Source: Sulfurospirillum sp. UCH001 (lineage in GTDB: Bacteria > Campylobacterota > Campylobacteria > Campylobacterales > Sulfurospirillaceae). From it: DNA of 64,000 nt. A program made the position numbers and the translations under genes. The stretch lies in the NCBI RefSeq assembly GCF_001548035.1, contig NZ_AP014723.1:620001-684000 (forward strand). The letters are read 5' to 3'. Under the pieces are notes generated by a model. It had not been told where the DNA came from, did no database searches, and saw only the letters and a program-made list of their open reading frames with translations. Positions 1 through 64,000 of the stretch are shown one piece after another; position 1 is the first letter of the stretch; every line of letters begins with the position of its first letter.

Positions 1-1
1 T

Positions 2-991
2 ATTAACAATATCCAAAATCTCGATGTGAAAATTCCTTTAGGCAATCTTGTGGCGATTACAGGTGTGAGTGGTAGCGGTAAAAGTTCACTGATTCTCCAA
101 ACGTTGCTTCCTGTTGCCAAAGAGTATCTCAACCGTGCAAAAAAAGTGAACAAGGTTGCAGGAGTAGAGTGTATAGGACTTGATCAGCTTGATAAAGTGA
201 TTTATCTTGACCAAAGCCCTATTGGTAGGACTCCTCGCTCAAACCCTGCGACTTACACAGGTGTTATGGATGAGATAAGAGCACTCTTTGCCAAAACCAA
301 AGAGGCGCAAATAAGGGGTTACAGTGTTGGTCGTTTCTCCTTTAACGTCAAAGGTGGACGTTGTGAGAAGTGTCAAGGCGATGGAGAAATCAAAATAGAA
401 ATGCACTTCTTACCGGATATTATGGTGAAATGTGACAGTTGTAAAGGGCATCGCTACAATGCGCAAACGTTAGAGATCAAATACAAAGGCAAGTCCATCT
501 CTGATGTACTCGATATGAGTGTTGATGAAGCCTTTGAATTTTTCAAAGCCATTCCAAAAATTCATCAAAAAATTCAAACCTTAGTAGATGTTGGTTTGGG
601 CTACATCACTCTAGGACAAAATGCCGTTACACTGAGTGGTGGTGAAGCGCAGCGTATCAAACTAGCAAAAGAGCTTAGTAAAAAAGATACAGGCAATACC
701 CTCTATGTTTTAGATGAACCAACCACTGGCTTACACTTCGCAGACGTAGATAGACTGGTAAAAGTGTTACACCATCTCACAGATATGGGTAACTCTGTTT
801 TAGTGATAGAACACAACATGGATGTCATCAAAAATGCAGACTATATGATCGACATGGGACCTGAAGGTGGAAGCTATGGAGGGCGCATAATAGCGATAGG
901 AACGCCATTTGATGTTGCTAGGGACGCTGAAGCATCTGGAAGCTATACAGGAAAATTTTTAGCATTAGAATTGGAATCAGAAAAGCAATAA
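2..991 (+). CDS. uvrA: Excinuclease ABC subunit A, C-terminal part (5' end outside window)
   Basis: This is the C-terminal third of UvrA, the damage-recognition ATPase of nucleotide excision repair; the reading frame is open from base 2, so the gene begins upstream of the window. The visible part holds the second ABC ATPase: Walker [11 protein letters not shown], a zinc-binding module with two CxxC pairs (CEKC and CDSC), the ABC signature [15 protein letters not shown], and Walker B followed by LDEPTTGLH. These features are diagnostic for UvrA among ABC proteins. No terminator is evident after the stop. UvrC lies elsewhere in the window (37-38.8 kb, opposite strand), so the two repair genes are not in one operon. 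Identification is secure. Confidence 0.97.
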
Positions 992-1085
992 ATAAAAATG
1001 TTTCTTTTGGTAACTCTTTTTATCTTAAAAAATCCTATGAATTCATTTAGAATGAAACATACATAAGTTAGACATAATTTTTAAC

Positions 1086-1091
1086 TATAAT
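1086..1091 (+). promoter_or_regulatory. Predicted -10 element of the first symporter gene
   Basis: A perfect TATAAT lies 31 bases before the TTG start at 1123, in a very AT-rich stretch typical of campylobacterial sigma-70 promoters, which lack a strong -35 box. Transcription would begin near 1098, and AAAGGA at 1111-1116 serves as the ribosome binding site. Inferred from sequence only. Confidence 0.5.
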
Positions 1092-1122
1092 CGATTCATC
1101 TAAATATTCAAAAGGATCTTTC

Positions 1123-2448
1123 TTGGAACAGACAGTAAATGTTGTAAAGAAAAAGGACTGGAAAAGCTATACAATTAAAAGTTTAGCTTTCTGGGTTGTT
1201 TTTGCGATTATCGCGGGTATTGCGTTTGGTATGTATGACCCTAAAATGGCGATTGCAACAAAACCAGGTATTGATTGGTTTATTCAAGCACTTAAATGGC
1301 TTGTAGGACCGATTATCTTCCTAACAATCATTTCAGGTATCGTAGGACTTGAGAGCTTAAAAGAAGTTGGCTCTATTGGTCTTAAAGCGTTTATTTATTT
1401 TGAAATTGTCAGTACGTTTGCTTTAGCTATTGGCGTACTTTTTGGTAACGTATTTGGTCCAGGACACGGCATGAATCTTTCTGTTGAGTCACTTGATGCA
1501 AAAAGTGTGGCAAAATTTACGACAAATACAGGTGATGTAGGCTCAATTTGGTCTATCCTTAAAGGTGCGATTCCAAGTGATCCTATTACTCCATTCCTTA
1601 ATGGTCAAACACTTCAAGTATTAACAATGGCATTGGTTTTAGCAATCTTAATTTCTGCGTTTGGTGGAAAACATAAGCCTGCGATTTTAAAGCCTCTTGA
1701 AATTGCACAAAATTTCTTCTTTAAAATTTTAACTATCTTGATGTGGTTAAGCCCAATCGCTTCATTTAGTGCTATGGCATTCTTGATCGGTAAATTTGGT
1801 ATTTCATCATTGATTAACATGGCAAGCTTACTTGCTGTTATGTTAGTTTCTGTTTTAGTATTTATCTTTGGTGTTTTAGGAATTATTTTATGGTTCTATA
1901 AAATCAATGTTTTCAAATTTATGCGCTTTATCGCTAAAGAAGTACTTATTGTATTTGCAACATCTTCAAGTGAGTCTGCTCTTGCACCACTTATGAGAAG
2001 ACTTGAGTCAGCAGGCGTAAGTAGAGGTACAACAGGACTTGTTATTCCTACTGGATATTCATTTAACCTTGACTGTACAAATATCTACTTGTCATTGGCA
2101 ATTATCTTCCTCTCACAAGCGTTCAATATTCCATTGAGTATTGGTGAGCAGTTAAGCATTATTCTTATCTTAATGATTACCTCAAAAGGTGCTGTTGGTG
2201 TAACAGGTTCAGGCTTCATCGTTCTTGCAGGAACACTTTCTGCAATGGGCGGCGCAATTCCTGTTGTAACGGTTGCGGTTCTTCTTGGTGTTGATAAGTT
2301 TATGAGTGAGATGAGAGCGGTTGGTAACTTGTGTGGTAATGCCGTTGCAGCTGTTGTTGTTGGTGCTTGGGATAAACAAATTGATATGGAAAAATTCAGA
2401 TATGCATTGGATCATCCAGAGACTGTAGCAGACGCTATTCCAGGTTGA
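1123..2448 (+). CDS. Dicarboxylate/amino acid:cation symporter (DAACS family), copy 1
   Basis: A 441-residue inner-membrane carrier of the DAACS (DctA/GltP) family, which couples uptake of C4-dicarboxylates or acidic amino acids to Na+ or H+. Hydrophobic segments run through most of the protein. The serine-rich re-entrant hairpin motif TSSSESALAPLMRRLE and the substrate/cation loop PTGYSFNLDCTNIYLS are visible; the usual NMDGT/NLDGT signature reads NLDCT here. The start is TTG at 1123, supported by AAAGGA six bases upstream and a TATAAT box at 1086. The next gene is a close paralogue, and both end in almost the same residues and the same type of terminator. The exact substrate cannot be told from sequence. 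Confidence 0.9.
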   Translation: MEQTVNVVKKKDWKSYTIKSLAFWVVFAIIAGIAFGMYDPKMAIATKPGIDWFIQALKWLVGPIIFLTIISGIVGLESLKEVGSIGLKAFIYFEIVSTFALAIGVLFGNVFGPGHGMNLSVESLDAKSVAKFTTNTGDVGSIWSILKGAIPSDPITPFLNGQTLQVLTMALVLAILISAFGGKHKPAILKPLEIAQNFFFKILTILMWLSPIASFSAMAFLIGKFGISSLINMASLLAVMLVSVLVFIFGVLGIILWFYKINVFKFMRFIAKEVLIVFATSSSESALAPLMRRLESAGVSRGTTGLVIPTGYSFNLDCTNIYLSLAIIFLSQAFNIPLSIGEQLSIILILMITSKGAVGVTGSGFIVLAGTLSAMGGAIPVVTVAVLLGVDKFMSEMRAVGNLCGNAVAAVVVGAWDKQIDMEKFRYALDHPETVADAIPG

Positions 2449-2457
2449 TACGATTTG

Positions 2458-2483
2458 GCTAATGAGAGGTAACTCTCATTAGC
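2458..2483 (+). terminator. Rho-independent terminator after symporter copy 1
   Basis: A perfect 11-bp stem (GCTAATGAGAG / CTCTCATTAGC) with a GTAA loop is followed by TTTCTTTT. The stop codon is 10 bases upstream. The same stem recurs after copy 2 at 4016-4041, so the terminator was duplicated together with the gene. Confidence 0.85.
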
Positions 2484-2623
2484 TTTCTTTTACATTAGCT
2501 CTATTTTTCTCTCGAAAATTTCTTGAAAAATCTCATTAAAATCCCCTTTCATATGTCATAATAAACATAAACCACTCAATGCTTTATAACATGAGATAAA
2601 TAAGGTTGATCTACAGCGTCCTC

Positions 2624-2645
2624 GCTATAGCATAACTTTTATAGC
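2624..2645 (+). repeat. Short inverted/direct repeat upstream of symporter copy 2
   Basis: GCTATA (2624-2629) and TATAGC (2640-2645) form an inverted repeat, and ATAGCAT occurs directly at 2627-2633 and 2641-2647, just ahead of the ribosome binding site of the second symporter. It could be an operator or a small leader hairpin. The rest of the 2484-2623 gap shows only AT-rich DNA. Confidence 0.3.
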
Positions 2646-2677
2646 ATTGTTTTTAAAGTGAGAAAGAAGGCATTTCA

Positions 2678-4006
2678 TTGGAAACTGTTGAGCAAAAAAA
2701 GGTAGTTAAGCGAGATTGGACACACTATACAATCAAAAGTTTAGCGTTTTGGGTTGTTGTGGCAATTATTGCAGGTATTAGTTTTGGTATGGTTAATCCT
2801 GCGATGGCAGTAAAAGCAAAACCAGGTATTGATTGGTTTATTCAAGTGCTAAAATGGCTTGTAGGACCGATTATCTTCCTAACAATCATTTCAGGTATCG
2901 TAGGACTTGAGAGTTTAAAGGAAGTTGGCTCTATTGGTCTTAAAGCGTTTATTTATTTTGAAGTAGTGAGTACTTTTGCTTTAGCTATTGGCGTTTTATT
3001 TGGAAATATTTTAAAGCCAGGTACGGGAATGAATCTTTCCGTTGAATCTTTAGATGCTTCCAGCGTAGAGAGTTTTACTAAAAATGGTCAAGAAACTGCA
3101 ACGGCTTGGAGTATACTTAAAAGTGCTATTCCAACAGATCCTATTACACCGTTTCTTTATGGCAATACACTGCAAGTACTTGTGATGGCTCTTACGATTG
3201 CTATTTTAATTGCAGCATTTGGGGATAAATATAAATCCGCTATCTTAAAACCACTCGAAAAAGTTCAAGATTTTTTCTTTAAAATTTTAACGGTTGTTAT
3301 GTGGTTAAGTCCACTTGCTAGTTTTAGTGCCATGGCATTTCTTATTGGCAAATTCGGTATTGCTTCATTGATTGGAATGGCAAGCCTTCTTGGTGTTATG
3401 CTTGTTTCTGTTTTAGCTTTTTTATTTGGTATTCTTGGCATTATTTTATGGTTTTATAAAATCAATGTTTTTAAATTTATGCGTTTTATTGCTAAAGAGG
3501 TACTTATTGTATTTGCAACATCTTCAAGTGAGTCTGCTCTTGCTCCTTTGATGCGTCGTTTAGAAGCAGCAGGTGTTAGTCGTGGTACAACGGGACTTGT
3601 TATCCCAACAGGCTATTCGTTTAATCTTGACTGTACCAATATTTATCTTTCTCTTTCTATTATCTTTTTGGCACAAGCTTTCAATATCCCTTTAACACTT
3701 TCACATGAACTTTCTATTATTTTCATTTTGATGGTTGCATCTAAAGGGGCGGTTGGTGTTACAGGTTCAGGATTTATTGTTCTTGCAGGTACGTTGTCTG
3801 CAATGGGCGATGTAATTCCTGTTGTAACGGTTGCGGTTCTTCTTGGTGTTGATAAGTTTATGAGTGAGATGAGAGCGGTTGGTAACTTGTGTGGTAATGC
3901 AGTTGCAGCTGTTGTTGTTGGTGCTTGGGATAAACAAATTGATATGGAAAAATTTAGATATTCACTTGATCATCCAGAAAGCGTTGAAGACACAATACCT
4001 GGTTGA
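2678..4006 (+). CDS. Dicarboxylate/amino acid:cation symporter (DAACS family), copy 2
   Basis: A 442-residue paralogue of the preceding gene with the same membrane architecture, the same TSSSESALAPLMRRLE hairpin and the same NLDCTNIYL loop. The start is TTG at 2678 behind AGAAAGAAGG. It differs from copy 1 mostly in the N-terminal 15 residues, the extracellular stretch around residues 115-140 and scattered synonymous codons. Long blocks near residues 25-80 and 370-430 are almost identical at DNA level, including third codon positions, which suggests gene conversion. It has its own upstream region and terminator, so it can be expressed separately from copy 1. Substrate is uncertain. Confidence 0.9.
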   Translation: METVEQKKVVKRDWTHYTIKSLAFWVVVAIIAGISFGMVNPAMAVKAKPGIDWFIQVLKWLVGPIIFLTIISGIVGLESLKEVGSIGLKAFIYFEVVSTFALAIGVLFGNILKPGTGMNLSVESLDASSVESFTKNGQETATAWSILKSAIPTDPITPFLYGNTLQVLVMALTIAILIAAFGDKYKSAILKPLEKVQDFFFKILTVVMWLSPLASFSAMAFLIGKFGIASLIGMASLLGVMLVSVLAFLFGILGIILWFYKINVFKFMRFIAKEVLIVFATSSSESALAPLMRRLEAAGVSRGTTGLVIPTGYSFNLDCTNIYLSLSIIFLAQAFNIPLTLSHELSIIFILMVASKGAVGVTGSGFIVLAGTLSAMGDVIPVVTVAVLLGVDKFMSEMRAVGNLCGNAVAAVVVGAWDKQIDMEKFRYSLDHPESVEDTIPG

Positions 4007-4015
4007 TACGATTTG

Positions 4016-4045
4016 GCTAATGAGAGGTTTCTCTCATTAGCTTTT
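4016..4045 (+). terminator. Rho-independent terminator after symporter copy 2
   Basis: The 11-bp stem GCTAATGAGAG / CTCTCATTAGC (4016-4026 / 4031-4041) has a GTTT loop and is followed by TTTTT. It matches the terminator of copy 1 except for the loop. Confidence 0.88.
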
Positions 4046-4091
4046 TAACTAAAGCGCGCTATAATCTAACAAATTCATAAAGAGAGATGAC

Positions 4092-4901
4092 ATGCTAGAA
4101 GAGATAGCTGAGCGCATCAAAGCACTTCCTCCACTTCCTAAAAGTTTTTATCAGATGAGTTTGATCTGCCAAGATCCAAATGCAAGCATTAGTGACCTTG
4201 CTCGCGTGATCGAAGAAGATCCGATGCTGGTTGCTAACCTTTTAAAAGTCGCAAATTCTCCTCTCTATGGTTTTAGACGTGAAATTAAAAATGTGACGCA
4301 AGCTGTTAGCCTTTTTGGGATGTCCACAACACGCTCTTTAGTCACTGATATGTCTATTAAAAAACTTTTACAAGTCGACATGGCACCTTATGGTGTTACC
4401 CCTGAAGAGTTTGCTGCGATTTCAAATTTGCAAAGTGCTCTTATTATGCAGTGGTACAGCAAAATTGATCCATCAAAAACAGATTTTCTTTTTCTTGCAG
4501 CGCTTTTGCAAGAGACAGGAAAAATTCTGATCGCCGATGAAATTGTAAAAAATAATGAAACCTACCAATTCAAATCTGAAATTGAAAATAGCACCAATAT
4601 CGCCGATGTTGAGCGTATGTTTGTGCGTATTACGAGCAGTGAAGTGGCTGCATTGATCTTCAAACATTGGAAATTTGAAGAAAAAATGGTTGAAGCGATT
4701 GCGTATTCAGACGCTTTAGGCGCTATCCCCGATGAGATACGTCCTTACGCATTTGCTCTTAAAGTCGCTAAAACGGCTATTCCTATCAATTCCCCTTTGA
4801 GCGAGAGAAGTGTCAATCTTGCTCTTAAACTTTTAGAAAAAGAAGAGTTAGATCAAAATACTTTCCTTGATGTTGTTGACAAACTCAAAGAATCTTACTA
4901 A
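4092..4901 (+). CDS. HDOD domain signalling protein
   Basis: A 269-residue cytoplasmic protein dominated by an HDOD domain (about residues 8-205), a helical HD-related output domain lacking phosphodiesterase activity in most family members and often tied to signalling or stress responses. Typical features are the LPPLPKSF start, the EDPMLVANLLKVANSPLYG segment and the later HWKFEEKMVEAIAYSD helix. The ATG at 4092 follows AGAGAGATG. It lies 25 bases upstream of polA and is probably cotranscribed with it. The biological role is unknown; only the domain assignment is secure. Confidence 0.85.
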   Translation: MLEEIAERIKALPPLPKSFYQMSLICQDPNASISDLARVIEEDPMLVANLLKVANSPLYGFRREIKNVTQAVSLFGMSTTRSLVTDMSIKKLLQVDMAPYGVTPEEFAAISNLQSALIMQWYSKIDPSKTDFLFLAALLQETGKILIADEIVKNNETYQFKSEIENSTNIADVERMFVRITSSEVAALIFKHWKFEEKMVEAIAYSDALGAIPDEIRPYAFALKVAKTAIPINSPLSERSVNLALKLLEKEELDQNTFLDVVDKLKESY

Positions 4902-4926
4902 CCCCTTACACCATAAAGGCGCTTTC

Positions 4927-7584
4927 GTGAAAACACTTACCATTATTGATACATTTGGCTTTTTTTTTAGAAATTATTATGCTCTTCCCCAATTGCGCAA
5001 TTCGCAAGGTTTCCCAACAGGACTTTTAACAGGATTTGCCAATTTTATTTATGCGATTAAGAATGAACATGATACCGATTATTTGATGTTCGCACTAGAT
5101 AGCAAAGGTAAAAACTTTCGTCATGAGATAGACCCAAACTATAAAGCCAATCGTCCTGAAGCACCGGAAGATCTCAAGCGCCAACTTCCTGTAGCAATTT
5201 CATGGATTGAAAAGATGGGCTTTAAATGTTACAGCGAAGAGGGATATGAGGCCGATGATGTCATCGCTTCTGCAGTACGCTTTGCTAAAAGCCACGATAT
5301 TAAAGTGCGCATTGTAACGCACGATAAAGACCTCTACCAACTTATAGATGATGGACGAGTTGTCATTTATGATCCTATGAAAAAAAGTGAAGTCGATACA
5401 GAAAAGTGTTTTGAAAAATTTGGTGTATATCCCAATAAAATTAACGAATACCTCTCTTTAGTAGGCGATACCGCCGATAATATACCAGGGGTAAAAGGCA
5501 TAGGTCCAAAAGGTGCAAAAAAACTTTTAGATGATTTTGGAACGGTGGAAAATGTTTATGCAAACTTAGAGCGTGTCGGAAATCCTCGCGTACAGAGTAT
5601 GCTTGAAGAGGGAAAAGACAAGGCTTTTTTAAGTAAGCAGTTGGTCCGTTTAGATGATTCACTGAGTATCGCTGATAAATTTGAATCGTTCCATTTCCCA
5701 TGCGATAATCCTTTAATAAACATTGCAGATGAATTAGAAAAGTATGAGCTACGTCATATGCTTTCTCGTGTACGCAATGAAGCTTTACATGCAAAGCCAA
5801 AAGAAGAGGCGAGTAATAGTTTTAAAGCGATCTTAGTCGATGATGCGAAAATGTTGTTCAACATCATTGAGGGAATCGAAGAGGGGTCTATTGTAGCGTT
5901 TGATACAGAGACCAATGCCCTTGATGCCTACAACGCTAAAATCGTAGGCTTTTCTTTTGCTATAAATGATAAAGAGGCGTACTATGTCCCGATCGCACAT
6001 CACTATTTGGGGGTGGGTGAGCAGATTAGCTTTGAAGATGCAAAGCGTGCATTAAGCGAGCTTTTTGCTCATAAAATTGTAGGACAAAATCTCAAGTATG
6101 ATCTTGCAGTTATTGAAAACAATTTTGGTATCCAAAATATCTCTATTTACGCCGATACAATGCTCCTTGCATGGCTATTAAATCCAGAGAGTAGTGTAGG
6201 ACTCGATACGCTTGCGCTTCGCTTTTTTAACCACTCTATGGTTAAGTTTAAAGATGTAGTAGGCAAAGGTGAAAACTTTAGTACGGTCGCACTTGAAAAA
6301 GCATGCGAATATGCCGCTGAAGATGCATGGATGACACTCAGGCTTTATCATAAATTGCATGAAATGTTAGAGCCTGCTTTGCTTGACCTTGCCAAAGAGG
6401 TAGAGTTTCCATTTATCAAAACACTGATGAAAATGGAGAAAGAGGGTATTAAGGTCGATAGTGGTTATTTTGAAACACTTTTAAAGCGAACCGATCATGC
6501 CATAGAAGCTCTAAAAACAGAAATTTTTGCATTGTGCGAAACAACGTTCAATCTCAATTCGACACAGCAATTAGGCGCTGTTTTGTTTGAACAATTAGGA
6601 CTTCCTACGGTGAAAAAAACAAAAACAGGCTATAGCACGGATGAAAATGTTCTGAATGAACTTTTAGAGAAGCATCCAAGTATTGCTAAAATTTTAGAAT
6701 ACAGGGAACTTTATAAATTGCGCTCTACCTACATTGAGCCACTTTTAAAACTTTCAAAAGAGTCACCTCTTGGACGTGTACATACTTCATTTATGCAAAT
6801 AGGAACAGCAACGGGACGTCTAAGCTCTAAAGATCCAAACTTACAAAATATCCCTGTAAAAACAGAGTTGGGACGTGAAGTGCGTGGTGGTTTTGTTGCA
6901 AAAGAAGGGTATAAACTTATCGGCATCGACTATTCGCAGATTGAACTTAGACTGTTGGCACATTTTAGTGGTGATGAAGCGATGGTAGAAGCGTTTAGGA
7001 CAGGTAAAGATATCCATAAAGAGACAGCATTAAAACTCTTTGGTGAAGAAGAGGCAGTGGCAAAACGTGGTGTGGCAAAAAGCATTAACTTTGGTCTGCT
7101 TTATGGAATGGGACCAAAACGTCTTTCTGAAACCATTGGTATCTCGATGAAAGAAGCGAAGAGTTATATAGAGAGTTATTTTGCAACATTCCCGACGATT
7201 AAAAATTACCTAACAGCTGTCGCAGACAATGCGAAAGAGAAAGGTTTTGTACAAACTCTTTTAGGGCGAAAGCGCTTTTTTGATTTTGAACATGCCAATG
7301 CAATGCAATACGCAGGCTACCTTCGTGAAGCGGTCAATACCGTTTTCCAAGGAAGTGCAGCAGATCTTATCAAGCTGTCAATGAATAAAATTATGACAAC
7401 ACTGGTGGATGATGAAGCAAAACTACTACTTCAAATTCACGATGAGCTTATCTTTGAGGTAAAAGAAGAGAAGGCAGAAGCATTTGCTAAAGCGGCACAA
7501 AACGTTATGGAAGAGATTTATACACTCAAAGTACCGCTAAAAGTTTCTATTGCGATAGGTAATAATTGGGGAGAGTTAAAATGA
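4927..7584 (+). CDS. polA: DNA polymerase I
   Basis: An 885-residue DNA polymerase I that fills gaps and removes RNA primers. The GTG at 4927 is the preferred start: it is preceded by AAAGG and gives the conserved N-terminus VKTLTIIDTFGFFFRNYYALP; the reading frame extends 20 codons further upstream without family similarity. Three domains are visible: the 5'-3' exonuclease (about 1-290), a 3'-5' proofreading domain with the intact acidic pair in FDTETNALD (D326, E328) and the late YAAEDAW motif, and the polymerase with motif A IGIDYSQIELR (D668), motif B KRGVAKSINFGLLYG and motif C LQIHDELIF (D839). Proofreading residues appear present, unlike in some bacterial Pol I enzymes. Its stop overlaps the mntP start as ATGA. 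Confidence 0.96.
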   Translation: MKTLTIIDTFGFFFRNYYALPQLRNSQGFPTGLLTGFANFIYAIKNEHDTDYLMFALDSKGKNFRHEIDPNYKANRPEAPEDLKRQLPVAISWIEKMGFKCYSEEGYEADDVIASAVRFAKSHDIKVRIVTHDKDLYQLIDDGRVVIYDPMKKSEVDTEKCFEKFGVYPNKINEYLSLVGDTADNIPGVKGIGPKGAKKLLDDFGTVENVYANLERVGNPRVQSMLEEGKDKAFLSKQLVRLDDSLSIADKFESFHFPCDNPLINIADELEKYELRHMLSRVRNEALHAKPKEEASNSFKAILVDDAKMLFNIIEGIEEGSIVAFDTETNALDAYNAKIVGFSFAINDKEAYYVPIAHHYLGVGEQISFEDAKRALSELFAHKIVGQNLKYDLAVIENNFGIQNISIYADTMLLAWLLNPESSVGLDTLALRFFNHSMVKFKDVVGKGENFSTVALEKACEYAAEDAWMTLRLYHKLHEMLEPALLDLAKEVEFPFIKTLMKMEKEGIKVDSGYFETLLKRTDHAIEALKTEIFALCETTFNLNSTQQLGAVLFEQLGLPTVKKTKTGYSTDENVLNELLEKHPSIAKILEYRELYKLRSTYIEPLLKLSKESPLGRVHTSFMQIGTATGRLSSKDPNLQNIPVKTELGREVRGGFVAKEGYKLIGIDYSQIELRLLAHFSGDEAMVEAFRTGKDIHKETALKLFGEEEAVAKRGVAKSINFGLLYGMGPKRLSETIGISMKEAKSYIESYFATFPTIKNYLTAVADNAKEKGFVQTLLGRKRFFDFEHANAMQYAGYLREAVNTVFQGSAADLIKLSMNKIMTTLVDDEAKLLLQIHDELIFEVKEEKAEAFAKAAQNVMEEIYTLKVPLKVSIAIGNNWGELK

Positions 7585-8120
7585 TAGAAGTGTTGTTATT
7601 GGCATTTGCCCTTAGTATGGATGCTTTTGCTGTTTCCATCGGATTGGGCTCAAAAAATGTTGAGAGCACAAAAGCATTAGCCCTAAAAGCGGGGCTTTTC
7701 TTTGGTATTTTTCAAGCATTAATGCCACTATTTGGTTATTTAGGTGGACGAGGATTGCTAGGTTTTGTAAGTGATTATGCGCATTACATTGCTTTTGCAC
7801 TTTTAGTACTCATTGGCGCTAAAATGATTTATGAAGGCGTGAATGAGGGTGTAGAAGAAGAGCTTGCAAAGATTACCAATAAAGTGATGCTTACCCTTGC
7901 CATTGCAACGAGTATCGACGCAATGGCAGCAGGATTTAGTTTGATGCTTCTAGAACTGAATCCTCTTCTTGCGTGTGGTATTATTGGACTTACGACGTTT
8001 ATCATTAGCTTCATAGGTGTCTATGTTGGTAAATTAAGTGGTACGTGGTTGGAAAGTAAAGCTGAAATTTTTGGTGGTGTTGTTTTAGTCGCTATTGGTT
8101 TTAGGATTTTATTTTTTTAG
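7581..8120 (+). CDS. mntP: Manganese efflux pump MntP-like membrane protein
   Basis: A 179-residue membrane protein of the MntP (formerly DUF204/YebN) family, which exports Mn2+. Six hydrophobic segments are apparent, arranged as two repeats. Each repeat carries the acidic motif in the membrane: ALSMDAFAVSIGLG near the N-terminus and ATSIDAMAAGFSL in the second half. The ATG at 7581 overlaps the polA stop (ATGA), which implies translational coupling. No manganese riboswitch is visible because the gene sits inside the operon. Family assignment is strong, while metal specificity is inferred from the family. Confidence 0.9.
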   Translation: MIEVLLLAFALSMDAFAVSIGLGSKNVESTKALALKAGLFFGIFQALMPLFGYLGGRGLLGFVSDYAHYIAFALLVLIGAKMIYEGVNEGVEEELAKITNKVMLTLAIATSIDAMAAGFSLMLLELNPLLACGIIGLTTFIISFIGVYVGKLSGTWLESKAEIFGGVVLVAIGFRILFF

Positions 8121-8125
8121 AAATC

Positions 8126-8154
8126 GTTATCTTTAGCTCTAGGCTAAAGATAAC
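8126..8154. terminator. Bidirectional hairpin between mntP and the outer-membrane barrel gene
   Basis: A perfect 12-bp stem GTTATCTTTAGC / GCTAAAGATAAC with a TCTAG loop sits between convergent genes. The flanking U-runs are short on either strand, so termination efficiency is uncertain. Confidence 0.6.
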
Positions 8155-8165
8155 ATTAGAATAAT

Positions 8166-8786
8166 TTAGAATTTGTAGTTTAGACCGACATAATATTGAA
8201 TGATTTTTTCAGATTCGATTTTAATACTTGCTGAATTAGTACCATCATTTATAGAAAAGGTATCTTTTACATCACTAATCATATAGCGAACACCTATCTC
8301 TAGCTCAGTATTTTTAGTCATTGAGTATAGAAAACCAGCTTCTGGACCATAGTTAAAACCTTTTGGCTTATCAAGTGATAATATTTCTGCATTTTCAAAT
8401 GACCATTTAGCTTTGCTATAAGAAACATTTAGACCTATAAAGGGAATAAAATCCGATTTGTTTTTAAATAAATAATCATATCCCAAACCAAATGTATAAG
8501 AGGATAAATCATCTTTTTTATTTTGATATGCAAAGTTTCCGTAAACTCTTCCAAATTCGAAATATTTACCTACTTTTATGCCTTCATAAGTACTATCAAT
8601 CGTATCTTTATCAGTACCTGAGGTGTTGTATCCTAAACTAGGAATATTAGCGTAACCGGAAGTTTTTGTATGTACATTCATACCACCAAACTCACCACCG
8701 ACAAACCAACTATTATTTGTTTCTGATGCAAGCAGTCCTGATAAACTTGCACATAGTAATGATACTACAATCAAACTCTTTTTCAT
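8166..8786 (-). CDS. Outer-membrane beta-barrel protein
   Basis: A 206-residue protein with a clear signal peptide (MKKSLIVVSLLCASLSGLLAS, cleavage near residue 21) followed by alternating amphipathic beta strands and a C-terminal aromatic residue (YYVGLNYKF), the hallmark of BAM-assembled barrels. Size and pattern suit a small eight-stranded OmpX/OmpW/OprF-N-like porin or adhesin-type barrel. No peptidoglycan-binding OmpA domain is present. The gene is monocistronic, convergent with mntP and divergent from an XRE regulator. Function is not assignable beyond the fold. Confidence 0.75.
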   Translation of the reverse strand: MKKSLIVVSLLCASLSGLLASETNNSWFVGGEFGGMNVHTKTSGYANIPSLGYNTSGTDKDTIDSTYEGIKVGKYFEFGRVYGNFAYQNKKDDLSSYTFGLGYDYLFKNKSDFIPFIGLNVSYSKAKWSFENAEILSLDKPKGFNYGPEAGFLYSMTKNTELEIGVRYMISDVKDTFSINDGTNSASIKIESEKIIQYYVGLNYKF

Positions 8787-8905
8787 ATCTTTCCTTTTAT
8801 AAATTTAAAGTGACCTGCAATTAAAGCATATTTAATGAATCAAAATCAAATAGTTATTACTAGTCGTTTTCATTCTATAAAATATAAAGAAAATATTTCT
8901 ATGGT

Positions 8906-8925
8906 TGTGACGCATTCTGTGACGC
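8906..8925 (+). repeat. Tandem TGTGACGC direct repeat upstream of the XRE regulator
   Basis: TGTGACGC occurs at 8906-8913 and 8918-8925, a 12-base period, in the intergenic region between the divergent barrel gene and the XRE regulator. An AT-rich TACTATAATT follows immediately. GC-rich direct repeats in such an AT-rich gap suggest a regulator binding site. Confidence 0.4.
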
Positions 8926-8999
8926 GCTAGTACTATAATTAAGATTATAAAATCAAATAGCAAGGTTAGCTATACATATATTGATAAAGGAAAATCTCT

Positions 9000-9263
9000 T
9001 TGAGAACAGTTGAAAATTTAGATAATTACTCTATTGAAAAATTTCATTATACTATCGGTAAAAACGTTAAAAGGTTACGAGAACGTAAGGGGTATTCACA
9101 ATTAGCTCTTTCTCAAGCTCTAGGACACAAATCAGTTGGGCTTATTTCTCAAGCAGAAATTTATTATAAACAACAACATTTTAATCTAGAGCATCTCGTC
9201 AAGATTGCTTATATTTTAGAATGCACGGTAGCAGATTTTTTTCAAGAAAGTGTTGGTGAATAG
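9000..9263 (+). CDS. XRE-family helix-turn-helix regulator
   Basis: An 87-residue protein with a Cro/C1-type HTH (about residues 18-78): KNVKRLRERKGYSQLALSQALG, recognition helix around HKSVGLISQAE, and the closing LVKIAYILECTVADFF. The start is TTG at 9000, backed by AAAGGA at 8986-8991. It has no ligand or oligomerization domain. It lies downstream of a tandem TGTGACGC repeat and is divergent from an outer-membrane barrel gene, so autoregulation or control of that barrel is plausible but inferred. Its last 22 bases overlap the convergent metallopeptidase gene. Confidence 0.82.
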   Translation: MRTVENLDNYSIEKFHYTIGKNVKRLRERKGYSQLALSQALGHKSVGLISQAEIYYKQQHFNLEHLVKIAYILECTVADFFQESVGE

Positions 9264-9856
9264 TTTCTAAGCACCTTCTCACACTCTTTATACTCTGGCA
9301 TAAATTCTTTAACACATTCCCAAAACGCTTTTTGATGATGTTTGTGTTCTATGTGAGAAAGTTCGTGAATGACAATGTATGTAACGCATTCTAAGGGTAA
9401 TTGTGCAAGGCTGAGGTTAAAGCTCAGCTCATTGGTGTGTGAGCAACTTCCCCATCGTTTTTTTGCCTTACGAAAGCTTATCTTGGTTGGTTTAACCCCC
9501 ATTAAAAAACTCCATTCTTCCACAAGGCGTATGACTAAGGGGATAGTTTTTTCTTTGTAAAAGGCTTCTGGTGTTTGATGTGCATGAAGTAAGATAGCTT
9601 CGCCCAAATAGAGGACTTTCCCTTCGTCTTCAAAGAGAGAAGGGAGTGTTGTTCTTTTTTGCAGAGCATTCATTTTGGAAAATATCCATTGTGCCTTTTG
9701 AAGAACCAGTGCGTGGATATACTCTTTGGTGTAAGAAGGAGTTTTAACAATGACGCCTTTGATAGGGTCTATCTTAATGTAGAGATGCTTTAGGCGGCGA
9801 TTTGTGATGATAGAGTAACAAAGCGTTTCGCCTTGATACTCTATGGTTGCTTGCAT
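9242..9856 (-). CDS. YgjP-type (DUF45) zinc metallopeptidase
   Basis: A 204-residue cytoplasmic protein of the YgjP/DUF45 family. The diagnostic zincin motif is HELSHIEHKHHQKAFW, giving HExxH-like HELSH plus a downstream third ligand in HHQKAFW. The upstream motif RKAKKRWGSCS is also family-typical. The family is found as a stand-alone protein or next to type I restriction genes; no restriction genes are present here. It is 3 bases downstream of dnaJ and likely in its transcript. Substrate is unknown. Confidence 0.85.
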   Translation of the reverse strand: MQATIEYQGETLCYSIITNRRLKHLYIKIDPIKGVIVKTPSYTKEYIHALVLQKAQWIFSKMNALQKRTTLPSLFEDEGKVLYLGEAILLHAHQTPEAFYKEKTIPLVIRLVEEWSFLMGVKPTKISFRKAKKRWGSCSHTNELSFNLSLAQLPLECVTYIVIHELSHIEHKHHQKAFWECVKEFMPEYKECEKVLRNYSPTLS

Positions 9857-9859
9857 TAT

Positions 9860-10993
9860 TTAGTTAAACCAGCTTTTGATTTTATCGAATACGCCTTCAA
9901 ATTTTTCATCTTTATGTTTGGATTCAATGCCAAACTCTGTTTGAAGTTTTTCGAGTAATTCTTTTTGCTCTTTAGTGATTTTTTTAGGGTAACGAATCGA
10001 AATTTGAGCAATCATACTACCAAGTTGATGCGTATGAACATTTTTGACACCCTCTTTTTTGAAGATAAACTGTTGTTTGTCTTTTGCTCCAAGAGGAAGT
10101 TCTAACTCTGTTTCGCCTCGAATGGTTGGTATTTTAATGGTTTCACCAAGTGCTACTTGTGTAAAGAATACAGGCACTTCGATGTAGATATCATCATTGT
10201 GACGTACAAAATGTTCATCTTCTTTGACATGAACTAAGATGTAAAGATCGCCTCTTGTACCTCTTTCATCGATGTTTCCTCGCCCTGCAACCCGAATGCG
10301 GTTGTTGTTGTCAATGCCTTCTGGTATGTCTATGGTAACTTTATCGTCTACTTGAGTAAAGCCTTTGGCATTACAACTTGGGCATGGATTGGTGACGACA
10401 CTTCCTTTCCCATTACACGCAGGACACGTTTGTGAAAAAGTCATAAACCCTTGACGGTAAAATACTTGTCCTTTGCCTTTACACTCTTTACATGTTGCCT
10501 TAGATTTATCTTTGCTTCCTGTACCATCACAGGTTTCGCAAGGTTTTTTATAAGAAAAACTGACCTCTTTTTTTGTGCCAAAAATAGCTTCATTAAATGC
10601 TAAAGTAACTTCAGCTTCAAGGTCAAGGTTGTACTTTCGGTTTTGTTTAGAACTACTTCCTCCAAAACCACCACTACTGAAGCCTCCACCAAAAACAGAC
10701 TCAAAAATAGAGCCAAGATCACCCATAATGTCTTCATAACGCATATCGGAGAAGTGGCTAAAGCCTTGAGAATCAAGCCCTTGTTTTCCATAACGGTCGT
10801 ATGTAGCACGTTTTTGTTCATCGCTTAGGACTTGGTAAGCTTCATTAATGGCTTTGAATTTTTCTTCAGCCTCTTTGTCACCTTGGTTACGATCAGGATG
10901 GTATTGCAGTGCAAGCCTTCTATACGCCTTCTTAATCTCTGCTGCATCAGCAGATCTTGTAATTTCCAGTACTTCGTAATATTCTAGGTCCAC
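9860..10993 (-). CDS. dnaJ: Chaperone protein DnaJ
   Basis: A 377-residue co-chaperone that stimulates the DnaK ATPase. Order of domains: J domain with HPD (H32-P33-D34), a Gly/Phe-rich linker (about 75-125), four CxxCxGxG-type zinc repeats ([32 protein letters not shown]) and the C-terminal substrate-binding domains. The start is GTG at 10993, with AAAGAG seven bases upstream. DnaK is not adjacent. The dnaJ-racR-racS-recR neighbourhood matches Campylobacter, here with a Spy-like gene added between dnaJ and racR. Confidence 0.97.
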
Positions 10994-11083
10994 TATTATT
11001 CTCTTTACATGTAAGTTTAATTGAAGATCAAGATTTTATCAAAAAGTAGTTTAAATTTTGGTTGTTAAGGTTGATTAACAAAC

Positions 11084-11105
11084 CGTTAAAAGCTCGTTAA
11101 GAGCA
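11084..11105 (+). promoter_or_regulatory. Candidate response-regulator operator (tandem GTTAA repeats)
   Basis: CGTTAAAAGCT and CGTTAAGAGCA are tandem 11-bp imperfect repeats (9 of 11 identical), with a further GTTAA at 11064, 21 bases before the second. Direct half-sites one helical turn apart are typical of OmpR/CpxR-class regulators, and RacR of that class is encoded just downstream. The site lies about 40 bases upstream of the Spy-like gene. Confidence 0.45.
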
Positions 11106-11146
11106 GGAGCGTATTATTTCATCATAAAACTTTTAAGGAGTACACA

Positions 11147-11650
11147 ATGAAAAAGACAATTTTAACACTAGCAACATTAGTTGCGCTTGGCACAACCAGC
11201 GCTTTCGCATTTGGTGGCGGTCAATGCCAAAATATGCAATCAGGTATGGGAATGATGCAAGGTGGCTGTGGCATGGGTGGATCAGGTATGATGATGGGTG
11301 GTAAAGGTGGCATGATGCCTCAGCTTATGCAACTCAATCTTACAGACGATCAACGTCATAAGCTAGCTGTTTTACAGAGTGAAATGAAATTAGAAATGAC
11401 TAAAATTCGTGATCCAAAAATGATGACAAAAATGCAAGATTTGATGAGTGCAGATTCCTTTAACAAAAAAGAGTTTATCAAGATTCATAATGAAATGCAC
11501 GAGAAGATGTTAGCGCTTCAAGCAGATCACATGGAAAAAGTATTTAATCTCTTAACCAAAGAACAACGTGCTGAGCTTAAAACATTGATGGCACAAAAAC
11601 CACAAAAACCTATGCCTATGGCTCCTGCTGCTGCACCTTCAAGTAAATAA
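11147..11650 (+). CDS. Spy/CpxP-like periplasmic protein, Met/Gly-rich
   Basis: A 167-residue exported protein: signal peptide MKKTILTLATLVALGTTSAFA, then a Met/Gly/Cys-rich stretch (about 24-55) that could bind metal, then a helical domain with the LTDDQRHKLAVLQSEM motif, a variant of the LTxxQ motif of Spy/CpxP/ZraP proteins. These act as periplasmic chaperones or stress/metal sensors. A second LTKEQRAEL motif occurs near residue 140, and the end is Pro/Ala-rich. SD TAAGGAG precedes the ATG. Its position beside RacRS parallels cpxP next to cpxRA in enterics, suggesting a regulatory partnership, which is inference. Confidence 0.8.
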   Translation: MKKTILTLATLVALGTTSAFAFGGGQCQNMQSGMGMMQGGCGMGGSGMMMGGKGGMMPQLMQLNLTDDQRHKLAVLQSEMKLEMTKIRDPKMMTKMQDLMSADSFNKKEFIKIHNEMHEKMLALQADHMEKVFNLLTKEQRAELKTLMAQKPQKPMPMAPAAAPSSK

Positions 11651-11672
11651 GAATTTATTGTAATACCCCTTT

Positions 11673-11699
11673 AGACCTCTTCGGAGGTCTTCTTTTTTT
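11673..11699 (+). terminator. Terminator with UUCG tetraloop after the Spy-like gene
   Basis: AGACCTC / GAGGTCT forms a 7-bp stem closed by the very stable TTCG tetraloop and is followed by TTCTTTTTTT. This isolates the Spy-like gene from racRS. Confidence 0.9.
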
Positions 11700-11718
11700 A
11701 AAACTCTTCCAAATTCAG

Positions 11719-11724
11719 TATAAT
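11719..11724 (+). promoter_or_regulatory. Predicted -10 element of racRS
   Basis: TATAAT lies 28 bases before the racR ATG, just after the upstream terminator, so racR-racS-recR probably has its own promoter, with a start near 11731. Confidence 0.5.
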
Positions 11725-11751
11725 TATAAAAAACCTAAATGAGGTTAGAGA

Positions 11752-12423
11752 ATGATTAATGTCTTAATGATAGAAGATGATGAAGAATTTGCAGAGATTT
11801 TGAGTGAATACCTCGCAAAATACAATATTAAAATTACCAATTATGCAGATCCTTATTTGGGATTAAGTGCTGGAATTAAGAAGTATGATCTTCTTATTTT
11901 AGACCTTACCTTGCCAGGTATGGATGGACTTGAAGTATGTAAAGAGGTTGTTGCAAAATATGATATTCCTATTATTATCTCCTCTGCACGTAGCGATATT
12001 AGCGATAAAGTGATTGGGCTTCAAATTGGTGCGGACGATTATCTTCCAAAACCGTATGATCCTAAAGAGATGTACGCGCGTATTCAAAGTTTGATTCGTC
12101 GTTATAAAAAAAGCTCTACCCCTGAAGAGCAACAAACACAAAGTGTCTTTTTTGTGGATGAAAAGCGCCATGAGATCTCTTTTAAAAATGAAGTTTTAAG
12201 TCTAACACCTGCAGAGTATGAGATTCTCTCTTATATGATTAAACAAAATGGTTTTTCTATCTCTCGTGAGCAGCTTGTGTATAACTGTAAATCACTCAAA
12301 GACAAAGGCTCAAAAAGCCTAGATGTTATCATTGGTCGTTTGCGTGCAAAAATAAATGATGATTCTAAAAACCCTGAATACATCCACTCGGTTCGAGGGA
12401 TTGGATATAAGCTGGTTGGATGA
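11752..12423 (+). CDS. racR: OmpR-family response regulator RacR-like
   Basis: A 223-residue response regulator: receiver domain (about 1-118) with acidic pocket EDDEE, phosphoacceptor Asp in LILDLTLPGMDG and conserved Lys in YLPKPYDP, then a winged-helix DNA-binding domain (about 130-222) with SLTPAEYEILSYM and RGIGYKLVG. Length and location between dnaJ and recR match Campylobacter RacR, a regulator linked to temperature-dependent growth and colonization. Its TGA overlaps the racS start by four bases. Tandem GTTAA repeats at 11084 are a candidate target. Confidence 0.9.
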   Translation: MINVLMIEDDEEFAEILSEYLAKYNIKITNYADPYLGLSAGIKKYDLLILDLTLPGMDGLEVCKEVVAKYDIPIIISSARSDISDKVIGLQIGADDYLPKPYDPKEMYARIQSLIRRYKKSSTPEEQQTQSVFFVDEKRHEISFKNEVLSLTPAEYEILSYMIKQNGFSISREQLVYNCKSLKDKGSKSLDVIIGRLRAKINDDSKNPEYIHSVRGIGYKLVG

Positions 12424-13667
12424 TTAAAAATTCGATTTTAAACAAGATCAGCGCGATCTTTTTTCTCTCACTCTTTTTGTTGGCAATGTTTTTTGCTCTT
12501 TTACTTGAGCATCAAAGTGATAAAAACTTAGAAAATATGAAGCAGCGCCAAATTCAGTCGGTTAACTACCTGTTAGTGATGTACCGTAACAACGTCCAAC
12601 CTGGTGACATTGAGGAATATTTTAATAACTTTGGTCTTAAAAAAGTTTCCAGTAAACACTTACGTGATTCTGTACTCGCTAATGGTGTTGTAATTTTTCA
12701 GAAACTTTCACCCATTAGTCGTTTTTCTTCTATTGTCTATAATGACCGTTACTATCTTTTCATCGATAATTTTGAATCCAGTGTTCTTTTAGAGAGCCAA
12801 GACTACAAGAATTTCAATGAGAGTTTATGGGTCGTTTTTGTGATTGCTCTTTTGATTTTACTCTACATGTATGTTTCTATTTTCAAAAGTATTGCTCCTT
12901 TGAAGACACTCAGTTCTCAAATACGTAAGTTTGCATGTGGTGACTTAGAGATTGAATGTAAAAGCAATTCCAATGATGAAATTGGTGAGGTGGCCAATGA
13001 ATTCGATAGGGCTGTTAAAAAGATACACGACCTCATTAACTCCAGGCAACTTTTTTTACGTACCATCATGCATGAGCTTAAAACGCCTATTGGCAAAGGG
13101 CGTATTGTAGCGGAGATGCTCGAAGACGCAACTGCGAAAAAAAGACTCGTAGGTGTTTTTGCACGGTTAGACCTTCTTATCTCTGAGTTTTCAAAAATTG
13201 AGCAGATTACTTCTAAACGATACGATTTGGCACTTAAAGAGTATCCGCTGATGCATGTGATTGACCAAGCGGTTGATCTTTTGATGTTAGATGATCAGAA
13301 AAAAGAGGAGTTGGTGAAAATCGAAGGTGATTTTGATTTTGAAGTGGTCGTTGACTTTGATTTGATGGCATTAGCGCTTAAAAATCTGATGGACAATGCG
13401 ATGAAACACAGTCTTAGTCATAAAGTCTATGTTCGAAGTGACAATAAAACTGTTATTATCGCTAATGAAGGTGAACCTCTTAAAATGTCCATAGATGAAT
13501 ATTTCCAGCCTTTCGTTTCTGGTTCCAAGGCATGTGGAAGTGGACTAGGTCTTGGATTGTATATCGTTAAAAATATCATTGCCCAACATGGTTTAGAGGT
13601 GATATACCGCTATGAAGATGGTCTGCACCAATTTAGTATTGATTTTGCCAAAGGATGCGTAGCATGA
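12420..13667 (+). CDS. racS: Sensor histidine kinase RacS-like
   Basis: A 415-residue membrane kinase: TM1 about residues 7-28, a short periplasmic sensing segment, TM2 about 136-155, HAMP (about 155-205), dimerization helix with the phosphoacceptor H218 in FLRTIMHELKTPIGKG, and a HATPase_c domain with N-box LKNLMDNAMKHS and G-box GSGLGLGLYIVKNI. It is translationally coupled to racR upstream and recR downstream (ATGA overlaps). Gene order matches Campylobacter RacS; the signal is unknown, though the nearby Spy/CpxP-like protein might act on its periplasmic part. Confidence 0.9.
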   Translation: MIKNSILNKISAIFFLSLFLLAMFFALLLEHQSDKNLENMKQRQIQSVNYLLVMYRNNVQPGDIEEYFNNFGLKKVSSKHLRDSVLANGVVIFQKLSPISRFSSIVYNDRYYLFIDNFESSVLLESQDYKNFNESLWVVFVIALLILLYMYVSIFKSIAPLKTLSSQIRKFACGDLEIECKSNSNDEIGEVANEFDRAVKKIHDLINSRQLFLRTIMHELKTPIGKGRIVAEMLEDATAKKRLVGVFARLDLLISEFSKIEQITSKRYDLALKEYPLMHVIDQAVDLLMLDDQKKEELVKIEGDFDFEVVVDFDLMALALKNLMDNAMKHSLSHKVYVRSDNKTVIIANEGEPLKMSIDEYFQPFVSGSKACGSGLGLGLYIVKNIIAQHGLEVIYRYEDGLHQFSIDFAKGCVA

Positions 13668-14233
13668 TGCGTGGATTAGAGAAGTTCAATAAGCTGGTTG
13701 AAGCTTTTGAAAAACTTCCAACGGTTGGACGAAAGTCTGCTGTTAGGTTTGCTTATCATCTTGTTTTAAACGATACATTTTCAGCCATGAAACTTGCCAA
13801 TGCCATTGAAAGTGCGATTAAAAGCATTCGCAAATGTGAGCGTTGTGGAGCGTTAAGTGAGCATGAAATTTGTGATATCTGCCTTGATGATAGACGTGAT
13901 GTGCAAAAATTGTGTATGGTGGAGAGTGCAAAAGATATTTTTGTATTAGAAGAGCATAAACTTTTTGACGGACGTTATTTTGTGCTTAGTGACCTTGAAG
14001 AAGAGACGCTTGAAAAACTTGAAAGCATTGTCAAAGAAGGTGTAACAGAAATGATTTTTGCACTGACACCATCGTTAGCAAGTGATGCATTGATTTTATT
14101 TATTGAAGATAAACTCAAGAACCACTCACTTCACTTTACAAAGATTGCACAAGGTGTCCCTACAGGCGTTCATCTTGAAAATGTCGATATGCTCTCTTTA
14201 TCTAAGGCGTTAGAGTCTCGCACAAAAATCTAG
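13664..14233 (+). CDS. recR: Recombination mediator RecR
   Basis: A 189-residue RecR, which with RecO and RecF loads RecA at gaps. Visible features: N-terminal helix-hairpin-helix (LVEAFEKLPTVGRKSAVRFAYHL), the four-cysteine zinc finger (CERC and CDIC, residues about 55-72), the Toprim domain around LCMVESAKDIFVLEE, and the C-terminal KIAQGVPTG. I chose the ATG at 13664, which overlaps the racS stop as ATGA and has AAAGGA upstream; an upstream in-frame ATG exists at 13655. It is convergent with a diguanylate cyclase gene, with only three bases between stops. Confidence 0.95.
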   Translation: MMRGLEKFNKLVEAFEKLPTVGRKSAVRFAYHLVLNDTFSAMKLANAIESAIKSIRKCERCGALSEHEICDICLDDRRDVQKLCMVESAKDIFVLEEHKLFDGRYFVLSDLEEETLEKLESIVKEGVTEMIFALTPSLASDALILFIEDKLKNHSLHFTKIAQGVPTGVHLENVDMLSLSKALESRTKI

Positions 14234-14236
14234 GCG

Positions 14237-16432
14237 TTATGTATCGAGATGGCTGAAAAAGGCATAGCAATTTTTGCCTGATTGTTTCGCATAGTACATT
14301 GCTTTATCCGCATGTAAAATTAACTCTTCCGCACCTAGAGAATCATCAGGGTAAAAACTGATACCTATACTCGCTGAGATGGATAGATCAATACCATGAA
14401 TTTCAATAACCTCGTTCATGGACTGTAAAATACGCTTGACAATAGGCTCACACTCATAAGGCTCTTTAAGATCGGTGAGCAGGGCTACAAACTCATCACC
14501 ACCTAAGCGTGCAATCGTCTCATTTTTGCGCAATAGACTTGTAATGCGTTTAGAGACAGCGATAAGAAGTTCATCTCCAACATTATGACCATAGGTATCA
14601 TTGACCTCTTTAAATCCATCCAAGTCAATGTATAAAACGGCTAAATGGGCATTGTAACGCTGTGCCTCAGCGATGGCTTGTCCCAATCTATCCCAGAGTA
14701 ATATACGATTAGGCAACGATGTTAGCGCATCGTGCTGTGCAAGATGTTCGAGTTCTTCCTCATGCTCTTTCATAGTAGTAATATCTGTAAAGAGTGCCAC
14801 AAAATTTTGAACTTCACCTTCACTGTCTTTGATAGCGCTGATGGTAAGCCTTTCTGCGTAAATACTGCCATCTTTACGGCGATTCCAAATCTCTCCTTGC
14901 CAATTTCCTGCAGTAAGAATGCTTTGCCACATTTGTGTATAAAAAGGCATCTCTTGTCTGCCAGATTTTAAGATACGGGGATTATTACCAATGATTTCAG
15001 AAAGAGGGTATCCGGTTGTGCGTACGAAAGCGTCATTTGCTTCAATGATTGTCCCATAGGGGTCAGTGATAATGATACCTTCTTTAGCATACGTAAAAAC
15101 ACTTGCTGCCAGTTTTAGTTTTGCATCGCTTTTGCTTTTCTCAATAGCCAGTGCTATAAATTGTACTTCATCTTCGATGAGCTTCATTTCGCGAAGTGTA
15201 AGCGGTTGATGTTGTAATGAACAGATAATGAAAAGACCTAATGGTTTTCCAAAGGCTGAAACAACAGGATTTAACCAACAATGTTCAGCATTCTCAAGAG
15301 TGATGCATTTTATGTTTTCATACCACCATGCTTCTTGATTGAGCGAGCTAAAAAGATGAGGTTGAGGGGATAGGTGCATCAGATGGGTTAAAAAATCATC
15401 ATTGTTACGTGCTGCACTAATGATGGTACTATTTAAAAGTTCAAGGGCATTCGATGTTGCACCAAGGGTCAATTTATGGTTTGTTTCATCAAAAAGAACA
15501 ATACTACATCCTATACGATGGTGATGGATGGCTTCTATATCTCCAATCATCGCATGTAAAATCGTAGAAAGAGGTGATGTGTTGGCAATCATCTGTAAAA
15601 TTTGTTTATGGTGCTGTTCACATTGTTGGATGTATTTGCGGTCATCAATATCGGCAATGACACCAACAAGCCCAATTTCTACACCTTTGGCATCATAAAA
15701 GCGTTTTCCTGTGAGTCGCCCCCAAAAACTACTACCGTCTGACCTACGGTAGATACGCTCTAGATCGACTGATGCAATTTTACTACCCAATAGGGCAAGC
15801 ATTTTTTGGCGTCCAATCTCTTTTTCGGAAGAATGAATAAGTTCTACATACTCTTTACCTTGCAGTATCTCTTTGTTTGGATAGTGGAACATCTCAGCCA
15901 TACGTTGATTGGCTTGCGTGATATGTCCTGTCATATCTACTAAAAAGATAGCAACACTGGAAGTATCTAAAATTTGTTTAAAGAGTGTCTCTTGAGTTGC
16001 AAGATCTTCGCTTTTTTGTATGAGTTCTTGTTCAATTTGTTTACGATCGGTTATATCGTGTATGATGGAAAAGAGTACTTTTCTTTCTTTGAGATTGATA
16101 GGTGTTGAAAAAACCTCTACATCTCTTATTTCACCATTGGCACGTTGATGTTTAAAATTGAAATAGTTACGCTCTTCCATAAGAGCGCGTTTTCGCTCCT
16201 CTTTTACACGTTCAGGTGGAAGGGTGTTAATCGTCGCGATAGACATTCCAACAAGGTGTTCTAAGGGGTAACCATAATAACGTGACGCTGCCTCATTGGC
16301 ATTGATAATTTCGCCACTTTCAGGATCAAGTAAAAGCATAATGGAGCTACTGGTATCAAAAAAACGATACAGTGCATTGTAATTGTCATCTGACGAAAAA
16401 AAGGTATGAAAAAGTCTTGAAATAAAATTCAT
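14237..16432 (-). CDS. PAS/PAS/GAF-like/PAS diguanylate cyclase
   Basis: A 731-residue soluble protein with tandem sensory domains and a GGDEF output: PAS about 20-130, PAS about 150-265, a GAF-like region about 275-435, PAS about 440-555, and GGDEF about 560-727. The active-site motif LGGDEF is intact at 644-648, with conserved DLDGFKEVND upstream, so c-di-GMP synthesis is expected. The position of the product-inhibition motif RxxD reads RKNE, so feedback control may be altered. No EAL domain and no transmembrane segment is present. It is a single gene, convergent with recR; its inputs are unknown. Confidence 0.9.
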   Translation of the reverse strand: MNFISRLFHTFFSSDDNYNALYRFFDTSSSIMLLLDPESGEIINANEAASRYYGYPLEHLVGMSIATINTLPPERVKEERKRALMEERNYFNFKHQRANGEIRDVEVFSTPINLKERKVLFSIIHDITDRKQIEQELIQKSEDLATQETLFKQILDTSSVAIFLVDMTGHITQANQRMAEMFHYPNKEILQGKEYVELIHSSEKEIGRQKMLALLGSKIASVDLERIYRRSDGSSFWGRLTGKRFYDAKGVEIGLVGVIADIDDRKYIQQCEQHHKQILQMIANTSPLSTILHAMIGDIEAIHHHRIGCSIVLFDETNHKLTLGATSNALELLNSTIISAARNNDDFLTHLMHLSPQPHLFSSLNQEAWWYENIKCITLENAEHCWLNPVVSAFGKPLGLFIICSLQHQPLTLREMKLIEDEVQFIALAIEKSKSDAKLKLAASVFTYAKEGIIITDPYGTIIEANDAFVRTTGYPLSEIIGNNPRILKSGRQEMPFYTQMWQSILTAGNWQGEIWNRRKDGSIYAERLTISAIKDSEGEVQNFVALFTDITTMKEHEEELEHLAQHDALTSLPNRILLWDRLGQAIAEAQRYNAHLAVLYIDLDGFKEVNDTYGHNVGDELLIAVSKRITSLLRKNETIARLGGDEFVALLTDLKEPYECEPIVKRILQSMNEVIEIHGIDLSISASIGISFYPDDSLGAEELILHADKAMYYAKQSGKNCYAFFSHLDT

Positions 16433-16654
16433 GAAATACTCTCTTTAGTAAATGTCACACCTATAATAGTATTAGTTTAACATAAAATTTTTAATGTTTG
16501 GATGTATAAATTACTTTTTTTTAAGCACAAAATCAAAATTTAAGAAGCCGATAATCAATAATGCCAAAATACAGGCTTTTTATATTGATGATTATGATAA
16601 ATGAAGACGTAAAAAAGAGGACGAAAAATTTAACATTTATTTACTCTTGATTGT

Positions 16655-16660
16655 TATAAT
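16655..16660 (+). promoter_or_regulatory. Predicted -10 element of the zinc-ribbon gene
   Basis: TATAAT sits 33 bases before the ATG at 16693 in an AT-rich region. AAAAGGAG follows at the ribosome binding site. The rest of the 16433-16654 gap shows only AT-rich DNA and the start region of the opposite-strand gene. Confidence 0.45.
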
Positions 16661-16692
16661 TAAAGACAATAGCATTAAAAGGAGTAAAAATT

Positions 16693-16956
16693 ATGCGATG
16701 TCCCATCTGCCAGAATGTTGATCTTTTACTAAGTGAACGCGCAGGAATTGAGATAGATTATTGTCCACAATGTAGAGGTGTGTGGTTGGACCGTGGTGAA
16801 CTTGATAAAATCATTGAACGTAGTACAACCTATAGTTCTACACCTTCTAAAAGTTATGAGAAAGAACGTAAGCACGACACCTATCATGAAAAATCAAATC
16901 ACCACGGATACCCTAAGAAAAAAGAGAGTTTTTTAAGTGAATTGTTTGATTTTTAA
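16693..16956 (+). CDS. Small TFIIB-type zinc-ribbon protein
   Basis: An 87-residue protein whose N-terminal 45 residues are a zf-TFIIB-type zinc ribbon: CPIC near residue 3, CPQC near residue 25, and the family-typical GVWLDRGELDKII. The remainder is a hydrophilic, His/Lys/Ser-rich tail ending in SFLSELFDF. AAAAGGAG precedes the ATG. Proteins of this family are widespread and of unknown role. It stands alone, convergent with the acyl-CoA synthetase gene. Confidence 0.82.
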   Translation: MRCPICQNVDLLLSERAGIEIDYCPQCRGVWLDRGELDKIIERSTTYSSTPSKSYEKERKHDTYHEKSNHHGYPKKKESFLSELFDF

Positions 16957-16993
16957 ATGAAGAAGGAAGTTTAGACAAACTTCCTTTATACGG

Positions 16994-18634
16994 TTAGAAA
17001 GCGTATTTTTTTCGAAGCTCTTTTTTGTTGATTTTACCAACACTGGTTTTATCAATACTTTCAACGCATTTTATTTTAAGCAACATACCTTCGCGTGCCA
17101 TAATTCCTTTTTTGATGAACTCTTTAGCATGGATCAGTAACTCTTTTTCATTGGTAGGTTTCGTAGAGTCTAAAACGACAAGTGCAAGAGGTCTTTCTCC
17201 CCATTTCTCATCTTCTACTCCAATCACTGCGACTTCTTTGACACTTGGGTGTTGGTGAATGATGTCTTCGAGCTCCAAAGATGAAACCCATTCTCCACCC
17301 ACTTTGATGATGTCTTTAACACGATCGGTGATTTTGATATAACCACGCTCATCCATGTTCGCCATATCTCCCGTATGTAAGTAACCGCCTTGCCAGAGAA
17401 TTTCAGAGTTTTTTTGATCTTTAAAATAGCCTTGAGTAAGCCATGGAGAGCGTACAACGATCTCTCCCGTACTCATACCATCTTTAGGAAGTGCTTGCAT
17501 CTTCTCATCAACCACTTTAATCTCAACTAGACCCATAGGACGACCTGTTTTAATGCGTATATCGCTTTGGGCGTCATCATCAAGTTCCAACATTTCAGGA
17601 GTAAGTTGCGCGAGACTCAAAATAGGGCAGGTTTCACTCATCCCGTATCCTGTGAACATATCGATACCTTTTTTAAGAGCCTCTTTACACATAGCCTTAG
17701 GAAGAGCAGCTCCACCGATGATGACCTTCCATCCTTTAAGATTGACATCATGAATTTTTGGAGAGTTAAAAAGCATGTGCATGATGGTAGGAACACAGTG
17801 TGAGAACGTGACTTTTTCTTTATCAATTAGGTCTAAAAGAAGATCAGGGATATAACGACCAGGATATACTTGTTTCACACCGAGCATGGTCGCAACATAA
17901 GGCAACCCCCACGCATGTACATGAAACATCGGTGTGATGGGCATATAGACATCACCTTGATGAAAGTTTCCTTGTTGTGGAGCACTGCCAAGTGTAGAGA
18001 GAACGCCCAATGTATGAAGAACAAGTTGACGATGGGTGAAATAAACGCCTTTAGGAAGCCCAGTAGTGCCAGTGGTATAAAAGGTTGTAGCCCGTGTATT
18101 TTCATTAAAATCTGGAAAATCAAAAACATCGGCGTGTTGACTGAGAAGTGCTTCGTATTCACCTTTAATATCCAAGGTTGTTGAAGGTACTTTTTCATCA
18201 TCCGCTAAGACGATAAAGCTCTGCACATCGAGTCTTCCTTTGATTTGCTCCAAGGTAGGTAAAAAATCTGTATGTGCTAAGATAACGTCATCTTCTGCAT
18301 GATCTATGGTGTAGAGAATTTGCTCAGGAGAAAGACGGATGTTGATCGTATGAAGTATGGCCCCAAGCATTGGAATCGCAAAGTAGCATTCTAAATAACG
18401 ATGAGAGTCATAGTCCATAACTGCAACGGTATCGCCTGCTTTGACACCCATCGAAGTGAGCATATTGGCAAGTTTATGAACACGTTTTTTAAAAGTCGCA
18501 TAGGTGAAGCGTTTCTCTCCGCGATAGACGATCTCTTGGTTTGGATCATAATAAATAGGGGCATTTAGAATATTTTTAATTAGCAGTTGATAGTCATGTG
18601 CGTAGGGATTTCCCAATGTTCTTTCAAGTTGCAC
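16994..18634 (-). CDS. AMP-dependent acyl-CoA synthetase (medium/long-chain type)
   Basis: A 546-residue ANL-superfamily enzyme that activates a carboxylic acid to an acyl-CoA via acyl-adenylate. Motifs: P-loop FYTTGTTGLPKG, the GYGMSETCPI adenylate motif, the TGDMANMDERGYI hinge region and the C-terminal catalytic Lys in SVGKINKKELRKKY. Length and motif wording resemble medium-chain AlkK-like or FadD-like ligases. No beta-oxidation genes lie nearby, so the acid could come from the medium or from lipid turnover. It follows aroE by about 20 bases as the last gene of the long minus-strand run. Confidence 0.85.
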   Translation of the reverse strand: MQLERTLGNPYAHDYQLLIKNILNAPIYYDPNQEIVYRGEKRFTYATFKKRVHKLANMLTSMGVKAGDTVAVMDYDSHRYLECYFAIPMLGAILHTINIRLSPEQILYTIDHAEDDVILAHTDFLPTLEQIKGRLDVQSFIVLADDEKVPSTTLDIKGEYEALLSQHADVFDFPDFNENTRATTFYTTGTTGLPKGVYFTHRQLVLHTLGVLSTLGSAPQQGNFHQGDVYMPITPMFHVHAWGLPYVATMLGVKQVYPGRYIPDLLLDLIDKEKVTFSHCVPTIMHMLFNSPKIHDVNLKGWKVIIGGAALPKAMCKEALKKGIDMFTGYGMSETCPILSLAQLTPEMLELDDDAQSDIRIKTGRPMGLVEIKVVDEKMQALPKDGMSTGEIVVRSPWLTQGYFKDQKNSEILWQGGYLHTGDMANMDERGYIKITDRVKDIIKVGGEWVSSLELEDIIHQHPSVKEVAVIGVEDEKWGERPLALVVLDSTKPTNEKELLIHAKEFIKKGIMAREGMLLKIKCVESIDKTSVGKINKKELRKKYAF

Positions 18635-18654
18635 ATACTCTCCTTTAGGAAAAT

Positions 18655-19446
18655 TTAGAGTTCAAAAGCAGGGCGCATCAGAGTTTCGATGGTCTTTAGA
18701 TCATAATGCTTGGAAAAAAAGAGGTTAAAAGCAAGTACTCCTTGATAGAGAAGCATCTCTTTACCATCTTTGCAGCGTATGTTACAACTTCTTGCCAATT
18801 CTAAAAAAGGAGTTGGTTTGTTATAAATCACATCAAAAGCGTATTTTGACTCTTTAAAAATGGTTTTTAAAAGTTCTTTATCACAAGGGTATTCTTCATC
18901 TTTTAGTCCAGCAGAAGTGGTGTTGATGATGAGGTCATAAGGTTTTGATTCAAACGTATCCCATGTTTGGCACGTAAAACCTCTTGATGCAAAAAAAGAG
19001 AGTCTGGAAGCAGAACGATTGAGAATGGTTGTCTCTATATCATGACTTTTTAAAATAATAGCAATGGCTTTAGCCGTTCCACCTGCCCCCAAAATAAGGG
19101 CATTTCGAATATATCCAAAACTTTTTATTGCTTCATAAAAGCCTTCTGCATCCGTGTTATAACCAATGACGCGCTCGCCTTCTCGTACCAGAGTATTGAC
19201 TGCGCCTATCTCTTTGGCAATGCCTCTTACTTCATCACATTGTTCGTATGCAGCTTCTTTATGAGGAACGGTTACATTTGCACCTGTTAATTTCATAGCG
19301 TGGAAAGTTGAGAGTAATTTTTCAGGCTCGGTAATGGCTTTTCGTACATAGCAGCCATCTAATTTTAGTGCTTGTAAAACGCTGTTGTGAAGGCGAGGAG
19401 AAATAGAGTGGGTTACGGGGTAACCAAAGATACTAAAGAGTAACAT
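18655..19446 (-). CDS. aroE: Shikimate dehydrogenase
   Basis: A 263-residue NADPH-dependent shikimate dehydrogenase of aromatic amino acid synthesis. The N-terminal substrate domain has SIFGYPVTHSISPRLHN and the catalytic Lys in NVTVPHKE; TDAEGF and the nucleotide-binding GAGGTAKA follow, with INTTSAG and the closing YQGVLAFNLFF. I prefer the start at 19446 (MLLFSIFGYP), which fits the family; an in-frame ATG at 19470 lies inside the end of trpE. It directly follows trpE, linking two chorismate-pathway steps. Confidence 0.93.
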   Translation of the reverse strand: MLLFSIFGYPVTHSISPRLHNSVLQALKLDGCYVRKAITEPEKLLSTFHAMKLTGANVTVPHKEAAYEQCDEVRGIAKEIGAVNTLVREGERVIGYNTDAEGFYEAIKSFGYIRNALILGAGGTAKAIAIILKSHDIETTILNRSASRLSFFASRGFTCQTWDTFESKPYDLIINTTSAGLKDEEYPCDKELLKTIFKESKYAFDVIYNKPTPFLELARSCNIRCKDGKEMLLYQGVLAFNLFFSKHYDLKTIETLMRPAFEL

Positions 19447-19453
19447 ACGAGTG

Positions 19454-20866
19454 CTACTCTTTAAGGTCATCTAAAGAGCTAGTCATGGCTCCTAGTTTAT
19501 TGGTTACTTCAAGATATTCAAGTTCAGGTTGACTATCGGCTACAATGCCTGCACCTGCTTGAAAGATAATCTTTTCATCATCCAAATAAGCAGTTCGAAT
19601 CATAATACAACTGTCCATATTGCCATCAAATCCAAAATATCCAGCAGCTCCACTGTAAAAGCTACGCTTTATACCTTCAAAATCGCTAATGAGTTCCATA
19701 GCCCTAATTTTAGGCGTTCCTGTCATCGTGCCAGCGGTAAAAGTCGCGGCAAAAAGATCAAACATATCATGTTTAGTATCTAATGTAGCTTCAATATCGC
19801 TGACCATATGCATGACATGAGAGTATCGCTCCACTCTCATCATCTCTTTGACTTTTACACTTCCTACTTTTGCAACACGACCAAGATCATTTCGCCCAAG
19901 ATCAATGAGCATCAAATGTTCAGCTCTCTCTTTTTCGTCACTGAGCATCTCTTTTTCATAGGCTTGATCTTTTTCATACGTTGAGCCACGTTTACGCGTT
20001 CCTGCAATAGGGCGTAGTAAAATATGACTGTCTTTGAGTCCTACCATCACCTCTGGAGAGCTTCCTATGATTGCAAACTCTGGATAAGAGAGGTAGAACA
20101 TATAAGGAGATGGATTTTTTTGACGCAAAATACGGTAAAAACTGAGACGATCAATTTTCGTGTATTGTGTAAAACGATTTGACATTAAGATCTGAAAGAC
20201 ATCTCCGCTTCGAATCATCTCTTTTGATTTACTGACCATTTCAAAAAAATACTCTTTTGAAAAAGCGAAGGAGCCTTTTGCTTTATCGACATATGCTGTT
20301 TGGATAGGAATGTGAATATGCGGCTCTTTAAGTAGCCCCTCGATGGTATTTAGTTGCGAAGCCAATTCTGAAACAAATGTTGTTAACGTAAGTGTATTGG
20401 ATTTGTGCGAGAAGGTACAGACTAACTTTGGACGCATCAGATCAATTTCTGGAATGTGAAGATCATCCTTAAGTCCATCCATATGAGCTTTCAAACGAGG
20501 CTCAAAAATTTTGACAGCGTCATACCCAATATAGCCGATAAATCCATCTACAAAACCAACGCCAAGTTCTTTAGCATAGTTTTTATAGAGTGTTTTATCA
20601 AGCTCTGCATAACGTTTTTTTAAAAAAGTAAAAGGGTTAGCTCCCAAATTGTGTGAAGTGCCATCTTCATCGATATGAACACTCTCACCGTCTTTGTGAA
20701 TTACACGCTCACGTGCTCCAATAAAGAGGAAACTAAAGTTGCCATCGTTGTTATTGATGGCACTTTCAAATAAAAAGCAGAGCTCACCTGAAAAATGATT
20801 CTGCAATTTTGCAAAAATCGTGATGGGGGTGAGCTGATCAAAAAGAATTTTACGAGAGCTAAGCAC
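19454..20866 (-). CDS. trpE: Anthranilate synthase component I
   Basis: A 470-residue chorismate-utilising enzyme. The C-terminal catalytic domain shows the family motifs RPIAGTRKRG, DLGRNDLGRV, TFTAGTMTGTPKIRAMELI and AGAGIVADSQPELEY. The N-terminal segment FLFESA corresponds to the LLES tryptophan-feedback motif, favouring TrpE over PabB. The start is GTG at 20866, one base after the SPOR gene stop, with AGGG upstream. No trpG/trpD genes follow, so the rest of the pathway is elsewhere. PabB remains a weaker alternative. Confidence 0.85.
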   Translation of the reverse strand: MLSSRKILFDQLTPITIFAKLQNHFSGELCFLFESAINNNDGNFSFLFIGARERVIHKDGESVHIDEDGTSHNLGANPFTFLKKRYAELDKTLYKNYAKELGVGFVDGFIGYIGYDAVKIFEPRLKAHMDGLKDDLHIPEIDLMRPKLVCTFSHKSNTLTLTTFVSELASQLNTIEGLLKEPHIHIPIQTAYVDKAKGSFAFSKEYFFEMVSKSKEMIRSGDVFQILMSNRFTQYTKIDRLSFYRILRQKNPSPYMFYLSYPEFAIIGSSPEVMVGLKDSHILLRPIAGTRKRGSTYEKDQAYEKEMLSDEKERAEHLMLIDLGRNDLGRVAKVGSVKVKEMMRVERYSHVMHMVSDIEATLDTKHDMFDLFAATFTAGTMTGTPKIRAMELISDFEGIKRSFYSGAAGYFGFDGNMDSCIMIRTAYLDDEKIIFQAGAGIVADSQPELEYLEVTNKLGAMTSSLDDLKE

Positions 20867-20867
20867 C

Positions 20868-21611
20868 TTATTTTACCCTGTAAATGAACGCGTTTTTATT
20901 GATACTTGAACGAATCAAGACAAGAGCACTTTCTGCATCACTTGATTTTGCATATGGTCCTATAAGAATCTTAGTGACTTTGTTACCATTAACAACTGTT
21001 GTATAAAGTTTGTACTCAAAGCCTTTTGCTTTGATATCACTGAGTTGTTTCGCATCAGGAGCAGTGGCAACAGCACCCACTTGAACATAAATACCTGCAT
21101 CAGCACTTCCACCAGTCGATGGATGTGAGTCGACTTCTGTACTGCGAAGTAGAGGTTGTGCTTTAGGCTCTTCTTTTACTTTAGCAGGCGCAGGCTCTTT
21201 TGTTTTAGCAGGCGCAGCTTCTTTAACTGGTGCAGTTGTTACTGGAGCGGTGGTTGTCTCTTTAGGTTTTACCTCCGCACCTTTTGCCTCTTCTTGTTTT
21301 TGAGCCTCTTTTTCTTTAAGTGTTTTGATCATATCTTCAAAACTCTCTTTTTTAGGGTTCTCTTCAATAATCGGCACTTGTTTAAAGAGCTGATCGTCTT
21401 TAGGAACTTGTGTCTCTTGCGTTGGTTCTGGTGGCAAAATCAACTTAGAAGCATCTTTACCTTGATCTTTGTTTGCTACTTTCATGCTTGCGAGGGCGAC
21501 CAAAAAGACAAGAATCAAAAAAGCAACTAAAATAAGGATACGCTTCATCTTAAGGGTTTTGTTATCCCCTTTTTCTAACACAATATCACTGAGTTCATTT
21601 CTATTTTCCAT
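20868..21611 (-). CDS. Membrane-anchored SPOR-domain protein
   Basis: A 247-residue bitopic protein: short cytoplasmic N-terminus, one transmembrane segment (about 24-44), a long Pro/Lys/Glu/Ala-rich linker (about 55-160) and a C-terminal SPOR domain (about 168-247; starts IYVQVGAVATAPDA, ends with the KILIGPYAKSSDAESAL and AFIYRVK strands). SPOR domains bind denuded septal peptidoglycan, so it probably localises to division sites. A homologous gene lies between aroE and the DUF1882 gene in Campylobacter. Its specific partner is unknown. Confidence 0.85.
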   Translation of the reverse strand: MENRNELSDIVLEKGDNKTLKMKRILILVAFLILVFLVALASMKVANKDQGKDASKLILPPEPTQETQVPKDDQLFKQVPIIEENPKKESFEDMIKTLKEKEAQKQEEAKGAEVKPKETTTAPVTTAPVKEAAPAKTKEPAPAKVKEEPKAQPLLRSTEVDSHPSTGGSADAGIYVQVGAVATAPDAKQLSDIKAKGFEYKLYTTVVNGNKVTKILIGPYAKSSDAESALVLIRSSINKNAFIYRVK

Positions 21612-21635
21612 CGTTTCTCCTTAGAATGATGTTTA

Positions 21636-22178
21636 CTACATATGCTTCGACCAAGAAGCGCCTCGCTCTTTTTGGTACAAGTCATAAGGCAGTGCCAAAA
21701 TGTTAAACTCTCTTGGAAGCTCCTGTGTCGGGAACATTCTCCACTCACGAGGAAGCTTTTGCGAAAGCTTTGCTGAGAGCATTTTAGCGATCTGATACCC
21801 CTCTTGTAAGGTAGTATGACCTTTATGAACATACAGATGTAGATGACCCTCCGTTTTACTCTTATACGCAGTAAAATTGATGAATCCTTCTTCTCTAAGC
21901 AAAAGTTGTGCCCTATGCCAAAATCGCTCGGTATTTCTTCCATTATAGTCGAAAACGATGTTCTCAACTTTGTCAAAACGATTGATCAAAGAATGCGCAA
22001 CCGTAATCTTTCCATCAAGGTGATCTTTGATGATACTGTTGTTCAAAGGCTGATCAATACGTTCGAATTTATCAAAAAAGACTCTCCCTCCAAAATCGAT
22101 TTTTTGGACAATGTTATCACGTTTAATCCAGTAGTGATCGGTTATCATTTTGATGAGAGAGACGTCAATATTGTACAT
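21636..22178 (-). CDS. DUF1882 family protein, possibly primase-fold
   Basis: A 180-residue protein of the Campylobacterota-typical DUF1882 family, conserved downstream of glyA in Campylobacter. No function is established that I know of. I notice residues that recall archaeo-eukaryotic-type primase (AEP) domains: an acidic strand [10 protein letters not shown], a His-containing strand [11 protein letters not shown], and the late segment [16 protein letters not shown], which resembles the FPKQ...GNLIALP motif of TOTE-type primase domains. The catalytic acidic pair seems incomplete (D-Y-N), so an inactive version is possible. The fold similarity is my inference from pattern only. Confidence 0.6.
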
Positions 22179-22186
22179 AATTTCCC

Positions 22187-23434
22187 TTAGTAGGTTGGTC
22201 TATCATAAATAATAAAATTGCTTGCCAATGCTTTCATTTCATCTTTGATTTTTGCATGGAGCGCTTCATCATTGATGTTATCAAGAACATCTGCGATTTT
22301 GTTTGCAATGATTTCAAACTCTTTTTCTTTCATACCACGAGCAGTCAAGGCTGGTGAACCAATGCGTACGCCACTGGTAACAAATGGACTTCTAGTTTCG
22401 CCTGGAACAGTATTTTTATTGACGGTAATACCTGCACGTCCAAGCGCTAGATCTGCATCTTTTCCACTAAATTCTTTGTTGAGGAAAGATACCAATACAA
22501 GATGGTTATCTGTACCACCACTTACGATGTCGTAACCTCTTTTAATAAGAACGTCTGCAAGTACTTTTGCATTTGCACGAACTTGTTTTGCATAGACTGT
22601 CCATTCTGGTTTTAAGTTTTCTGCAAAACCAACGGCTTTAGCAGCAATAACATGAACCAATGGACCACCTTGAATACCAGGGAAAATCGCGCTGTTTACT
22701 TTTTTAGCAATCTCTTCGTCATTGGTAAGGATGATACCACCTCTTGGTCCACGAAGTGTTTTGTGTGTTGTTGACGTCACAACATGACAGTGCGGGAATG
22801 GACTTGGATGCTCACCTGCTGCAACCAAACCAGCGATATGTGCGATATCTGCAAATAAATATGCACCAACTTCATCTGCAATTTCTCTAAATTTAGCAAA
22901 ATCAATCTCTCTTGGATATGCACTCGCGCCACAAACGATCATTTTTGGTTTAACGATATGTGCAATTTCTCTTACTTTATCATAGTTAATGCGACCATCA
23001 AGCTCTACACCATAGAAAAAGCTAGAATACGTTTTACCAGAACTGCTGACTTTTGCACCATGTGTTAAGTGACCACCATGGCTTAGATCCATACCTAAGA
23101 TTTTATCGTATGGGCTTAAAAGGGCTTGATAAACACCTTGATTTGCTTGACTACCTGAGTTTGGCTGAACATTAGCATAGGTACAACCAAAAAGTTTGCA
23201 TACTCTATCAATTGCAAGTTGCTCAACAGCATCTGCAAATTCACAACCACCATAATAGCGTTTACCTGGATAACCTTCTGCATATTTATTGGTGAAAACA
23301 CTACCCATTGCTTCCATAACAGCAGGGTAGGTAAAGTTTTCACTAGCGATCATTTCAAGATGGTCACATTGGCGGTTTAACTCTTTTAGCGTTAAGTCAT
23401 AAACAACAGGGTCAACAGTTTTTAAAATACTCAT
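22187..23434 (-). CDS. glyA: Serine hydroxymethyltransferase
   Basis: A 415-residue PLP enzyme that interconverts serine and glycine and charges tetrahydrofolate with a one-carbon unit. Family motifs are present throughout: [17 protein letters not shown] near the N-terminus, [18 protein letters not shown], and the PLP-lysine segment [16 protein letters not shown]. Length is normal. It sits between lysS (two bases upstream) and the DUF1882 gene, the same order as in Campylobacter, and is presumably cotranscribed. Confidence 0.97.
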
Positions 23435-23436
23435 TT

Positions 23437-24957
23437 TTATTCCTCATCTTTTTGTGTTTGTTCATCGTTGTCATTAAGCGGTTTCATGGCTGGGAAAAGA
23501 ATGACATCTTTAATGGATAACTCATTGGTGAGTAACATCGTCAAACGGTCAATTCCAAGTCCCTGTCCCGCTGTTGGTGGCAAGCCGTAACCTAAAGCAT
23601 AGACATAGTCTTCGTCCATCTCATGGGCTTCATCATCACCTGCGTTTTTTGCCTGCAATTGTTTTGCAAATCTCTCGTACTGATCCAAAGGATCATTCAG
23701 CTCATTAAATCCGTTGGCAATTTCGCGACCCGCGATAAAGAGCTCAAAACGCTCTGCAATATTTGGGTTCGTCTCACTTCTTCGAGCCAATGGGCTGATT
23801 TCAATCGGATAATCAATAATAAATGTAGGATTGATAAGCTTCTCTTCTACAAAAAGATCAAAGAGTTCTTCATAGAGTTTTCCAAGGCTTAAATTTGCTT
23901 CTACACTAAAGCCTTTATTATTAATGTATTGCGTAATTTGTGCACGGTCATCTAGTATTTCATCTGGAACACCACCAATTTCACTCAGCGCTGCTCTAAA
24001 GGCAATTTTTCTAAATGGCTTTGAAAAATCAATCTCCATTTCCCCATAAGGAAGTTTACGTGGAAGCTTGAGTTTTTTAAGAAGTACATCAAACATCTCT
24101 TCTGTTAAATGCATTAAATCATGGTAGTTATGATATGCCCAGTAAAATTCAATCATTGTAAATTCTGGGTTATGCGTTTGGTCCATACCTTCGTTTCTAA
24201 AGTTACGGTTAATTTCAAAAACAGCTTCAAAACCACCTACAACAAGACGTTTGAGATAAAGTTCTGGCGCAATTCTTAAATAACGATCTACTCCTAAAGC
24301 ATTGTGATGAGTCACAAATGGCTTTGCATTCGCACCACCTGCAATAGGGTGCATCATTGGTGTTTCTACTTCTAAAAAGTCTCTTTCTTCAAAAAAGTGG
24401 CGGATTTCACTGACAATTTTACTTCTGATTTTGAAAGTTTTGCGTACATCGGCATTCATAATCATATCAAGATAGCGTTTGCGGTATCTAAGCTCTTTAT
24501 CTTGAAGACCATGGAATTTTTCAGGCAATGGAACAATTGATTTTGTTGCTACTTCTAATGCTTTTACATGGAGTGAAAGTTCACCGGTTTTTGTTACGAA
24601 AGGAAAACCCGTAACACTAATAATATCGCCTACCTCTACAAGTTTTTTAGCTTCATCAAACCAATCATCGCCAATAGATTCGCGACTAAAATATATTTGT
24701 AAAAGGCCATGCTCATCTTCAATTTTTGCAAAGGCGGCTTTCCCCATATGGCGTAAAAATTTAATACGTCCTACAACAGTATTGTTCTTGTTTTCATCAC
24801 GTTTGAGTTCGCTCTCTATGACGTACTCATAACACTCTAAAAACTCTTTTGTGCTCGTGTCTTTAATTATATTGTGTCGATAAGGATTTCGACCAAGCGC
24901 TTGAAGTGCTTTACCTTTTTCGATACGCTGTTGTTGGTATTGGTCTTGAAATATCAA
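23437..24957 (-). CDS. lysS: Lysyl-tRNA synthetase (class II)
   Basis: A 506-residue class II LysRS: N-terminal OB-fold anticodon-binding domain (about 55-150) and catalytic core with motif 1 in [20 protein letters not shown], motif 2 [20 protein letters not shown] and motif 3 [13 protein letters not shown]. All signature residues look intact. It precedes glyA by two bases and follows fur, matching the Campylobacter fur-lysS-glyA order. The last 15 residues are an acidic/polar tail. Confidence 0.97.
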
Positions 24958-24981
24958 AATTACTTCCTCTTTTCTAAATGT

Positions 24982-25443
24982 TTACTTTTCTTTTGCACAC
25001 TCTTCGCAAAGACCACGCAATTGCATTAAATGACTGGTGATAACAAAACGATTTGCTTTTGCAATTTCGAGTTGCAGTTGTTCAATTTTGTCATTTTGGA
25101 ATTCAATGATGAGTCCACAGCTTTTACAGATCATATGGTCATGGTGAGGCTTATTGGCAAGTTCAAATTTTTTGCCTGCAACACCAAAAGAGATAGATGT
25201 TACCATGTGAGACTCTTCAAGAAGGTTAAGTGTTCTATACACCGTAGCGATGCCAATATTAAGTTCAGGATAAGTACTTTTTAGAAAAATATAGAGGTCC
25301 TCAGGTGTGAAATGCTCATTCTTTTCATACAAAGTTTTTAAAACAACTTCACGTTGTTTTGTAAATTTTAGGCTATTGTTTTTCAAGAGCTCTTTAAAAC
25401 TTGCGAGCAAAGAGCTGTATTCAAGATTTTCAAATGTACTCAT
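24982..25443 (-). CDS. fur: Ferric uptake regulator Fur
   Basis: A 153-residue Fur-family repressor. The N-terminal winged helix (about 20-95) has [27 protein letters not shown] and [14 protein letters not shown]; the C-terminal dimerization/metal domain has [18 protein letters not shown] with a CxxC and a second Cys pair in [12 protein letters not shown]. Both the regulatory HHDH cluster and the structural zinc Cys are present. It is embedded in the lysS-glyA operon as in Campylobacter; PerR or Zur cannot be fully excluded, but synteny favours Fur. Confidence 0.92.
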
Positions 25444-25455
25444 TGTTGACCTCTT

Positions 25456-25989
25456 TTAAGGGTTTGTTTTCTCTTTAGGCTGAAGGCTCTCAAACATCGT
25501 ATTGGTATCAAGCTTAACAATATATTTTCCCATTTCTAAGAAAAGTGGAAACATCATACTTTTAGCAACATAAGGTTCCATTCTTGACTTGATAAACTCA
25601 ATATTGCTCAGTGTAACAGCGAATACGGAGAAAACTAAAAATATTTTCATGCTTCCTATAACAAAACCAGCAAGTTTATCAATCATGCTAAGACCGCTCA
25701 GACTTAATGCTTGTGCGATTAAATAGCCTAAAAAAATACAGGTAATCCATACGACAATCAAAACAGCGATGAATCCAAAAAGATAAAGCGATGCTTGATT
25801 CCCAAAGGCAAAAATATGATCACTAATCATTTTGCCGGCAACAGGTGCATAACGTGATGCGAAATAGATACCACCGATAATACCTAAAAGACCAAAGACT
25901 TCTTTGACAAAGCCGTTGATAATGCCTTTAATGCCTAAAATCAGCACTAAAGCTAAAGAAATAATGTCAAACATAGAAACATTCGCCAT
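25456..25989 (-). CDS. cvpA: CvpA family membrane protein
   Basis: A 177-residue inner-membrane protein with four hydrophobic segments (about 5-22, 30-48, 62-88, 100-125) and the CvpA-type opening FDIISLALVLILGIKGIINGFVKEVFGLLGIIGG. CvpA proteins are linked to colicin V export, biofilm and envelope stress, though the mechanism is unclear. It overlaps the preceding GGDEF gene by one base and precedes fur by about 12 bases, matching Campylobacter gene order. Confidence 0.85.
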   Translation of the reverse strand: MANVSMFDIISLALVLILGIKGIINGFVKEVFGLLGIIGGIYFASRYAPVAGKMISDHIFAFGNQASLYLFGFIAVLIVVWITCIFLGYLIAQALSLSGLSMIDKLAGFVIGSMKIFLVFSVFAVTLSNIEFIKSRMEPYVAKSMMFPLFLEMGKYIVKLDTNTMFESLQPKEKTNP

Positions 25990-26960
25990 TAATTTGCGCT
26001 CCTAAAACAATTTTTTCCACTACGTTTGGCTTCATACAGTGCTTTGTCTGCTTTATCCAATAAATCATCTGCACTAATGTTCTGTTTGTGTGAACAAATA
26101 CCGGCACTCAGAGTTAAATGAATGTCGTGGTTTTTATAAAGTAATTTACTATCACTTGTTTCTTTAATGATACGTTCTACAATTTTAGTGGCTTCATCAA
26201 ATGAAGTACGATTCAGAATAACCACAAATTCTTCCCCACCATAACGATAGATACGAGTACCTCGACGTAGTGAATTTTGAATTAATTTTGATAAGAAAAT
26301 AAGCGTTTTGTCCCCTGCAATATGACCAAAAGAGTCGTTGATCTGTTTAAAGTCATCTGCATCAAACATGACAAGGTGCATATCCATATCTTTATCTTTG
26401 CCAAAGCTGAGTACTTCTTCTAAGTCTTTAACGAGAACTCTTCTGTTATGTGCTTTTGTCAAAGGATCAATGTTTGATTCTCTCTCCAAGCGTTCAACTT
26501 CTAATTTAAGTTTTGCGATGGTTTCATCCGCTGCTTGAAGTTCTTGAAAAATTTTACCTTGAAAACTATCGAAAGCTTGAAGGATTTGGTGGGTATCAAC
26601 ACTTTCGTAATCTTTTTTGATATTGTCAATGTTGATGGCGGTTTCATCTGAAATAAACTTGAGATTATCGTTTGTTTTAACAAACTCCTCTAGCCCTTTT
26701 TTCATTAAACCAAAGCATGTTTCGCTTACCATCTCTTCTTGAGAAGCGTTGGAGAAAAGATAACTGTGTTTTTTTGAGAGGTCTAGAATTTCTGGGTCAC
26801 CGCTTTTTTGCATGGTTTCGACAAAGGTATCGTGGTAGTATTTAGGGTATGGAGGAATATTTAAGTCTTTTAATTTTGTAAATGTTTCCTCTGCAAGTTG
26901 AAAAACCATTTCTGCGATATGATTACCATTGTTCATGACTTTAGGTGCCTTTTTACCCAT
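25989..26960 (-). CDS. Diguanylate cyclase (GGDEF protein)
   Basis: A 323-residue soluble protein: a helical N-terminal region (about 1-130) of unknown sensing role, a coiled coil (about 135-165, ETIAKLKLEVERLERES) and a GGDEF domain (about 165-320) with the active motif YGGEEF at 241-245 and FDADDFKQINDSFGH upstream. No RxxD inhibition motif is evident before GGEEF. Likely makes c-di-GMP. It sits between pilT and cvpA; the pilT neighbour hints at motility or surface control, which is inference. Confidence 0.88.
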   Translation of the reverse strand: MGKKAPKVMNNGNHIAEMVFQLAEETFTKLKDLNIPPYPKYYHDTFVETMQKSGDPEILDLSKKHSYLFSNASQEEMVSETCFGLMKKGLEEFVKTNDNLKFISDETAINIDNIKKDYESVDTHQILQAFDSFQGKIFQELQAADETIAKLKLEVERLERESNIDPLTKAHNRRVLVKDLEEVLSFGKDKDMDMHLVMFDADDFKQINDSFGHIAGDKTLIFLSKLIQNSLRRGTRIYRYGGEEFVVILNRTSFDEATKIVERIIKETSDSKLLYKNHDIHLTLSAGICSHKQNISADDLLDKADKALYEAKRSGKNCFRSAN

Positions 26961-27025
26961 TATTTTAGATTTTTTTGTGCTTTAGTATAGCTTTAATAAG
27001 CTGTAATATTAGTAAAACCTTCTTT

Positions 27026-28093
27026 TTATATCCCCATATTGTTGAGGAGTTCTTGAGGTTGGGTAGAGTAACGAATGGCATCTTCTTTTGTAATAAGATT
27101 TGCTCGTAAGTTTTTCATCATAGCTTGAGTCTGTGTAATCATCCCCGTTTTTTGTTGGTTGAGTTGCATTTGAGAATAGATTTGATGAATTTTATTCTCA
27201 CGGATTAAATTGGCAATTGCAGCGTTGTTGATCATAATTTCATGAATAGCAACCCTGCCACCTCCGACTCTGGGGAGTAAGCTTTGCGAAATAACCGCAT
27301 GAAGAGATGTCGCTAGCATATTACGTACTTGTACTTGCTCTGCGCCTTCAAAGCTGTCGACAATTCTGTTAATTGTTTGTACTGCAGAGTTTGTATGCAA
27401 TGTTCCTAAAACTAAGTGCCCCGTTTCAGCAGCAGTAATGGCGGTACTAATGGTTTCTTGATCTCTCATCTCACCTACAAGGATGATGTCAGGATCTTGT
27501 CTTAGCGAAAACTTGAGTGCTCTAGCAAAACTTTTTGTATCTTCTCCTACATTTCTATGTGAGAAAAGGCATTTTTTGTTCGTATGAATAAACTCTACAG
27601 GATCTTCAATTGTAATAATATGTCGATGTTCAAAAAGATTGATTTCATTTAAGAGTGCAGCGAGTGTAGTAGATTTACCGCTTCCTGTTGGACCTGTAAC
27701 TAAAATAAGCCCTTTTTCCCGTTTAACTAACTCTTTAAAAACGATAGGAGCATTGAGATCATCCAAAGATGGAATATCGATAGGAATAATCCTAAATGCA
27801 GCTGCTAATTCTCCATTGATAGTGTAGTAGTAGTTGGCACGGAAACGACCAATGTCTGGAAACATGATTGCAAAGTCGAGCTCTTTATCTTCTTCAAGTT
27901 TCTTTTTTTGTTTATCGGTAATTAGTGTATAACAAATCTCTTCAATTACTGTACCGCTAAGTTGTTCCATATCGAGTGGAACAAGTTTCCCATCGATTCT
28001 GATTTGAGGTTCACTACGACCTACAAGATGTAGATCGGACGCTTTGTATGCGACCACATTCTTCAATAATGCCTTAATATTGAGTGAACTCAT
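27026..28093 (-). CDS. pilT: Twitching motility ATPase PilT
   Basis: A 355-residue secretion-type ATPase of the PilT group, which powers retraction of type IV pili. It shows the N-terminal ASDLHLVGRSEPQIRIDGKL region, Walker A VTGPTGSGKSTTLAALL, the Asp-box/Walker B region DIILVGEMRDQETISTAITAAETGHLVLGTLHT (split here around EMRDQET) and the C-terminal AIRYSTQPQELL. It is separated from other pilus genes; it lies between gatC and a diguanylate cyclase gene in the long minus-strand operon. Confidence 0.93.
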   Translation of the reverse strand: MSSLNIKALLKNVVAYKASDLHLVGRSEPQIRIDGKLVPLDMEQLSGTVIEEICYTLITDKQKKKLEEDKELDFAIMFPDIGRFRANYYYTINGELAAAFRIIPIDIPSLDDLNAPIVFKELVKREKGLILVTGPTGSGKSTTLAALLNEINLFEHRHIITIEDPVEFIHTNKKCLFSHRNVGEDTKSFARALKFSLRQDPDIILVGEMRDQETISTAITAAETGHLVLGTLHTNSAVQTINRIVDSFEGAEQVQVRNMLATSLHAVISQSLLPRVGGGRVAIHEIMINNAAIANLIRENKIHQIYSQMQLNQQKTGMITQTQAMMKNLRANLITKEDAIRYSTQPQELLNNMGI

Positions 28094-28118
28094 AATCTTT
28101 GTCCTTGCTAATTAGAGA

Positions 28119-28409
28119 TTATTCGATAATTTTTGGAACAACAAAAAAGCCATTTTCACTTTGAGGAGCATGTTTTAAAATTGTTTTGATAATGTCATTA
28201 TTAACATTTGGAGTATCTTCTCTAAAAGGAGTGCCACCATTAAGGGTTGTGAAGGTTGCTTCTTCGCCTTCAAGATTAAGCTCATTAAGATTTTCAACAA
28301 AAGAGACAATTTCACTTAACTGATTGATCACACCTTCTCTTTTTTCGTCGCTAATTTTTAAAGAAGAGAGCCTTTCTAGCTTTTGCAGTAGTTCATTATC
28401 AATTTTCAC
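28119..28409 (-). CDS. gatC: Glutamyl/aspartyl-tRNA amidotransferase subunit C
   Basis: A 96-residue GatC, the small stabilising subunit of the amidotransferase that makes Gln-tRNA and/or Asn-tRNA. Family features: LLQKLERLSSLKISDEKR at the N-terminus, the LSEIVSFVENLNELN helix and the PFREDTPN motif. Subunits A and B are not in this window, which is usual in Campylobacterota. It is the first gene of the minus-strand run, downstream of a good promoter at 28449-28444. Confidence 0.92.
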   Translation of the reverse strand: MKIDNELLQKLERLSSLKISDEKREGVINQLSEIVSFVENLNELNLEGEEATFTTLNGGTPFREDTPNVNNDIIKTILKHAPQSENGFFVVPKIIE

Positions 28410-28443
28410 GGTTTTAAATCCTTCGATTACTTTTTAAAAATTG

Positions 28444-28449
28444 ATTATA
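28444..28449 (-). promoter_or_regulatory. Predicted -10 element of the gatC-to-acyl-CoA-synthetase run
   Basis: On the minus strand the sequence CGCTATAATC places a perfect TATAAT about 35 bases before the gatC start. All twelve following genes down to 16994 are collinear with small gaps or overlaps and no obvious terminator, so this promoter may drive a very long transcript. Confidence 0.5.
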
Positions 28450-28553
28450 GCGAATTCTCTTTTGGTGCATACTGAAATAACATTAGTGGCTTTTTATATT
28501 TCTTGTGATAAACTTTGTTATATTTTTCAAAAATCGCTTAATAAGGATAGTGT

Positions 28554-29135
28554 TTGGGACTTAAAGAGAATATTAAAGCGGTCAAAGAAGAGATTAGTAC
28601 TGAAGAGCAATTCTTAGAAGGAATGATCAAAAGTGAGCGCTTCTTTAACCGCAATAAAAAATATATTATCTCAGCATTAGTGCTTTTAGCTTTAGGTGCT
28701 GGTGGTTATGCTATCAATGATGTTATGGCAAGTCAGCGTTTGAAAGTGTCAAATGCTGCATATCAAGCACTTTTAAAAGATGCTAACAATACTGCTGCAC
28801 TCGAAACTCTTAAAGCAAAAAATCCAAAGCTTTATGCAATGTATACCTTTGAGACGGCACTGGCAAAAGGTGATATCGAGGCATTAACTCAAGTATCCCT
28901 TTCAAAAGACAATCCTATCTTAGCAGATTTGGCGACGTATCAACTCTCACAGCTTGATGCCAATAAATCACCTAAAGGGGAATTACTATCAGGCATGGTA
29001 CTACTTCAAGAGGGGTATGAATTACTCAAAGAGAAGAAAGTAGAAGAGGCGAGGTTGAAGTTTGCTCAAATTGAGACGAATTCACCACTTAAACAGATTG
29101 CAAAAAATCTAGAACACTATCAAGGTTTAAAATAA
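28554..29135 (+). CDS. YfgM-like membrane-anchored protein
   Basis: A 193-residue protein with a cytoplasmic N-terminus (about 1-38), one transmembrane segment (about 39-57) and a helical, TPR-like exported part. The layout and position immediately before a BamB-like lipoprotein gene resemble the yfgM-bamB pair of proteobacteria, where YfgM works at the Sec translocon with periplasmic chaperones. Start is TTG at 28554 behind ATAAGGAT. The last base of its stop is shared with the first base of the next ATG. Sequence similarity to YfgM is judged from architecture only. Confidence 0.6.
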   Translation: MGLKENIKAVKEEISTEEQFLEGMIKSERFFNRNKKYIISALVLLALGAGGYAINDVMASQRLKVSNAAYQALLKDANNTAALETLKAKNPKLYAMYTFETALAKGDIEALTQVSLSKDNPILADLATYQLSQLDANKSPKGELLSGMVLLQEGYELLKEKKVEEARLKFAQIETNSPLKQIAKNLEHYQGLK

Positions 29136-30145
29136 TGAGATACGCAAAAATTGTTTTTTCACTTTTGGCTTTATTGTTAGTTGTTAGCGGCTGTGGCACA
29201 AAACGTCAATATTTTGAACCAGAATCACTTTCTGGCAAAGTCAGTTATGATGGATCTCTTCCTGGAACTATTGTTGATGCTGTAAGGGATGGCGCAACAT
29301 TATCTAATGGTCAAGTTGTTACGAAAAAAGGTCTTTCTAATATTGTTTTATCTGAAGGGTTTGTTTATCTTGCAGAAGATAAAGGACGTTATGTCTCTGC
29401 ATCTAAGTGTGGAGCTTTACAAATTGTAGATGCAAATAAAAAAGTGCTTTTCTCAAAAGAATGTAGCGTTTCTGTAGCATCTGCATCATTGAAAAATAAC
29501 CTTTTAGCAGTTGTACTAGGCTCAAATGAATTAGTGCTTATCGACATCAATGATGGCAAAGAAATGATGCACCTTAAGCAAGACAATGTATATGTTCTAG
29601 ACTCACGTATTGCTTCACCTTATTTTTTAGGTGACTTGATTGTTTTCCCAACATTAGATGGTAAATTAGTGATCGTAGACGAGCAAACAAAAAAACCAAT
29701 TCGTGATGTTGTCGTAAGTAACGAGAAGTTCTTTGGCAATATCATTTATCTTCAAGTTTTGGGTGACCGTTTAGTTGCGGCAACAAAAAGTAAAGTGGTT
29801 TCTATTAGCCCAAAATCAATTAACTTCTTAGAGACTGATGTCAAAGATGTGATTGTTCTTGAAAATCGTATTTTTGTTTTCACTAAAGATGGACGCGTGA
29901 TTTTAGCAGATGCTGATCTTAAAAAGTTAAAAGAACGTAAATTCCCATTTGCAACATTTGCTGGAACCATTTACGGTGACTTTGTTTATATGATTGAAAA
30001 AGGTGGCTATGTCATTGCAACAGATTTAGATTTGATCTCAACCAATGTTTATAAACTTCCAGATGAAATTGAAAGTCACGTCTTTACAACAGGTGATGCA
30101 CTTTACTATAAGAATCATTTCTTTAAACTCAATCGTAAAAAATAG
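29135..30145 (+). CDS. BamB-like beta-propeller lipoprotein
   Basis: A 336-residue lipoprotein: signal peptide with lipobox VVSGC (Cys20), then repeated beta-rich units with alternating hydrophobic/acidic pattern (for example KLVIVDEQTKKPIRD, VILADADLKKLKE) typical of a WD/PQQ-like propeller. With the YfgM-like gene directly upstream, it is a good candidate for BamB, the accessory lipoprotein of outer-membrane protein assembly. Divergence is high, so the functional call is moderate. Confidence 0.6.
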   Translation: MRYAKIVFSLLALLLVVSGCGTKRQYFEPESLSGKVSYDGSLPGTIVDAVRDGATLSNGQVVTKKGLSNIVLSEGFVYLAEDKGRYVSASKCGALQIVDANKKVLFSKECSVSVASASLKNNLLAVVLGSNELVLIDINDGKEMMHLKQDNVYVLDSRIASPYFLGDLIVFPTLDGKLVIVDEQTKKPIRDVVVSNEKFFGNIIYLQVLGDRLVAATKSKVVSISPKSINFLETDVKDVIVLENRIFVFTKDGRVILADADLKKLKERKFPFATFAGTIYGDFVYMIEKGGYVIATDLDLISTNVYKLPDEIESHVFTTGDALYYKNHFFKLNRKK

Positions 30146-30166
30146 GTATTGGGTTGTGTTACCATC

Positions 30167-30502
30167 ATGAAGGAGATGTTAGAGCGTATTTGTCATAATA
30201 AACAGGTCGTTTTTACATCTCTAGATGTGGTGGATCCTCAAGTCCTTCATACTCGCAAAAAACTTTCTATTTTTAGTGGTGTTGATCAAAAATCTTTTTA
30301 TCATCTTATCTTTCGAATGGATCAAAAAAGCCGTTTTTTACGAAAAAATGTTGATGAAATTATAGACCTCTACAAAAGTTTAGAACAACATGTTAATCAT
30401 GCATATAAGTATAAGCATTTGCTCATTAATGCTCCTTTGTGCTCTAAGGCAGCGCTACTTCTTAATGAAAATGGTTGGAAGGTTTATAATGATTTTATGT
30501 GA
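30167..30502 (+). CDS. Conserved hypothetical protein
   Basis: I do not recognise this 111-residue soluble protein. It has no signal peptide or membrane segment; it is basic and helical in the middle (DQKSRFLRKNVDEIIDLYKSLEQHV). The start is uncertain: TTG at 30149, ATG at 30167 and ATG at 30176 are in frame, and AAGGAG directly abuts the last. Its 3' end overlaps coaX by 14 bases, so it is probably translated with it. I recall small uncharacterised genes in the comparable Campylobacter region, but cannot verify homology here. Confidence 0.65.
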   Translation: MKEMLERICHNKQVVFTSLDVVDPQVLHTRKKLSIFSGVDQKSFYHLIFRMDQKSRFLRKNVDEIIDLYKSLEQHVNHAYKYKHLLINAPLCSKAALLLNENGWKVYNDFM

Positions 30503-31115
30503 TATTGGTAATTCAAATGCTGATTTTTATCAAGATGGTAGGGTTTGGAGTTTATCTCATAAGCAATTTAAAGACTTTGCCACCAAAGAAACAGTGTATT
30601 ATATTTGTGTCAACGATACTTTGAAACATTGGGTACAAGGTAAATCAAACTTTATTGATTTAGAGCCGTACTTTGAATTTGACACAATTTATCAAGGTAT
30701 GGGGATTGATCGTATCGCAGCATGTAGTACGATTGAGGATGGAATGATTGTCGATGCTGGAAGTGCAATAACAGTGGATATTATGTCAGGAGGTATGCAC
30801 TTGGGTGGGTTTATTCTGCCTGGACTTGCTGCGTATGAAAAATGCTACGCTTCCATTTCTCCACGCCTAAGCTTGCCTATCAATCCTAGTATTGCTTTGG
30901 ATGCATTACCTCAAAAAACAAATGATGCGATTTCTTATGGAGTTGTGAAATCAATCCTTTTACTTTTAGAGGCAACCTGTAAGGACAAACGTATTTTCTT
31001 CTTAGGTGGAGATGGAAAATTTTTCTCTAAATTTTTTAGTAATGCGATTTTTGATCGTACGCTCATTTTTAGAGGTATGCTTAAAACAATTAAAAAAACA
31101 CAGTTAGAACATTAG
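30489..31115 (+). CDS. coaX: Type III pantothenate kinase
   Basis: A 208-residue CoaX, the first enzyme of CoA synthesis in bacteria lacking CoaA. Motifs of the ASKHA fold are visible: phosphate-1 ILCDIGNSNADF, the GMGIDRIAA loop, IVDAGSAITVDIM and GGFILPGLAA. The ATG at 30489 gives the conserved MILCDIGN start; the frame is open further upstream but without family similarity. It overlaps the upstream hypothetical gene. The protein is slightly short compared with many CoaX proteins, as is common in Campylobacterota. Confidence 0.9.
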   Translation: MILCDIGNSNADFYQDGRVWSLSHKQFKDFATKETVYYICVNDTLKHWVQGKSNFIDLEPYFEFDTIYQGMGIDRIAACSTIEDGMIVDAGSAITVDIMSGGMHLGGFILPGLAAYEKCYASISPRLSLPINPSIALDALPQKTNDAISYGVVKSILLLLEATCKDKRIFFLGGDGKFFSKFFSNAIFDRTLIFRGMLKTIKKTQLEH

Positions 31116-31129
31116 GATAAAGGGATAAA

Positions 31130-31750
31130 ATGTTAACAGTAGCATTGCCAAAAGGCAGAATTGCAGAAGAGACATTGGAAATTTTTGAAAAAATTTTTGG
31201 AACAGCTTTTCGTTTTGATGATAGAAAATTAATTTTAGAAGCAGACGGTTTTCGATTTTTACTTGTGCGAAATCAAGATGTTCCTGCATATGTTTTACAT
31301 CAATCTGCAGATATCGGGGTAGTAGGATTAGACGTATTGGAAGAAAAAGATGAGGACCTTCTTCGTTTGCTTGATCTTGGTATTGGAAAATGTAAAGTAT
31401 GTGTAGGTATACAAGAAGGTAAAGAGATTGATTATAGTGCGCCTGAACTCAAAGTCGCTACTAAAATGACCAATATCGCGCAAAAATATTTCTCAAAAAA
31501 AGCAATGGCAGTTGATATTATCAAATTGTATGGCTCTATTGAATTAGCACCACTTGTAGGTCTTTCAGATGTGATTGTTGATATTGTTGAGACAGGAAGC
31601 ACCATGAAACAAAATGGACTTAAAGTTGTTGAGACAATCTTGGATTCATCGGCATATTTGATTGCGAATAAAAACAGTTTTATTGAGAAAAAAGAGGAGA
31701 TAACATCGTTATATTACAAGATAAATGAGGTTATTCAACGAAGTTGCTGA
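31130..31750 (+). CDS. hisG: ATP phosphoribosyltransferase, short form
   Basis: A 206-residue HisG of the short (HisG-S) class, the first step of histidine synthesis. Features: LTVALPKGRIAEETLEIF, RNQDVPAYVLHQSADIGVVGLDVL and the PRPP-binding DVIVDIVETGSTMKQNGL. The short form lacks the regulatory domain and normally needs the HisZ partner; no hisZ is visible in the window. The stop codon is part of a 12-bp hairpin shared with the convergent response regulator gene. Confidence 0.93.
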   Translation: MLTVALPKGRIAEETLEIFEKIFGTAFRFDDRKLILEADGFRFLLVRNQDVPAYVLHQSADIGVVGLDVLEEKDEDLLRLLDLGIGKCKVCVGIQEGKEIDYSAPELKVATKMTNIAQKYFSKKAMAVDIIKLYGSIELAPLVGLSDVIVDIVETGSTMKQNGLKVVETILDSSAYLIANKNSFIEKKEEITSLYYKINEVIQRSC

Positions 31751-31770
31751 TCAAAAAAGATCAGCAACTT
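31741..31770. terminator. Bidirectional terminator inside both convergent coding ends
   Basis: AAGTTGCTGATC / GATCAGCAACTT is a perfect 12-bp stem with an AAAAAA loop. It contains the hisG stop (31748-31750) and the stop of the opposite response regulator (31751-31753). Weak T-rich sequence follows in either direction. Confidence 0.65.
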
Positions 31771-32131
31771 TCGCTATTTTACTACTTAAGTCATGTTCAC
31801 GTATTGGTTTTACTAAAAAATCAAAAGCTCCATGATCAAATGCTTCATGCTTACGAGTTTCATCTGTTGTTAACACAATCACAGGAAGCTTTTTAAATTC
31901 ACCCATAGATTGAATGTTTGTGAGAAATTCAATACCATCCATAACGGGCATTTTAATATCAAGCAATACTAGGTCAATATCACCTTGTGTTTTTAGAAGA
32001 TTGATTGCATCAAGTCCATTTGTCGCTTCAATGATCGCACCAACTTTTTCATTTTTTCGCAACATTGAACTAATCAATTTAAGATTGATAAAATCATCAT
32101 CTACGGCTAGAATTTTCAACTGTTTTTCCAT
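31751..32131 (-). CDS. CheY-like single-domain response regulator
   Basis: A 126-residue stand-alone receiver: acidic pocket AVDDDF, phosphoacceptor D58 in LVLLDIKMPVMDG, conserved Thr in IVLTTDE and Lys in FLVKPIRE. It has no output domain, so it would act by protein interaction. It lies about 10 bases downstream of the NIT-domain hybrid kinase gene, its likely partner. Confidence 0.88.
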   Translation of the reverse strand: MEKQLKILAVDDDFINLKLISSMLRKNEKVGAIIEATNGLDAINLLKTQGDIDLVLLDIKMPVMDGIEFLTNIQSMGEFKKLPVIVLTTDETRKHEAFDHGAFDFLVKPIREHDLSSKIAKVADLF

Positions 32132-32141
32132 ATGTTAGCCT

Positions 32142-35100
32142 TTAAATAAACTTGTGAATCAATATTTCAAGATCTTTTTTACTAATTTGGTTCGGTAAAA
32201 TAGCATCAAAGGCAACAGAGATATCTTGGTTTTTATCTTTTGGATCAATAAACATAATAGTATTGATCTTTCCAACGTGGTGAGATTTTTCAATAGAAAG
32301 AATCCACTCTAAAAATGCATCCGCATCTTCTAGAAGCATTTCTTTATCAAATAGAACAACTTTATAATGTTTGGATTCTATTTTTTGTTTGAGATCATTG
32401 TATGAAGTAGCTGCTTCAACGCTCTCACACATTTTACTTAAAACACTTGTGAAAATTTTAGTTTCTATAGGGCTTTTTTTCAACACAATCACATCGAGAA
32501 TATCGATAGAGGAGAGTGCATTACTCATACTTTCTTCATCACTCTTAGCTTCAGGAAGATTCATGCTAGAGATTTCTTGCGTTGTTGGTGCATCTTCTAT
32601 CAAGAACGAAGGTTTTGGCTCTTCTTCAAATGTTTCTATCATTGGTATAATTGGAGCAGTAGGTTTCGCTGCTGCCTCTTCTTCTTGTGCGGAGTAGTCA
32701 ATTTTATCTTGGATGAAAAGATTGAGAATGCTTATGATACTGTCTTTTTTGATTGGTTTAGTGATGTATTCATCTAAACCTTCTTTCATAAAGCGCTCAC
32801 GATCACCTTTTAGCGCATTGGCAGTAATAGCCACGATAGGAATGTGTGGAAGATGGTTTTTCTCTTCATATTCTAAGATTTTATGTGTTGCCTCAATACC
32901 ATCCATAACAGGCATTGCGATATCCATGAAGATCATATCAAAGTTTTCGGTTCGACGACGCTCAAGAGCTTGTAGCCCATTAGGAACGATGGTAATATTA
33001 AGTCCTAAATCTTCTAGGGTTCTGCGAATGAGTTTTTGATTGATTTCATTGTCTTCTGCTACGAGAACATCCGCTTTGAATTTTTTGCCAAAGGTAGTTT
33101 TTTGAATTGGTTGTGGTTCAATACGATCTTCTTTGGCAGGTAAAAATTCGCGCTTTGCTTCTAATGCTTTCACCAATTTTGATACATTAATTGGTTCATA
33201 AATTGGAGTGATATATTTTGTATTGTATTCATTAAATTTCGATTGCTGTGAAGATTTAAAGATCAAAATAATTGGCAATTTAATTTTTTTATACTCTTCG
33301 AGTTCTTCTTTTGTAAGGTTGTTATAATCTGCAACAATGATATTGCTACCAGCTTTAAAAATGAGATTTTTAAGCGCTGGGAAGTCAGTATAATATTTTG
33401 CATGTGCCCCAAAATAGGTAAAGTAATCATACATAAATTCGGTATGTGCTTTGGAACTATTGAGTGGCGAATAGATAGCACAGTTAAAATCACTGAAATG
33501 ATCTTTATAGTCAGTGCCACTTGCTGTTGATTCTACAAGATCTAATACAAAGAAGAAGCGGCTTCCCTTTCCTTCTTCGCTTTCCACCTCTAGTCTTCCA
33601 CCCATGAGAGCAATATATTTTGAAGAAATAGTAAGACCTAAGCCTGTTCCTCCAAATTTACGTGTAATGGTTGAATCTGCCTGATTAAAGGCATCAAAGA
33701 TACCTTCAATTTTATCTTTATGAATACCGATACCAGAGTCTTGAACACTAAAGAGAACGCGTGCTTTATCCAATGGTGCATTATTTAAACGTTTGATTTC
33801 AACGGTAATTTGACCATTGTTTGGTGTGAATTTAACCGCATTACTCATTAAGTTAATCAAAACTTCTTTAATTTTAACAGCATCACCTTTGAGGTAATTG
33901 TGTAGACTTGGGTCAATATATAAAGAGAGTTGAATATTTTTTTCAGATGCTTTTGGTCCATACACTTCCACAGCATTTTCAAATTCATCGATAGGGGAGA
34001 AAAGAATTTCATCGATTTCAATTTTATTACTTTCTACTTTTGAAAGGTCTAGGATATTATTGATAATCGCTAAAAGGTTTTCAGAACTTTTCTCAATAAC
34101 ATCTACGAATTCACGTTTTTCATCATCGAGGTCTGAATTTTTGAGGAGTTCAGTAAATCCGATAATACCATTAAGTGGTGTACGAATTTCATGTGACATG
34201 TTGGCAAGGAAAATACTTTTTGCAGCACTTGCTTCTTCTGCATTTTGTTTTTCTTTCGCAATGTTCTCAATGGCTTTATCAATAATTGCATAGGCAACGT
34301 TCATACCTTCTGCGGTATTAAAATCAACTTTTTCTTTTGTTTCAGCAAGTTCTTCAACACGTGTAAAGATGTTTTCAAGTCCTTGAACGTTCTTTCTAAA
34401 TTGACCTGAAAGTCCAAATCCTAAGAACATCAGAACAATAGAGATGACCCATGTTAAGCCTGCTCCGATAAGCTGACCCATATTTTGCGTGTCATAACGT
34501 TGTTCTTCTTCATGCAATGATGCTTTAATAATTTGTGCTGATTTATCAAGAATATCGATTTTTTTTGTTAAAAGACCGAACCATAGAGTAGGGTCAATCA
34601 AATATTCACCACTTTGAGCCGCAGTAATCAGTTCAGCTTTGACTTGTGTAATTTCTTCTTCAAGTTTAATGTTTTCAGGAAGTTTGTAAAGATTTTCGAT
34701 TTGTGTTTTTGTTTTTTGGTCATTAAGGGTTGTGTGATCGAAGATATTGGAAACACCAAATATATTAATCCAAATTTCAAGATCTTTAGGGCTAAAAGGT
34801 ACGTATTGACTTAAAATTTTTGATACAAATCCACGTTCTTGCCCTAAATATTCAATATTTTTATAAAGTGAAACAAGTGAATAGGTTAGGTTTGAGATAT
34901 TGGAGTTGGTATTGATGGTACCGATGGTTTCAAGTTCTTTTAAAAGATGCGAGTTGATCTGACTGTAGTAATCAAAGAACATTTTGTTAAAATCAATTGC
35001 AAAGCTGTCTACAGCTTGACGCATTTCCACAATTTTAGTGATGTACGTAATAATGTTTTTGATATTTGCTGTTACTTCATGGGTCTGATAAAAATCATGA

Positions 35101-35381
35101 AACTCTTTAATTGCTTTATTAACATTGGCACGTTGTTCTTGTAACGCTTCTTTTGCAATACTTCCTTGGCTAGAAAGGTATGATGCACTAAGTCCCCTCT
35201 CTTTTGCAAGCTCAATGGAGAGCGCACTTAAAACTTTTGTACTTTCTATTTTATTTTTAAGTGTTAGAGTAGTATCAAATTGGGTATACGATAAAAAAAG
35301 AAAGTAACTCGAGAAAATAAAGAGAATAATCAGAGGGTATTGACTGATAAGCCTAAGAGTATGCTGGGTCGTTAATTTCAT
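32142..35381 (-). CDS. NIT-domain hybrid histidine kinase with three receiver-like domains
   Basis: A 1079-residue membrane hybrid kinase. Visible order: TM1 about 12-32; a periplasmic NIT-type (nitrate/nitrite-sensing family) helical domain about 45-295, with ELAKERGLSASYLSS; TM2 about 303-325; HisKA with H397 in FLANMSHEIRTPLNG; HATPase to about 615 with FGGTGLGLTISSKYI; a degenerate receiver-like region about 630-740; a canonical receiver about 770-895 with D820 in FMDIAMPVMDG; an acidic linker; and a second degenerate receiver about 960-1079 with D1012 in VVLFDKEML. The NIT ligand is not certain. It is followed by a CheY-like gene. Confidence 0.88.
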   Translation of the reverse strand: MKLTTQHTLRLISQYPLIILFIFSSYFLFLSYTQFDTTLTLKNKIESTKVLSALSIELAKERGLSASYLSSQGSIAKEALQEQRANVNKAIKEFHDFYQTHEVTANIKNIITYITKIVEMRQAVDSFAIDFNKMFFDYYSQINSHLLKELETIGTINTNSNISNLTYSLVSLYKNIEYLGQERGFVSKILSQYVPFSPKDLEIWINIFGVSNIFDHTTLNDQKTKTQIENLYKLPENIKLEEEITQVKAELITAAQSGEYLIDPTLWFGLLTKKIDILDKSAQIIKASLHEEEQRYDTQNMGQLIGAGLTWVISIVLMFLGFGLSGQFRKNVQGLENIFTRVEELAETKEKVDFNTAEGMNVAYAIIDKAIENIAKEKQNAEEASAAKSIFLANMSHEIRTPLNGIIGFTELLKNSDLDDEKREFVDVIEKSSENLLAIINNILDLSKVESNKIEIDEILFSPIDEFENAVEVYGPKASEKNIQLSLYIDPSLHNYLKGDAVKIKEVLINLMSNAVKFTPNNGQITVEIKRLNNAPLDKARVLFSVQDSGIGIHKDKIEGIFDAFNQADSTITRKFGGTGLGLTISSKYIALMGGRLEVESEEGKGSRFFFVLDLVESTASGTDYKDHFSDFNCAIYSPLNSSKAHTEFMYDYFTYFGAHAKYYTDFPALKNLIFKAGSNIIVADYNNLTKEELEEYKKIKLPIILIFKSSQQSKFNEYNTKYITPIYEPINVSKLVKALEAKREFLPAKEDRIEPQPIQKTTFGKKFKADVLVAEDNEINQKLIRRTLEDLGLNITIVPNGLQALERRRTENFDMIFMDIAMPVMDGIEATHKILEYEEKNHLPHIPIVAITANALKGDRERFMKEGLDEYITKPIKKDSIISILNLFIQDKIDYSAQEEEAAAKPTAPIIPMIETFEEEPKPSFLIEDAPTTQEISSMNLPEAKSDEESMSNALSSIDILDVIVLKKSPIETKIFTSVLSKMCESVEAATSYNDLKQKIESKHYKVVLFDKEMLLEDADAFLEWILSIEKSHHVGKINTIMFIDPKDKNQDISVAFDAILPNQISKKDLEILIHKFI

Positions 35382-35396
35382 GGTTAGTGTCCTTTA

Positions 35397-35795
35397 TTAA
35401 CTGTTTAATTGTATATTGTAAGCAGATGCAATATCTTTACAGGTGATGCTCTCTTTAGCCCCTTGATTAAGAAGCAAAATAGCATCATCATGTTTGATTT
35501 TATTCTTAAGATAGGCTTCAGCAAGATAACATTTTGCTTTTACATTGCCTTTCATCACCGCTTGTTCTAAATAAGGTATGGCAAGAGACGTATTGGCTTC
35601 AATACCTTCTCCATAAAGATACATTTTGCCAAGATAAAAATAGCCCTGAATAGCATTTTCTTTTTTAATAGAAAGTTCAAAAAGCTCTTTTGCCTGTGGG
35701 TAGTTACCTGCTTTGTACGCTAGCATTCCGTCGCGAAAATGATCAGCAAATGCGGAAGAGAGTAATAAGCATATTATTAAAAGAATTTTTTTCAT
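35397..35795 (-). CDS. Periplasmic Sel1-repeat protein
   Basis: A 132-residue exported protein: signal peptide MKKILLIICLLLSSAFA, then TPR/Sel1-like helical repeats (GMLAYKAGNYPQAKELFELS, YFYLGKMYLYGEGIEANTSLA, AKCYLAEAYLKNKIKHDDA). Such proteins act as interaction scaffolds. The ATG overlaps the stop of the upstream gene as ATGA, and it sits between that gene and the hybrid kinase gene, so it may belong to the same signalling unit. Partner unknown. Confidence 0.78.
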   Translation of the reverse strand: MKKILLIICLLLSSAFADHFRDGMLAYKAGNYPQAKELFELSIKKENAIQGYFYLGKMYLYGEGIEANTSLAIPYLEQAVMKGNVKAKCYLAEAYLKNKIKHDDAILLLNQGAKESITCKDIASAYNIQLNS

Positions 35796-36982
35796 TGTAC
35801 ACTCTCTTTAAAGCGTGTAACTGCTTTTTGGAGAGCTTGGAAGGTATGTAAAATCTCTTCTTTTGTGTCAAATTCTAAACTGGTTTCCAAATGTTCAAAG
35901 TGGTGAAAGAGTGTTGAAATTTGCAAATGAAGCGCAACGCTCTTTAGATGAGAAATTTCTTCTTTTGTACGAGTTCGGTTATTTGCATTAATCGACTCCT
36001 CTAATAGAGGCATATTCAAATCGAGAGTATGTACATATTCTTCGATAATTTGCGCTAACGTACTAATGTCTAGTCCTAATTCTTCGGCACATTCTGAAAG
36101 ATCAAACTCTTCATCGTGCTCAGTCATAGGGGTATTTGAAGAAATTTTTAGTTCTTCAACGTGTAATGTTGGATCTTCTAAAAGATCTTCAACTTTATCT
36201 TCTGGATAGCTTTCAAGAGGTGCAACAAAATCAAGATCTTTGATTTTAATCTGATCAATAGACTCATATTCTAAAGGGGCTGGAGAATCTTCTTCAGTTA
36301 CTTCAATGTCTTTATGCTCAGGCTCTTCTAGGATTGTATGATCAAATTTAAGTTTAAAATCAAACGTTTCATCGTTAGCAGGAGCTGATGGAGTAACTTT
36401 AAAATCATCCAGTTCGTCATCTTCTATTGGTAAAATAGGTGTTGGTAATGGCTCTGTAAATGACGAAGTATAGTCTTCTTCAAAAGATGTTTTAATCGAA
36501 GGAAGTGTTGTTTCAAGCTCTGAAGAAGGAAGAATAGATGGTGCGTCTTCTTCAAAAGAAGTTTCATATGAAGAAAGCATTGGTGGGGGTGGTGTATCAA
36601 TGCTAGGTTCTAATCCTTGCGGTTTATTCATTGAAATAGGTAAATCATGCTTAAATGGTGCATTCGTTAATTCAACGCTAAAAAAAAGAGGCGAACCGTT
36701 GATCTCTTTTTGAAGGTATATTTCATTAATATTTAGGGATGTTTCAATCTCTTTCCCGTTTTTGGTACGAATAAGAACACGTTTGTTCGGAGTGCCGCTA
36801 TGTTGGGCATAATCAATCCATGAGAAGTTTTTGAATTTGAAGATAAAACCAGGTTTATTTACAAAAAGATCAGCAAAATCATTGTGATAATTACGAAACT
36901 CTTCCATGTCTTCATACCCTAGAAGGTACAACTCTTGGTTTCCCATACCCAGAAACAGACCACTCTTATCGTAAAGTATCAA
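35792..36982 (-). CDS. PAS-like protein with acidic linker and degenerate Hpt-like C-terminus
   Basis: A 396-residue soluble protein. Residues about 1-108 look like a PAS-like sensor (ILYDKSGLFLGMGNQELYLLGY ... SPLFFSVELTN, shown in part); about 110-290 is a low-complexity Pro/Glu/Ser-rich linker; about 292-396 is a helical bundle resembling a histidine phosphotransfer domain. In the expected HxLKG motif the sequence reads SHLKS (344-348), so the phosphoacceptor position is Ser and the only His is one residue later. Start is TTG at 36982 with AAAGGA upstream. It is likely a signalling adaptor for the neighbouring hybrid kinase; this is inference. Confidence 0.6.
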   Translation of the reverse strand: MILYDKSGLFLGMGNQELYLLGYEDMEEFRNYHNDFADLFVNKPGFIFKFKNFSWIDYAQHSGTPNKRVLIRTKNGKEIETSLNINEIYLQKEINGSPLFFSVELTNAPFKHDLPISMNKPQGLEPSIDTPPPPMLSSYETSFEEDAPSILPSSELETTLPSIKTSFEEDYTSSFTEPLPTPILPIEDDELDDFKVTPSAPANDETFDFKLKFDHTILEEPEHKDIEVTEEDSPAPLEYESIDQIKIKDLDFVAPLESYPEDKVEDLLEDPTLHVEELKISSNTPMTEHDEEFDLSECAEELGLDISTLAQIIEEYVHTLDLNMPLLEESINANNRTRTKEEISHLKSVALHLQISTLFHHFEHLETSLEFDTKEEILHTFQALQKAVTRFKESVQ

Positions 36983-37043
36983 ATGACGATCCTTTAATAA
37001 ACGTTAAAAAGTCCATTCTAACTCACTTATACTTAAAACTAAC

Positions 37044-38843
37044 CTACTTTCTTAAGCCATGAAATAGATTAGCACCTAGCTTTTTACCAACGGTTACCTC
37101 TAATTCTTCCTGTGTAGCGCTGTAAATCGCTTCAAAAGTTCCAAAATAAAGGAGCAATTTTTTGATGGTAGCAAGGCCTACACCTTCAATTTTTTGAAGT
37201 TCTAAACTCATGTCTCGACCACGTTTTTTTTGTTGATGGTAGGTAATGGCAAAACGGTGAGCCTCATCACGAAGTTTTTGAATAAATTGCAAGCGTTTGT
37301 CGCTTGGTGGTAAGTGAAATGACTGGTTTTGATTGTAAAGTAGATCGTATGCACTACCCTTTGAACGGTATGCTTTTGCATCACGTTTTTCTTTTGCAAT
37401 AGCAAGCAGATCGATAAAAAGACCTTTTTGAACGAGCAGTGTTTTTGCCAGCTTGAGGAGTGTTTCCCCACCATCTAAAATCCAAAGATCAGGTGGCGAT
37501 TCTTTGGAAAAATCATTAATTCGTCGCTCTAACATCTCTTTCATTTGAGAATATTCATCTATATGATGCAGTTCATAGCGACGGTAACTTGATTTATCAA
37601 ATCCTTCATCCCACACCACCATAGCACCTACTGGCGATTTTCCACCCAGATGCGAGTTGTCAAAAATCTCAATGCGTTTTGGAAGAGAAGAGAGGTCAAA
37701 AAGTGTTTGCATCTGTTCAGCAAGGGTATTATTATTTTTTATACTATGCTGCAAAATGAGTGTTTTCGCATTCTCCTGTGCCATTTGCGTTAAATAGAGT
37801 TTTTCACCTCTTTGTGGAACGTTAATGGTCATTTTCTGACCAAATTTCTCACTTAAAAATTGGCTCATATACGTTTGTTCGCTAAATGTTTCCGCAATGA
37901 GAATATGTCTCGCAAAGGTTTGATTCATCGGGTTATAAAACTCAAAAAGAGCACGTTGGTAGAGCTCTTCTTTTTCAAAGCCATAGGCATTGTGCATCAA
38001 AGTATGGGATGTTGAGACTATTTTCCCCGCACGAATAAAGAGACGCATGACGACTGCTGTTTTCTCCATGATTTCTATGGCAAAAACATCATAATCTTCT
38101 AACTTTGAAAGCTCAACATGTGTTATGTGAAGAGCGTCTTTAATAGCGTTGATGATATCGCGAAGTTTTGCTGCTTCTTCAAAGTTGAGTTTCATCGAAG
38201 CCTCTTCCATTTTAATCTGTAGAAGGGCTATGAGCTTCTTTTGATCGTTTAAAGACTCAAGAGCTTCTTGAACAATTTTAGCGTAAGCGTAAGTGTCAAT
38301 TTTCCCTTCACAGGGTGCTAAACAGCGATGAATTTGATAAAAAAGGCAGGCTTTTTTTCCTTTCAGACATCCTTTCTTTTGCACCAATGGAAAAGCGAGG
38401 TAGAGTGCCTCTAAAAGGGCTTTTGCTGAACCTGAAAGTGGACCAAAATATTTGATATTTTTGTCATTAATAATTTTGCGTGTCACTTCAAAACGTGGAA
38501 AAGGCTCAGAGAGATCAATCGCTAGATAGGGATAGGTTTTATCGTCTCGTAAAAGAATATTATATTTTGGTTTGAGTTGTTTAATCAGTGAGTTTTCTAG
38601 GATTAAAGCATCATGTTCGCTTTGTACAACAATGTATTCCACGTTATGCACTTCACTAACCATTTTTGTGATACGAGGTGAAAGGTTTGGTGCAGCTGAG
38701 AGTTCTCCTGAAAAACGAAAATAACTCTTCACTCTGTTCTTGATACTTTTGGCCTTACCTACGTAAAGGAGAGTTCCTTGGTCATTAAAATACTGATAAA
38801 TTCCTGCGCTATCGGGTGCATTTTTAAGTTTTTGGGCTAGCAT
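37044..38843 (-). CDS. uvrC: Excinuclease ABC subunit C
   Basis: A 599-residue UvrC, the dual-incision nuclease of excision repair. Domains: GIY-YIG nuclease at the N-terminus (AGIYQYFNDQGTLLYVGKAKSIKNR split around YVGKA), a Cys-rich patch (CLKGKKACLFYQIHRCLAPC), a UVR UvrB-binding motif near residues 195-230, the RNase-H-like second nuclease (IEIFDNSHLGGKSPVGAMVV; LWILDGGE) and C-terminal helix-hairpin-helix (KIEGVGLATIKKLLLYFG). Complete and apparently functional. Its ATG lies within the end of dciA, a 7-base overlap. Confidence 0.96.
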   Translation of the reverse strand: MLAQKLKNAPDSAGIYQYFNDQGTLLYVGKAKSIKNRVKSYFRFSGELSAAPNLSPRITKMVSEVHNVEYIVVQSEHDALILENSLIKQLKPKYNILLRDDKTYPYLAIDLSEPFPRFEVTRKIINDKNIKYFGPLSGSAKALLEALYLAFPLVQKKGCLKGKKACLFYQIHRCLAPCEGKIDTYAYAKIVQEALESLNDQKKLIALLQIKMEEASMKLNFEEAAKLRDIINAIKDALHITHVELSKLEDYDVFAIEIMEKTAVVMRLFIRAGKIVSTSHTLMHNAYGFEKEELYQRALFEFYNPMNQTFARHILIAETFSEQTYMSQFLSEKFGQKMTINVPQRGEKLYLTQMAQENAKTLILQHSIKNNNTLAEQMQTLFDLSSLPKRIEIFDNSHLGGKSPVGAMVVWDEGFDKSSYRRYELHHIDEYSQMKEMLERRINDFSKESPPDLWILDGGETLLKLAKTLLVQKGLFIDLLAIAKEKRDAKAYRSKGSAYDLLYNQNQSFHLPPSDKRLQFIQKLRDEAHRFAITYHQQKKRGRDMSLELQKIEGVGLATIKKLLLYFGTFEAIYSATQEELEVTVGKKLGANLFHGLRK

Positions 38844-39292
38844 GCTCTGTTTTTTGTAATGGTTTCTTTGATGGACTCAAATAGAGAACGTAATTTTTCA
38901 TCTTCGCACAATGTTTCAAAGTTTCCTGTGGCTTGTTCGGCATAGAAAATCTCAGAAGGGCTTGAGGCAATGAGTGTCTCTTCTTCACTTTTTTGATTCG
39001 TAACAAACGCTTGCACGTCTTTAACATTTAAGCATGAACACTCTGGAAAATGGGACTGAATTTCTTTTAATAGACTCTTTATTAAATTACGTTTATAATT
39101 AAACTCCATTTTTGCGCAAGGATGATTGAGTACAAAAAAGAGAGTCTCATTTTTAGTGTACACAAACCGTATCATACTTGTGAAGCTTTTGGGTAACACA
39201 CTGAGCAATCTGTCGTAACAGCGTATCTGCTCATATTTCTTCATAGAAGGTTGTTGTACAAGATGAGAAATTATACTTTTGGAATCTTTCAT
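38837..39292 (-). CDS. dciA: DUF721/DciA-like protein
   Basis: A 151-residue basic protein matching the DUF721 (DciA) pattern: N-terminal LDRLLSVLPKSF-type helix, then the beta-rich HTLFFVLNHPCAKMEFNYKRNLIKSLL core, and a variable tail. DciA is the presumed ancestral loader/operator of the replicative helicase DnaB. The ATG at 39292 overlaps head-to-head with the opposite lptM-like gene; an alternative ATG at 39244 would remove the overlap. The TATAAT on the minus strand at 39304-39299 lies only six bases before the first ATG. Downstream overlap with uvrC indicates cotranscription. Confidence 0.65.
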   Translation of the reverse strand: MKDSKSIISHLVQQPSMKKYEQIRCYDRLLSVLPKSFTSMIRFVYTKNETLFFVLNHPCAKMEFNYKRNLIKSLLKEIQSHFPECSCLNVKDVQAFVTNQKSEEETLIASSPSEIFYAEQATGNFETLCEDEKLRSLFESIKETITKNRAC

Positions 39293-39412
39293 GTTCTCAT
39301 TATAGCATGTTTAGGCTTTGCTCTTTTTGGATGTGGTTTTAAAGGACCACCGATTTACAAAGAGAATAACGAAACGAAATACCCTAAAAATATACACACA
39401 ACGATCAAATGA
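39263..39412 (+). CDS. lptM: Small LptM (YifL)-like lipoprotein
   Basis: A 49-residue gene that is easy to miss. It encodes a hydrophobic signal (about 5-23) with lipobox LFGC at residues 21-24, followed by the hallmark GFKGPPIY, corresponding to the CGxKGPLY motif of LptM/YifL lipoproteins, and a short Lys/Thr-rich tail. In E. coli LptM helps LptD mature in the outer membrane; lptD is also in this window (46.4 kb). The stop overlaps the nadB ATG as ATGA, so the gene is coupled to nadB. Its first 30 bases overlap the opposite dciA start. GAAGG at 39246 is a rather distant ribosome binding site. Confidence 0.75.
   Translation: MRNYTFGIFHVLIIACLGFALFGCGFKGPPIYKENNETKYPKNIHTTIK
39299..39304 (-). 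promoter_or_regulatory. Predicted extended -10 element of dciA-uvrC
   Basis: On the minus strand TGCTATAATG gives an extended -10 (TG-N-TATAAT). The expected transcription start falls on or next to the A of the ATG at 39292, which would make dciA leaderless from that start, or give a leader of about 48 bases if translation begins at 39244. Confidence 0.45.
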
Positions 39413-40869
39413 AAACCTCTTACGATGTGCTTATCGTTGGCACAGGTATTGCGGGCTTGAGTGCTGCTTTGGCGTTACCAAAGTCCTTAAGTGTTCTTAT
39501 CGTTTCAAAAGATTACGCTTGGGAATGCAATACCTTTTACGCACAAGGAGGAGTCGCTGTTGCTAAAGATGACAACGACATTCCTGTGCATATCAACGAT
39601 ACCTTAGATGCTGGAGCTGGACATTGTAACCTTGAAGCTGTTAAGGTGCTTTGTTCAGAAGGTCCTCTGGCTATCCAACGTTTGATAAACATGGGTTTTA
39701 ACTTCGATAAAGATGAACATGGAAATCTTCTTTACACGAAAGAGGCTGCGCATAGCACAAACCGTATTTTACACGCAGGCGGTGATGCAACGGGACGTTA
39801 TATTCATCTCTTTTTAATGCAACAATTGCCATTCCCCATTCTTTATAATACGCAAGTAACCGATCTGCTCATTGATGAAGGTATTTGTTATGGTGCACGT
39901 GTTTTCCATAACGATAAAATTTTTAATCTTTATGCTAAAAAAGTCATTATCGCCAGTGGTGGCGTAGGATCACTTTATGAATATCATACCAATGCTCGAA
40001 CAATTAGTGCCGATATGCAGGGCATTTGCCTGAGCCATGGTATTCCTCTTGCCGATATGGAGATGATGCAATTTCATCCTACTGCATTTGTCCTTGGAAA
40101 TAGCGTACGCAAACAGCTCTTAAGCGAGTCATTAAGAGGTGAGGGTGCTATGGTTGTCGATGAAGATGGCAAACGTTTTGTGTTTGACTATGATTCAAGA
40201 GGAGAACTAGCTCCTCGGGATGTCGTAAGTCGTGCTATTTTTAAACATAAACAACAAACGAACAAAGAGGTTTATCTCGACCTTAGTGCATTTTCAAAAG
40301 AGCATTTTAAACAGCGCTTCCCAAGCATATATTTCAATATGACCAATATAGGTTACAATGTGCCTGAACAAAAAATTCCTATCTCTCCAGCATTCCACTA
40401 CTCTATGGGTGGCATTAAAACAGATTTGCATGGAAGAGTACATACTATTAAAAATATCTATGCGGTTGGGGAATGTGCACATACTGGAGTACATGGCGCC
40501 AATAGGCTAGCAAGTAATTCTTTGCTGGAAGGCTTAGTCTTTTCAGCGCGTGTCGCGGAAGAAATTACAAAGAGTATATTTGAGCCTCACGTGCAAAATC
40601 TCTTCCCAGAAACAGAAGAAGTACTCATACGAGAAAATGATAAAACACTTAAAAATGAACTGCGCCATTTAATGTGGAATTATGCAGGGATAATACGAGA
40701 GAAACAGACCTTACAAACAGCATTTAATCGTGTTAAAGAGATACTTGGATTACCGATTGGAAAACTTTTAAGACTTAGACTTTTAGTTTCACAAGAGATT
40801 ATAACCAGTGCATTGAAACGTAAAACATCACTAGGTGCACATTACATCAAAGAGGAAGTTACATTATGA
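39409..40869 (+). CDS. nadB: L-aspartate oxidase
   Basis: A 486-residue FAD-dependent L-aspartate oxidase, the first step of de novo NAD synthesis. Motifs: dinucleotide-binding VLIVGTGIAGLSAALAL, FAD-linked AQGGVAVAKDDND, the HTNARTIS / QFHPTAF active-site region, MGGIKTDLHGR and GECAHTGVHGANRLASNSLLEG. These match NadB rather than fumarate reductase. It is coupled to the LptM-like gene upstream (ATGA) and to nhaD downstream (ATGA at 40866). nadA and nadC are not adjacent. Confidence 0.94.
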   Translation: MKTSYDVLIVGTGIAGLSAALALPKSLSVLIVSKDYAWECNTFYAQGGVAVAKDDNDIPVHINDTLDAGAGHCNLEAVKVLCSEGPLAIQRLINMGFNFDKDEHGNLLYTKEAAHSTNRILHAGGDATGRYIHLFLMQQLPFPILYNTQVTDLLIDEGICYGARVFHNDKIFNLYAKKVIIASGGVGSLYEYHTNARTISADMQGICLSHGIPLADMEMMQFHPTAFVLGNSVRKQLLSESLRGEGAMVVDEDGKRFVFDYDSRGELAPRDVVSRAIFKHKQQTNKEVYLDLSAFSKEHFKQRFPSIYFNMTNIGYNVPEQKIPISPAFHYSMGGIKTDLHGRVHTIKNIYAVGECAHTGVHGANRLASNSLLEGLVFSARVAEEITKSIFEPHVQNLFPETEEVLIRENDKTLKNELRHLMWNYAGIIREKQTLQTAFNRVKEILGLPIGKLLRLRLLVSQEIITSALKRKTSLGAHYIKEEVTL

Positions 40870-42215
40870 AAATAGTGTTCGCGTTATTACTTTTAGCTAA
40901 TACTATTTGGGCTTCAAGTGGACAAAATTTGAGTTCAACATGGGTGGGAATCACTTCATTGGTTATTTTTGTTTTGGGGTATTATGTCATTGCCGCGGAA
41001 GAAAAATTTCATATCAATAAAGCAAAACCTGCATTATTTGTAGGAACATTTATATTTATTTTGATCGGTTTTTACAACACAATCAATGGACTTGATCCAA
41101 AACCTTTAGCCCATGAAATGGAATTGTTGATTTTTGAAATTGCTCAAATCTTCTTTTTCCTTTTGGTGGCTATGACGTATATTGAAGTGATGATAGAAAG
41201 ACGCATTTTTGATACATTAAAATACAAACTTGTCTCAAAAGGGTATTCTTTTAAAAAACTTTTTTGGTTTACAGGAACACTTGCATTTTTTATAAGCCCT
41301 GTTGCGGACAACTTGACCACAGCATTGATTCTCTCTACCGTTTTGATTACTATTGAAAAAAAGAATCCTGCTTTTTTAGTACCTGGAGCGATTAACATCG
41401 TTGTTGGAGCCAATGCGGGTGGTGCGTGGAGCCCTTTTGGTGATATTACAACTCTGATGCCTTGGATTGCTGGTAAAGCTGAATTTTTTGACTTTTTCTA
41501 TCTTTTCCCTGCTGCCTTTTTAGGTTGGTTAGTTACTGGCTGGTTGCTTTCTTTCTCTGTACCAGAAGGTAAGCCTCTTTTTGATGCAAACACGGAAGAG
41601 CGTGTAAGAGTGTTAAAAGGTGGTAGAACAGTCATTTATTTGGGTGCATTCACTATCTTCTCAGCGGTCATGTGTCAGCAAGTATTTGGCATTCCACCTA
41701 TGTGGGGTATGATGTTTGGTTTTTCTCTTTTGAAACTTTACAGCTATCAGCTTAAACGTAGTCATGATGAAGAATTAAAAACATTTATTGCGATCAGTAA
41801 AATTGAACACGATACATTACTCTTTTTCTTTGGTATACTTGCAGCTGTTGGTGGCTTACATTATGTTGGCTATTTAGACTTAGCCGTTAAACTTTACGAT
41901 ACGGCAGGCGCAACGGCTGTGAACATTGGTGTAGGATTTTTATCGGCCTTCATCGATAATGTTCCTGTGATGAGTGCGGTATTAAAAGCAAGCCCAAATA
42001 TGGGTGTAGATCAGTGGTTATTGGTCACTATGACCGCGGGTATTGGTGGAAGTTTGATTAGTTTTGGATCTGCTGCAGGTGTTGGAGTAATGGGAAAACT
42101 AAGAGGTGTTTATACTTTTGGTTCTCATATGAAATATGCATGGACAGTGCTTGTAGGTTACATACTATCATTAGTCATTTGGTATGTACAATTTGAAATA
42201 CTTGGTTTATATTAA
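40866..42215 (+). CDS. nhaD: NhaD-type Na+/H+ antiporter
   Basis: A 449-residue polytopic membrane protein (roughly 12 hydrophobic segments) of the NhaD branch of the ion transporter superfamily. Features: an N-terminal signal-like helix ending WASSG, the pore motif FFISPVADNLTTALILS, the paired motif GANAGGAWSPFGDITTLM, and the second half equivalents FLSAFIDNVPVMSAV and GIGGSLISFGSAAGV. Probable role is Na+ extrusion and pH control. Start overlaps the nadB stop; guaA follows 13 bases later. Confidence 0.88.
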   Translation: MKIVFALLLLANTIWASSGQNLSSTWVGITSLVIFVLGYYVIAAEEKFHINKAKPALFVGTFIFILIGFYNTINGLDPKPLAHEMELLIFEIAQIFFFLLVAMTYIEVMIERRIFDTLKYKLVSKGYSFKKLFWFTGTLAFFISPVADNLTTALILSTVLITIEKKNPAFLVPGAINIVVGANAGGAWSPFGDITTLMPWIAGKAEFFDFFYLFPAAFLGWLVTGWLLSFSVPEGKPLFDANTEERVRVLKGGRTVIYLGAFTIFSAVMCQQVFGIPPMWGMMFGFSLLKLYSYQLKRSHDEELKTFIAISKIEHDTLLFFFGILAAVGGLHYVGYLDLAVKLYDTAGATAVNIGVGFLSAFIDNVPVMSAVLKASPNMGVDQWLLVTMTAGIGGSLISFGSAAGVGVMGKLRGVYTFGSHMKYAWTVLVGYILSLVIWYVQFEILGLY

Positions 42216-42228
42216 CAGAAGGAAGTAA

Positions 42229-43764
42229 ATGAAAGAAGTCCCTATTTTAGTCTTAGATTTTGGGTCACAATATACACAGTTGATTGCACGTAAGCTTCGC
42301 GAAAGTGGTGTTTACTGTGAAATCGTCCCTTATAATGAAAAGATCGAAGATATTAAAAAGCGTAACCCTAAAGGTATTATTTTAAGTGGTGGTCCAGCAT
42401 CAGTATATGCTAAAGATTCGTACCATCCTGATCCAAAAGTCTATGAGTTGGGTCTTCCTATTTTGGGTATCTGCTATGGTATGCAGCTTTTAACACAACA
42501 TTTTGGTGGTAGCGTTATTCCTGCAACTCATCAAGAATATGGCAAAGCTGAGCTTAAATTTGAGAGTGATCACAAGATTTTTAAAGATACTACATGCGGA
42601 CAAATTGTATGGATGAGTCATGGCGATCGTGTTGAGTCATTACCAGCAGGATTTGAAAAAATTGGATACAGTGAGAACTCACCTTATGCTGCAATTGCGG
42701 ATGAAAAGCGCAATATGTATGCATTCCAATTCCATCCAGAAGTTTATCATTCTGAGCAAGGTAGCAAACTGCTTAAAAACTTTGCAAAATATATTTGTGG
42801 TTGCGAAAGCACATGGAACATGGGCTCATTTGCAAAAGAGCAGATTGCAAAAATTAAAGCGAAAGTCGGTACTAAAAAAGTTCTATGTGGTGTCAGTGGT
42901 GGTGTGGATAGTTCTGTTGTAGCAACACTTTTAGCAGAAGCTATTGGTGATCAATTGGTCTCAGTGTTCGTTGATAATGGACTTTTACGTGCGAATGAGC
43001 GTGCACAAGTTGAAGCGATGTTTAAAAGCAGAGGCGTGCCACTCATTACCGTTGATGCAAGTGAGAAGTTTTTAAGCCGTTTAGCAGGTGTTACTGACCC
43101 TGAGAGAAAGCGTAAAATTATTGGTGAGACATTCATTGAAGTATTTGATGAAGAAGCTAAAAAACACAATGGTATTGAGTTCTTAGCACAAGGCACACTC
43201 TATACGGATGTTATTGAATCTGTATCGGTTAAAGGCCCTTCTAAAACCATCAAATCACATCACAATGTTGGAGGACTCCCAGACTGGATGACATTTGAAC
43301 TCATCGAGCCATTGCGTGAGATTTTTAAAGATGAAGTAAGAGCACTTGGTGCAGAACTTGGTCTTCCAAAAGATATGCTAGGTCGTCACCCCTTCCCAGG
43401 ACCAGGTCTTGCAATTCGTATTATGGGAGAAGTGAATAAAGATGATTTAACACTTCTAAGAGCAGCAGATGTCATTATGTTAGAAGAGTTACGTTCTACT
43501 GGCTATTATGATAAAACATGGCAAGCCTTTACGGTTCTTTTAAATGTTAAGAGCGTTGGTGTTATGGGTGATAATCGAACCTATGATAATACCGTTTGTG
43601 TAAGAATTGTCGATGCAACCGATGGTATGACTGCAACGTTTGCACATATCCCACATACTATTTTAGAAAATATTTCTAGACGCATTATCAATGAAGTCAA
43701 TGGTATTAACCGTGTAGTGTATGATATCTCTTCAAAACCACCTGCAACGATTGAATGGGAATAA
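42229..43764 (+). CDS. guaA: GMP synthase (glutamine-hydrolysing)
   Basis: A 511-residue GMP synthetase converting XMP to GMP. N-terminal class I glutamine amidotransferase with [17 protein letters not shown], nucleophile Cys in [10 protein letters not shown] and the His-Glu pair in [12 protein letters not shown] pyrophosphatase with the P-loop [16 protein letters not shown]-terminal dimerization domain with [17 protein letters not shown] and the ending KPPATIEWE. Complete. SD GAAGGAAG precedes the ATG. Confidence 0.98.
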
Positions 43765-43767
43765 ATA

Positions 43768-44394
43768 ATGATCTACTTCTTCAGCGATAAAGCGTATGAG
43801 GGGGTAGTGCATCTCCCACTTTTTGAGATCGCATTTGATCCGATTTCCATTAATTTGGAGAAGTTTGATGCGATCATTTTTACTTCTAAAAATAGTGTCA
43901 AAGCACTTGAAAAAAGCAATGCCCTCTGGAAAGAAAAAGAGGCATATGCTATTGGTAAGGGCACAGCTTCATACATTAAGCATTGTGGCGGAAATCTTGT
44001 GTTTACCTGTCAAGAATCGTATGGCGATTCCTTTGCTACAACGCTTATTTCACTACTAGATGCAAAAAAAGTTTTTTTCCCTCGTGCCAAAGAAGTGGTT
44101 TCGCCTATTTTTGAGATATTACATGGTGCGAATATTGCTATTCAACAACACGTTGTGTATGAAACACATTGTAAACATTATCCTAGATCTTCTGCCCCTT
44201 CACAAGGCGCAAAATTAATCTTTACTTCTCCTTCAACAGTGCACTGTTTTTTAGAGAATTTTCCTTGGGATGAGAGTTATACGGCTATTGCTATTGGTAA
44301 AAAAACAGCTGCCGTTTTGCCTTCATCTGCAAAAATGATTATCTCTTCCATCCAAAGCATTGAGCACTGCATTACCTTGGCAAAAGCTCTTTAG
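43768..44394 (+). CDS. hemD: Uroporphyrinogen-III synthase
   Basis: A 208-residue HemD-like protein that cyclises hydroxymethylbilane in haem synthesis. HemD sequences diverge strongly; the visible signatures are DAIIFTSKNSVKAL in the first domain, FPRAKEV, the VYETHCKHY hinge and LIFTSPSTVHCFLENF with AIAIGKKTAAVL in the second. It follows guaA by three bases; the 6S RNA candidate and purD come next. This assignment rests on motif wording and length, and fits Campylobacter gene order. Confidence 0.82.
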   Translation: MIYFFSDKAYEGVVHLPLFEIAFDPISINLEKFDAIIFTSKNSVKALEKSNALWKEKEAYAIGKGTASYIKHCGGNLVFTCQESYGDSFATTLISLLDAKKVFFPRAKEVVSPIFEILHGANIAIQQHVVYETHCKHYPRSSAPSQGAKLIFTSPSTVHCFLENFPWDESYTAIAIGKKTAAVLPSSAKMIISSIQSIEHCITLAKAL

Positions 44395-44408
44395 AAGCTA
44401 AAATTATT

Positions 44409-44414
44409 TATAAT
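44409..44414 (+). promoter_or_regulatory. Predicted -10 element of the 6S RNA candidate
   Basis: TATAAT lies 15 bases after the hemD stop. The predicted start, about 44421, coincides with the beginning of the structured region described as 6S RNA. Nothing else in the gap explains a promoter so far from purD. Confidence 0.55.
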
Positions 44415-44420
44415 TAAGGA

Positions 44421-44640
44421 ACTTTAGTAATTTACCTTGCCTGGGTGAAGCGACAACCGTTTTCATGAGGGTCCAACAATTAGTATAAGGGAATTCGTAC
44501 ATTTTTGGTGTGTCTGTGGTTTTGTTTGAGCTTTGCAAAAAGTGAGAAATTGCAGCCTAAAGAAAAAGTCGCTTCCCAGAAGTTGGCTTATTAGGGCCGC
44601 TTCAATCTCGGAACGCTCACTTGGGTTTTATCGGTAAATA
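44421..44640 (+). ncRNA. ssrS: 6S RNA candidate upstream of purD
   Basis: This 220-base non-coding stretch folds on paper into the 6S layout. The closing stem pairs TTTACC (44431-44436) with GGTAAA (44633-44638) and GCCTGGGTGA-GCG (44439-44452, one bulged A) with CGCTCACTTGGGT (44614-44626). A large asymmetric bubble follows, then CCAAC (44473-44477) with GTTGG (44582-44586) and GGGAA (44489-44493) with TTCCC (44573-44577) closing the apical arm. A TATAAT sits at the right distance upstream. 6S RNA mimics an open promoter and binds the housekeeping RNA polymerase; I recall it near purD in Helicobacter. Ends are approximate. Confidence 0.7.
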
Positions 44641-44668
44641 AAAAATACGATTTTTTTGGAGAACGTTA

Positions 44669-45943
44669 ATGAAAGTCATGGTTGTTGGTAGTGGTGGTAG
44701 AGAGTATTCTATAGGTTTAGCACTGAAACGTGATCCGAATGTTACTGAACTTTTTTTCGCACCAGGCAATGGTGCAACTCCACAACTGGGACAAAATGTT
44801 ACTTTTAAAGACTATGAAGAATTAGCTGATTTTGCTAAAAAAAACAGTATAGAACTTACGGTTGTAGGACCTGAAATAGCTCTAGTTGAGGGCATTGTTG
44901 ATATTTTTAAGGCTAAAGGCTTAGTTATTTTTGGCGCCTCAAAAGCGGCTGCAAGGCTTGAAGGCTCAAAAATTTTCATGAAAAATTTTCTTTCCCGTTA
45001 TAACATTCCAACAGCAAAATTTATTGAAACGAGTGATGCTAAAAAAGCTAATGCTTTTATAGAAACTTTGGATTTACCTATCGTTGTGAAAGCAGATGGA
45101 TTATGTGCGGGCAAAGGTGTTATTATCGCACAAAGCAAAGAGGAAGCCAAAGAAGCTGTTGCCGATATGCTAAGTGGCAAAAGCTTTGGAGAAGCTGGTC
45201 TTGGCGTTGTCGTTGAAGAGTTCCTTGATGGATATGAACTCTCGTTATTTGTTGTTTGTGATGGTACTGATTATAAAATTCTTCCTGCTGCTCAAGATCA
45301 CAAACGTCTTAAAGATAATGATATTGGACCAAACACAGGTGGTATGGGAGCGTATGCTCCAACACCATTGATTGATGAAGAATTGTACAAAAAAGTTGAA
45401 GAACGTGTTGTAAAGCCTACTTTAGCAGGTATGCAAAAAGAGAATGCCCCATTTGAAGGCGTTTTATTTATTGGCTTGATGATTGTTAAAAATGAGCCAA
45501 TTGTTTTAGAATATAACGTTCGTTTTGGTGATCCAGAGTGTGAGATTTTGATGCCTCTTTTGAAGACACCAGCAAGCGAACTTTTCTATAAAGCTGCTAC
45601 AGGAAATCTAAAAAATTTAAAGATTGAATTTTTTGATAAGTATGCTATTGCTGTTGTTATGGCAAGCGAAAATTATCCGTATGGCAATTCAAAACCAGCA
45701 GAAATTATCATTGATAAGAATGTGCATGATGGTTTAGAAAATACACATATCTCGTATGCTGGTGTGAGCCTGGAAGATGGCAAGCTTTATGCAACAGGTG
45801 GACGTGTATTGCTGTGTGTAGGGGTTGGGGAAAGCATTAAAGAGGCACGCGATCGTGCGTATTTACTGTGTGGACAAGTCCATTTTGCGGGTAAACAATT
45901 TAGAAGTGATATTGCGTATCAGGCACTCAAACATGACAAATGA
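44669..45943 (+). CDS. purD: Phosphoribosylamine-glycine ligase
   Basis: A 424-residue GAR synthetase of the ATP-grasp superfamily (second step of purine synthesis). Motifs: [20 protein letters not shown] at the N-terminus, [16 protein letters not shown] (ATP-grasp), [25 protein letters not shown] and [26 protein letters not shown] precedes the ATG. The gene begins about 29 bases after the 6S candidate, whose transcript might read through into it. It overlaps the RDD gene by 11 bases. Confidence 0.97.
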
Positions 45944-46388
45944 AGAGTTGATTGAAAAATTTGAAAGTGAAAATATTACGTTAGCATCGCTTCAAAAACG
46001 AGGTCTTGCGTATTTCATTGATGAAATTTTGATTTCGGTTTTATTCTCTTTAATCTATTTTGATCAAATTCCTGAAAATATGAGTACTGAAGAGATGATC
46101 GGTGCGATTAATAGTTTGTTCGGTTATGTAGTTGTTTTAAAAGTCATCTATCAAACTTATTTTGTTTGGATGTATGGTGCGACATTAGGTAGAATAGCAA
46201 TGAAAATTAGGGTTATCTCTACAGATGACTTAGAAAATCCTTCCTTTTTGCTTTCACTTAGCAGAGCGGCATTTAGAATTATCAGTGAGTCCATATTTTA
46301 CTTAGGTTTTTTATGGGCAGCTTTAAATCCAAAAAGAGAGACATGGCATGATAAAGTTGCCAGTACGTTGGTGGTCAATGCGAATTAA
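45933..46388 (+). CDS. RDD family membrane protein
   Basis: A 151-residue protein of the RDD family with three hydrophobic segments. The signature is [17 protein letters not shown] (the Arg-Asp-Asp position reads R-x-x-x-x-x-D) and the closing [17 protein letters not shown]. Start at ATG 45933 ([10 protein letters not shown]) inside the purD end; the frame is open further upstream but that part merely shadows purD. Function of most RDD proteins is unknown; some act in Na+/H+ or osmolyte transport. It overlaps lptD by 11 bases, as in Campylobacter synteny. Confidence 0.82.
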
Positions 46389-48495
46389 ATTTTTTGTTTT
46401 ATTGGTGCTTTCATTAGGAAGCATGTGGGCAGCACAAACACAAAAGACTCCACAAGATGTTGAAGTCTTAGCACAGAGTGTTACTAAAAATGGTACGTTG
46501 ATACATGCTGTTAATGATGTTGTTCTTTACAGTCCAAAATATCTTATTACCGCTGATGAAGCGTATTATGATCATGAAAGTGGAGATTTAGAACTTTTTG
46601 GCAATATTACAATGTTGGAGGGTGTCAGTTACGCATCGCGTAGTGGTCATACAAAACTCAATCTTAACACGGATAAAGGTATTTCTGATCCTCTGTTCTT
46701 TTTTGATGAAAAATCAAATGTTTGGATCAAATGTGAAAATGCTATTTTAAATCCAGAAACGTATGTGACAGAAAAATCAATTGTTTCAAGTTGTAATACA
46801 CAAGAACCTGATTGGAAAATCGCCTTTACAACAGGCGAATTCAATAAAGAGAGTAAGTGGTTACATCTTTATAACCCAGTTTTTTATGCGAATGATGTTC
46901 CTCTCTTTTATCTTCCTTATTTTTCATTTTCAACAGATACAACACGTAGAACAGGGCTTTTAAGACCGGAGTTTGGATTGGGACGCACAGAAGGGTTTTA
47001 TTATATGCAACCTATTTACATCGCTCCTGACGTTGATTATGATGTTGAACTTCGTCCACAAATAAGAACGAATAGAGGCGAAGGAATACATGGAACCTAT
47101 CGTTTTGTTGATTCTGCTTATTCTTCTGGAGAATTGACAACAGGTTATTTTAAAGAACATAGTAATTATGCCGAAGAAGAAAACCTTAAAAATAGCTCTC
47201 ATTATGGTTTTAGGATGATGTATGATCGTAGTCAACTTTTAAGTCGTAAATACGATTTTGAAGATGGATTGTGGTTCGATATTAATTATTTGAATGACAT
47301 TGACTATTATAATACCATGCGTAATGAGACCTTAAGTTACGATAAATTAGCTACTTCTAGACTTAATTATTATGTTACTAAAGATTTGGATTATGTTGGT
47401 ATGTATGCAAAATATTATATCGATACTTCTAAAGTATCTAATGATACAACGTTGCAGGAGTTACCAACTGTGCATTATCATCATTTTGCAAATCCACTTT
47501 TTTTAGATAATTTATTTTATTCTGTGGATTATAAAGCAAAAAATTATGATCGAAAAGAAGGTATGACTGCTTTTCAAAATGAAGTTGATGTTCCTTTTAC
47601 CTTCTACTTTTCACTTCTCGAAGATTATTTGCATGTAAGTGTTTCAGAAAATCTCTATGCATCCCATATCGCATATGGAAGTGATGATACGCAAGAAAAT
47701 GAAGGAAAATATTGGAGAAATTATCATAAAATCTCACTCTATACAGAACTAGCTAAACCGTATGATTCATTTTATCATACGATGTTTATCGGTCTTGACC
47801 ATATTATCCCCAGTAAAGAGGATGAAAATGGTTATATGGCAGATTTTATACCACTCAATACACTTGCAAAGAGTACATCTTTAACATTAAAAGAGTTTTT
47901 TTATAATAGTGATGCTGAGAAGAAAGTTAGTCATAAAATGAAACAATTCTATTACAGTGACTATAATTATAAATATGGTGATTTAGAAAACGATCTACAA
48001 TATTACATAACAGATAAAATTTCATTAGGCCATAATATTCACTATTCTCATGAGTTTAGTAAAATTTCACGTAATCAGATTTCTATCAATTACATGGATG
48101 ATATTTACTCAACTTCATTACGTTATACATATCAAGGCACTACTTATAAAGAAAATACAATTTATAAAATCATTGAAGATTCGACAGCAAAAAAAGATTA
48201 TAGTTACGTTACATTATATGCTGATAGTAAATATTTTACTCATTATAAAGTATTTACCTCAATCGATTATGATGTTCGTGAAGATGAGTTCAGATCGTGG
48301 GCATTAGGGTTTAAAAAGAGCTTGAAATGTTGGGATTATTCTATTCAGTATAAGGATACAACAACTCCAAAATCAACAAGTTCAACTAATGGAATTGATT
48401 CTGTAAATAGACAGGGTATTATGTTTTTGTTCAACCTCTATCCTATGGGAAGTGTTGGATATGAACTTTCTAAAGAGTCAGAACAAAAGTTATAA
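46378..48495 (+). CDS. lptD: LPS-assembly outer-membrane protein LptD
   Basis: A 705-residue LptD, the barrel that inserts lipopolysaccharide into the outer leaflet. It has a signal peptide ([20 protein letters not shown]), an LptA/OstA-like jellyroll (about 25-150; ITADEAYYDHESGDLELFGNI) and a long, aromatic-rich barrel with many Tyr/Asp-rich strands. Two Cys near the jellyroll/barrel junction (WIKCENA, VSSCNT) may form the stabilising disulphide. Start at 46378 follows the family; it overlaps the RDD gene. The LptM-like lipoprotein at 39.3 kb may assist its folding. LptE is not seen. Confidence 0.9.
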   Translation: MRIKFFVLLVLSLGSMWAAQTQKTPQDVEVLAQSVTKNGTLIHAVNDVVLYSPKYLITADEAYYDHESGDLELFGNITMLEGVSYASRSGHTKLNLNTDKGISDPLFFFDEKSNVWIKCENAILNPETYVTEKSIVSSCNTQEPDWKIAFTTGEFNKESKWLHLYNPVFYANDVPLFYLPYFSFSTDTTRRTGLLRPEFGLGRTEGFYYMQPIYIAPDVDYDVELRPQIRTNRGEGIHGTYRFVDSAYSSGELTTGYFKEHSNYAEEENLKNSSHYGFRMMYDRSQLLSRKYDFEDGLWFDINYLNDIDYYNTMRNETLSYDKLATSRLNYYVTKDLDYVGMYAKYYIDTSKVSNDTTLQELPTVHYHHFANPLFLDNLFYSVDYKAKNYDRKEGMTAFQNEVDVPFTFYFSLLEDYLHVSVSENLYASHIAYGSDDTQENEGKYWRNYHKISLYTELAKPYDSFYHTMFIGLDHIIPSKEDENGYMADFIPLNTLAKSTSLTLKEFFYNSDAEKKVSHKMKQFYYSDYNYKYGDLENDLQYYITDKISLGHNIHYSHEFSKISRNQISINYMDDIYSTSLRYTYQGTTYKENTIYKIIEDSTAKKDYSYVTLYADSKYFTHYKVFTSIDYDVREDEFRSWALGFKKSLKCWDYSIQYKDTTTPKSTSSTNGIDSVNRQGIMFLFNLYPMGSVGYELSKESEQKL

Positions 48496-48533
48496 AACAA
48501 TGAGATTGAGTTAAAAATTGAAGGAGCATAAGA

Positions 48534-50780
48534 GTGGAATATAAAATTAATGTTAATAACCAAGAAGAGATTTATGATCTCGGCAAAGTTGCAAAACAAG
48601 CAGCAGGTGCTGCATTATTAAAAATTAAAAATACGGTTATTTTAGCAACAGTTGCAAGAGATGATACTCAGGTTGCTGAGAACTTTGTACCATTAACAGT
48701 GCAATATATTGAAAAAACATATGCCGTTGGAAAAATTCCTGGTGGTTATTTTAAACGTGAAACCAAACCGGGTGATTTTGAAACTCTAACGTCACGAATT
48801 ATTGATAGAAGTCTTAGACCACTTTTCCCAAAAGGGTATGCTTATCCAACTCAAATTACTGTTTTTGTATTAAGTTGTGATTCAGAAGTTGATCTCCAAG
48901 TAGCCGCTCTAAATGCTGCTAGTGCTGCTCTTTATCTTTCCGATATTCCTGTAAATAAAGCAGTTGCAGGTGTGCGTATTGGCTATATTGACGGACAATA
49001 TGTTGTGAATCCTTCAAATTCAGCTTTAAAAACGAGTTCATTAGATCTTTACGTAGCAGGAACTAAAGAAGAGCTCTTAATGATTGAAATGCGCTCTATT
49101 GCTTCAATGGAAACGATGAGCCTTCCTGTCATGGCCATTGATCCTATGCTGGATCCGACACTTGCAGAGAGCGTTATCGCTAAACAATCTGTAAATGAAT
49201 TTGATGAAGATGCTATTTTAGCTGCAATTGATAAAGCTCAAAGTGCTATTACAGAAGCTACATCAGCTTATGAAACTACATTTAAGCCTTTGAAAAAAGA
49301 AGATGCTATTCTTGATTATAAGCAAGATTTAGTCAATGATTCTATTTATGCCTACATTGACGAATTCTATAAAGAAGAAGTTTATAATGCCATCAATCAA
49401 ATGGCAAAAAGTGAACGAGCAAGTGAGCTTGGAAAGATTGTTACTAAAATCTTAAGTGATGAAGTTGCCGTTTTAGAAGGTTGGAGCAAAGACCTTGTTG
49501 ATAGCGTTGTCAATGCCTATAAAAAGAAAATTGTACGTGAAATGATTATTGAAAAACGTGTTCGTGCTGATGGTAGAAAACTTAATGAAATCAGACCTAT
49601 TAGCATTGAGACAAACTTATTACCTCTTGCGCATGGCTCATGTCTCTTTACACGTGGACAAACACAAGCTTTAGTTGTTGCGACATTGGGTAATGATAAA
49701 GATGCACAGATGTATGATCTCTTAACCGAGAAAAATACAATTAATGATACATTTATGGTGAATTATAACTTCCCAGGTTTCTCTGTGGGTGAAGCTTCTC
49801 CACTCCGTGCACCAGGTCGAAGAGAATTAGGTCATGGCAATCTTGCTCGTCGTGCATTAGAACCAGTTGTTGATATGAATCGCTTACAAACCATTCGTCT
49901 AGTTTCTGAGATTTTAGAATCCAATGGTTCTTCCTCTATGGCGACTATCTGTGGTGGTGCATTAGCCCTTAAAGCTGCTGGCATTCATCTTGAAAAACTT
50001 GTAGCAGGTATTGCTATGGGGCTCGTTTTTGAAGGGGATAAACACGCGGTTTTAAGTGATATTATGGGCTTAGAAGATCATGATGGCGATATGGACTTTA
50101 AAGTAGCTGGAACAAGAGATGGTATTACGGCTCTTCAGATGGACATTAAACTGGGTGGTATTTCGCGAGATGTTCTAAAAGAAGCTTTATATCAAGCAAA
50201 AGAGGGTAGAGCACATATTTTAGGCTTGATGGAAGCTGCAAATGAAGAAATTGTAGTTAATAATGCTATTTTGCCAAAGCTAGAGCTTTTCAATGTTGAT
50301 CCGTCTAAAATTGTAGACATCATTGGTCAAGCCGGTAAAACGATTCGCGAAATTATTGAAAAATTTGAAGTCTCTATTGACCTCGATCGTGAAAAAGGTG
50401 AAGTTAAGATTGCTGGCGAAAATAAAGAAAAAGTAGAAGCAGCAAAAGAACATATTATTCAGATTACAAATAAACCTGCATTTGGTGGACGTGGTGGTCA
50501 TGGAAGAGATCGTGGTGACAAACACGGACATGGTCACAAAGAAGAGAAACCTATCCCAACATTTATTCAGGATGAAGTTGTAGATGGCGTAGTAAAACGC
50601 ATTGTCGATTTTGGTGCATTTATTGAGCTCCCTGGTGGTATTGATGGTCTTTTACATGTATCAAAAATTGCTGATCATCGCGTAGATAAAGTAAGTGATT
50701 ACTTGAGCTTAGAGCAAAAAGTACGTGTTAAAATTTTGAAACAAACAGGAAATAAAATAGAGTTAGGTTTAGAGCGCTAA
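48534..50780 (+). CDS. pnp: Polyribonucleotide nucleotidyltransferase
   Basis: A 748-residue PNPase, a phosphorolytic 3'-5' exoribonuclease and degradosome component. Two RNase PH-like halves are visible (second half with [54 protein letters not shown] and [13 protein letters not shown]), then a KH domain ([19 protein letters not shown]) and S1 domain ([24 protein letters not shown]). A Gly/His-rich linker ([19 protein letters not shown]) separates KH and S1, which is unusual. Start is GTG at 48534 with AAGGAG about eight bases upstream. It is the last gene of the purD-RDD-lptD run. Confidence 0.97.
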
Positions 50781-50807
50781 CTTTAAAGGGTTTTTAACAA
50801 TTGGATA

Positions 50808-50848
50808 GATATAATCTCGCTCACAAAGTGGAAAGTAGGGATTATATC
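50808..50848 (+). promoter_or_regulatory. atpE promoter with palindromic leader
   Basis: TATAAT at 50810-50815 lies inside GATATAATC (50808-50816), which is perfectly complementary to GATTATATC at 50840-50848. A start near 50822 would give a leader of about 60 bases. Either DNA cruciform/operator or a structured leader; the palindrome overlapping -10 suggests a regulator site. Confidence 0.45.
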
Positions 50849-50882
50849 CGAACAGACTTTGAAAAAAATATAGGAGCAATCT

Positions 50883-51185
50883 TTGAAAAAGATTCTTTTT
50901 TTAATGGTAGCATTTGCAACATTTGCATTTGCAGGTGAAGGTGAAACAGTTAAAGCTTATTCAGCACTTGCTGTAGGTATCGTACTTGGTCTTGCTGCAC
51001 TTGGTGGCGCAATCGGTATGGGTAACACTGCATCTTCAGCTATTTCTGGAACAGCAAGAAATCCTGGTCTTGGTGGTAAACTTGTAACTACAATGTTTAT
51101 TGCACTTGCGATGATCGAAGCACAAGTTATTTATGCACTTGTTATCTCTTTGATCCTTCTTTACAAAAACCCATTTCTTGGTTAA
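50883..51185 (+). CDS. atpE: ATP synthase F0 subunit c
   Basis: A 100-residue F-type c subunit forming the proton-driven rotor ring. A leading hydrophobic segment (MKKILFLMVAFATFAFAGEGE) resembles a cleavable signal peptide, followed by two transmembrane helices: the Gly-rich helix GIVLGLAALGGAIGMG and the second helix with the ion-carrying carboxylate in IALAMIEAQVIYALV (Glu). The polar loop reads SGTARNPG. The start is TTG at 50883 with TAGGAG upstream. Separation from the other ATP synthase genes is usual in Campylobacterota. It has its own promoter and terminator. Confidence 0.94.
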   Translation: MKKILFLMVAFATFAFAGEGETVKAYSALAVGIVLGLAALGGAIGMGNTASSAISGTARNPGLGGKLVTTMFIALAMIEAQVIYALVISLILLYKNPFLG

Positions 51186-51203
51186 TTAACAAGTAAATAA
51201 AAC

Positions 51204-51231
51204 GAGACCTTTTTTAAGGTCTCACTCCTTT
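51204..51231 (+). terminator. Terminator after atpE
   Basis: GAGACCT (51204-51210) and AGGTCTC (51217-51223) form a 7-bp stem with a TTTTTA loop, followed by ACTCCTTTT. It separates atpE from the tRNA gene. Confidence 0.7.
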
Positions 51232-51234
51232 TAT

Positions 51235-51319
51235 GCGGACGTGGTGGAATGGTAGACACACTACCTTGAGGTGGTAGCGCACTACGTGTGTGGGGGTTCA
51301 AATCCCCCCGTCCGCACCA
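51235..51319 (+). tRNA. tRNA-Leu (anticodon GAG)
   Basis: An 85-base tRNA including an encoded CCA. The acceptor stem is GCGGACG / CGTCCGC, the D arm contains AATGGTAGACA, the anticodon arm is CTACC-TTGAGGT-GGTAG with anticodon GAG, a long class II variable arm follows (CGCACTACGTGTG), and the T arm is GGGGGTTCAAATCCCCC. The long variable arm and GAG anticodon identify tRNA-Leu reading CUC/CUU. Confidence 0.96.
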
Positions 51320-51416
51320 TTCATTTTCTTCTTAAATTTACTTTCCTATTTTTATAAAATTCGATGTTTAATTATGTTACTATATACCTCCATTTTTCAA
51401 GTTTGAAAGGTTGTTA

Positions 51417-51677
51417 ATGAGAGAGTTAGAGCTAAAAAATGTCATTAAAATTGATGGCAGAGAGTTTTTAATTTCTACAATTAGTATGCATGTCAGACAC
51501 TCGTTTTTCGAAGGTGATTCTAAAAAAATTGTTTACGAGACAATGGTTTTTGAGATCATTAATGATGAAGTACAGTTTCATCATCCTATTTTCAATGAAC
51601 GCTACAATATGCCTGATGAAGCTATCGCTGAGCATGGTGCAATTATTAAACATCCTGAAAACTTTTTCATCATCTAG
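51417..51677 (+). CDS. Hypothetical protein, 86 residues
   Basis: I do not recognise this small soluble protein. It starts MRELELKNVIKIDGREFLIST, has a mixed alpha/beta composition, no signal peptide or membrane segment, and ends IIKHPENFFII. The ATG at 51417 has GAAAGG six bases upstream; the in-frame TTG at 51411 abuts that site and is less likely. It lies 18 bases upstream of the sensor kinase gene, which itself lacks a ribosome binding site, so the two may be coupled. Function unknown. Confidence 0.75.
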   Translation: MRELELKNVIKIDGREFLISTISMHVRHSFFEGDSKKIVYETMVFEIINDEVQFHHPIFNERYNMPDEAIAEHGAIIKHPENFFII

Positions 51678-51695
51678 ATATCCTTTTTCTTGCTT

Positions 51696-53876
51696 ATGAG
51701 AAAGATTTTTTTCCTCTTATGTCTTTTCTTCGGAACACTTTGGGCGCAAAATACCAAAGATATTTTGTTGCTTCATTCATATCATAAAGGATATAAATGG
51801 AGTGATGATATCTCCAAAGTTATTGAAAAAAATTTTTCAGATAAAGATAATACATTTGTATCGACAGTCTATATGGATACCAAACGTGTTGATACCCCCG
51901 AATATTTAGAAGAGTTTTATCATTACTACAAAGAACGATTTAAACATTATAGTTTTGATATTGTCATGGCAGTTGATAACAGTGCTCTTGCTTTTGTGCA
52001 AGAGCATTATGAAGAACTCTTCAAAAATACTCCTATTGTTTTTCTTGGTATCAATAATTTTGAAAACAGTTTGATTCAAGGAATAAAGCGAGTCACGGGT
52101 GTAGTTGAAAATGTTGATATAGAAAAAAATCTTGATTTAATGCTCGCACTGCAACCAGAATTAGATAAGATCTTGGTGATTAATGAACAGTCTATTACAG
52201 GTGATGCTATCCGTAAGGAGATTGATGCAGTTGAGTCAAAATACCGTAGCCGTGTCGAGATAGAGCATATCAATAGTATGGATATGGAAGAGATCGCCTC
52301 AAAAACTGCGGAGCTTGGTAAAAATAGTGCAATTTTGTGGGTTCTACTTTTTAAAGATAAAACAGGACGATTTTTTACCTACAAAGATAATTTACAACAG
52401 ATTCGTAAAATTACAAATACACCTATATATGGACTTTGGGATTTTTATTTAGATTACGGCATTGTAGGCGGTTTTTTAACTAGTGCGACTTCTCAGGCAG
52501 AAGCTGCCTGTAAAATCGTGGATCAAATTTTTGCGGGGAAAGATCCGAGTCATATTCCTATTGTAGAAAAAAGCCCCAACCGTTATATGTTTGATTACAA
52601 AGAACTTGAAAATCATAGAATTGATCCTTCTCCTGTTCTAAAAAATTATGAAATTATCAATAAACCATTCTCTTTTTATGAAGAGTATAAACAATATGTT
52701 TGGCTATTTGCGGCTATTTTTAGTGCAATTATCATGATAGTACTCTTTTTGATGCAAAATGTACGTATTCGAAAACAGAGTGAATTAGCACTTAAAAACC
52801 AACTTGAATTTATTAAAGTTCTTCTCGATACGATTCCCAACCCAATCTATTTTACAAATGTTGCAGGGGAATATATTGGTAGCAATACCGCATTTGCAAG
52901 ACTGTATGATCGTACAAAAGAAGAGATGATTGGAAAAACTATTTTTGATTTTTACCCTGGGGAATGGGCTTCAGAGAGACGCAAAAATGACCTTGAACTT
53001 TTGGAAAATAAAGGTTCTGAAACCGTAGAATTGATGTTACATCTTCCGAAAAAAAGAGCACGACTTTTTACACTCAGTAAAGCTGTTTATAGCAATAGTG
53101 ATGGAAGTGTTGGTGGAATTGTATGTGTCATGGATGATATGACAGAAAGAATGCAACAACAACAATTTTTGATTCAACAATCAAAACTAACAGAAATGGG
53201 TGAGATGATTGCAGGAGTCGCACATCAATGGAACGAGCCTTTGGTTGAACTTTCTGCTATCATGCAAGATATGGAATTTTGTTTTAATAGCGGTGAAATG
53301 GATCGAACTAAAATGAAAGAGTTTGTTCGAGATGCTATCATTCAGATACAATATATGTCACAAACGCTTAAAGATTTTAGAAATTTCCTTAAGCCATCAA
53401 CACGAAAAACACTTTTTTGTGCGAAAAAAGCATTGAATGAAGTTCTTGAAATCATTGGTCGACAGATTTTTTATGCACATATTGATTTGCGTGTACATTA
53501 TCTCAAAGATGAAGAGATATTCCCTGTCTATGGTTATGAAAACGAGTTTAAACAAGTTTTGATTAATGTCATCAATAACGCTAAAAATAAACTTGTTAAG
53601 TCTAAAAAAGGAGGGAGTATTACTGTCGAGGTGGATCGTGAAATCATCCATACTAAAATCATCGTGAGTGATGATGGAGGCATTATTCCTGAGAAAATTA
53701 TTGGATTTATTTTTGATCCGTACTTTACAACAACAAAAAATGGTACGGGACTTGGCCTCTATATGGCAAAAATGATTATTGAAGATAAAATGGGTGGTAG
53801 TATTCGTGTTCAAAATAGAGGTACGAATACGGTTGAATTCAGAATTTTAGTTCCCAATACGAAAGGCGGAGAATGA
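51696..53876 (+). CDS. Sensor histidine kinase with ABC-substrate-binding-like sensor domain
   Basis: A 726-residue membrane kinase: signal/TM segment (MRKIFFLLCLFFGTLWAQ), a periplasmic region about 20-320 resembling ABC_sub_bind/periplasmic-binding folds (ILLLHSYHKGYKWSDDI; DIVMAVDNSALAF; TPIVFLGINN), a second TM about 335-354, a PAS domain about 370-485, a dimerization helix with H510 in GVAHQWNEPL, and HATPase_c with VINVINNAKNKL and NGTGLGLYMAKMI. No Shine-Dalgarno sequence precedes either possible start (TTG 51690, ATG 51696). It overlaps the response regulator by ATGA. The ligand is unknown; D-lactate genes downstream are a hint only. Confidence 0.87.
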   Translation: MRKIFFLLCLFFGTLWAQNTKDILLLHSYHKGYKWSDDISKVIEKNFSDKDNTFVSTVYMDTKRVDTPEYLEEFYHYYKERFKHYSFDIVMAVDNSALAFVQEHYEELFKNTPIVFLGINNFENSLIQGIKRVTGVVENVDIEKNLDLMLALQPELDKILVINEQSITGDAIRKEIDAVESKYRSRVEIEHINSMDMEEIASKTAELGKNSAILWVLLFKDKTGRFFTYKDNLQQIRKITNTPIYGLWDFYLDYGIVGGFLTSATSQAEAACKIVDQIFAGKDPSHIPIVEKSPNRYMFDYKELENHRIDPSPVLKNYEIINKPFSFYEEYKQYVWLFAAIFSAIIMIVLFLMQNVRIRKQSELALKNQLEFIKVLLDTIPNPIYFTNVAGEYIGSNTAFARLYDRTKEEMIGKTIFDFYPGEWASERRKNDLELLENKGSETVELMLHLPKKRARLFTLSKAVYSNSDGSVGGIVCVMDDMTERMQQQQFLIQQSKLTEMGEMIAGVAHQWNEPLVELSAIMQDMEFCFNSGEMDRTKMKEFVRDAIIQIQYMSQTLKDFRNFLKPSTRKTLFCAKKALNEVLEIIGRQIFYAHIDLRVHYLKDEEIFPVYGYENEFKQVLINVINNAKNKLVKSKKGGSITVEVDREIIHTKIIVSDDGGIIPEKIIGFIFDPYFTTTKNGTGLGLYMAKMIIEDKMGGSIRVQNRGTNTVEFRILVPNTKGGE

Positions 53877-54514
53877 AAATTTTACTTTTAGAAGACAATG
53901 CACGTCTCAATGCAACCATCGTCAAACGTCTAGAGGCAAAAGCGTATAGTGTTGACTTTTTTATTGATGGGCAAGAAGCTTATGATGCCCTAGATAATGG
54001 CTATACTTGTTTTATACTAGACATTAATGTGCCTAGCCTCGATGGAATTGAAATTCTGAAACAAATACGTGATTTTTATCCTGAAACTCCAGTCATTATT
54101 ATTAGTTCTAGTGTTGAGCTGGAAGTGATTAAAGACGCGTACAGCTATGGATGTAATGATTTTCTAAAAAAGCCTTTCTTCATTGATGAATTAGAAATAA
54201 AAATTGAAAAACTGTGCAATATTCGCCACGATATTGTGGATTTAGGTCATGACTGTCAGTTTGATTTCAAAACGAGTTTATTGCGTATTGGAAGTACAGA
54301 GGAACACCTTTCTCGGAAAGAAAAACTGTTATTGAATGTATTAATTAGCGAAAAAGGAAAAGTTGTCACATTTGATAAAATTCAAGCGATGGTATGGGAA
54401 GGTAATTTTGCAAGCCTGGATTCTATCCGCTCTCTCATGCGACGATTACGCAAAAAAATCCCTTTTGAATGTATTGAGACTGTAGTAGATGTAGGTTATA
54501 TTTTACGTTATTGA
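53873..54514 (+). CDS. OmpR-like response regulator
   Basis: A 213-residue regulator: receiver (about 1-115) with acidic pair LLEDNARL, phosphoacceptor Asp in CFILDINVPSLDG and Lys in FLKKPFFI; then a winged-helix domain (about 125-213) with LSRKEKLLLNVLIS and TVVDVGYILRY. It is translationally coupled to the sensor kinase upstream. Targets are unknown; the next gene encodes a D-lactate dehydrogenase. Confidence 0.88.
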   Translation: MKILLLEDNARLNATIVKRLEAKAYSVDFFIDGQEAYDALDNGYTCFILDINVPSLDGIEILKQIRDFYPETPVIIISSSVELEVIKDAYSYGCNDFLKKPFFIDELEIKIEKLCNIRHDIVDLGHDCQFDFKTSLLRIGSTEEHLSRKEKLLLNVLISEKGKVVTFDKIQAMVWEGNFASLDSIRSLMRRLRKKIPFECIETVVDVGYILRY

Positions 54515-54575
54515 AATAGTACCTGTAAATGCCTTCGCAAATTTAAGAAAATAAAGTTCGCTTCTTTTATACTTG

Positions 54576-54617
54576 TAGGTAAAGTATGTCACCTTTTTTC
54601 TTCGTATACTTTACCTA
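54576..54617. repeat. 12-bp inverted repeat upstream of the D-lactate dehydrogenase gene
   Basis: TAGGTAAAGTAT (54576-54587) and ATACTTTACCTA (54606-54617) are perfectly complementary with an 18-base T-rich loop, followed by TAAAAAATTTC. It may be a weak terminator for the two-component operon or an operator for the next gene; AT-richness leaves both open. Confidence 0.5.
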
Positions 54618-54700
54618 TAAAAAATTTCATATAAATGTCATATGTTTTTTATGCCAAATTGCTACACTGATTAAAAACCCCATATTGTAAGGATGTTCGG

Positions 54701-57526
54701 ATGCCATTGAGTGGAAATTACCTTAATTTCTATAATGAAATTGTGAATTTTATCCCTGAGAAGAGAATTTTTACAGACCCTCTTCACACCATTGCCTATG
54801 GCACAGACGCTTCGTTTTATAGGCTTATCCCTAAAGTCGTTATTTGGGCAAATGATGCCGATGAAGTAAGTCAAATCCTTAAAATCAGCTCGTCTCTCTC
54901 TTTGCCTGTTGTTTTCCGCGCAGCTGGAACAAGTTTATCAGGACAAGCGATTACTGACTCTATATTGATCGTGACATCACGTGACTGGAGAGGAATATCC
55001 GTCAATAAAGATGTGAGTTTGATCACCATGCAACCTTCTGTTATTGGTGCTGATGCGAATGCATATTTGCTCCCATATGGTAAGAAAATCGGACCAGATC
55101 CTGCGAGTATTGGTGCTGCAATGATTTCAGGTATTGCTGCAAATAACGCCAGCGGTATGTGTTGTGGTACGACAGACAATTCATATAAAACCTTAGAGTC
55201 GATGAAAATTATTTTTCATGATGGTACAGAGCTTGATACAGGTTCATCTGAGAGTATTAAAGCATTTAAACAGTATCACCATGCTCTTGTAGAACGCATT
55301 GGAACTCTTGCAAAAGAAGTAAGAGCCAATCCAGAGCTTCATGAAAAAATTGTACGAAAATTTAAAATCAAAAATACCTGTGGTTATAGTCTAAATGCAC
55401 TTGTAGATTATGAAGATCCGATTGATATTATCGCTCACCTCATGATTGGTAGTGAAGGCACACTTGGATTTATCAAAGAGATTACATTTAAAACGGTTCC
55501 TGAGTATAAAGATAAAGCCAGTGCTTTAATGATCTTTAAAAATATTAAAGATGCCTGTGATGCGGTTATTGTGCTTAAAACACAATGTAAAGAAAATGTT
55601 GCCGCTGCTGAAATGATGGATAGAGCGGGACTTAGAAGTGTTGAAAACAAAGAAGGTATGCCAAGCTTTTTGAAGACACTAAGCCCTACTGCAACGGCAG
55701 TTCTTGTTGAGAGTCGTGCCGAAAACGATGCAAAGTTGGATGAAAATATCGCAGTTATTTTAGAAAAACTAGCACATATTGAGCCAGAAATGCCATTACA
55801 CTTTACAAAAGATGTGTATGAATATACAAAGTATTGGAAAATTCGTAAAGGACTTTTCCCTGCTGTTGGCGCAGTGCGTGAGAGTGGTACAACGGTTATC
55901 ATTGAGGACGTAGCATATCCTATCGAATCACTGGCTGATGCAACATTAGAGTTGCAAGAGTTGTTCAAAAAATATGGCTACAACGAGGCTATCATCTTTG
56001 GACATGCCCTAGATGGCAATCTTCATTTTGTCTTTACACAAGCATTTGAAGACCCTAAAGAGATTAAGCGTTATGAAGATTTTATGCAAGAAGTCGCAGA
56101 ACAGGTCGCTACAAAATATCATGGAAGTCTCAAGGCAGAACATGGAACAGGCCGTAATATGGCTCCATTTGTTGAGTTAGAATGGGGTAATGATGCCTAT
56201 GTGCTTATGAAAGAGATTAAGGCGATTTTTGATCCGAAAGGACTTTTAAATCCTGGTGTTATTATCAATGCAGATCCAAAAGCGCATCTGAAAAATTTCA
56301 AAGAAATGCCTAAGACCGATGACTATATTGATAAATGTATTGAGTGTGGATTTTGTGAGCCAGCATGCCCTTCCAATGCGCTTACTCTAACGCCAAGACA
56401 ACGTATTGTTGTCAATAGACGTATGACAACATTGAAAAATCAAGATGAAATGGAAGCATTTGAAGAGATGCAAAAGCTTTATCAATATGATGGAGTAGAG
56501 ACATGTGCGACATGTTCACTCTGTTCACTTGTTTGTCCAGTCGGTATCGATACGGGTGCTTTAACGAAGAAAATTCGCGCACATCAAATTACACCAACAC
56601 AACACAAAATTGCAGGTATGATCGCCAATAACTATGGAACAGTTTTAGGTATTGGTAGCTTTGTACTAAGTGCTGTAAAAGGTGTCAACGCTGTTATACC
56701 TGATGGTGTGATGAAGGCAATGAGCGCAGGTGTTACGGCACTTAGTGGAAATAAATTGCCACTATGGACAGCTAGCCTTCCAGGAGGACATACGTTTAAG
56801 GACAGTCGAAAGCTCTTTGGTGCTGCTGAAAAAGTTGTCTATTTTTCATCCTGTTTAAATCGTACGATGGGAAATCCAAAGCCAAAAGGTGAAGAGAAAG
56901 AGTTAGATGAACTCATTATTGGTATTTTAGAAAAAGCAGGTTATGAAGTCATTTTCCCTGAACAGTTAAAGCCACTCTGCTGTGGTATGCCTTTCTCTAG
57001 CAAGGGATATAAAGCTGAAGGCAAACAAAAATCAATGGAGTTAGAGGCAGCACTCAATAAAGCAAGTGAAAATGGAAAATATCCTATCTTGTGTGATATG
57101 AGTTCATGTACAAAAACAATGATGGAGTATTTTGATACAGGATTAAAAGTGCATGACCCTATTGAGTTTATTCACGATTATCTTTTAGATAAATTAACCA
57201 TTAGACAAATCAATGAGCCTGTTGTGATTCATACGATTTGTAGCACCCGTAAAATGGGCCTAGCAGACAAGTTTGAGAAGATTGCACGTTTGTGTAGCTC
57301 TAAAGTCACAGTTCCTGCAGATGTTACATGTTGCGGTTTTGCTGGAGATCGTGGATTTAATTATCCAGAGTTAAACAAATCAGCTTTGCGTCATTTAAAA
57401 GCATCTATTCCAAGTGATACAAAGCTAGCATTTTCAACAGGTAAACCATGTGAAATTGGTTTGAGCGAAGAGAGCGGACTCGAATATCGTTCATTATTCT
57501 ATCTACTAGAACGCGCAATTTCATAA
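54701..57526 (+). CDS. FAD/Fe-S D-lactate dehydrogenase (Dld-II type)
   Basis: A 941-residue respiratory enzyme oxidising D-lactate to pyruvate. The N-terminal FAD-binding oxidase (about 40-530) has FRAAGTSLSGQAITDSILI and IGAAMISGIAANNASGM; a ferredoxin-like 4Fe-4S pair (CIECGFCEPACP; CATCSLCSLVCP) lies near residues 545-625; the C-terminal part contains two CCG-type modules (LCCGMPFSSKG; CTKTMMEY; TCCGFAGDRG), as in heterodisulphide reductase-like subunits. This FAD plus Fe-S fusion matches the D-LDH of Helicobacter and Campylobacter. Glycolate oxidase is a less likely alternative. Electrons would feed the quinone pool. Confidence 0.88.
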   Translation: MPLSGNYLNFYNEIVNFIPEKRIFTDPLHTIAYGTDASFYRLIPKVVIWANDADEVSQILKISSSLSLPVVFRAAGTSLSGQAITDSILIVTSRDWRGISVNKDVSLITMQPSVIGADANAYLLPYGKKIGPDPASIGAAMISGIAANNASGMCCGTTDNSYKTLESMKIIFHDGTELDTGSSESIKAFKQYHHALVERIGTLAKEVRANPELHEKIVRKFKIKNTCGYSLNALVDYEDPIDIIAHLMIGSEGTLGFIKEITFKTVPEYKDKASALMIFKNIKDACDAVIVLKTQCKENVAAAEMMDRAGLRSVENKEGMPSFLKTLSPTATAVLVESRAENDAKLDENIAVILEKLAHIEPEMPLHFTKDVYEYTKYWKIRKGLFPAVGAVRESGTTVIIEDVAYPIESLADATLELQELFKKYGYNEAIIFGHALDGNLHFVFTQAFEDPKEIKRYEDFMQEVAEQVATKYHGSLKAEHGTGRNMAPFVELEWGNDAYVLMKEIKAIFDPKGLLNPGVIINADPKAHLKNFKEMPKTDDYIDKCIECGFCEPACPSNALTLTPRQRIVVNRRMTTLKNQDEMEAFEEMQKLYQYDGVETCATCSLCSLVCPVGIDTGALTKKIRAHQITPTQHKIAGMIANNYGTVLGIGSFVLSAVKGVNAVIPDGVMKAMSAGVTALSGNKLPLWTASLPGGHTFKDSRKLFGAAEKVVYFSSCLNRTMGNPKPKGEEKELDELIIGILEKAGYEVIFPEQLKPLCCGMPFSSKGYKAEGKQKSMELEAALNKASENGKYPILCDMSSCTKTMMEYFDTGLKVHDPIEFIHDYLLDKLTIRQINEPVVIHTICSTRKMGLADKFEKIARLCSSKVTVPADVTCCGFAGDRGFNYPELNKSALRHLKASIPSDTKLAFSTGKPCEIGLSEESGLEYRSLFYLLERAIS

Positions 57527-57540
57527 AAACTTCTTCATAT

Positions 57541-57589
57541 AAAAGAGGTCAATCTTATTGTTTTATCATGAAAAGATTGACCCTCTTTT
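57541..57589 (+). terminator. Hairpin terminator after the D-lactate dehydrogenase gene
   Basis: AAAAGAGGTCAATCTT pairs with AAGATTGAC-C-CTCTTTT with one bulged C, giving a 16-bp stem with AT-rich flanks. The T-run following is built into the stem, a common form of bidirectional terminator. Confidence 0.75.
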
Positions 57590-57698
57590 AACCTTCTAAA
57601 AGCACTTTTTCATAGGTTTGATTTAATAAATAAAATGATAAAATACTAAAATTTTGACTATGTTTTTTAGTTAAATTTAAACAAAAAGGGTTGCGTCT

Positions 57699-57929
57699 AT
57701 GGAAGTTAATCTAATTGTGGAAATCTTGAAATTCTCATTTTCTGGTATCTCCACAGTGTTTGTGTTTTTAGCTTTAATGGCTGTTGTCTTGGTGCCATTA
57801 GTTAAAAGCATAATAAAATATTTTCCTCTTTGCGAGGGGAATGTCTTTATAAGTAATTCTACCCAAGGATTATTTCAAAAAGGTAACTTCTCAGTTGTTG
57901 CAGCCGTTGCTGCTTCTATTAGGTCATAA
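57699..57929 (+). CDS. oadG: Na+-pump decarboxylase gamma-subunit-like protein
   Basis: A 76-residue protein with one N-terminal transmembrane segment (about 10-38: FSFSGISTVFVFLALMAVVLVPL) and the C-terminal SVVAAVAASI typical of OadG proteins. OadG holds the alpha and beta subunits of sodium-pumping oxaloacetate decarboxylase together and binds zinc. It lies 34 bases upstream of oadA. Because oadB seems deleted (see 59799), the gene may be a leftover or may anchor OadA for another reason. Family call is good, function doubtful. Confidence 0.75.
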   Translation: MEVNLIVEILKFSFSGISTVFVFLALMAVVLVPLVKSIIKYFPLCEGNVFISNSTQGLFQKGNFSVVAAVAASIRS

Positions 57930-57963
57930 AACAAAATCAAAATAGTAAAAAGGGCAAAGTAAG

Positions 57964-59781
57964 ATGGCTAAAAAATACATCGATGTGATGGATACGACGT
58001 TTAGAGATGGGTTTCAGTCGGTTTTTGGTGGACGTGTACTTATGGATGATTTTCTTCCTGCGGTAGCCGCAGCAAGAGATGCAGGTATTAGCCATTTTGA
58101 ATTTGGTGGTGGAGCGCGCTTTCAAAGTCTTTATTTCTACCTCAATGAAGATGCTTTTGTAATGATGGACAAATTTAGAGAAATTGCTGGTCCAAATGCA
58201 AACCTCCAAACATTAGCACGTGGCGTTAACACTGTGATGCTTGATACAGGTAATCGCGAACTTATTGATCTTCATGCTAAAATGTTTAAAAAACATGGCA
58301 CAACGACTATTCGTAACTTTGATGCTCTCAATGATGTAGAGAATCTTAAATACAGTGGTGAACGCATTGTACATCATGGTCTTAAACATGAGATTGTTGT
58401 TACAATGATGGATCTTCCTCCTAAATGTGTGGGAGCGCACGATGTAGCGTTTTATGAAAAAACATTACGTGCGATCTTAGATTCAGGTATCCCATATCAT
58501 AGCATTTGTTTCAAAGATGCAAGTGGTACTTCAAGTCCTCAAAAAGTGTATGAAACTCTTAAAATGGCACGTAAACTTGTTCCAGAAGGAACTCATTTAC
58601 GTCTTCACACGCATGAAACAGCAGGTGTCAGTGTTGCTTGTTATTTAGCAGCACTTGAAGCAGGTGTTGATGGTATTGATCTTGCAGCTTCCCCTGTAAG
58701 TGGTGGTACATCTCAACCCGATATTTTAACAATGCTTCATGCGGTTAAAGGTAAAGATTATGATCTTGGTGGCCTTGAGCTTGAAAAAATTCTCACGTAC
58801 GAAGATGTGTTACAAGACTGTTTAAAAGATTATTTTATGCCACCAGAAGCTGTACAAGTTTCTCCACTTATCCCTTTTTCTCCAATGCCAGGTGGTGCTT
58901 TAACTGCCAATACTCAAATGCTTCGTGACAATAACATCCTTCACAAATTCCCAGAAGTGATTAAGGCAATGCGTGAAGTGGTTGAAAAAGGTGGATATGG
59001 TACAAGTGTTACTCCTGTATCTCAATTCTATTTCCAACAAGCATTTAACAATGTTATGTTCGGTCCTTGGGTAAAAATTGCTGAGGGATACGGCAAAATG
59101 GTACTTGGTTATTTTGGAAGAACTCCTGTTACTCCTAATGCAGAGGTTGTAGCACTTGCGAGTCAACAACTTAAACTTGAACCAACAACTAAAAATGCTC
59201 TTGAACTTGCCGATGCAGACGAGACTAAATCACTTTCTCATGTAAGAAAAATGCTTGAAGAAGCGAATCTTACAGTGACTGATGAAAACTTATTGATTGC
59301 AGCTGCGTGTAAAGAAAAAGGTATTGCATTCTTAAAAGGCGAAGCAAAAGTCAATGTTCGTAAAATTGAGAAAGAAAAACCAGCAACTCCAGCCGCATCA
59401 ACAGGTAGTTCAGAGTTTACAGTCACTGTAAATGGTCAAAAATACCATGTAAGATCAGAAGGTAACGATACAACATTTGTTATTGATGGAGAAGTGTATA
59501 TTATCGATGTAAAAGATGGTGCTGAAGAAGGCGTTGCTTCTTGTAGTGCTGCTGCATCGAATACAAATGGTGGTCGTGAGATTAAAGCAGGATTACCAGG
59601 GTCTATCTTTAAAGTGCTTGTTAATGAGGGTGATAAAGTCAAAAAAGGGCAGCCTGTTATTGTGATTGAAGCAATGAAAATGGAGATTGAAGTAACTTCT
59701 CCAGAAGATGGCGTTGTTAGTAGTGTAAAAGTAAAACAAGGTGATACAATCGTTAACAACCAAGTTCTTGTAACTTTATAA
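57964..59781 (+). CDS. oadA: Pyruvate carboxylase subunit B / oxaloacetate decarboxylase alpha
   Basis: A 605-residue carboxyltransferase-biotin carrier protein. Carboxyltransferase (about 1-460): VMDTTFRDGFQSVFGGRV, the Lys of CFKDASGT, metal-binding HTHETAG and the DLAASPVSGGTSQPD region; then an Ala/Pro linker and a biotinyl domain with EAMKMEIEV, the Lys being the biotin site. In Campylobacter the equivalent protein is PycB, paired with PycA (not in this window). With oadB apparently lost, the PycB role (pyruvate plus CO2 to oxaloacetate) is more likely than Na+-pump decarboxylation. pckA follows. Confidence 0.92.
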   Translation: MAKKYIDVMDTTFRDGFQSVFGGRVLMDDFLPAVAAARDAGISHFEFGGGARFQSLYFYLNEDAFVMMDKFREIAGPNANLQTLARGVNTVMLDTGNRELIDLHAKMFKKHGTTTIRNFDALNDVENLKYSGERIVHHGLKHEIVVTMMDLPPKCVGAHDVAFYEKTLRAILDSGIPYHSICFKDASGTSSPQKVYETLKMARKLVPEGTHLRLHTHETAGVSVACYLAALEAGVDGIDLAASPVSGGTSQPDILTMLHAVKGKDYDLGGLELEKILTYEDVLQDCLKDYFMPPEAVQVSPLIPFSPMPGGALTANTQMLRDNNILHKFPEVIKAMREVVEKGGYGTSVTPVSQFYFQQAFNNVMFGPWVKIAEGYGKMVLGYFGRTPVTPNAEVVALASQQLKLEPTTKNALELADADETKSLSHVRKMLEEANLTVTDENLLIAAACKEKGIAFLKGEAKVNVRKIEKEKPATPAASTGSSEFTVTVNGQKYHVRSEGNDTTFVIDGEVYIIDVKDGAEEGVASCSAAASNTNGGREIKAGLPGSIFKVLVNEGDKVKKGQPVIVIEAMKMEIEVTSPEDGVVSSVKVKQGDTIVNNQVLVTL

Positions 59782-59798
59782 ATGAGATTGGTTCGTAA

Positions 59799-59938
59799 AG
59801 TATCGTAAAACTCTCCTTCTCTTGTTTTGAACAAGAGAAGGAGAATCGTGTAAAAGGTCTAAAAAAAGATCCAGTGAATATGCTTTCAATGGGTCCTAGT
59901 GTGGCAGGTCTCATTGGCTCTGCGGTTGCAGCATAGAT
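59799..59938 (+). pseudogene. oadB: C-terminal remnant of a decarboxylase beta subunit (oadB)
   Basis: Between oadA and pckA the frame 59853-59935 reads [12 protein letters not shown] followed by [15 protein letters not shown] and a stop at 59934-59936. This corresponds closely to the C-terminus of OadB/MmdB/GcdB beta subunits (MHAMGPNVAGVIGSAVAAG). No start codon, membrane segments or the other 400 residues of OadB are present, and the upstream part is a hairpin. It therefore looks like the stump of a deleted oadB in the usual oadG-oadA-oadB order. The match is from memory of the family and short, though the motif is distinctive. Coordinates are approximate by a few bases. Confidence 0.65.
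59813..59843. terminator. 14-bp hairpin after oadA
   Basis: CTCCTTCTCTTGTT (59813-59826) and AACAAGAGAAGGAG (59830-59843) pair perfectly with a 3-base loop. No T-run follows on the + strand, so it may act as an mRNA 3'-end stabiliser or weak terminator. It lies at the junction between oadA and the oadB remnant. Confidence 0.6.
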
Positions 59939-59982
59939 GCTGTTGTCTATTTTTAAAAAAACGTTTTGAGGATATAAATACT

Positions 59983-61560
59983 ATGTCGAAGATTAATGAA
60001 ATTGAAAAGTTAGGCTTAACCAATATTGGTAAGATTCACTATAACCTAAGCTATGATGAACTTTTAAAGCATGAAATTGCAAACAATGAAGGTCATCTTA
60101 CAAGCAATGGCACATTTAGTGTAGATACAGGAATTTTTACTGGAAGAAGCCCGAAAGATAAATATTTTGTAGATCAAGAACCTTCTAACAAATATATCGC
60201 ATGGGGAAAAATGAACCAGAAGATTAGCAAAGAGGTTTTCGATGAACTTTTCGCTAAAGTAAAACAACAACTCTCTGGTAAAGATATATATGTTCAAGAT
60301 GCTTACAGTGGCGGCAGCTTGGCAAGTCGTAAAAGTATTCGTGTTGTTACCGAAATTGCATGGCAAGCTCATTTTGTAAAAAATATGTTCATTCGCCCAA
60401 ATGAAGAAGAACTTGCTCATTTTAAACCAGATTTTGTACTTTATAATGCGTGTAAAATGTCAAACGAAGATTATAAAAAACATGGTCTTCATTCTGATGT
60501 ATTTGTAGTTTTCAATGTTGAAGAAAATATTGCGATTATTGGTGGTACCTGGTACGGTGGAGAGATTAAAAAAGGTATCTTCTCTATGATGAACTACTGG
60601 TTGCCATTAGAGGGTAAACTTTCGATGCACTGTTCTGCAAATGTTGGTGAAAAAGGTGACACAGCTCTTTTCTTCGGTCTTTCAGGAACAGGTAAAACAA
60701 CACTTTCAACAGACCCAAAACGTAAATTGATTGGTGATGATGAACATGGTTGGGATGATGAAGGCGTCTTTAACTTTGAGGGTGGCTGTTACGCAAAATG
60801 TATCAATCTTGACCCAAGCAGTGAGCCTGAAATTTATGGTGCAATTCGTCAAGATGCTCTTTTAGAAAATGTTGTTATTAATGACAACAAAGAAGTAGAT
60901 TATGCAGATGCTTCAAAAACAGAAAATACTCGTGTTTCTTACCCTATTTATCACATTGACAATCATGAAAAAAGCCTCCAAGGGGGTCACCCTAAAAAAA
61001 TTATTTTTCTAAGTGCTGATGCATTTGGTGTTTTACCTCCAGTGTCAAAACTCACAAAAGAGCAAGCAATGTACTACTTCTTAAGTGGATATACTGCTAA
61101 AGTTGCGGGAACTGAGCGTGGTATTACTGAGCCAGTAGCAACATTTAGTGCATGTTTTGGTGAGGCGTTCTTGCCACTACATCCAACTGCTTATGCGAAG
61201 CTTTTAGGTGAAAAAATTGCAAAACACAATGTTGATGTTTATTTGGTGAACACAGGTTGGACTGGTGGTAGTTATGGTGTTGGTAAACGTATGAGCATTA
61301 AAGCGACACGTGCATGTATCAACGCAATTTTGGATGGTAGTATCAATGAATGTGAATTTGAAAGTATTCCTGTTTTCAACATTCAAGTGCCAAAAGCATT
61401 AGATGGTGTACCAACTGAAATTTTAAATCCTAAAAATACTTGGGAAAACAAAAGTCTTTATGATGCAACCAGAGATGAACTTGCTGAAATGTTTATTGAG
61501 AATTTTAAAAAGTATATTACCGCTGATTCTGATTTTTCGAGCGCTGGTCCAAAACTCTAA
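59983..61560 (+). CDS. pckA: Phosphoenolpyruvate carboxykinase (ATP)
   Basis: A 525-residue ATP-type PEPCK converting oxaloacetate to PEP. Motifs: [12 protein letters not shown], kinase-1a P-loop [13 protein letters not shown], kinase-2 [19 protein letters not shown] and the [15 protein letters not shown] region. The start is ATG 59983 (MSKINEIEK) with TGAGGA upstream; the frame is open further back through the oadB remnant but out of its reading frame. Together with OadA/PycB it forms the C3/C4 switch. argH follows after a terminator. Confidence 0.96.
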
Positions 61561-61574
61561 TTCTAACATGACAC

Positions 61575-61605
61575 GTACGGGGGTTTAACACTCCTGTACT
61601 TTTTT
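61575..61605 (+). terminator. Terminator between pckA and argH
   Basis: GTACGGGGG (61575-61583) pairs with CTCCTGTAC (61591-61599) over nine positions with two G-U pairs, followed by TTTTTT. Such a canonical terminator means argH needs its own promoter or tolerates read-through. Confidence 0.8.
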
Positions 61606-61625
61606 ACAATCAAGGAGATTTCTTA

Positions 61626-63011
61626 ATGTCAAAGCTATGGTCTGGCAGATTCGCCGCAAGTGGAGCAGCACTTCTCGATGAATTTAATGCTTCATTACCT
61701 TTTGATAAAAAATTATACGAAGAGGATATCAAAGGCTCGATTGCACATGCAACGATGCTAGCAAAACAAGGTATTCTCACACAAGATGAAGCCGATCAAA
61801 TCGCTCGTGGGTTATTACAAATTAAAAAAGAGATCGAAGAGGGAATATTTGTTTTTGATATTGCCCATGAAGATATTCATATGTCTGTTGAAACGAGGCT
61901 GATTGATTTAATTGGTGAAGCAGGTAAGCGCTTACACACGGCAAGAAGTCGTAATGATCAAGTTGCAGTTGATTTTAGGCAGTATGTGCAAAAGCAGACT
62001 TTAATCATTGTTCATGTTTTAGAAGAGGTGATTGATGTATTGATGAATATTGCAAAAGAACATACTCAAACATTACTCCCTGGTATGACACATCTTCAAC
62101 ATGCACAACCTATCAACTTAGCATTTCATCTCTTAGCATACGTTTCGATGTTCAAACGTGATATTGAACGACTGGAAAGTTCATATCAGCGTAACAATGT
62201 TTTACCTCTTGGCTGTGCCGCACTTGCTGGAACACCACACAACATTGATAGAGAGTATGTAGCGCAACTTTTAGGCTTTGATAGTGTCAGTGTAAACTGT
62301 CTTGATACGGTGAGTGATCGTGACTTTGCACTAGAGATTCTTTTCAATATTTCAACTATTATGATGCATGTTTCTCGTTTTGCGGAAGAGCTTATACTAT
62401 GGTCAAGTTACGAGTTTAAGTTTGTGACACTCAGTGATGAATACTCAACGGGTAGTTCTATTATGCCTCAAAAGAAAAATCCTGATGTTCCAGAGCTTTT
62501 ACGTGGTAAAACAGGTCGCGTCAATGGCAATCTTATCTCGTTATTGACGGTACTCAAAGGATTGCCATTAGCTTATAATAAAGATATGCAAGAAGATAAA
62601 GAGGGTGTATTTGACAGTGTCGAAACCGTTTACATGTCTCTTAATATCCTCAAAGAAGCGGTACGAACAATGACAATTAATGTTGATCGTATGAAGCAAG
62701 CCTGCGAAGTAGGGCATCTTAGTGCAACCGATTTAGCAGATTATTTAGTACAAAAATGCGATATTCCATTCCGTGAAGCACATTTTATTACAGGACGTGC
62801 AGTAGCGCATGCAGAGAGCTTAGGAATTGATTTAAGCGTAATGAGTGTCACTGAACTTCAAAAAGTTGATCCACGTATTGGAAATGATGTATGTGAGTAT
62901 CTCTCTTTGGTCAATTCAATGAATGCACGTACTTCTCAAGGAGGAACAGCAGTTTCTTCTACATGTAAACAAATTGAAATTTTTGAAACGTGGATGAAAG
63001 CACGTAGATAA
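61626..63011 (+). CDS. argH: Argininosuccinate lyase
   Basis: A 461-residue argininosuccinate lyase of the fumarase/aspartase superfamily, last step of arginine synthesis. Motifs: SKLWSGRF start, [22 protein letters not shown], and the signature [23 protein letters not shown] precedes the ATG. pckA-argH is the same order as in Campylobacter. Ends near a hairpin shared with the convergent hinT gene. Confidence 0.97.
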
Positions 63012-63019
63012 GAAAAGTA

Positions 63020-63041
63020 AGAAGAGGTGAAAACCTCTTCT
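63020..63041. terminator. Convergent hairpin between argH and the HIT gene
   Basis: GAAGAGGT (63021-63028) and ACCTCTTC (63033-63040), extended by an A-T pair, form a 9-bp stem with a GAAA loop. T-rich sequence follows on the minus strand (TTACTTTTC), while the + side is weak. Confidence 0.6.
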
Positions 63042-63047
63042 ATGATG

Positions 63048-63404
63048 TTATAAAAATTTGTGTGAATCGCTGTCGCTTAAGTGATTCCATGAAAGTTTTG
63101 CACCACCTAAAAGATGAAAATGAAGATGCATTACCTCTTGTCCACCATCACTACCATTATTTGTAATTAAGCGATAACCACTCTCATCAAGCCCTAGAAG
63201 TTTTGCAACTTGATGTGTAAATTCTGTTAACCCCACCATGATTTTTGGGTCAACTTCTTGGAAATTTTTATACTCTTTTTTGGGAATAATTAAAATATGA
63301 ATAGGCGCTTTTGGATTAATGTCATGAAACGCTAAGAACTCCTCATTTTCAAGTACTTTGTTGCAAGGAATTTCACCGCTTACAATTTTACTAAAGATAG
63401 TCAT
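63048..63404 (-). CDS. HIT family nucleotide hydrolase (HinT-like)
   Basis: A 118-residue HIT protein of the HinT branch, hydrolysing AMP-lysine-type and aminoacyl phosphoramidates. It shows the start TIFSKIVSGEIPCNKVLENEEFLAFHDINPKAP in part, the IPKKEYKNF strand and the His triad EVMHLHFHLLGG. GAGAAAG precedes the ATG. It is divergent from pheS, an arrangement also present in Campylobacter. Confidence 0.93.
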   Translation of the reverse strand: MTIFSKIVSGEIPCNKVLENEEFLAFHDINPKAPIHILIIPKKEYKNFQEVDPKIMVGLTEFTHQVAKLLGLDESGYRLITNNGSDGGQEVMHLHFHLLGGAKLSWNHLSDSDSHKFL

Positions 63405-63500
63405 AGCTTTCTCCTTATTTTATGATCTTGATAGATTGAAACTCTAAAAGCGTGCAATCAATGTGCCAGTATTTAGAATAAACATTAGATTTTAACCTTT

Positions 63501-63506
63501 TATAAT
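63501..63506 (+). promoter_or_regulatory. Predicted -10 element of pheS
   Basis: TATAAT lies 79 bases before the TTG start, giving a leader of about 67 bases. Two tiny ATG-initiated reading frames (63522-63554 and 63551-63568) sit in the leader, overlapping as ATGA. Confidence 0.45.
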
Positions 63507-63579
63507 TAAAGTTTGACTAAAATGAGCTTCTTATTAGACTTAAGAGCGCCATGAATGCTCGTGAATGAAAGGTAACCCT

Positions 63580-64000
63580 TTGAAAGATATGGAAAATGCG
63601 ATAGCAGCGTGTACATCGCTCGTTGAATTGGAAAAGATGCGCGTCTCTCTTTTTGGTAAAAAAGGATATTTTGCGGCACAGTTTGAAGAGCTTAAAAAGC
63701 TTGAAGGTGATGCTAAAAAAGAGTTTGCTCAAAATCTCAATATTAATAAAGAAAATTTTTTAGAACGACTCAATGAGAAAAAGAGTGCACTAGAAACAAT
63801 TATGATTGAAGAGCAGATGCGTAAAAGCAGTGTTGATGTGACATTGTTCAATCAAGAGAGCAGTGCTGGTGCTTTGCATCCTGTTATGGATACGATGGAT
63901 AAAATTATTGAATATTTTGTAAGCATGAACTTTTCGATTGAAGAAGGTCCTTTAGTTGAGGATGATTTCCATAACTTTGAAGCACTAAATCTTCCAAAGT
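63580..64000 (+). CDS. pheS: Phenylalanyl-tRNA synthetase alpha subunit, N-terminal part
   Basis: The first 140 residues of PheS; the gene runs off the window. N-terminal coiled coil (about 1-85) with VELEKMRVSLFGKKGYFAAQFEELKKL in part, then the class II core beginning at SAGALHPVMDTMDKIIEYFVSMNFSIEEGP and ending in VEDDFHNFEALNLPK. Start is TTG at 63580, seven bases after AAAGG; the ATG at 63589 is too far from that site. pheT presumably follows. Identification is secure. Confidence 0.93.
   Translation, partial: MKDMENAIAACTSLVELEKMRVSLFGKKGYFAAQFEELKKLEGDAKKEFAQNLNINKENFLERLNEKKSALETIMIEEQMRKSSVDVTLFNQESSAGALHPVMDTMDKIIEYFVSMNFSIEEGPLVEDDFHNFEALNLPK

Follow-up and report, generated by a model that had tools for sequence, protein, structure and literature searches.

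What does the gap between hemD and purD encode in a Sulfurospirillum-like genome, and, if it is the 6S RNA that a preliminary description of the DNA proposed, which of its bases might exchange partners when the RNA lets go of RNA polymerase? The gap lies in the window, that is, the whole 64,000-nucleotide stretch of DNA that was analysed, whose PurD is 95% identical to the PurD of S. diekertiae JPD-1. The locus is laid out as follows:

43768-44394, + strand: hemD, the upstream neighbour (Pfam HEM4, 98.9 bits).
44409-44414, + strand: TATAAT, putative -10 box of the 6S promoter, from its letters and its position across 117 loci.
44421-44640, + strand: 6S RNA gene, ends approximate, from matches to model R1 and to RF01069.
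44669-45943, + strand: purD, starting about 30 nt past the 6S RNA (Pfam GARS_N/A/C).

At gathering score, the window holds just one further Rfam match, a tRNA gene at 51235-51316.

The evidence supports the gap encoding 6S RNA, the known decoy that occupies RNA polymerase, and on this point the preliminary description is borne out by model matches, by covariation and by the orthologue in Campylobacter jejuni. The 6S identity is already published for the Campylobacterota lineage and is not new. The Rfam purD motif, RF01069, matches the window at 44497-44626 with 92.3 bits against a gathering threshold of 41, and has a single match in each of 143 of 150 genomes of the class. This model covers about 130 of the roughly 220 nt, taking in the 3′ bubble hairpin but not the 5′ side of either closing stem or bubble, and it is filed under the type Cis-reg. 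A full-length covariance model, R1, matches 44435-44642 with 175.5 bits, the window being also one of its training rows; it finds 197 of 200 genomes of the phylum with one copy each (E 0.01) and recovers six of the seven class genomes missed by RF01069. At that E-value G007, G117 and G173 are the phylum genomes without a match. Both G007 and G117 belong to family f6, and laxer filters give a weak match of 40.6 bits in G117 and none in G007; G173 was searched at E 0.01 only. Short second matches of 54 nt to the 6S model, at 26 and 21 bits, occur in family f5 (G006:C2:207876-207929 and G028:C1:274329-274382) and are possibly chance or a decayed copy.

The Rfam 6S model, RF00013, shares its overall architecture with the Sulfurospirillum RNA, yet it matches neither the window, nor the gap (E up to 10), nor the whole genome, nor any of the 150 class genomes. 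The covariance search with the 6S family by which the preliminary description had hoped to check its candidate is thus positive with RF01069 and with R1 and empty with RF00013, and the RNA is assigned to 6S by function and orthology, not through RF00013. In C. jejuni, the most transcribed non-coding RNA besides rRNA and tRNA sits upstream of purD; it is 185 nt long, has a 6S-like fold and a 13-nt antisense pRNA, and the purD motif is a truncated form of it, while the 6S RNA of Helicobacter pylori, for which two pRNAs are cited, lies at the same position (available excerpts of PMC3847290; cited alongside, with no specific fact drawn from their excerpts, PMC5447181, PMC3656092 and PMC2864571). 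These RNAs and the Sulfurospirillum RNA have in common the position next to purD, a similar size, the closing stem, the bubble and the terminal arm (for C. jejuni and H. pylori, the same excerpts of PMC3847290). They differ in that the -10 box of Sulfurospirillum lies about 17 nt further upstream and a helix, P0, has been added. One covariance model covers the phylum sample, and the orthology with C. jejuni and H. pylori rests on position and model. The H. pylori study is reportedly that of Sharma et al. 2010. Among the hallmarks of 6S RNA, a rod of about 200 nt, made up of closing stem, central bubble and apical arm, appears in the fold, in the covariation and in the full-length matches. As to a single copy per genome with its own transcript, there is one match in each of the 197 genomes, and a promoter-like box in 116 of 117 loci would fit such a transcript. 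Binding and release of the polymerase holoenzyme in Sulfurospirillum would then follow by analogy with the studied 6S RNAs.

The Rfam type and an older proposal for C. jejuni suggest a different reading, in which the RNA is a cis-regulatory element, a purine sensor, for purD. Besides the Cis-reg type itself, this reading can call on the neighbourhood: 112 of the 117 loci have purD on the same strand, starting within 400 nt of the RNA on its downstream side, at a median of 28.5 nt past the motif, and because only about 30 nt separate the RNA from the purD start in the window, purD there is probably read through the 6S RNA. Against it, in five of the 117 loci, which belong to families f2 and f5 (L055, L056, L077, L079 and L090), the RNA persists where the 700 nt of flanking sequence examined show no purD match, so that the RNA is not always tied to purD, and the C. 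jejuni RNA is an abundant transcript of 185 nt with an antisense pRNA (excerpts of PMC3847290). A promoter-like box close to the closing stem argues in the same direction. The box was scored as the nearest TAnnAT hexamer at most 40 nt upstream of the closing stem, and such a hexamer, itself scored without a chance control, is present in 116 of 117 loci; it is taken as a promoter because it clusters at 7 nt from the stem, a distance found exactly in 62 of 117 loci, with 112 of 117 between 1 and 14 nt. The distance in Sulfurospirillum is 24-25 nt (all four loci of the first set), which puts the box of core Sulfurospirillum about 17 nt upstream of where most other sampled genera have it, and transcription is expected to start near 44421. 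The single hit of a scan for consensus sigma-70 promoters, TTGGCA/TAAAAT at 44377-44404, is no more than chance would give (1 against 0.7 expected), and the same scan of the locus found no terminator. Elsewhere, terminator-like hairpins lie 3′ of the 6S RNA in 5 of the 117 loci by script (L033, L061, L063, L064 and L105), a further point against the purine sensor, and by eye in L132, L133 and L138; in loci with such a hairpin, this suggests that the 6S RNA is its own transcription unit. We consider a purine sensor very improbable.

RNAfold of 44421-44640 gives a closing stem, a bubble and an apical arm at -59.1 kcal/mol, a minimum free energy that is unremarkable by itself (z -1.34). The 117 loci were aligned, with 77 representatives forming alignment A1, and across these 77 relatives 82.1% of the cells of the full structure are paired, against 69.6% after shuffling (0 of 500 shuffles as high) and at most 48.0% with slid partners. 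The 6S-like architecture that had been read from the letters alone is therefore real by both RNAfold and covariation, and the compensatory changes that an alignment was expected to reveal are strong in the closing stem and apical arm. The main elements are:

44439-44452 (A44449 bulged) with 44614-44626, + strand: P1, the closing stem; 96.5% of cells paired, both-side changes in 9 of 13 pairs.
44453-44488, + strand: central bubble, 5′ strand; largely single-stranded in both the alifold consensus and the minimum-free-energy fold of the window.
44489-44493 (GGGAA) with 44573-44577 (UUCCC), + strand: P2, from covariation and permutation.
44499-44569, + strand: apical arm P3-P4, the core of RF01069, from the Rfam match and covariation.

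By analogy, the 5′ bubble strand would be the template for the pRNA. In fixed register, P2 is paired in 57.4% of cells, with double changes in all five pairs, and its own-partner duplexes beat swapped ones (0 of 5000 permutations as good). P3 is paired in 60% of cells in the register first drawn and in 83-84% one base over, the best register being 44501-44506/44562-44567. Beside the closing stem, pairings of 44452-44460 with 44606-44613, at 44-57% paired, make up 6 of the 40 best helices of a scan described below, and are perhaps lineage-specific extensions of the stem.

Core Sulfurospirillum genomes lengthen the rod further:

44430-44436 with 44633-44639, + strand: P0, an extra closing-stem helix of core Sulfurospirillum, from pair probability and relatives.

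The mean pair probability of P0 in the window RNA is 0.97. Its strands, with pairings read by eye, are ATTTACC/GGTAAAT in the window, CATGTAAA/TTTACATG in L121 and GTTTGC/GTAAAC in L119; some of the named relatives show matching changes on the two sides, others, for example L124 and L127, pair only weakly there, and over all genera P0 gives no covariation signal. In the window (44409-44436 and 44633-44639) and in L118-L122, the added leader can pair just before purD and so lengthen the closing stem.

The preliminary description went on to propose where the refolding takes place. In its switch, GAAGCGAC in the closing stem (44447-44454) re-pairs with GTCGCTTC (44568-44575), or GAAGCG within it re-pairs with CGCTTC (44598-44603), freeing the polymerase. 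The letters do stand at these positions, and the complementarity is exact in the window species, which is what the proposal has in its favour. When the region is shuffled 2000 times with dinucleotides preserved, however, a perfect complement of eight bases arises in 33.7% of the shuffles; the region also holds 11 six-base complements against 8.4 expected, and the longer pairing is missing from close relatives: GTCGCTTC occurs at 44568-44575 in none of the 13 that were named (L118-L122 and L124-L131), and A1 contains three further genomes of the genus, which read GTCAATTC, GTCGACTC and GTCGACTC there. Across A1, 53.2% of its cells are paired against 54.0% shuffled, and exchanging partners makes its duplexes no worse, since 3106 of 5000 permutations over 34 genera, and 3548 of 5000 in a second set, are as good as the native pairing. 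The six-base version does exceed column shuffles in A1, with 59.4% of cells paired against 54.3% (0 of 500) and 46 double-change cells against 24.2 (0 of 500), a control that does not remove relatedness. Permutations show nothing for it (2273 of 5000 as good over 34 genera, 2657 of 5000 in the second set), and since two of the six pairs fail in roughly two thirds of sequences (44449/44601 in 51 of 77, 44451/44599 in 49 of 71), we attribute the shuffle excess to relatedness. CGCTTC is kept in 9 of the 13 named relatives, not always with GAAGCG alongside, and its letters pair with GAAG at 44579-44582 in a predicted hairpin. Forcing the eight-base and six-base pairings costs 4.9 and 9.5 kcal/mol, respectively, relative to the consensus fold. 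We give this switch hardly any credence. The more general idea behind it, that competing pairings may drive refolding, finds support at other bases, and it was the bases named for it that were wrong.

Those other bases span the bubble:

44470-44474, + strand: GGUCC, 5′ half of a bubble-spanning helix, from covariation in 77 sequences.
44594-44598, + strand: GGGCC, a shared strand, serving as the 3′ side of both the bubble-spanning helix and hairpin P5, from covariation and permutations.
44585-44589, + strand: GGCUU, the 5′ side of hairpin P5, inside the 3′ bubble strand, from coevolution and pair probability.
44579-44582 with 44600-44603, + strand: outer pairs of P5, in the predicted hairpin.

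The GGUCC/GGGCC helix was first suggested by reading the alignment and was then tested alone. In A1, 91.9% of its cells are paired against 83.1% shuffled (0 of 500), slid versions reaching 18-65%, and there are 41 double-change cells against 9.4 ± 2.5 in shuffles (0 of 500). Two of the five measures applied show no excess, the pairs with both-side changes (4 against 3.3 shuffled, 178 of 500) and the further pair types (10 against 9.4, 195 of 500). With the 3′ register free within 3 nt, 71 of the 77 sequences form all five pairs and the remaining 6 form only four, so that at least four are formed in 77 of 77; with no shift allowed, 59 form five. Both-side changes are found at every position but the third, where U-G becomes U-A or C-G, and the compensatory types come from different genera: GGUUC/GAACC, AGUUC/GAACU, GAUCC/GGGUC, GAUUC/GAGUC, AGUCU/AGGCU, GGUCU/AGGCC and GGUCA/UGGCC.

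Relatedness can inflate such counts, and the helix was also judged by exchanging partners between lineages. With one sequence per genus (34), own-partner duplexes average -9.10 kcal/mol against -7.36 ± 0.30 for swapped ones, a gain of 1.7 kcal/mol that 0 of 5000 permutations equal. Reduced to one sequence for each of the 11 families, the test gives a median of 2.5% of permutations as good, so part of the signal is shared ancestry. In the second set, 70 of 70 loci form the five pairs and 15 of 5000 permutations are as good over 41 distinct rows; these loci are mostly close relatives of the first set, 54 of the 70 rows are of the commonest type, and their alignment was fitted to the first-set model. 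An unbiased scan of 16546 five-pair helices places this one 42nd by excess pairing (z 3.8), and the 40 rows listed above it comprise 31 registers of P1-P4, 6 helices beside the closing stem and 3 scattered ones. Another candidate across the bubble, CCAAC/GUUGG (44473-44477/44582-44586), was set aside as weak: its z is 1.9 in the scan and, when each genus contributes a single sequence, 2.0, although with all 117 rows 0 of 300 shuffles do as well. As far as the accessible text of the open-licence PMC literature goes, we found no description of a helix of the GGUCC/GGGCC type, which may already be drawn somewhere, for example in the published C. jejuni fold (a supplementary figure).

The 3′ half of this helix is also claimed by a local hairpin, P5. 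All 77 sequences are predicted to form a local hairpin in this strand of the bubble, and in the window RNA P5 has a mean pair probability of 0.90. With one sequence per genus, the own duplex of its arms averages -8.18 kcal/mol against -6.01 ± 0.30 when swapped (0 of 5000). Alignments in fixed register are less uniform: shuffles do as well in 14 of 500 cases by cells paired, in 2 of 500 by double changes and in 497 of 500 by pairs with both-side changes, and P5 is weak elsewhere in fixed alignments, at rank 888 in the scan and 26 of 300 with one sequence per genus. By reading, the partners of the shared strand track it in some lineages, genus g12 having GGGUC with GAUCC and GAC, and family f9 GGACC with GGUCC and GGUC. 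That GGGCC has two competing partners, GGCUU in the hairpin or GGUCC across the bubble, is well supported by these comparisons of sequence. In the window RNA, the hairpin is predicted to be the more stable of the two states, by 2.3 kcal/mol, and RNAfold has no consistent favourite over the 117 loci, giving the hairpin a probability above 0.5 in 46, the bubble-spanning helix in 37 and neither in 34.

Two pairings that share a strand need not alternate, and the bubble-spanning helix and the hairpin might instead coexist in a pseudoknot that gives the bubble its shape, without any switching. Family f8 (5 genera) points this way, since the hairpin stem there holds 0 or 1 of the five shared bases, and most of GAACC sits in the hairpin loop and pairs with GGUUC across the bubble; in the window, too, the outer GAAG/CUUC stem (44579-44582/44600-44603) could stay in place while GGGCC swaps partner. 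A strict either-or switch is consequently not universal, because the f8 stem spares the shared bases and both pairings could coexist. Most of the genera look otherwise: all five shared bases lie within the hairpin stem in 23 of 34 genera and at least three of them in 29 of 34, and where they do, the full hairpin and the full helix are mutually exclusive. As a general account, we regard the pseudoknot as unlikely.

How, then, would an exchange of partners serve a 6S RNA? In known systems, the polymerase transcribes the 5′ bubble strand into a pRNA, opens the closing helix and triggers a refolding, which yields a hairpin in the 3′ bubble strand in Escherichia coli and a collapse helix in Bacillus subtilis (excerpts of PMC8876501). 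In the scheme that we propose for the window, a promoter of sigma-70 type, with its -10 box at 44409-44414, would give a transcript of roughly 220 nt. Folded as closing stem, central bubble and apical arm, this RNA would mimic an open promoter and occupy the RNA polymerase holoenzyme, and it would be released when the enzyme makes a short product RNA on the bubble template. The bubble would be bistable, GGGCC swapping between the GGCUU hairpin and GGUCC across the bubble. It is very probable that a 6S RNA in this sense, with promoter, fold, polymerase occupancy and pRNA release, and with the bistable bubble as its refolding element, is the best joint explanation of the gap.

The direction of the exchange is harder to assign. 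The bubble-spanning helix could belong to the release state, as the collapse helix of B. subtilis 6S-1 does, the hairpin being the ground state and pRNA synthesis unwinding the closing stem so that GGUCC takes GGGCC. B. subtilis 6S-1 also combines a hairpin in the 3′ bubble strand with a helix from the distal 5′ bubble strand (PMC8876501, in excerpt), the collapse helix forms on pRNA synthesis there, as has been proposed for Aquifex aeolicus, and the 3′ bubble hairpin is already present in the free B. subtilis RNA (PMC8876501 and PMC4227106, in excerpt). The greater stability of the hairpin state in the window RNA, by the 2.3 kcal/mol given above, fits as well. The B. subtilis helix, however, takes as its partner the 3′ strand of the closing helix, whereas the Sulfurospirillum helix uses the hairpin's own 3′ arm, and it is because of this that hairpin and helix compete directly here. 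The pairing equivalent to that of B. subtilis, 44471-44476/44621-44626, is paired in 87.4% of cells against 85.8% shuffled (4 of 500), and its 5 double-change cells against 6.1 in shuffles, with 2390 of 5000 permutations as good, give no excess; a collapse helix with the 3′ strand of the closing stem, frequent as the pairing is, was set aside for want of excess covariation. The release-state reading would also leave the window RNA with a bubble of 36 nt on each strand before release. We consider it a possibility worth holding, at somewhat less than an even chance. The E. coli release hairpin, for its part, lies in the 3′ bubble strand as the hairpin does here, and is built on pRNA synthesis with the 3′ strand of the opened downstream helix, whereas both arms of P5 lie inside the bubble strand (excerpts of PMC8876501 for E. 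coli).

Alternatively, the bubble-spanning helix may frame the bubble that the polymerase sees, its exchange with the hairpin being coupled to loading or release. In a 6S RNA the central bubble has the size of a melted promoter. With the helix formed, the bubble here would measure 17 nt on the 5′ side and 15 nt on the 3′ side, both in the window and as medians of the 77 sequences, against 36 nt on each strand in the window when it is open. The bubble of E. coli 6S RNA is close to 17/15 nt in size, and for this reason we lean towards the helix as the frame of the polymerase-bound bubble and the hairpin as its alternative; as a model this is a guess, about evenly balanced, and the reverse assignment is nearly as likely. 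Whichever way it runs, the exchange may be the Campylobacterota's own way of setting the polymerase-bound and released forms, with coevolved strands and a helix that competes with the hairpin in most genera, distinct from both the E. coli hairpin and the B. subtilis collapse helix, a proposal that we put forward tentatively and place just short of even.

For this phylum the consequences are practical ones. Rfam release 15 still types the RNA as a cis-regulator of purD and its 6S model misses the sampled lineage, and for these reasons annotations that rely on Rfam models may lack a 6S gene here. The covarying bubble helix, in turn, corrects the bases that a first reading of the DNA would have had mutated, and offers a precise, mutable target for the release of RNA polymerase by 6S RNA outside E. 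coli and B. subtilis.
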